In this document: positions 1 through 14,145 of the stretch, piece after piece
Numbering within the stretch: the stretch's first letter is position 1
How the letters are laid out: every line of letters starts with the position of its first letter
Source: Chloroflexota bacterium
GTDB lineage: Bacteria > Chloroflexota > Dehalococcoidia > GIF9 > AB-539-J10
Length of the DNA: 14,145 nucleotides
Assembly: GCA_030604285.1 (NCBI GenBank)
Contig: JAUVWD010000007.1
Coordinates: 1-14,145, forward strand
Direction of reading: 5' to 3'
Notes under the pieces: model-generated
Seen by the model: only the letters and a program-made list of their open reading frames with translations
Databases searched by the model: none
What the model was told of the DNA's origin: nothing
Translations under genes and position numbers: made by a program

Positions 1-570
1 CTCTTCGGTGTACTCCTTCCGAAATAGAGCATTAGGGTTCAGCGCTCCATGCTTGCTGCATGCCACCTTTGCCATAGCCAGATGGTGTGCGGTGGTGTCG
101 TATTTCTCCATGCGCTTCCTGCACTCCATCGCCCAGTACCCCGGATTCGTTGCGCCGATCATCCTCCAGCGCAGGTAATCCGTGTCCTGAGGGTTCGGGG
201 TTCCCATGAATCCGAAGAATCCCTTCGGCGAGACATCCAAGCCGACAGCAAGGCAAATGTCTCGCTCGCCACTCGCTACCACGTGGTAAGCTGATCTAAC
301 AACAGATGTGGCGCTGGCACACATGTTGAAGATATTGGTAATGGGGATTCCGGTCTCCCCTAGGCGCCCTGCCAGTGCCGGCCCGGCATTGAAACCGTCT
401 GTCCCTCCCCAGACATACTCACTAGCTACCGCAGCCGGTATATCCTTCCACTCCATATTGGCATCCTTGAGCGCATTCATCGCAGCTACAACACCGAGAT
501 CCACAAACGTCTTATCGGGGAATTTCCCCCATGGGTGAAAACCCACACCAATTACTGCAACCTCTGTCAT
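1..570 (-). CDS. Thiolase-like acyl-CoA enzyme (SCP-x/acetyl-CoA acetyltransferase family), partial
   Basis: An open frame of 190 codons begins at ATG 570 and runs off the left edge without a stop, so the C-terminal part is missing. The N-terminus MTEVAVIGVGFHPWGK is typical of archaeal/bacterial SCP-x-type thiolases. NMCASATS, near residue 83, matches the segment carrying the nucleophilic cysteine. The later His and Cys of a true thiolase lie outside the window, so condensing or cleaving activity cannot be confirmed. A strong AGGAGG lies about 7 nt before the ATG and fixes the start. The gene begins 37 nt after the DUF35 stop at 608. That pairing is the usual partnership of this thiolase family with a DUF35 Zn-ribbon/OB-fold subunit, in acyl-CoA thiolysis or condensation. 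Family call is firm; substrate is unknown. Confidence 0.85.
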   Translation of the reverse strand, partial: MTEVAVIGVGFHPWGKFPDKTFVDLGVVAAMNALKDANMEWKDIPAAVASEYVWGGTDGFNAGPALAGRLGETGIPITNIFNMCASATSVVRSAYHVVASGERDICLAVGLDVSPKGFFGFMGTPNPQDTDYLRWRMIGATNPGYWAMECRKRMEKYDTTAHHLAMAKVACSKHGALNPNALFRKEYTEE

Positions 571-607
571 GTCACTACCTCCTTTGAGTAGAATTCTTCG
601 TCGGATC

Positions 608-1036
608 TCAAACTGGACGGAACTTCCAAGTCATGGCTTCGTTTCCCTCTTTGTCTTCACAGAGCTTCTCGACCACAAGCTCTACGTCTATGCCCGTTTT
701 TACATCCTCTACGCTAACGCCTGTTAGCTGCCCTATAACTTCTATACCTTCAGGCAATGCTACTATCCCGATAGCAAAAGGAACAAATGGCTCGGGGTTA
801 GGGAAAGGTGACGGCACAGGGAAACACTGTATAGTATATGTTGCCAGTTTACCCCGTCTGCTGAGCAGTACCTCTTCGACTGGCTCTAGGGGACAACCAG
901 GCTTATGAAATTCGGAGAACTTGGGAAAGAAATACGTGTTGCAACCCTTGCATAGGCCACCTATAAGATGGGGCTCATCGGCGGGCCAGGTGAACAACCC
1001 CTCCGCCTCAGCATATTGCTTCTTTTCTGTCTTCAT
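608..1036 (-). CDS. DUF35 Zn-ribbon/OB-fold protein, thiolase partner (intact copy)
   Basis: This 142-residue protein has the DUF35 layout: an N-terminal zinc-ribbon-like segment (about residues 25-50), then an OB-fold ending in MTWKFRPV, a typical family C-terminus. Such proteins associate with SCP-x/thiolase-like enzymes and are thought to bind or present acyl-CoA; here the thiolase follows at once. The metal site is unusual. C29-K-G-C32 is normal, but the second pair is H44...C48 (EFHKPGC) rather than Cys-x-x-Cys, so a Cys3His site is likely. The start has a strong AAAGGAGG. It is probably transcribed from the promoter at 1248-1276 through a leader of about 200 nt containing a hairpin. A second copy, about 80% identical in protein but truncated, lies at 8358-8705. 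Confidence 0.85.
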   Translation of the reverse strand: MKTEKKQYAEAEGLFTWPADEPHLIGGLCKGCNTYFFPKFSEFHKPGCPLEPVEEVLLSRRGKLATYTIQCFPVPSPFPNPEPFVPFAIGIVALPEGIEVIGQLTGVSVEDVKTGIDVELVVEKLCEDKEGNEAMTWKFRPV

Positions 1037-1163
1037 TCTAGATATCCTCCTTTCTTCATCCAGATATACAACTTCCCCACCGTGTAGCGGTGAAGGAAAT
1101 CAATGCCTCAGCCCGAAATGGAAAAAGGAGAGCCGAACATAGCTCCCCTTTACGATGCACCTC
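700..1163 (-). repeat. Duplicated DUF35 segment, copy 1 (gene plus leader)
   Basis: This segment aligns with 8369-8830 in the same orientation at a nearly constant offset of 7667-7669. It covers the first 113 or so codons of DUF35, the ribosome site and about 125 nt of upstream leader. Positions 702-759 are identical to 8371-8428 (58 nt without a mismatch); elsewhere similarity is lower but continuous. Beyond 1163 the two copies become unrelated. The promoter at 1248-1276 is therefore not part of the repeat. Confidence 0.85.
1124..1151 (-). promoter_or_regulatory. Leader hairpin upstream of DUF35 copy 1
   Basis: Arms 1124-1132 and 1143-1151 can pair (9 positions, one A-C mismatch) around a 10-nt loop, in the untranslated leader about 90 nt before the DUF35 start. 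The equivalent hairpin in copy 2 (8792-8817) is perfect, with one A-T pair replaced by G-C. There is no T tract after it in the direction of transcription, so it looks more like an mRNA stability or translation element than a terminator. Confidence 0.5.
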
Positions 1164-1247
1164 ATTTTCCTCCCCTCTAATGCACTTACCTACCGCTGGT
1201 TGTGTTTATTTGCTTTGGTACTATGACTTGTAACGCTACCAAGTATC

Positions 1248-1276
1248 ACTATAATGCGAGCAGCGGATTTTGTCAA
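1248..1276 (-). promoter_or_regulatory. Predicted sigma70 promoter for DUF35-thiolase
   Basis: Read on the minus strand, a perfect TTGACA (1276-1271) is followed after exactly 17 nt by TATAGT (1253-1248), one mismatch from the consensus -10. Transcription would start near 1241, giving an untranslated leader of about 205 nt before the DUF35 ATG at 1036. It is the best promoter match I found in the window and separates the DUF35-thiolase pair from the transporter genes upstream. Confidence 0.75.
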
Positions 1277-1374
1277 TTCACGCTGCCGTCAAGGGTGATT
1301 GCCTAAAAGGGAAGAAAAAGCGGAAAAGCTTTCAGCTCAGCACGTACTGTCTCAATTTGGGAGGGCTAGAATAC

Positions 1375-1590
1375 TTGACAAGAGAGGAATACCAGCGTGA
1401 GGTGCGATGCCGGAAGACGTAGTAGAAGGGGCTGTTTGCTCACCTGAAGAGGTTGGGCTTTACCAGAGCCAGGCTCAGGCGATTACGGTAGGTTCGATGT
1501 CAGGGACTTCTCGTTGCTCTAGATCATGATGTACCGAAAGCCACTGCCAGATTCGCGACGAAGGAGGAAAGGAGACACGCAGTCGGGTAA
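1375..1590 (+). pseudogene. Degraded C-terminal fragment of a DDE-type transposase
   Basis: One plus-strand frame reads coherently apart from three in-frame amber stops (1420, 1423, 1489). It contains KGLFAHLKRLGFTRARLRRL, then VRCQGLLVALDHDVPKATAR. This resembles the C-terminal end of IS1182/IS5-like transposases, where an aromatic-rich 'hLK' segment is followed by RARxRGL-x-VRxQxLLxALxxNhxK. No N-terminal catalytic part, terminal inverted repeats or target duplication can be seen, so it is a relic. It lies on the strand opposite to its neighbours, between livF and the DUF35 promoter. Family assignment is by eye and tentative. Confidence 0.5.
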
Positions 1591-1737
1591 AAGCTTGTGT
1601 AGCTCCGCTGTCTACTCTCGCCTGAGTGGTCATCAAGAAGGGGGAAAGGTTAGGTGGAGGTGTCCCAAATTCTAGGTTTTTGAACAGTCCTAGGTATTTA
1701 TAAGGTACGAGCAAGCCTATCCTGTCATGTTAACGCC
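1591..1737. other. Intergenic stretch 3' of livF, nothing recognised
   Basis: Downstream of the livF stop I see no convincing intrinsic terminator. The best inverted repeat is a 5-bp CTAGG/CCTAG pair near 1674-1695 without a T tract. A 79-codon minus frame crosses this stretch (1475-1714) but has no ribosome site and overlaps the transposase relic, so I do not call it a gene. Confidence 0.5.
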
Positions 1738-2442
1738 TTACAGTCCAAGATAAGCCTTCCTAATTTCTTCATTCTTGACCAACTCTGCGGTAGTGCCCTC
1801 CAAAACTAGGTCTCCGTTGGTCAACACGTAACCACGGTTGGCAAGCTTTAGACCCATACGAGCATTCTGCTCCACCAGTAGTATGGCTATTCCCTCTCGA
1901 TTAATCACCGTCATCTGCTCAGCTACGTGTTGCGTTACTAACGGGCTTAATCCCAGCGAGGGCTCATCTATTAGAAGCAAGGCTGGCCCAGCCATTAAGC
2001 CACGCCCTATGGCTAGCATCTGTTGCTCGCCGCCACTCAAGCTTTCCCCTCGTTGCCTAGTTCTTTCCTTCAATATCGGAAAAAGATGGAAGATCCTTTC
2101 TAATTCCCTCTCTACTTTCGTTTTGTCCTTTTGCAAATAGGCGCCCATTTGCAAATTTTCCATAACCGTGAGTTTTGGGAAAATCCTTCTTCCTTCGGGT
2201 ACATGGATAATGCCTCTTGCCGCTATCTTTTCTGGTGCCAGTCTATCTATTCTCTCGCTCCGAAACCATACCTCACCCTCGCTAGGATTTATTACTCCAC
2301 TTATGACATTCAAAACAGAGGTCTTTCCCGCTCCATTTGGCCCGATTACAACAACGAAATCACCTTCTCCAACTTCCAAACTGATGCCCTTTACAGCTTC
2401 TCTCTTGTTATAGTGCACTCTGATAGACTTCAGCAGTAGCAT
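1738..2442 (-). CDS. livF: Branched-chain amino acid-type ABC transporter ATPase LivF
   Basis: This 234-residue protein has normal LivF length. It has Walker A GPNGAGKT (residues 34-41), the LivF-type PEGRRIFP in place of a Q-loop (82-89), an intact signature LSGGEQQ (135-141) and Walker B LLLIDEP (155-161). It also has LVEQN, the LivF variant of the switch region. It is one of two cytoplasmic ATPases powering a HAAT-family importer of hydrophobic amino acids or related acids. The ATG lies 2 nt after the livG stop, with GAGGG within the end of livG as ribosome site, so it is translationally coupled. All catalytic motifs are intact, unlike its partner LivG. Confidence 0.95.
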   Translation of the reverse strand: MLLLKSIRVHYNKREAVKGISLEVGEGDFVVVIGPNGAGKTSVLNVISGVINPSEGEVWFRSERIDRLAPEKIAARGIIHVPEGRRIFPKLTVMENLQMGAYLQKDKTKVERELERIFHLFPILKERTRQRGESLSGGEQQMLAIGRGLMAGPALLLIDEPSLGLSPLVTQHVAEQMTVINREGIAILLVEQNARMGLKLANRGYVLTNGDLVLEGTTAELVKNEEIRKAYLGL

Positions 2443-2444
2443 TG

Positions 2445-3215
2445 CTATCCCTCTTCAACTCCCAAATAAGCTTCTATGACCTTTCTATCAGTTGTCACTT
2501 CTTCAGGGCTGCCATCGGCAATCTTGCGCCCAAAGTCTAGCACCACAAGCCTGGGACAAATATCTACTACTGCCTTCACATCATGCTCGACTAGCATAAT
2601 GGTAATCCCTTGGTCTCCCAATTTCTTGATGAGGTTGATTACAAGGCCCTTCTCCTCATGGCTTATGCCTGCCATTGGCTCATCTAAGAGCAGTAGTGTT
2701 GGGTTTGTTGCTAGAGCCATGGCTAGCGCCAGAAGACGGCAATAACCGTAAGGCAGCTTTCCAGCTAAGCTGTCCCTGAACTCAGCCAGCCCCACAGGTT
2801 GAAGCAATTCCTCAGCCTCAGCCCTTTGGGTCACTTCCTCTTTGCAGTAGCGACTTGTATTGAAGAAGCTCTGCCACGAATTGGTTTTGCATATCAGGTA
2901 AAAGCACCTTGTTATATTCTCCAGTACAGTGGCATCCTCGTAAAGCACATATGACTGGAATACTCGCGCTATTCCCTTTCTAGCTATTTGATCCGACCTC
3001 AAGCCAGATATTCTCTTGCCTCTGTAGATTATTTCGCCTTCGAAACGGCGGTAGTAACCGCTGATAAGATTGAACAGCGTTGTTTTCCCAGACCCATTGG
3101 GGCCAATTACCCCTATTAGCTCCCCTTGATTAATGTCTAAATCAAACTCACGAAGAGCGATCAAATTTCCAAAGCGCTTGGTCAGCTTCCTCAGCTCTAG
3201 AATCGGCATAGCCAT
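2445..3215 (-). CDS. livG: Branched-chain amino acid-type ABC transporter ATPase LivG, unusual signature motif
   Basis: At 256 residues this matches LivG in length and order: Walker A GPNGSGKTT (38-46), Q-loop RVFQ (Q87), Walker B LLLLDEP (174-180) and switch LVEHD with H211. The signature motif is altered. Where LivG normally has L-S/P-x-G-Q-Q-R, this reads LPYGYCR (154-160), so both glutamines are replaced by Tyr and Cys. The signature of one subunit completes the ATP site of the other, so one composite site may be weakened; that is inference. Two in-frame ATGs (3215, 3209) are possible starts; neither has a strong ribosome site. The gene starts 30 nt after livM and is followed within 2 nt by livF. 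Confidence 0.93.
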   Translation of the reverse strand: MAMPILELRKLTKRFGNLIALREFDLDINQGELIGVIGPNGSGKTTLFNLISGYYRRFEGEIIYRGKRISGLRSDQIARKGIARVFQSYVLYEDATVLENITRCFYLICKTNSWQSFFNTSRYCKEEVTQRAEAEELLQPVGLAEFRDSLAGKLPYGYCRLLALAMALATNPTLLLLDEPMAGISHEEKGLVINLIKKLGDQGITIMLVEHDVKAVVDICPRLVVLDFGRKIADGSPEEVTTDRKVIEAYLGVEEG

Positions 3216-3245
3216 ATGTGCTTTTCCATCAATCTAACCAGTTTC

Positions 3246-4241
3246 CTAGTCACCTCGTTTCTTGTGCCTCCTGACTGCTGGCATTGAACTAATTCGCGGC
3301 GCTCGAGATATATATCGCCCTAGGTCTACTAGGCCACCGGGCAGCAGGACCACTACCACTATCACAATAATACCATATATTAAGGGCTTCATCCCTACCA
3401 TTAGTGCACTTGTCAGGTATCCTCCTCCCGCTGACAGTACCAGAGCACCGATTATTGGGCCGAGAACAACAGAGCTTGTTCCTCCCACAATGCCCATAAT
3501 CAAGATCATGATAGAGTCCCAAACGTCAAAAGTAGTAGGGCCCATAAAAAGAGTGAAATGGCAGAAAAAGGCACCTGCAATTCCGGTAAAGAAGCCAGCA
3601 ATAGCGAAGATTATCACTTTATATTTCATCAGGTGTATGCCCATATGCTCCGCTAGGAGCTCATTTGACGCAATGCTCCGAAATATCCTTCCCAGGCGGC
3701 TACGATCAGCCCTCCAGAAAACTACTGCAGCTATAAGCACAAGAACCACCATCACATAGTAGAATGGCACCTTACTAGCAATGAAATCTATGGTAATGTT
3801 GCCTATGTGAATGGTACTGGGCGCAGAGGGGGTGAGACCAGTAGCCCCTCGGGTGAGACTCTGCCAGTTTGAGGCTACTATTCTAACAATTTCGCCGAAA
3901 ACCAGAGTGACAATGGCAAAATAGATTCCCCCCAACCTCAGCACTACAACCCCTAGTGCTAAGGCAACCAAGGCAGCGGCTATCCCAGCCACAACTAGGC
4001 CGAACCAGAAGGGAATTCCCAGGTTAATTGTCACTAAGGCGGAGGCATAGCCACCAATGGCCATGAACGCTGCCTGACCCAGGCTAAACTCACCTGTCCT
4101 CAAAATCGCCACGAATCCCATAACAGCTATAGCCCATACACCGGCCTCAATAACTAGGGAAAGAATGAATGGGTCCGTGGTAATTAGGGGAAAACACAGG
4201 ACAAGAATCAATCCCACAACTGGAGGAATGACCTTTTTCAT
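3246..4241 (-). CDS. livM: Branched-chain amino acid-type ABC transporter permease LivM
   Basis: This 331-residue, mostly hydrophobic protein has the LivM pattern. An N-terminal set of membrane helices includes the conserved GEFSLGQAAFMAIGGYASA. A cytoplasmic loop with the permease EAA-like element follows (FRSIASNELLAEHMGI, about residues 188-203), then GGTSSVVLGPIIGAL and a basic tail rich in Arg/Lys. It would form the inner-membrane channel with LivH and dock onto LivG/LivF. AAGGAC precedes the ATG by about 7 nt, and the gene begins 10 nt after livH. Nothing suggests damage. The transported compound cannot be read from the permease. Confidence 0.94.
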   Translation of the reverse strand: MKKVIPPVVGLILVLCFPLITTDPFILSLVIEAGVWAIAVMGFVAILRTGEFSLGQAAFMAIGGYASALVTINLGIPFWFGLVVAGIAAALVALALGVVVLRLGGIYFAIVTLVFGEIVRIVASNWQSLTRGATGLTPSAPSTIHIGNITIDFIASKVPFYYVMVVLVLIAAVVFWRADRSRLGRIFRSIASNELLAEHMGIHLMKYKVIIFAIAGFFTGIAGAFFCHFTLFMGPTTFDVWDSIMILIMGIVGGTSSVVLGPIIGALVLSAGGGYLTSALMVGMKPLIYGIIVIVVVVLLPGGLVDLGRYISRAPRISSMPAVRRHKKRGD

Positions 4242-4251
4242 CGTTTGTCCT

Positions 4252-5109
4252 TCACGCTCTTGGACGGCCGAATATTCCCTCTGGTCTGAGCAATAACACA
4301 GCTATGACGATTAGGAAGGCGGTCAATTCGCTCCACGGGCCAAGATAATAAATGAGAAAAGTGCCCGAGAATCCCAGTAATGCTCCTCCGACAACAGCGC
4401 CTAGTACACTTCCCAATCCTCCTATGACAATGGCTAGCAGTGCCATAATCAGAGGTGTAAGCCCGATCCAGGGATCAACGAAATACAGGGGTGCCATAAG
4501 GGATGCTGCTATACCGGCTAGGGCGCAACCAATAAACATGGTCTGACTCAATGTTCGTCCCCTTCTTACTCCGTACAGACTGGCCGTGTATGGGTCCTGT
4601 GCGCTGGCCCGCATTGCCAGTCCCATCCTCGTATGGCTCACTAAGAAATAGAGCCCAATCATTACTGCAACAGCAATTGCCACTACGACCAGCTTTTCAT
4701 TGCTTACAGTTAAGGCGCCAATTGAGGACACACCTGGAACGGCACTGGGTACAGCCTTCTTTGCAGGGCCAAAAAAGAGCGTAGCTATGCCTTCGAAGAG
4801 AAAGATCAGGCCCAGTGTAACCACCACCGGGGGCAAGAGACCGTTGGGAGCGAGGGGTCGCAATAGCCCCCTCTCTATGGCTATACCGAGAAGACCTATG
4901 GCGACAGCGGTAATGATCAAGCTTACGAAGTAGTTTATGCCAGCGCGGGCGAACATATAATAAATGAGAAACGCACCCAACATATAAAGCTGGCCATGGG
5001 CGAAATTCACTATGCCCATAATGCTGAAGACCAGCACCAAGCCTGACGCTATGAGTATGTAAATGCTTGAAAGTAGTAACCCGTCCATCCATACGGCAAC
5101 AGGTGGCAT
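4252..5109 (-). CDS. livH: Branched-chain amino acid-type ABC transporter permease LivH
   Basis: This 285-residue hydrophobic protein carries LivH hallmarks: GIVNFAHGQLYMLGAF near residues 32-47, the loop MRASAQDPYTASLYGV (about 182-197) that contacts the ATPases, and GLGSVLGAVVGGALLG near the C-terminus. It is the second channel subunit and the first gene of the livHMGF block. An AGAGGAG stands about 10 nt before the ATG. It lies 289 nt downstream of the binding-protein gene, separated by a strong stem-loop at 5292-5337, so its expression may be set lower than that of the binding protein. Confidence 0.94.
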   Translation of the reverse strand: MPPVAVWMDGLLLSSIYILIASGLVLVFSIMGIVNFAHGQLYMLGAFLIYYMFARAGINYFVSLIITAVAIGLLGIAIERGLLRPLAPNGLLPPVVVTLGLIFLFEGIATLFFGPAKKAVPSAVPGVSSIGALTVSNEKLVVVAIAVAVMIGLYFLVSHTRMGLAMRASAQDPYTASLYGVRRGRTLSQTMFIGCALAGIAASLMAPLYFVDPWIGLTPLIMALLAIVIGGLGSVLGAVVGGALLGFSGTFLIYYLGPWSELTAFLIVIAVLLLRPEGIFGRPRA

Positions 5110-5291
5110 TTCTTTCGCGCTCCTCTAGACTGTACGTACGCTCTGAGATGAAACAAACAGGATGAATAGAGCCAACGGGGGGTGAAAAGAATCTTTAATA
5201 ACTAGCCTTCCGAACAGAAACCGCCTTCGAGCTAGTGAATCAATAAATGCCTTTGCCCGGCTATGTGCTCGACGCAATCCAGCAAAAGCCT

Positions 5292-5337
5292 CGGTGGGAA
5301 TGAAGATATTGTACGTGTCCCTTCTTCATCCCCACCG
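5292..5337 (-). promoter_or_regulatory. Long stem-loop between binding-protein gene and livH
   Basis: Arms 5292-5306 and 5323-5337 form a 15-bp stem with a single G-T wobble around a 16-nt loop, starting about 60 nt after the binding-protein stop. On the minus strand the stem is followed by AGGCTTTTGC, which has only four T residues. It is therefore a poor intrinsic terminator and a better candidate for a 3' mRNA-protecting or attenuating structure. Such elements commonly give a periplasmic binding protein higher expression than its permease genes. Confidence 0.65.
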
Positions 5338-5398
5338 CAGTAGTTCCACACTTACCACCAAATGCTCTGCAAACTAGATTTCGGGACCAACTCTATGC

Positions 5399-6619
5399 CT
5401 ATGGTATTTCCAGTATCGGATGTTCGCTGGCATAGACCTCTTCGTATCCCTCTAGTTTGGAAAGACAATTAGGGTAGCCAAAGACCAGAAGAGAACCATA
5501 GGTCTTCTCGCCCGATAACGTATATTCTCCCAGGAACGTATCGAACGTCCCTCCCTTAAAGGTGTCCATGATTTGGTCTGGATCGAGGGTACCAGCCTTT
5601 TCCAACCCCGCAAATAGTTGGGACATATGCTGCAAACCGTAACCAAATCCGCCCATATACCTCATCGGCTCGCCATACTTTTCTTGATACCGATCGGCTA
5701 TTCTGCCAGCCATTTCCAGCAGTTCAGGTGAGACTTCTACCTTCTTTAATGCCCAGGGACAAGGCCAGTCACTCATTGTTCCCTGCGCAGCTTCATAGCC
5801 AGCCATTTCCGCAAACTCATAGGGATCCAGCATAGTGCCTGCTTGGCAAAGATGCCAATCGTAGCCTTGTTCGGCTGACTGCTTGGCCATCATAGCAACA
5901 TATCCTGTGGCAGCCCAGGTATAGATAAGATCTACACCTTCTTCATCGAATTTCACCAGATACGTTGTAAAATCCGTAATGCCGACTGGATGCGTTTGGG
6001 AGAACAGGCCTATGCCTCTCTCCTCAAGTTCGGCCTTTGCCTGCGCAATTTCTTTCTCCAGCATTGGCTCCACCAGTGTCGACTCTAGATCACCTACCAT
6101 GGTAGTCCCAGGATATGCTTCAACAAAGGCAAGAATCTGGGTATCGACAAACTCAATGACAGGGGTGCCAATGACAGTATAGGGATGCTTTCCAAGGGGA
6201 TCGAAATCTGGATGCTCCTTGGATATAAAGATAACTTTCTCTGGATTTGTTACGGCGGCGGTTGCAGGGAATCCATCACCGTAGTATCCGACAATAAAGC
6301 TGACCTTCTTGTCATATACCAGTTCTTTGGCAGCCCTGCTCCCTCCTTCGGGTGAGTATTCACCATCGGCAAAAAACATCTCCACCTGATAGGTCTCATT
6401 GCCTATTTTGATGCCTCCATCCTCATTTATTAATTCAGCGTAGACTTCCATTTGTGGCTTAATTGCGTCTCCCCATGGCGACGCAGGCCCACTGAAAGGC
6501 ATGATGCAGCCCACCTTTAGAGTCGCGACCTCAGGCTCCGGCGGCCGACAAGCTGGCAACATGAGAAAAACCGCGAGAGCCAGCACGGCAACGCTGATGG
6601 TCATAAGCTTCTTTTTCAC
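5399..6619 (-). CDS. livK: Liv/HAAT-type substrate-binding lipoprotein
   Basis: This 406-residue periplasmic-binding-protein-type (Peripla_BP_6) protein starts with a lipoprotein signal peptide: basic MKKK, a hydrophobic stretch, then lipobox LPAC with the lipidated Cys at residue 24. The mature part opens with LKVGCIMPFSGPASPWG, the usual first strand and ligand-contact loop of LivJ/LivK-like proteins. The start is GTG at 6619; AAGGAGG lies 9 nt upstream, and a start at the later ATG (residue 6) would remove the basic n-region. It would capture substrate for LivHMGF outside the membrane. A second AAAGGAGG stands about 45 nt further upstream without an obvious start codon. The ligand is unknown; these proteins also bind aromatic acids and amides. 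Confidence 0.92.
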   Translation of the reverse strand: MKKKLMTISVAVLALAVFLMLPACRPPEPEVATLKVGCIMPFSGPASPWGDAIKPQMEVYAELINEDGGIKIGNETYQVEMFFADGEYSPEGGSRAAKELVYDKKVSFIVGYYGDGFPATAAVTNPEKVIFISKEHPDFDPLGKHPYTVIGTPVIEFVDTQILAFVEAYPGTTMVGDLESTLVEPMLEKEIAQAKAELEERGIGLFSQTHPVGITDFTTYLVKFDEEGVDLIYTWAATGYVAMMAKQSAEQGYDWHLCQAGTMLDPYEFAEMAGYEAAQGTMSDWPCPWALKKVEVSPELLEMAGRIADRYQEKYGEPMRYMGGFGYGLQHMSQLFAGLEKAGTLDPDQIMDTFKGGTFDTFLGEYTLSGEKTYGSLLVFGYPNCLSKLEGYEEVYASEHPILEIP

Positions 6620-6737
6620 TTTTCTTTTCCTCCTTCTTTGCTAGTTTCGAGACTCGTGAACAGGTTCGCTTTCCTCCTTTCTTTCTGGCGCTGGCCAAGC
6701 ACTAGTGTATTTGAATCCCTTCAAGTCGTCCCACGAC

Positions 6738-6766
6738 AAGTTAACATGCAAACGGGGGTCTGTCAA
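6738..6766 (-). promoter_or_regulatory. Possible promoter upstream of the binding-protein gene
   Basis: On the minus strand a perfect TTGACA (6766-6761) is followed after 17 nt by TAACTT (6743-6738), which matches only three of six -10 positions. It lies just after the stop of the HpaB-like gene and about 120 nt before the lipoprotein start. It could drive the transporter independently of the upstream gene. The -10 is weak. Confidence 0.35.
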
Positions 6767-6787
6767 CCTACGCGAACACCTAGTCTC

Positions 6788-8188
6788 CTATTTTATCTGT
6801 GAAAGGAGCTTCCCAATAATCCTTTTTGGCTCGTCAAAGTTGTACGTACGATATAGCTCTATTAAACTCGCTCTTATTGAACCCTCGGCGTGAATATGAA
6901 TCACACTCTCCTCCCCGCCCAGAAGTGAGATTGCCTCGCGCAATAGCAAAAATAGCTTGAATCTTTCTTCGCCCGGTATCGCCCCCCTCAAATATTTATT
7001 GATATCTCTCCTTAATTCTTCATTAGCATAGTCATCCCCGCTTGGCGCTGCAACGATTAACCCCCCGCCTATGTCTATCAAAGACCTCATGACGTTTAGG
7101 TAATTTTCATTGGAATACAATTTCCCGATGTTTGTGTAAATGGCATTGGGAATAGCAATGCCTGTTCCGTCATCCTTTGTACATTCGTATGCAGCCATCT
7201 TAGCGCAAAGCTTTTGGATTTCTGCGAAAGCTATGAGATCGACCATATCTTTTTGGATATGGGGAACTTCGTCAATGCCGTTTGCTTCTGCAACAAGTTT
7301 CCCAAGTCCAACTAGATACTCAGCAAGCCCAGCTCTATACGACACAGCCGATAGACGATGCCAAAGCGCAAACAGAAGGGCAAGCCTAGTGCCGCGCTCA
7401 ACATCTTTGTGAACAAAGACACGTTCCCATGGTACAAAAACATTGTTAAAGATTGTCAAGCTCTCCACATGAGTCACCTTTTTGGTTCTTGGTCCTTCCA
7501 GGTCGTGTAGAGCTGCCTCAGTTGCTGTGGCTGGTCTAGAAATCAGCTTTAAACCTCTAGCATTTGTTGGTACCGCAAAACATATTGCGTAATCCTCTTC
7601 CCCCTTACGCAGTCCCCTTCCTGGCAGAACAAGAATCTCATTGGAGACCAGACTGTAGGTTGTGTGCATTTTGGCCCCGCGCACGATGACCCCGTCAGGC
7701 TTTTCATCAACAACGTGAACATGTACATCTGGATCTTCCTGTTGAAGCGGCCTTAATTGACGGTGTCCTTTAACATCAATCTGAGCTACGGCTAGGAATA
7801 GGTTGTCTTTCGCTACATCCTGTGCATAACTAGTAATTCTCTCTCTATACTCGTCCATGTCGTTGATGACAATCATCGTAGCAAACAAGGCATCAGAGCC
7901 AATATGCGGCATAAGAACACCAGCATCTTTTGTGATCTCGTATGTTAGCTGCCAGCGTTCCAGGAGATCGGAACTAGTACGGGGAACTTTATAGAACTTC
8001 GAAGTTTCAGCACCAAGCTCCGGATCATCGTAAAGAAATTTCTTCTCAAAGAAATGCCTCATAGTATCAACTTCTAAGCTTGTGATCGGATGTTTAGTAA
8101 CATCCTCAACTTTCCTTCCCCGGTAGTAGACTTCCCGCCCATCAACTAGACTTTTCTTATATTTCTCAAAATTTCTGTTGGTTTCCAT
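6788..8188 (-). CDS. HpaB/4-hydroxybutyryl-CoA dehydratase-family flavoprotein lacking Fe-S ligands
   Basis: This 466-residue protein belongs to the HpaB/AbfD superfamily, with an acyl-CoA-dehydrogenase-like fold. Recognisable parts are the N-terminal SLVDGREVYYRGRKVEDV, GVIVRGAKMHTT (about 166-177), NEILVLPGRG, VFVPWERVF (about 250-258) and a helical C-terminal domain. In 4-hydroxybutyryl-CoA dehydratase the [4Fe-4S] cluster is held by a CxxxC pair and an H-x6-C pair. Here the first region (about 85-105) contains no Cys, and the second reads H277...Y284. A cluster is therefore unlikely and the enzyme is more probably a flavin-dependent hydroxylase or isomerase. AGGAGG precedes the ATG. Immediate neighbours are the DUF35 remnant upstream and the transporter downstream. 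Substrate unknown. Confidence 0.85.
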   Translation of the reverse strand: METNRNFEKYKKSLVDGREVYYRGRKVEDVTKHPITSLEVDTMRHFFEKKFLYDDPELGAETSKFYKVPRTSSDLLERWQLTYEITKDAGVLMPHIGSDALFATMIVINDMDEYRERITSYAQDVAKDNLFLAVAQIDVKGHRQLRPLQQEDPDVHVHVVDEKPDGVIVRGAKMHTTYSLVSNEILVLPGRGLRKGEEDYAICFAVPTNARGLKLISRPATATEAALHDLEGPRTKKVTHVESLTIFNNVFVPWERVFVHKDVERGTRLALLFALWHRLSAVSYRAGLAEYLVGLGKLVAEANGIDEVPHIQKDMVDLIAFAEIQKLCAKMAAYECTKDDGTGIAIPNAIYTNIGKLYSNENYLNVMRSLIDIGGGLIVAAPSGDDYANEELRRDINKYLRGAIPGEERFKLFLLLREAISLLGGEESVIHIHAEGSIRASLIELYRTYNFDEPKRIIGKLLSQIK

Positions 8189-8207
8189 TCTTACCTCCTA
8201 AACATGA

Positions 8208-8357
8208 CTATTTCTTGCCAAACAAGGCGTAGGAACCTTTGTCGAGTTTCCTTACGTATATGACCAAATTTTCACCCTCCTCTTCAGCAGTGGAGTAGCT
8301 TTGTATCTCTCCCATCCGGTCTGCTAGCGAATTCCCTCTGTAAGTCCACGGCCACAT
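8208..8357 (-). other. Orphan 49-codon frame after the truncated DUF35 copy
   Basis: Directly after the TAG that ends the DUF35 copy (8360-8358) comes ATG, in the same frame, then 49 codons to a TAG at 8210-8208, 19 nt before the HpaB-like start. The last third (GENLVIYVRKLDKGSYALFGKK) has the look of a real protein C-terminus with charged and hydrophobic alternation, but I do not recognise it. Its ribosome site is poor. It may be a small gene, or the surviving tail of a gene whose front was replaced when the DUF35 segment arrived. Confidence 0.35.
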
Positions 8358-8705
8358 CTATATTGTTCTTACATCCTCTACGCTAACGCCTGTTAGCTGC
8401 CCTATAACTTCTATACCTTCAGGCAATGTTACTATCTCTAGAATGAAAGGAACAAGTGGCTCGGGGTTCACAAAGGGTGATGGCACAGGAAAGTACTGTA
8501 CAGTATAGCTTGTCAGTTTGCCCCTTCTGCTAACGAGCACCTCTTTCACTGGCCCCTGGGGACAACCAGGTTTATGAAATTCGGAGAACTTGGGGAAGAA
8601 ATAGGTGTTGCAACCCTTGCATAGGCCACCTACAAGATGGGGCTCGTCGGCGGGCCAAGTGAACAACCGCTCTACCTCAGTACGCTGCTTCTTTTCTATC
8701 TTCAT
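8358..8705 (-). CDS. C-terminally truncated DUF35 Zn-ribbon protein (second copy, probable pseudogene)
   Basis: The 115 codons from ATG 8705 encode a protein about 80% identical to the intact DUF35 protein at 608-1036, including the same C29, C32, H44, C48 set. It stops at VEDVRTI, so the last 27 or so residues of the OB-fold, including the WKFRPV end, are lost. The ribosome site has changed from AAAGGAGG in copy 1 to AAGCAGG, which is weaker. An open frame extends upstream to 8789, but the shared start and the alignment end favour 8705. No thiolase follows; the next recognisable gene is the HpaB-like flavoprotein. Missing fold elements and the weaker ribosome site suggest a non-functional copy. 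Confidence 0.75.
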   Translation of the reverse strand: MKIEKKQRTEVERLFTWPADEPHLVGGLCKGCNTYFFPKFSEFHKPGCPQGPVKEVLVSRRGKLTSYTVQYFPVPSPFVNPEPLVPFILEIVTLPEGIEVIGQLTGVSVEDVRTI

Positions 8706-8830
8706 TCCCGATATCCTGCTTCCTTCGCTCGAATGCACAAGTTGCCCCGTACAGCAGGGGAGGAGATTGATGCCTTTGCGGCGGAACAAAAGAGGGGAGC
8801 TACGTACAACTCCCCTCCGCCAGACACCTC
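8369..8830 (-). repeat. Duplicated DUF35 segment, copy 2, inserted after acpP remnant
   Basis: This is the counterpart of 700-1163. Its upstream edge (8830) falls exactly where the acyl-carrier-protein coding sequence stops making sense. Its downstream edge falls where the DUF35 frame runs into a stop. The repeat therefore accounts for both gene truncations. Similarity persists in the non-coding leader, including the hairpin, so the event moved DNA rather than only conserving protein. Confidence 0.8.
8792..8817 (-). promoter_or_regulatory. Leader hairpin upstream of DUF35 copy 2
   Basis: Arms 8792-8799 and 8810-8817 pair perfectly over 8 bp (GAGGGGAG with CTCCCCTC) around the loop CTACGTACAA. 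It is the counterpart of 1124-1151 in copy 1. Compared with that copy, one A-T pair has become G-C and one mismatch is repaired, which suggests pairing matters. The stem lies within the frame that runs on from the acpP remnant. Confidence 0.5.
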
Positions 8831-8988
8831 CACAGCCATGATAAGCTCAACCAAATCTAACGAGCCAGCATTAAGATCTTCCGTAAAAGAGGCCTCTCGG
8901 GTCACCTCGTTTCCTCAACGCCTAACTGCTCTACAGTGACTCTCTTCAGCCGTTCAAAAATGGTTGCCTCATTGCCTCCTTGATTCAA
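8828..8988 (-). pseudogene. acpP: Acyl carrier protein gene remnant (acpP), frameshifted and truncated
   Basis: One frame gives ATIFERLKRVTVEQLGVEET before a TGA; the neighbouring frame continues VTREASFTEDLNAGSLDLVEL and IMAVE. Joined by restoring one base near 8905, these match the first 45 or so residues of AcpP. The phosphopantetheine Ser is present, but the preceding Asp of the DSL motif is Gly. After MAVE the family sequence (EEFGIEIPDEDAEKI in typical members) is absent and the DUF35 repeat begins. A clean start is also missing: AAGGAGG (8981-8975) is followed too closely by an out-of-frame ATG. An in-frame TTG at 8988 overlaps the nusB stop. This copy cannot make a working carrier, so a functional acpP should exist elsewhere if the sequence is right. 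Confidence 0.8.
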
Positions 8989-9410
8989 TTTGCAGATTTA
9001 TCTCTCTGACCATGTTGGGTCACTACCGAACCAAGTACCCCGTTGATTAACCGTGGTGAAGAAGCACTGCCGAAAGCCTTGGCTAGCTCTACAGCTTCAT
9101 TTATAGTTACCTTAATCGGAGTGTTATCGTCAAATAAGATTTCAAAGATGGCAAGACGCAGGATATTTCTATCAATAACAGCCATTTGTTCTACAGGGAA
9201 GGCTGGTGCAAATCGGCCAATCACATCATCAAGCGTAAGTCTATTCTGCAGCACTCCTTGCACAAGTTACTGACTGAAGCTAAAGGCCTCCTGAAGCAAG
9301 GCTTTCTCATTTGCTAAACGAGGCAGGACCTCCTCCGCCCTGTGTTTGGTGCAATCAAGCTCATAAAGTGTTTGAAGGGCAATGATTCTAGCCTCTCGCC
9401 TGAAACCCAT
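8985..9410 (-). pseudogene. nusB: Transcription antitermination factor NusB, interrupted by an in-frame ochre stop
   Basis: Starting at ATG 9410, 2 nt after the fabD stop, the frame encodes MGFRREARIIALQTLYELDC, a classic NusB N-terminus, and reaches TAA at 9269-9267 as codon 48. The same frame then continues LVQGVLQNRLTLDDVI, ...MAVIDRNILRLAIFEILFDD and TPIKVTINEAVELAKAFG to a TGA at 8985. The total is 141 codons besides the final stop, normal for NusB. Only that one codon breaks the gene. A restart at GTG 9263 would give 92 residues lacking the first helices. NusB binds boxA RNA with S10 in rRNA antitermination. This is a nonsense mutation, a sequencing error, or readthrough; the first two seem likelier. 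Confidence 0.85.
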
Positions 9411-9412
9411 AG

Positions 9413-10357
9413 TCAATTTGATACTGCCAGATTTCCTAGTTGGGCGACGCTATCAACCCCCGACACATTGAGAATTTGTGCGCCGGGACTAATTCGCTTG
9501 ATCAAATTGCTGAGCACCACTCCAGGGCCTATCTCGCAAAAGGCAGTAACCCCGTTATGAATCATGTATTCCACGCAATGCTGCCACTGAATACACGAGC
9601 GAAGCTGCCTCACAAGCTCTTCCCTTATCGAATCAACGTCATTAAGGGGTCGAGCGCTCACGTTAGCTATTACAGGAATTGCTGGCGGGTGGAACGCGAA
9701 ATTGGAGATGATTTCACTAAATTCACTTATGATGGGCTCCATTAGATATGAGTGAAATGCCCCACTTACCTTTAAAGGAACGAGTCCGCGGGCACCTTTC
9801 GTCTTGGCCAGAGTTTTACTCTTTGCCAAAGCTTCGATGCTGCCGCTGATTACAGTTTGACCAGGACAGTTGATGTTGGAGATATCGGTTCCGCTTTGAA
9901 GGCAGATATCCTCGATCGTCCCTGTGTCAAGCCCAATTATGGCTAGCATGCCGCCTGGATTTTTTTCCCCAGCTTCATACATTAATCTTCCCCTTTCCCG
10001 AACTAGAAGCAGAGCGTCAACCAGGCTAAGTGCATTGGCAGCAACTAAAGCAGTGTATTCGCCTAAGCTATGTCCGGCGACAAAGCTGGGCAATGGCAAT
10101 TGACTATTACTTTGCTGAACTGCCCTGAGGCAAGCCAGGCTAGTTACTAAGACCGCTGGCTGCACATTGTTTGTCTTCATCAGTTCTTCTTCAGGACCTT
10201 CAAAACATAGATGAGAGATGGGGAAGCCTAAAGCGGCGTCGGCTTCATTGAAAACTTCTTTAGCTGCAGAATAGCTGCTATGTAGATCTCTCCCCATGCC
10301 CACATTTTGTGAGCCCTGTCCCGGGAAGACAAAAGCTACTTTAGCTTCCTCAGCCAT
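9413..10357 (-). CDS. fabD: Malonyl-CoA:ACP transacylase FabD
   Basis: This 314-residue enzyme transfers malonyl from CoA to acyl carrier protein, supplying chain extender for fatty-acid synthesis. Visible motifs are FVFPGQGSQ near the N-terminus (oxyanion loop), GHSLGEY with nucleophile S97, GAFHS with catalytic H202, and the C-terminal EIGPG. Length is normal and all key residues are present. An upstream in-frame start at 10438 would add 27 residues lying wholly over rpmF, so I take the ATG at 10357, four nt after the rpmF stop. It is followed within 2 nt by nusB. It remains intact although its would-be partner acpP, two genes on, is broken. Confidence 0.95.
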   Translation of the reverse strand: MAEEAKVAFVFPGQGSQNVGMGRDLHSSYSAAKEVFNEADAALGFPISHLCFEGPEEELMKTNNVQPAVLVTSLACLRAVQQSNSQLPLPSFVAGHSLGEYTALVAANALSLVDALLLVRERGRLMYEAGEKNPGGMLAIIGLDTGTIEDICLQSGTDISNINCPGQTVISGSIEALAKSKTLAKTKGARGLVPLKVSGAFHSYLMEPIISEFSEIISNFAFHPPAIPVIANVSARPLNDVDSIREELVRQLRSCIQWQHCVEYMIHNGVTAFCEIGPGVVLSNLIKRISPGAQILNVSGVDSVAQLGNLAVSN

Positions 10358-10361
10358 ATTC

Positions 10362-10559
10362 TCAGCTTGCTTTTCTCTTTGGAGCTTTGACCTCAATTGC
10401 TTGCCTACCATTATAGCTACCGCAGGTAGGGCAAACATGGTGGGCTAGCTTAATACTATGGCACTGGGGGCATTCACCCAGGGCAGGCAAAGCCAGCTTG
10501 AGGTGACTGCGCCTCTTTCCCTGGCGTGCTTTGGCATACTTTTTCTTAGGTAGAGCCAT
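10362..10559 (-). CDS. rpmF: 50S ribosomal protein L32
   Basis: A 65-residue basic protein begins MALPKKKYAKARQGKRRSH and carries a zinc-binding pair CPQC (about 30-33) and CPTC (about 43-46), the Cys4 form of bacterial L32. It is a component of the large ribosomal subunit. The AAAGGAGATGGATTGAT sequence spanning the end of yceD supplies its ribosome site, and its ATG lies one nt after the yceD stop. The pairing yceD-rpmF is widely conserved in bacteria. No damage is visible. Confidence 0.96.
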   Translation of the reverse strand: MALPKKKYAKARQGKRRSHLKLALPALGECPQCHSIKLAHHVCPTCGSYNGRQAIEVKAPKRKAS

Positions 10560-10560
10560 A

Positions 10561-11016
10561 TCAATCCATCTCCTTTATTCCAGCACAATCGGGTCTACAT
10601 AGTGGTTTCACAGGCAGATTCAGCAGAGTATATTGACGAATGGCCTCTCCTACATCAAGCATATGATTACTATCAATTGTGGAGTTGGGGGATTCTTCGC
10701 ATGAAGCAAGAGGCAAACCGTCAAATACGTCAGTGGTAGCCAGGAAATCCTCCTCAATATTAAGATTTACGGAGCTGGGGAAAACATTTAGACAGCGACT
10801 GCATACAAGCCCTACTTTAATGGCTAACTGGCCCCGAACCAAAATCCCTTGACCGCTCCGAACTAGCGTCAGCTCCCCTTCAATAGAACTCTCCGCTTGC
10901 TCATTGCCTATCTGGCGTATGTCGTATTTGCGGCTAGAGCCGACAGGCTCCTTCAGCAATTGAGCCACATTTATTAAGCCCTTGAAATGACTTTCTGTTA
11001 TTTTCTCTACTTTCAT
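10561..11016 (-). CDS. yceD: YceD/DUF177 family protein, short C-terminus
   Basis: This 151-residue protein fits DUF177, a family almost always encoded beside rpmF and linked to 23S rRNA/ribosome maturation. It shows the internal CSRCLNVF pair, the acidic stretch after it, and the C-terminal LPVKPLCRPDCAGI. In most relatives with these cysteines the sequence continues with a further CPxCG-type pair. Here it ends in KEMD right after CAGI, so the last zinc knuckle is missing or was never present. It is the first gene of the minus-strand cluster, 30 nt from the -10 of the promoter at 11046-11074. Confidence 0.87.
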   Translation of the reverse strand: MKVEKITESHFKGLINVAQLLKEPVGSSRKYDIRQIGNEQAESSIEGELTLVRSGQGILVRGQLAIKVGLVCSRCLNVFPSSVNLNIEEDFLATTDVFDGLPLASCEESPNSTIDSNHMLDVGEAIRQYTLLNLPVKPLCRPDCAGIKEMD

Positions 11017-11045
11017 AAGCGCCTAGAAATCTGGGGAAACAGTAA

Positions 11046-11074
11046 AGTATAATAGTCGCCTGCAAAGGTTTCAA
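11046..11074 (-). promoter_or_regulatory. Predicted promoter for yceD-rpmF-fabD cluster
   Basis: On the minus strand TTGAAA (11074-11069) and TATACT (11051-11046) are separated by exactly 17 nt, each one mismatch from consensus. Transcription would begin near 11039, about 22 nt before the yceD ATG at 11016. The element shares bases with the -10 of the opposite promoter. Confidence 0.65.
11048..11053 (+). promoter_or_regulatory. Perfect -10 box for the M20 amidohydrolase operon
   Basis: TATAAT stands about 25 nt before the TTG start of the M20 gene. No good -35 sits 16-18 nt upstream, so activation or a weak basal promoter is possible. Its bases overlap the minus-strand -10 (11046-11051), so polymerase could not occupy both at once. 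Confidence 0.45.
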
Positions 11075-11077
11075 GCA

Positions 11078-12253
11078 TTGGAGCTAGAAGGACTAAAGAC
11101 AAAGCTAAGAAACGAGGTAGATGCACGGCGTCAGGAGCTTGTCCAATTAAGCCTTAAGATTCACGATAACCCTGAGCTTAGCTTTGAGGAGAAAAGAGCA
11201 TCCTCCTGGCTTATTGATTTCCTCGGCAGCAATGGATTTCGTGTGCGGAGCACTGTTGCCGGCTTGCCCACAGCCTTTCAAGCAACTTATGGTCAAGGGA
11301 GTCCAAGAATTGCCTTGCTTGCTGAATATGATGCCTTACCTCAAATAGGCCACGGCTGTGGGCATAATATAATAGCTGCTTCAGCAGTGGGTGCAGGTGT
11401 AGCTAGCAAGCTGGCTATTGATCAATTAGGAGGCACCATTGTAGTTTTGGGCACTCCTGGAGAGGAAGGCTTTGGCGGCAAAATAGACATGGTGGAAGCG
11501 GGCGTCTTTGAGGAAATAGACGTGGCAATGATGGTTCATCCTAACACACGGAACATGGTAACCACGGAGATGCTTGCCTGCACTTCCTTGGAGGTGGAAT
11601 TCATCGGTAAGCCAGCACACGCTGCTGCCCAACCGTACAAGGGCGTAAATGCTCTCGAAGCCTTGATTCTAGCCTTTAATTCTGTAAATTCGCTGCGCCA
11701 GCACATAAAAGCGGAGGCCCGAATTCATGGCATAATCACCGATGGTGGGCAGGTACCTAATATAGTGCCTGCTCATAGCGCTGCTAAATTCCTGATACGG
11801 GCGCTTGACAAACTCTACTTGGATGAACTGAAAGAAAAAGTGCTCAATTGCTTTAAGGGAGCATCTCTAGCTACCGGAGCCAAGCTTGAGTACAATTGGG
11901 GAGAGAGGAGTTACTCACCCATGAAGAACAATGTGACCTTGGCCGAGTTGTTTGGCGAGAATTTGCAGTCGCTGGGACGCCATGTGGAAGCCTTTGACCC
12001 TCGCTTTGGCTTCGGCAGCACAGACATGGGAAATGTGAGCCAAGTAGTGCCTAGCGTACATCCCTCAGTAGCTATTGCTGCCCCTGAAGTAGTGATACAC
12101 ACGCCGGAGTTCGCTCAGGCTGCAGCCTCTGAAGCTGGCCATGAAGGACTATTGGACGCGGCTAAGGCAATGGCAGCGACCGTGGTTGATATTCTGGACA
12201 AGCCTGAAACGCTGCACAAGATTAAACAAGAATTCTACAGCTCTCATGATTAA
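11078..12253 (+). CDS. M20 family metallopeptidase/amidohydrolase (AbgB-like)
   Basis: This 391-residue protein belongs to the M20D-type amidohydrolases that cleave amide bonds of N-acyl or aminobenzoyl-amino-acid compounds. Motifs: AEYDALP (82-88), GHGCGHN (91-97) with metal-binding C94/H96 region, GTPGEEG (125-131) carrying the catalytic Glu, MMVHP with H154, and GKPAHAAAQP (178-187) at the start of the dimerisation domain. GSTDMGNVSQVVP and a late His in VVIHTPEF complete the set. The start is TTG at 11078 with a weak AAAGG; no better start lies near. Cytoplasmic, since no signal peptide is visible. It overlaps the next gene by 8 nt, which suggests a shared pathway, but the substrate is unknown. 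Confidence 0.88.
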   Translation: MELEGLKTKLRNEVDARRQELVQLSLKIHDNPELSFEEKRASSWLIDFLGSNGFRVRSTVAGLPTAFQATYGQGSPRIALLAEYDALPQIGHGCGHNIIAASAVGAGVASKLAIDQLGGTIVVLGTPGEEGFGGKIDMVEAGVFEEIDVAMMVHPNTRNMVTTEMLACTSLEVEFIGKPAHAAAQPYKGVNALEALILAFNSVNSLRQHIKAEARIHGIITDGGQVPNIVPAHSAAKFLIRALDKLYLDELKEKVLNCFKGASLATGAKLEYNWGERSYSPMKNNVTLAELFGENLQSLGRHVEAFDPRFGFGSTDMGNVSQVVPSVHPSVAIAAPEVVIHTPEFAQAAASEAGHEGLLDAAKAMAATVVDILDKPETLHKIKQEFYSSHD

Positions 12254-13229
12254 GGTAGGCATCCCACGGGCGTTGTATTATTATCAATATTATCCCATGT
12301 GCAAGGCCTTTTTTGAGGGGTTGGGCGCAGAAACGGTAGTATCCCCGCCGACCAACAAGGCTATACTAAGTTCTGGTGCCTCCAGGGCGGTTGGTGAGAC
12401 TTGCCTGCCAGTAAAGGTCTTCTTTGGTCACGTTAAGTTCTTGGTAGAAAAGTGTGATTGCGTGTTCATTCCAGCTATCCGCAGTCTGGGAAGAAAAGCC
12501 TATCATTGTTCCAAATTCCTTGGCTTGCCCGACATGACCAAAGCATTGATACCGGAATGTCCTCCTATCCTTGATCCGGAGATAGATTTGAATCAAGGTC
12601 GGCGCAGGTTATACCAAATTATCTATACCTTGGGACGCTATTTTACCTCTGACAAAGGCAAGGTCAAGAAAGCAGTCGAGGAGGCGTGGAAGGTCAACTT
12701 AGCCTACAGTAACAGAATGTCCAGGGAGGGGATTACACCTATTCAAGCGCTCGAAGGGATATATCAAAGCAAGGAAGAGGTGGATCCCGGCGATAACATG
12801 CTTCCGAGCTTAAGAATTGGCATTATCGGGCATCCCTACGTTATCTATGATGACTATATTAACCATCGGCTCATTTTTCGGCTACAGGCAATGGGAGGCG
12901 AGATTCTGACTCCCGAAATGGTAGGTGAAGAGGCGCTTTATATTGCTATGACAAGCTTGGTAGGTAAGCAACATTGGAGCTTTGAAGCCGACATAATTGG
13001 GGCGGGAGAATGCTATCTAGAAGCAAAAGTTGATGGTATCATAAGCGTGGCCGTCTTCGGGTACGGTCCCGATTCGATGCTGATAAACGTGGTTCAGCGC
13101 AGAGCAAGGGAACTCAAAACCCCCTTTCTACACCTCAGTCTAGATGAGCATACTAGTGAAGGGGGGTTAGTTACCCGTCTAGAGGCTTTCCTCGATATGG
13201 TTGAGCGGAGGAAAAGGATATGCGCGTAG
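12246..13229 (+). CDS. DUF2229/CoA-enzyme-activase-like protein, first of a pair
   Basis: A 327-residue protein begins MIKVGIPRALYYYQYYP, the N-terminal signature of the DUF2229 (CoA enzyme activase uncharacterised) family, related to 2-hydroxyacyl-CoA dehydratase components. Conserved Cys positions are ETCLPVK (C53), VEKCDC (C70, C72) and YHCSKFLGLPD (C88), which could hold an iron-sulfur cluster. A second domain starts near residue 179 (LRIGIIGHPYVIYDDY). I take ATG 12246 because the protein family begins there; it overlaps the M20 stop by 8 nt. The open frame extends upstream to 12141 inside the M20 gene, without family similarity. It overlaps the next gene by 10 nt. Exact reaction is unknown. 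Confidence 0.82.
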   Translation: MIKVGIPRALYYYQYYPMCKAFFEGLGAETVVSPPTNKAILSSGASRAVGETCLPVKVFFGHVKFLVEKCDCVFIPAIRSLGRKAYHCSKFLGLPDMTKALIPECPPILDPEIDLNQGRRRLYQIIYTLGRYFTSDKGKVKKAVEEAWKVNLAYSNRMSREGITPIQALEGIYQSKEEVDPGDNMLPSLRIGIIGHPYVIYDDYINHRLIFRLQAMGGEILTPEMVGEEALYIAMTSLVGKQHWSFEADIIGAGECYLEAKVDGIISVAVFGYGPDSMLINVVQRRARELKTPFLHLSLDEHTSEGGLVTRLEAFLDMVERRKRICA

Positions 13230-14145
13230 GTGTGCCTCATTTCGGCAACGTGCATATTCCTGTAAGAGCCATGGGTCAGAGATTGGGCGCTACTGATAAA
13301 GAGTTGATAATTCCGCCGCCGACTAGCCATAGAACGCTGAATCTTGGGGTCAAATACTCACCGCAGGAAGCTTGTTTGCCATTCAAGCTTACCTTGGGCA
13401 AATTGATTGAAGCCTGTGAACTGGGGGCGGACACCTTGCTTCAGGCAAGGGGTACCGGCATTTGCCGACTGGGCTACTATGCCAAAGACCAAGAGCAAAT
13501 CCTTCATGATTTAGACTACCATGTCCACTTTCTCACTATTGATGTGTCTCGCCACAAGCTTGCCAGCATCCTGCACGTCCTAAAGAGCATGAGTAGCGGT
13601 GCCTCTTGGCCCAAGATTATTTCAAGCTTCCGCTTTGGCATGGGTAAGCTATTTGCTTTGGATAAGATAGAAAAGGTGGTTCACAAGGTGAGGGCGGTGG
13701 AACTAGACAAGGGGAAAGCTAACCAAATCTATCGGGAGGCCATTGGGGCTATTGATGACGCTAGAAAGGGCAAGGAAGTCAAGCATCTGACTAAGGGATT
13801 TATTGAAAGGTTGAATCGAGTGCCGCAAAATGCAACCGTTGCCCCAATCAAAGTTGGCATAGTTGGTGAGATTTATGTTGTTCTCGAACCGTTTGCCAAT
13901 ATGGATATAGAAGTGGAACTGGGTAAATTGGGAGTAGAAGTGAGGCGGACTATGAGTATTTCGCGATGGGTCAAATATAGCCTGTTCCTTAACCCATTAG
14001 GGATAGACGAGTGGAAGGAAGTTCATGAAGCAGTCATGCCTTATCTCAAGCGTGATGTTGGCGGCGATGGTTGGGAATTAGTAGGTGAGAAAGTAGTTTA
14101 CGCGCGAGAGCACTGTGATGGACTGATTCACCTAGCGCCTTTTAC
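13220..14145 (+). CDS. DUF2229/2-hydroxyacyl-CoA dehydratase-like protein, second of the pair, partial
   Basis: From ATG 13220 the frame is open to the right edge (308 codons, no stop). It starts MRVGVPHFGNVHIPVRAM and repeats the partner's architecture: QEACLPFK (C52), LIEACELGAD (C66) and GTGICRLGYYA (C82). The last is close to the cysteine segment of 2-hydroxyglutaryl-CoA dehydratase-like proteins. A second domain opens near residue 213 with IKVGIVGEIYVV. AAGGA precedes the ATG, which sits within the end of the previous gene, so the two are very likely made in equal amounts and form a complex. An ATPase activase (BcrAD/HgdC type), commonly adjacent, could lie beyond the window. Confidence 0.82.
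   Translation, partial: MRVGVPHFGNVHIPVRAMGQRLGATDKELIIPPPTSHRTLNLGVKYSPQEACLPFKLTLGKLIEACELGADTLLQARGTGICRLGYYAKDQEQILHDLDYHVHFLTIDVSRHKLASILHVLKSMSSGASWPKIISSFRFGMGKLFALDKIEKVVHKVRAVELDKGKANQIYREAIGAIDDARKGKEVKHLTKGFIERLNRVPQNATVAPIKVGIVGEIYVVLEPFANMDIEVELGKLGVEVRRTMSISRWVKYSLFLNPLGIDEWKEVHEAVMPYLKRDVGGDGWELVGEKVVYAREHCDGLIHLAPF

Follow-up and report, generated by a model that had tools for sequence, protein, structure and literature searches.

Bacterial pseudogenes can form by microhomology-mediated deletion, and acyl carrier proteins (ACPs) carry a serine motif to which phosphopantetheine is attached. The acpP locus described here resembles such pseudogenes in its short word common to both sides of the breakpoint, its redundant gene and its further lesions nearby, but differs from the usual case in its partner, a truncated paralog whose full-length counterpart is still present 7.7 kb away. 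The paralog belongs to the DUF35 family. PMC2954200 proposes that DUF35 proteins, in association with thiolases, deliver acyl-CoA non-covalently, and records DUF35 fusions to thiolase, SDR, SCP2 and hot-dog domains. P0032, a metagenomic chimera discussed below, likewise joins DUF35 to an acyl-handling domain, but its partner is an ACP that lacks the serine, and the main text of PMC2954200 nowhere uses the term "acyl carrier". Compared with the DUF35, ChsH2 and BbsA partners of thiolase-like enzymes (6esq, 6ok1 and 7pxp), the copy that we call DUF35-1 is alike in sequence and is followed by a thiolase-like gene, whereas DUF35-2 lacks C-terminal strands and has no thiolase gene after it. Judging by titles and abstract openings among the matches listed, the literature that we searched held nothing on an ACP-DUF35 fusion or an acpP/DUF35 locus.

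Gene order and the two DUF35 copies

We analyzed a window of 14,145 bases, which is contig C106 of a genome (G000) of 725 kb in 115 contigs, 59% complete. The order on its minus strand is DUF177, rpmF, fabD, nusB, acpP remnant, DUF35-2, HpaB-like gene, LIV-type transporter, DUF35-1 and thiolase-like gene. Family searches named fabD, nusB, both DUF35 genes, HpaB, the thiolase and three transporter genes (those for the binding protein and the LivH-like and LivG-like proteins); DUF177, rpmF and the LivM-like and LivF-like genes are presumed from their translations. fabD (9413..10438) is uninterrupted (PF00698, 140 bits), with a dN/dS of 0.20 against G001, a genome of the same genus. The HpaB-family gene (6788..8188), 4-hydroxyphenylacetate 3-monooxygenase-like, matches PF11794 and PF03241, with the NCBIfam HpaB models below cut-off. 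The LIV-type ABC transporter (1738..6619) comprises a binding protein, two permeases and two ATPases. The thiolase-like gene after DUF35-1 (1..570) is cut by the window end; it matches PF00108 at 31.7 bits and stays below cut-off for PRK06059-type and BbsB models. The NCBIfam scores are 43.5 of 250 bits for BbsA and, with the thiolase cut, 60.5 of 750 for BbsB.

Both halves of the window match G001, at 86% over 8827-12060 (contig C64) and 92% over 1726-7444 (contig C80), and in G001 these halves sit on separate contigs. Synonymous divergence from G001 is 0.14-0.35 for the HpaB and LIV genes and 0.24-0.71 for the fabD half; the lower values would fit an HpaB-LIV cassette that has had a history of its own. 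Contig C80, of 5723 bases, covers just the HpaB-LIV segment, and it ends on the upstream side of HpaB.

The two DUF35 genes are unequal. DUF35-1 (608..1036, minus strand) is full length at 142 aa (PF01796, 53.2 bits), and its family profile matches 6esq_E, BbsA 7pxp and ChsH2 6ok1. DUF35-2 (8358..8705, minus strand) is truncated at its C-terminus to 115 aa, and scores 37.8 bits with PF01796, above the cut-off of 27.1. The zinc ribbon PF12172 reaches 20.3 and 21.9 bits in the copies, below its cut-off of 23.2. When DUF35-1 is modeled with AlphaFold2 (53 sequences; mean pLDDT 92.3), strands lie at residues 117-127 and 133-141; DUF35-2 ends before both and is predicted to lack these last two strands of the OB fold. 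With a profile of 52 full-length relatives we found no convincing trace of the lost DUF35 C-terminus in the sequence downstream of 8358. The Shine-Dalgarno sequence of DUF35-2, AGCAGG, is weaker than the AGGAGG of DUF35-1, and dN/dS between the copies is 0.27 (NG86) or 0.43 (YN00).

An earlier note on this DNA had described the DUF35 segments as homologous to a common end at 8830, with a nearly constant alignment offset, and we reproduced both observations. Within the gene, BLASTN aligns 8365-8775 with 696-1108 at 343 of 413 identical positions (83%, E 3e-123), at an offset of 7669. Because this alignment stops short of 8830, the leader was tested separately: global alignment of 8776-8830 with 1109-1163, which ends at an offset of 7667, scored 9.0, a value that none of 2000 shuffles attained and that occurred at 1 of 3940 random places in the window, and the adjacent 55 nt upstream scored -17. 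In a weaker test (local, unanchored, 192 nt) the score was reached in 14 of 500 shuffles. The leader homology up to 8830 is weak, but it runs through a terminator-like hairpin common to both copies, at 8791..8818 upstream of DUF35-2 (-19.7 kcal/mol for 41 nt, z -3.89) and at the aligned position 1124..1151 in the DUF35-1 leader (-15.7 kcal/mol for 41 nt, z -4.05), both on the minus strand. These hairpins have the longest stems among 7 sites in a terminator scan in which shuffles average 7.8 sites; folded at full length, the leaders are only about 1.9 sd more stable than shuffles. At the far edge of the segment, 60 bases (8369..8428) are identical to 700-759, with the remainder of the copies about 80% identical. 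This contrast points to gene conversion, or to an exchange at this edge that is more recent.

A tree of DUF35 proteins groups DUF35-1 with P0003, which comes from another assembly, and leaves DUF35-2 outside that group (91/88, moderate support); over 100 columns DUF35-1 is 92% identical to P0003 and 84% to DUF35-2. The tree is otherwise mostly without resolution, and does not resolve a grouping of DUF35-2 with P0032. P0046, P0049 and P0051 seem to be additional copies in decay.

The acpP remnant and its junction

Only the 5' half of acpP is left (8831..8979, minus strand), with 82-88% amino-acid identity to the acpP of G001 in two frames that are separated by a frameshift near 8906. An in-frame ATG at the homologous start is absent from both the remnant and G001 acpP. 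The match to the intact G001 gene stops at 8827, one base past the MAVE codons, so that, as had been noted earlier, acpP loses its family sequence where the DUF35-2 leader begins. The bases from this limit to the end of the homology between the DUF35 copies (8827..8830, minus strand) read GAGG, a word common to acpP and the leaders of both copies, as would be expected of a four-base microhomology joint.

A frame encoding 67 residues (8702..8905, minus strand) runs from acpP through the leader, and the overlap of its TGA with the DUF35-2 ATG (ATGA, 8705-8702), another observation of the earlier note, is confirmed. This junction ORF matches no Pfam family, and no complete PF00550 domain over the cut-off was found in it. 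The remnant keeps the phosphopantetheine serine (NAGSLDL), but the frame is broken upstream of it. Among 5.8 billion proteins the junction ORF has one listed relative, P0001, which differs at residue 3 alone. P0001 represents a four-member cluster whose longest contig has 1779 bases; its source field is "-", as it is for proteins encoded by the window, and the window is possibly one of the four members.

The neighboring nusB (8985..9410, minus strand) is also damaged. An in-frame TAA at 9267-9269 lies inside the PF01029 match, which is not carried by an uninterrupted full-length frame; the nusB of G001 is uninterrupted at 141 aa. The broken gene is the sole NusB found in G000, which is 59% complete. 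Against G001, dN/dS is 0.14-0.30 for the nusB pieces, similar to the uninterrupted fabD, and 0.12-0.23 for the acpP pieces, which hold only 22 and 25 codons. Since these values resemble those of uninterrupted neighbors, the lesions are probably recent. Together with the low dN/dS between the DUF35 copies, they indicate that decay is recent or that some constraint persists.

acpP in relatives and the P0032 chimera

To place the remnant among its relatives we searched 36 genomes of the family. The search gave 29 loci (L008-L036), of which 26 had a nusB end that could be used, followed by 400 bases or more; L028 and L035 were excluded for want of nusB, and L031 is cut. Beside nusB, acpP is intact at 14 of the 26 loci, an 18-residue C-terminal relic at 2 (genus g6) and not found at 10. 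One of these ten, L009, offers just 409 bases, and nusB is matched there to residue 122; in another, L025, a stretch of 8 residues matches on the opposite strand (E 0.041), which we took as chance. On the contigs of the 12 loci with relic or unfound acpP there was no DUF35-1-like match at E <= 0.001. In G007, within about 90 bases past nusB, lies the convergent gene that is found beyond acpP in G001 and G014.

The nearest relative, G001, has the uninterrupted fabD-nusB-acpP order that the earlier note had expected of relatives. Other genes, not DUF35, follow acpP there, and the ORFs after the convergent gene are, we assume, V-type ATPase subunit-like. The sequence following acpP in G001 has no match in G000, which at 59% completeness is no proof of loss. 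In a tree of FabD and NusB with 26 rows (G006 and G015 were dropped as too short), G000 joins G001 (100/100), and the backbone is too poor for other losses to be counted. Because this sister keeps an intact acpP, G000 lost the gene independently. The search for an ACP elsewhere in the genome, suggested in the earlier note, found one on contig C79, flanked by ORFs that we take to resemble plsX and fabG-fabF; G001 has four ACPs. Altogether, acpP occurs side by side in intact, truncated, fused, relic and unfound states, and an essential-looking gene can vanish from a conserved cluster where paralogs may cover for it.

The fused state is that of P0032, a metagenomic protein of 187 aa on a contig of 2441 bases, in which a nearly full-length ACP is in frame with DUF35 from about its residue 13. 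Proline replaces the phosphopantetheine serine in its ACP. Its DUF35 part ends at the same place as DUF35-2, an end that may coincide with that of its contig. Four residues are common to P0032 and DUF35-2 and absent from 11 full-length sequences, two of them being present also in P0046, and both acpP parts, that of the window and that of P0032, have NAG where G001 has NAD. Gene order in P0001 and P0032 is read from protein sequences, and P0032 suggests that acpP and DUF35-2 were already adjacent before the deletion in the window. P0032 has 189 relatives, and among the 120 that were listed only P0032 combines the labels PF00550 and PF01796, and 9 carry PF00550 with PF01029 (NusB-ACP). Joined gene calls of acpP with a neighbor thus occur elsewhere. 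The missing ACP serine and the DUF35 strands predicted to be missing argue against a working ACP-DUF35 chimera, which would be striking if expressed and would matter only in that case.

A proposed history and its rivals

We favor, as the probable explanation, a model in which a redundant acpP decayed by microhomology deletion beside a transport and catabolic cassette that had moved. In the ancestor, acpP would have been the last gene of a DUF177-rpmF-fabD-nusB-acpP cluster. We infer that in this lineage acpP acquired an HpaB/LIV-transport/DUF35-thiolase cassette as its immediate downstream neighbor, with an old, C-terminally truncated DUF35 paralog and its hairpin leader adjoining the gene. 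Since other ACP genes exist, acpP was redundant, and lesions could be tolerated. A deletion between the GAGG of acpP and that of the leader would then have removed the 3' half of acpP, with the acpP frameshift and the nusB nonsense codon arising before or after. In a sister lineage a different deletion may have produced P0032, in which acpP no longer encodes its serine and continues in frame into the same truncated DUF35. The simplest reading would thus be that acpP and DUF35-2 stood together in a common ancestor and that separate deletions followed in each lineage. Most likely, neither the remnant ORF with its ATGA overlap nor DUF35-2 has a function.

The earlier note had proposed that one insertion or ectopic recombination of the duplicated leader-DUF35 segment cut acpP and made the junction in the same step, and that this placed a DUF35 gene under the fabD-nusB cluster as a possible coupled fusion. 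The homology end and the acpP break do lie within 4 bases of each other, and the run of 60 identical bases at the opposite edge suggests recent exchange there, but we consider this account unlikely: the copies have diverged by 17%, DUF35-1 has a closer relative in another assembly than in DUF35-2, and in P0032 a nearly complete ACP lies beside the same truncated DUF35. What stands is a recombination joint on a broken acpP; a single recent duplication or insertion is not supported, and the acpP frameshift and the in-frame stop in nusB speak against one event. The idea of retained function, in which the truncated DUF35 (in P0032, the chimera) is a small protein coupled translationally to the remnant ORF, can draw on the ATGA overlap, on the dN/dS between the copies and on the frames of P0012 and P0032, open despite 20% amino-acid divergence over 100 columns. 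We regard it as quite improbable, because DUF35-2 is without two predicted strands and has the weaker Shine-Dalgarno sequence and a terminator-like hairpin ahead of it, P0032 has proline for the ACP serine, and other copies seem to be decaying. The same features of DUF35-2 count against a working DUF35 under fabD-nusB control and against the coupled fusion; an ATGA overlap and an open frame over a breakpoint need not mean a fusion protein. It is very doubtful, too, that the truncated DUF35 was kept after the loss of two strands and that sister strains recruit it by fusion to an ACP unable to carry phosphopantetheine, the carrier domain becoming a structural partner for a protein that handles acyl-CoA non-covalently.

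It is very unlikely that the assembly is chimeric, whether across the DUF35 repeat or through a join between bins. The genome is fragmented, the copies share an exact repeat of 60 bases, and the P0001 cluster may in part be the window itself. However, P0001 repeats the junction peptide with a substitution, and the longest contig of its cluster differs in length from the window; the two halves of the window match G001, a genome of the same genus, at 86% and 92%; and the exact repeat lies about 400 bases away from the acpP junction.

A few minor observations concern sequences around these genes. A P0032 match across stops on G001:C34 was considered as an ACP-DUF35 relic and rejected; it is instead an ACP ORF followed by another ORF, presumably ketoacyl-synthase-like. 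The proteins labeled NusB-ACP are P0072, P0081, P0086, P0106, P0109, P0110, P0112, P0131 and P0132. Rfam gave nothing at the gathering threshold in the window, and no known riboswitch family in the leader. A promoter-like site upstream of DUF35-1 (1248..1276, minus strand; TTGACA-17-TATAGT) is a consensus match only, one of 5 in a scan with a shuffle mean of 9.9, and lies outside the segment common to DUF35-1 and DUF35-2. The stretch 1037-1276, which comprises this site and a DUF35-1 leader of about 200 bases with the terminator-like hairpin, is a possible attenuator.
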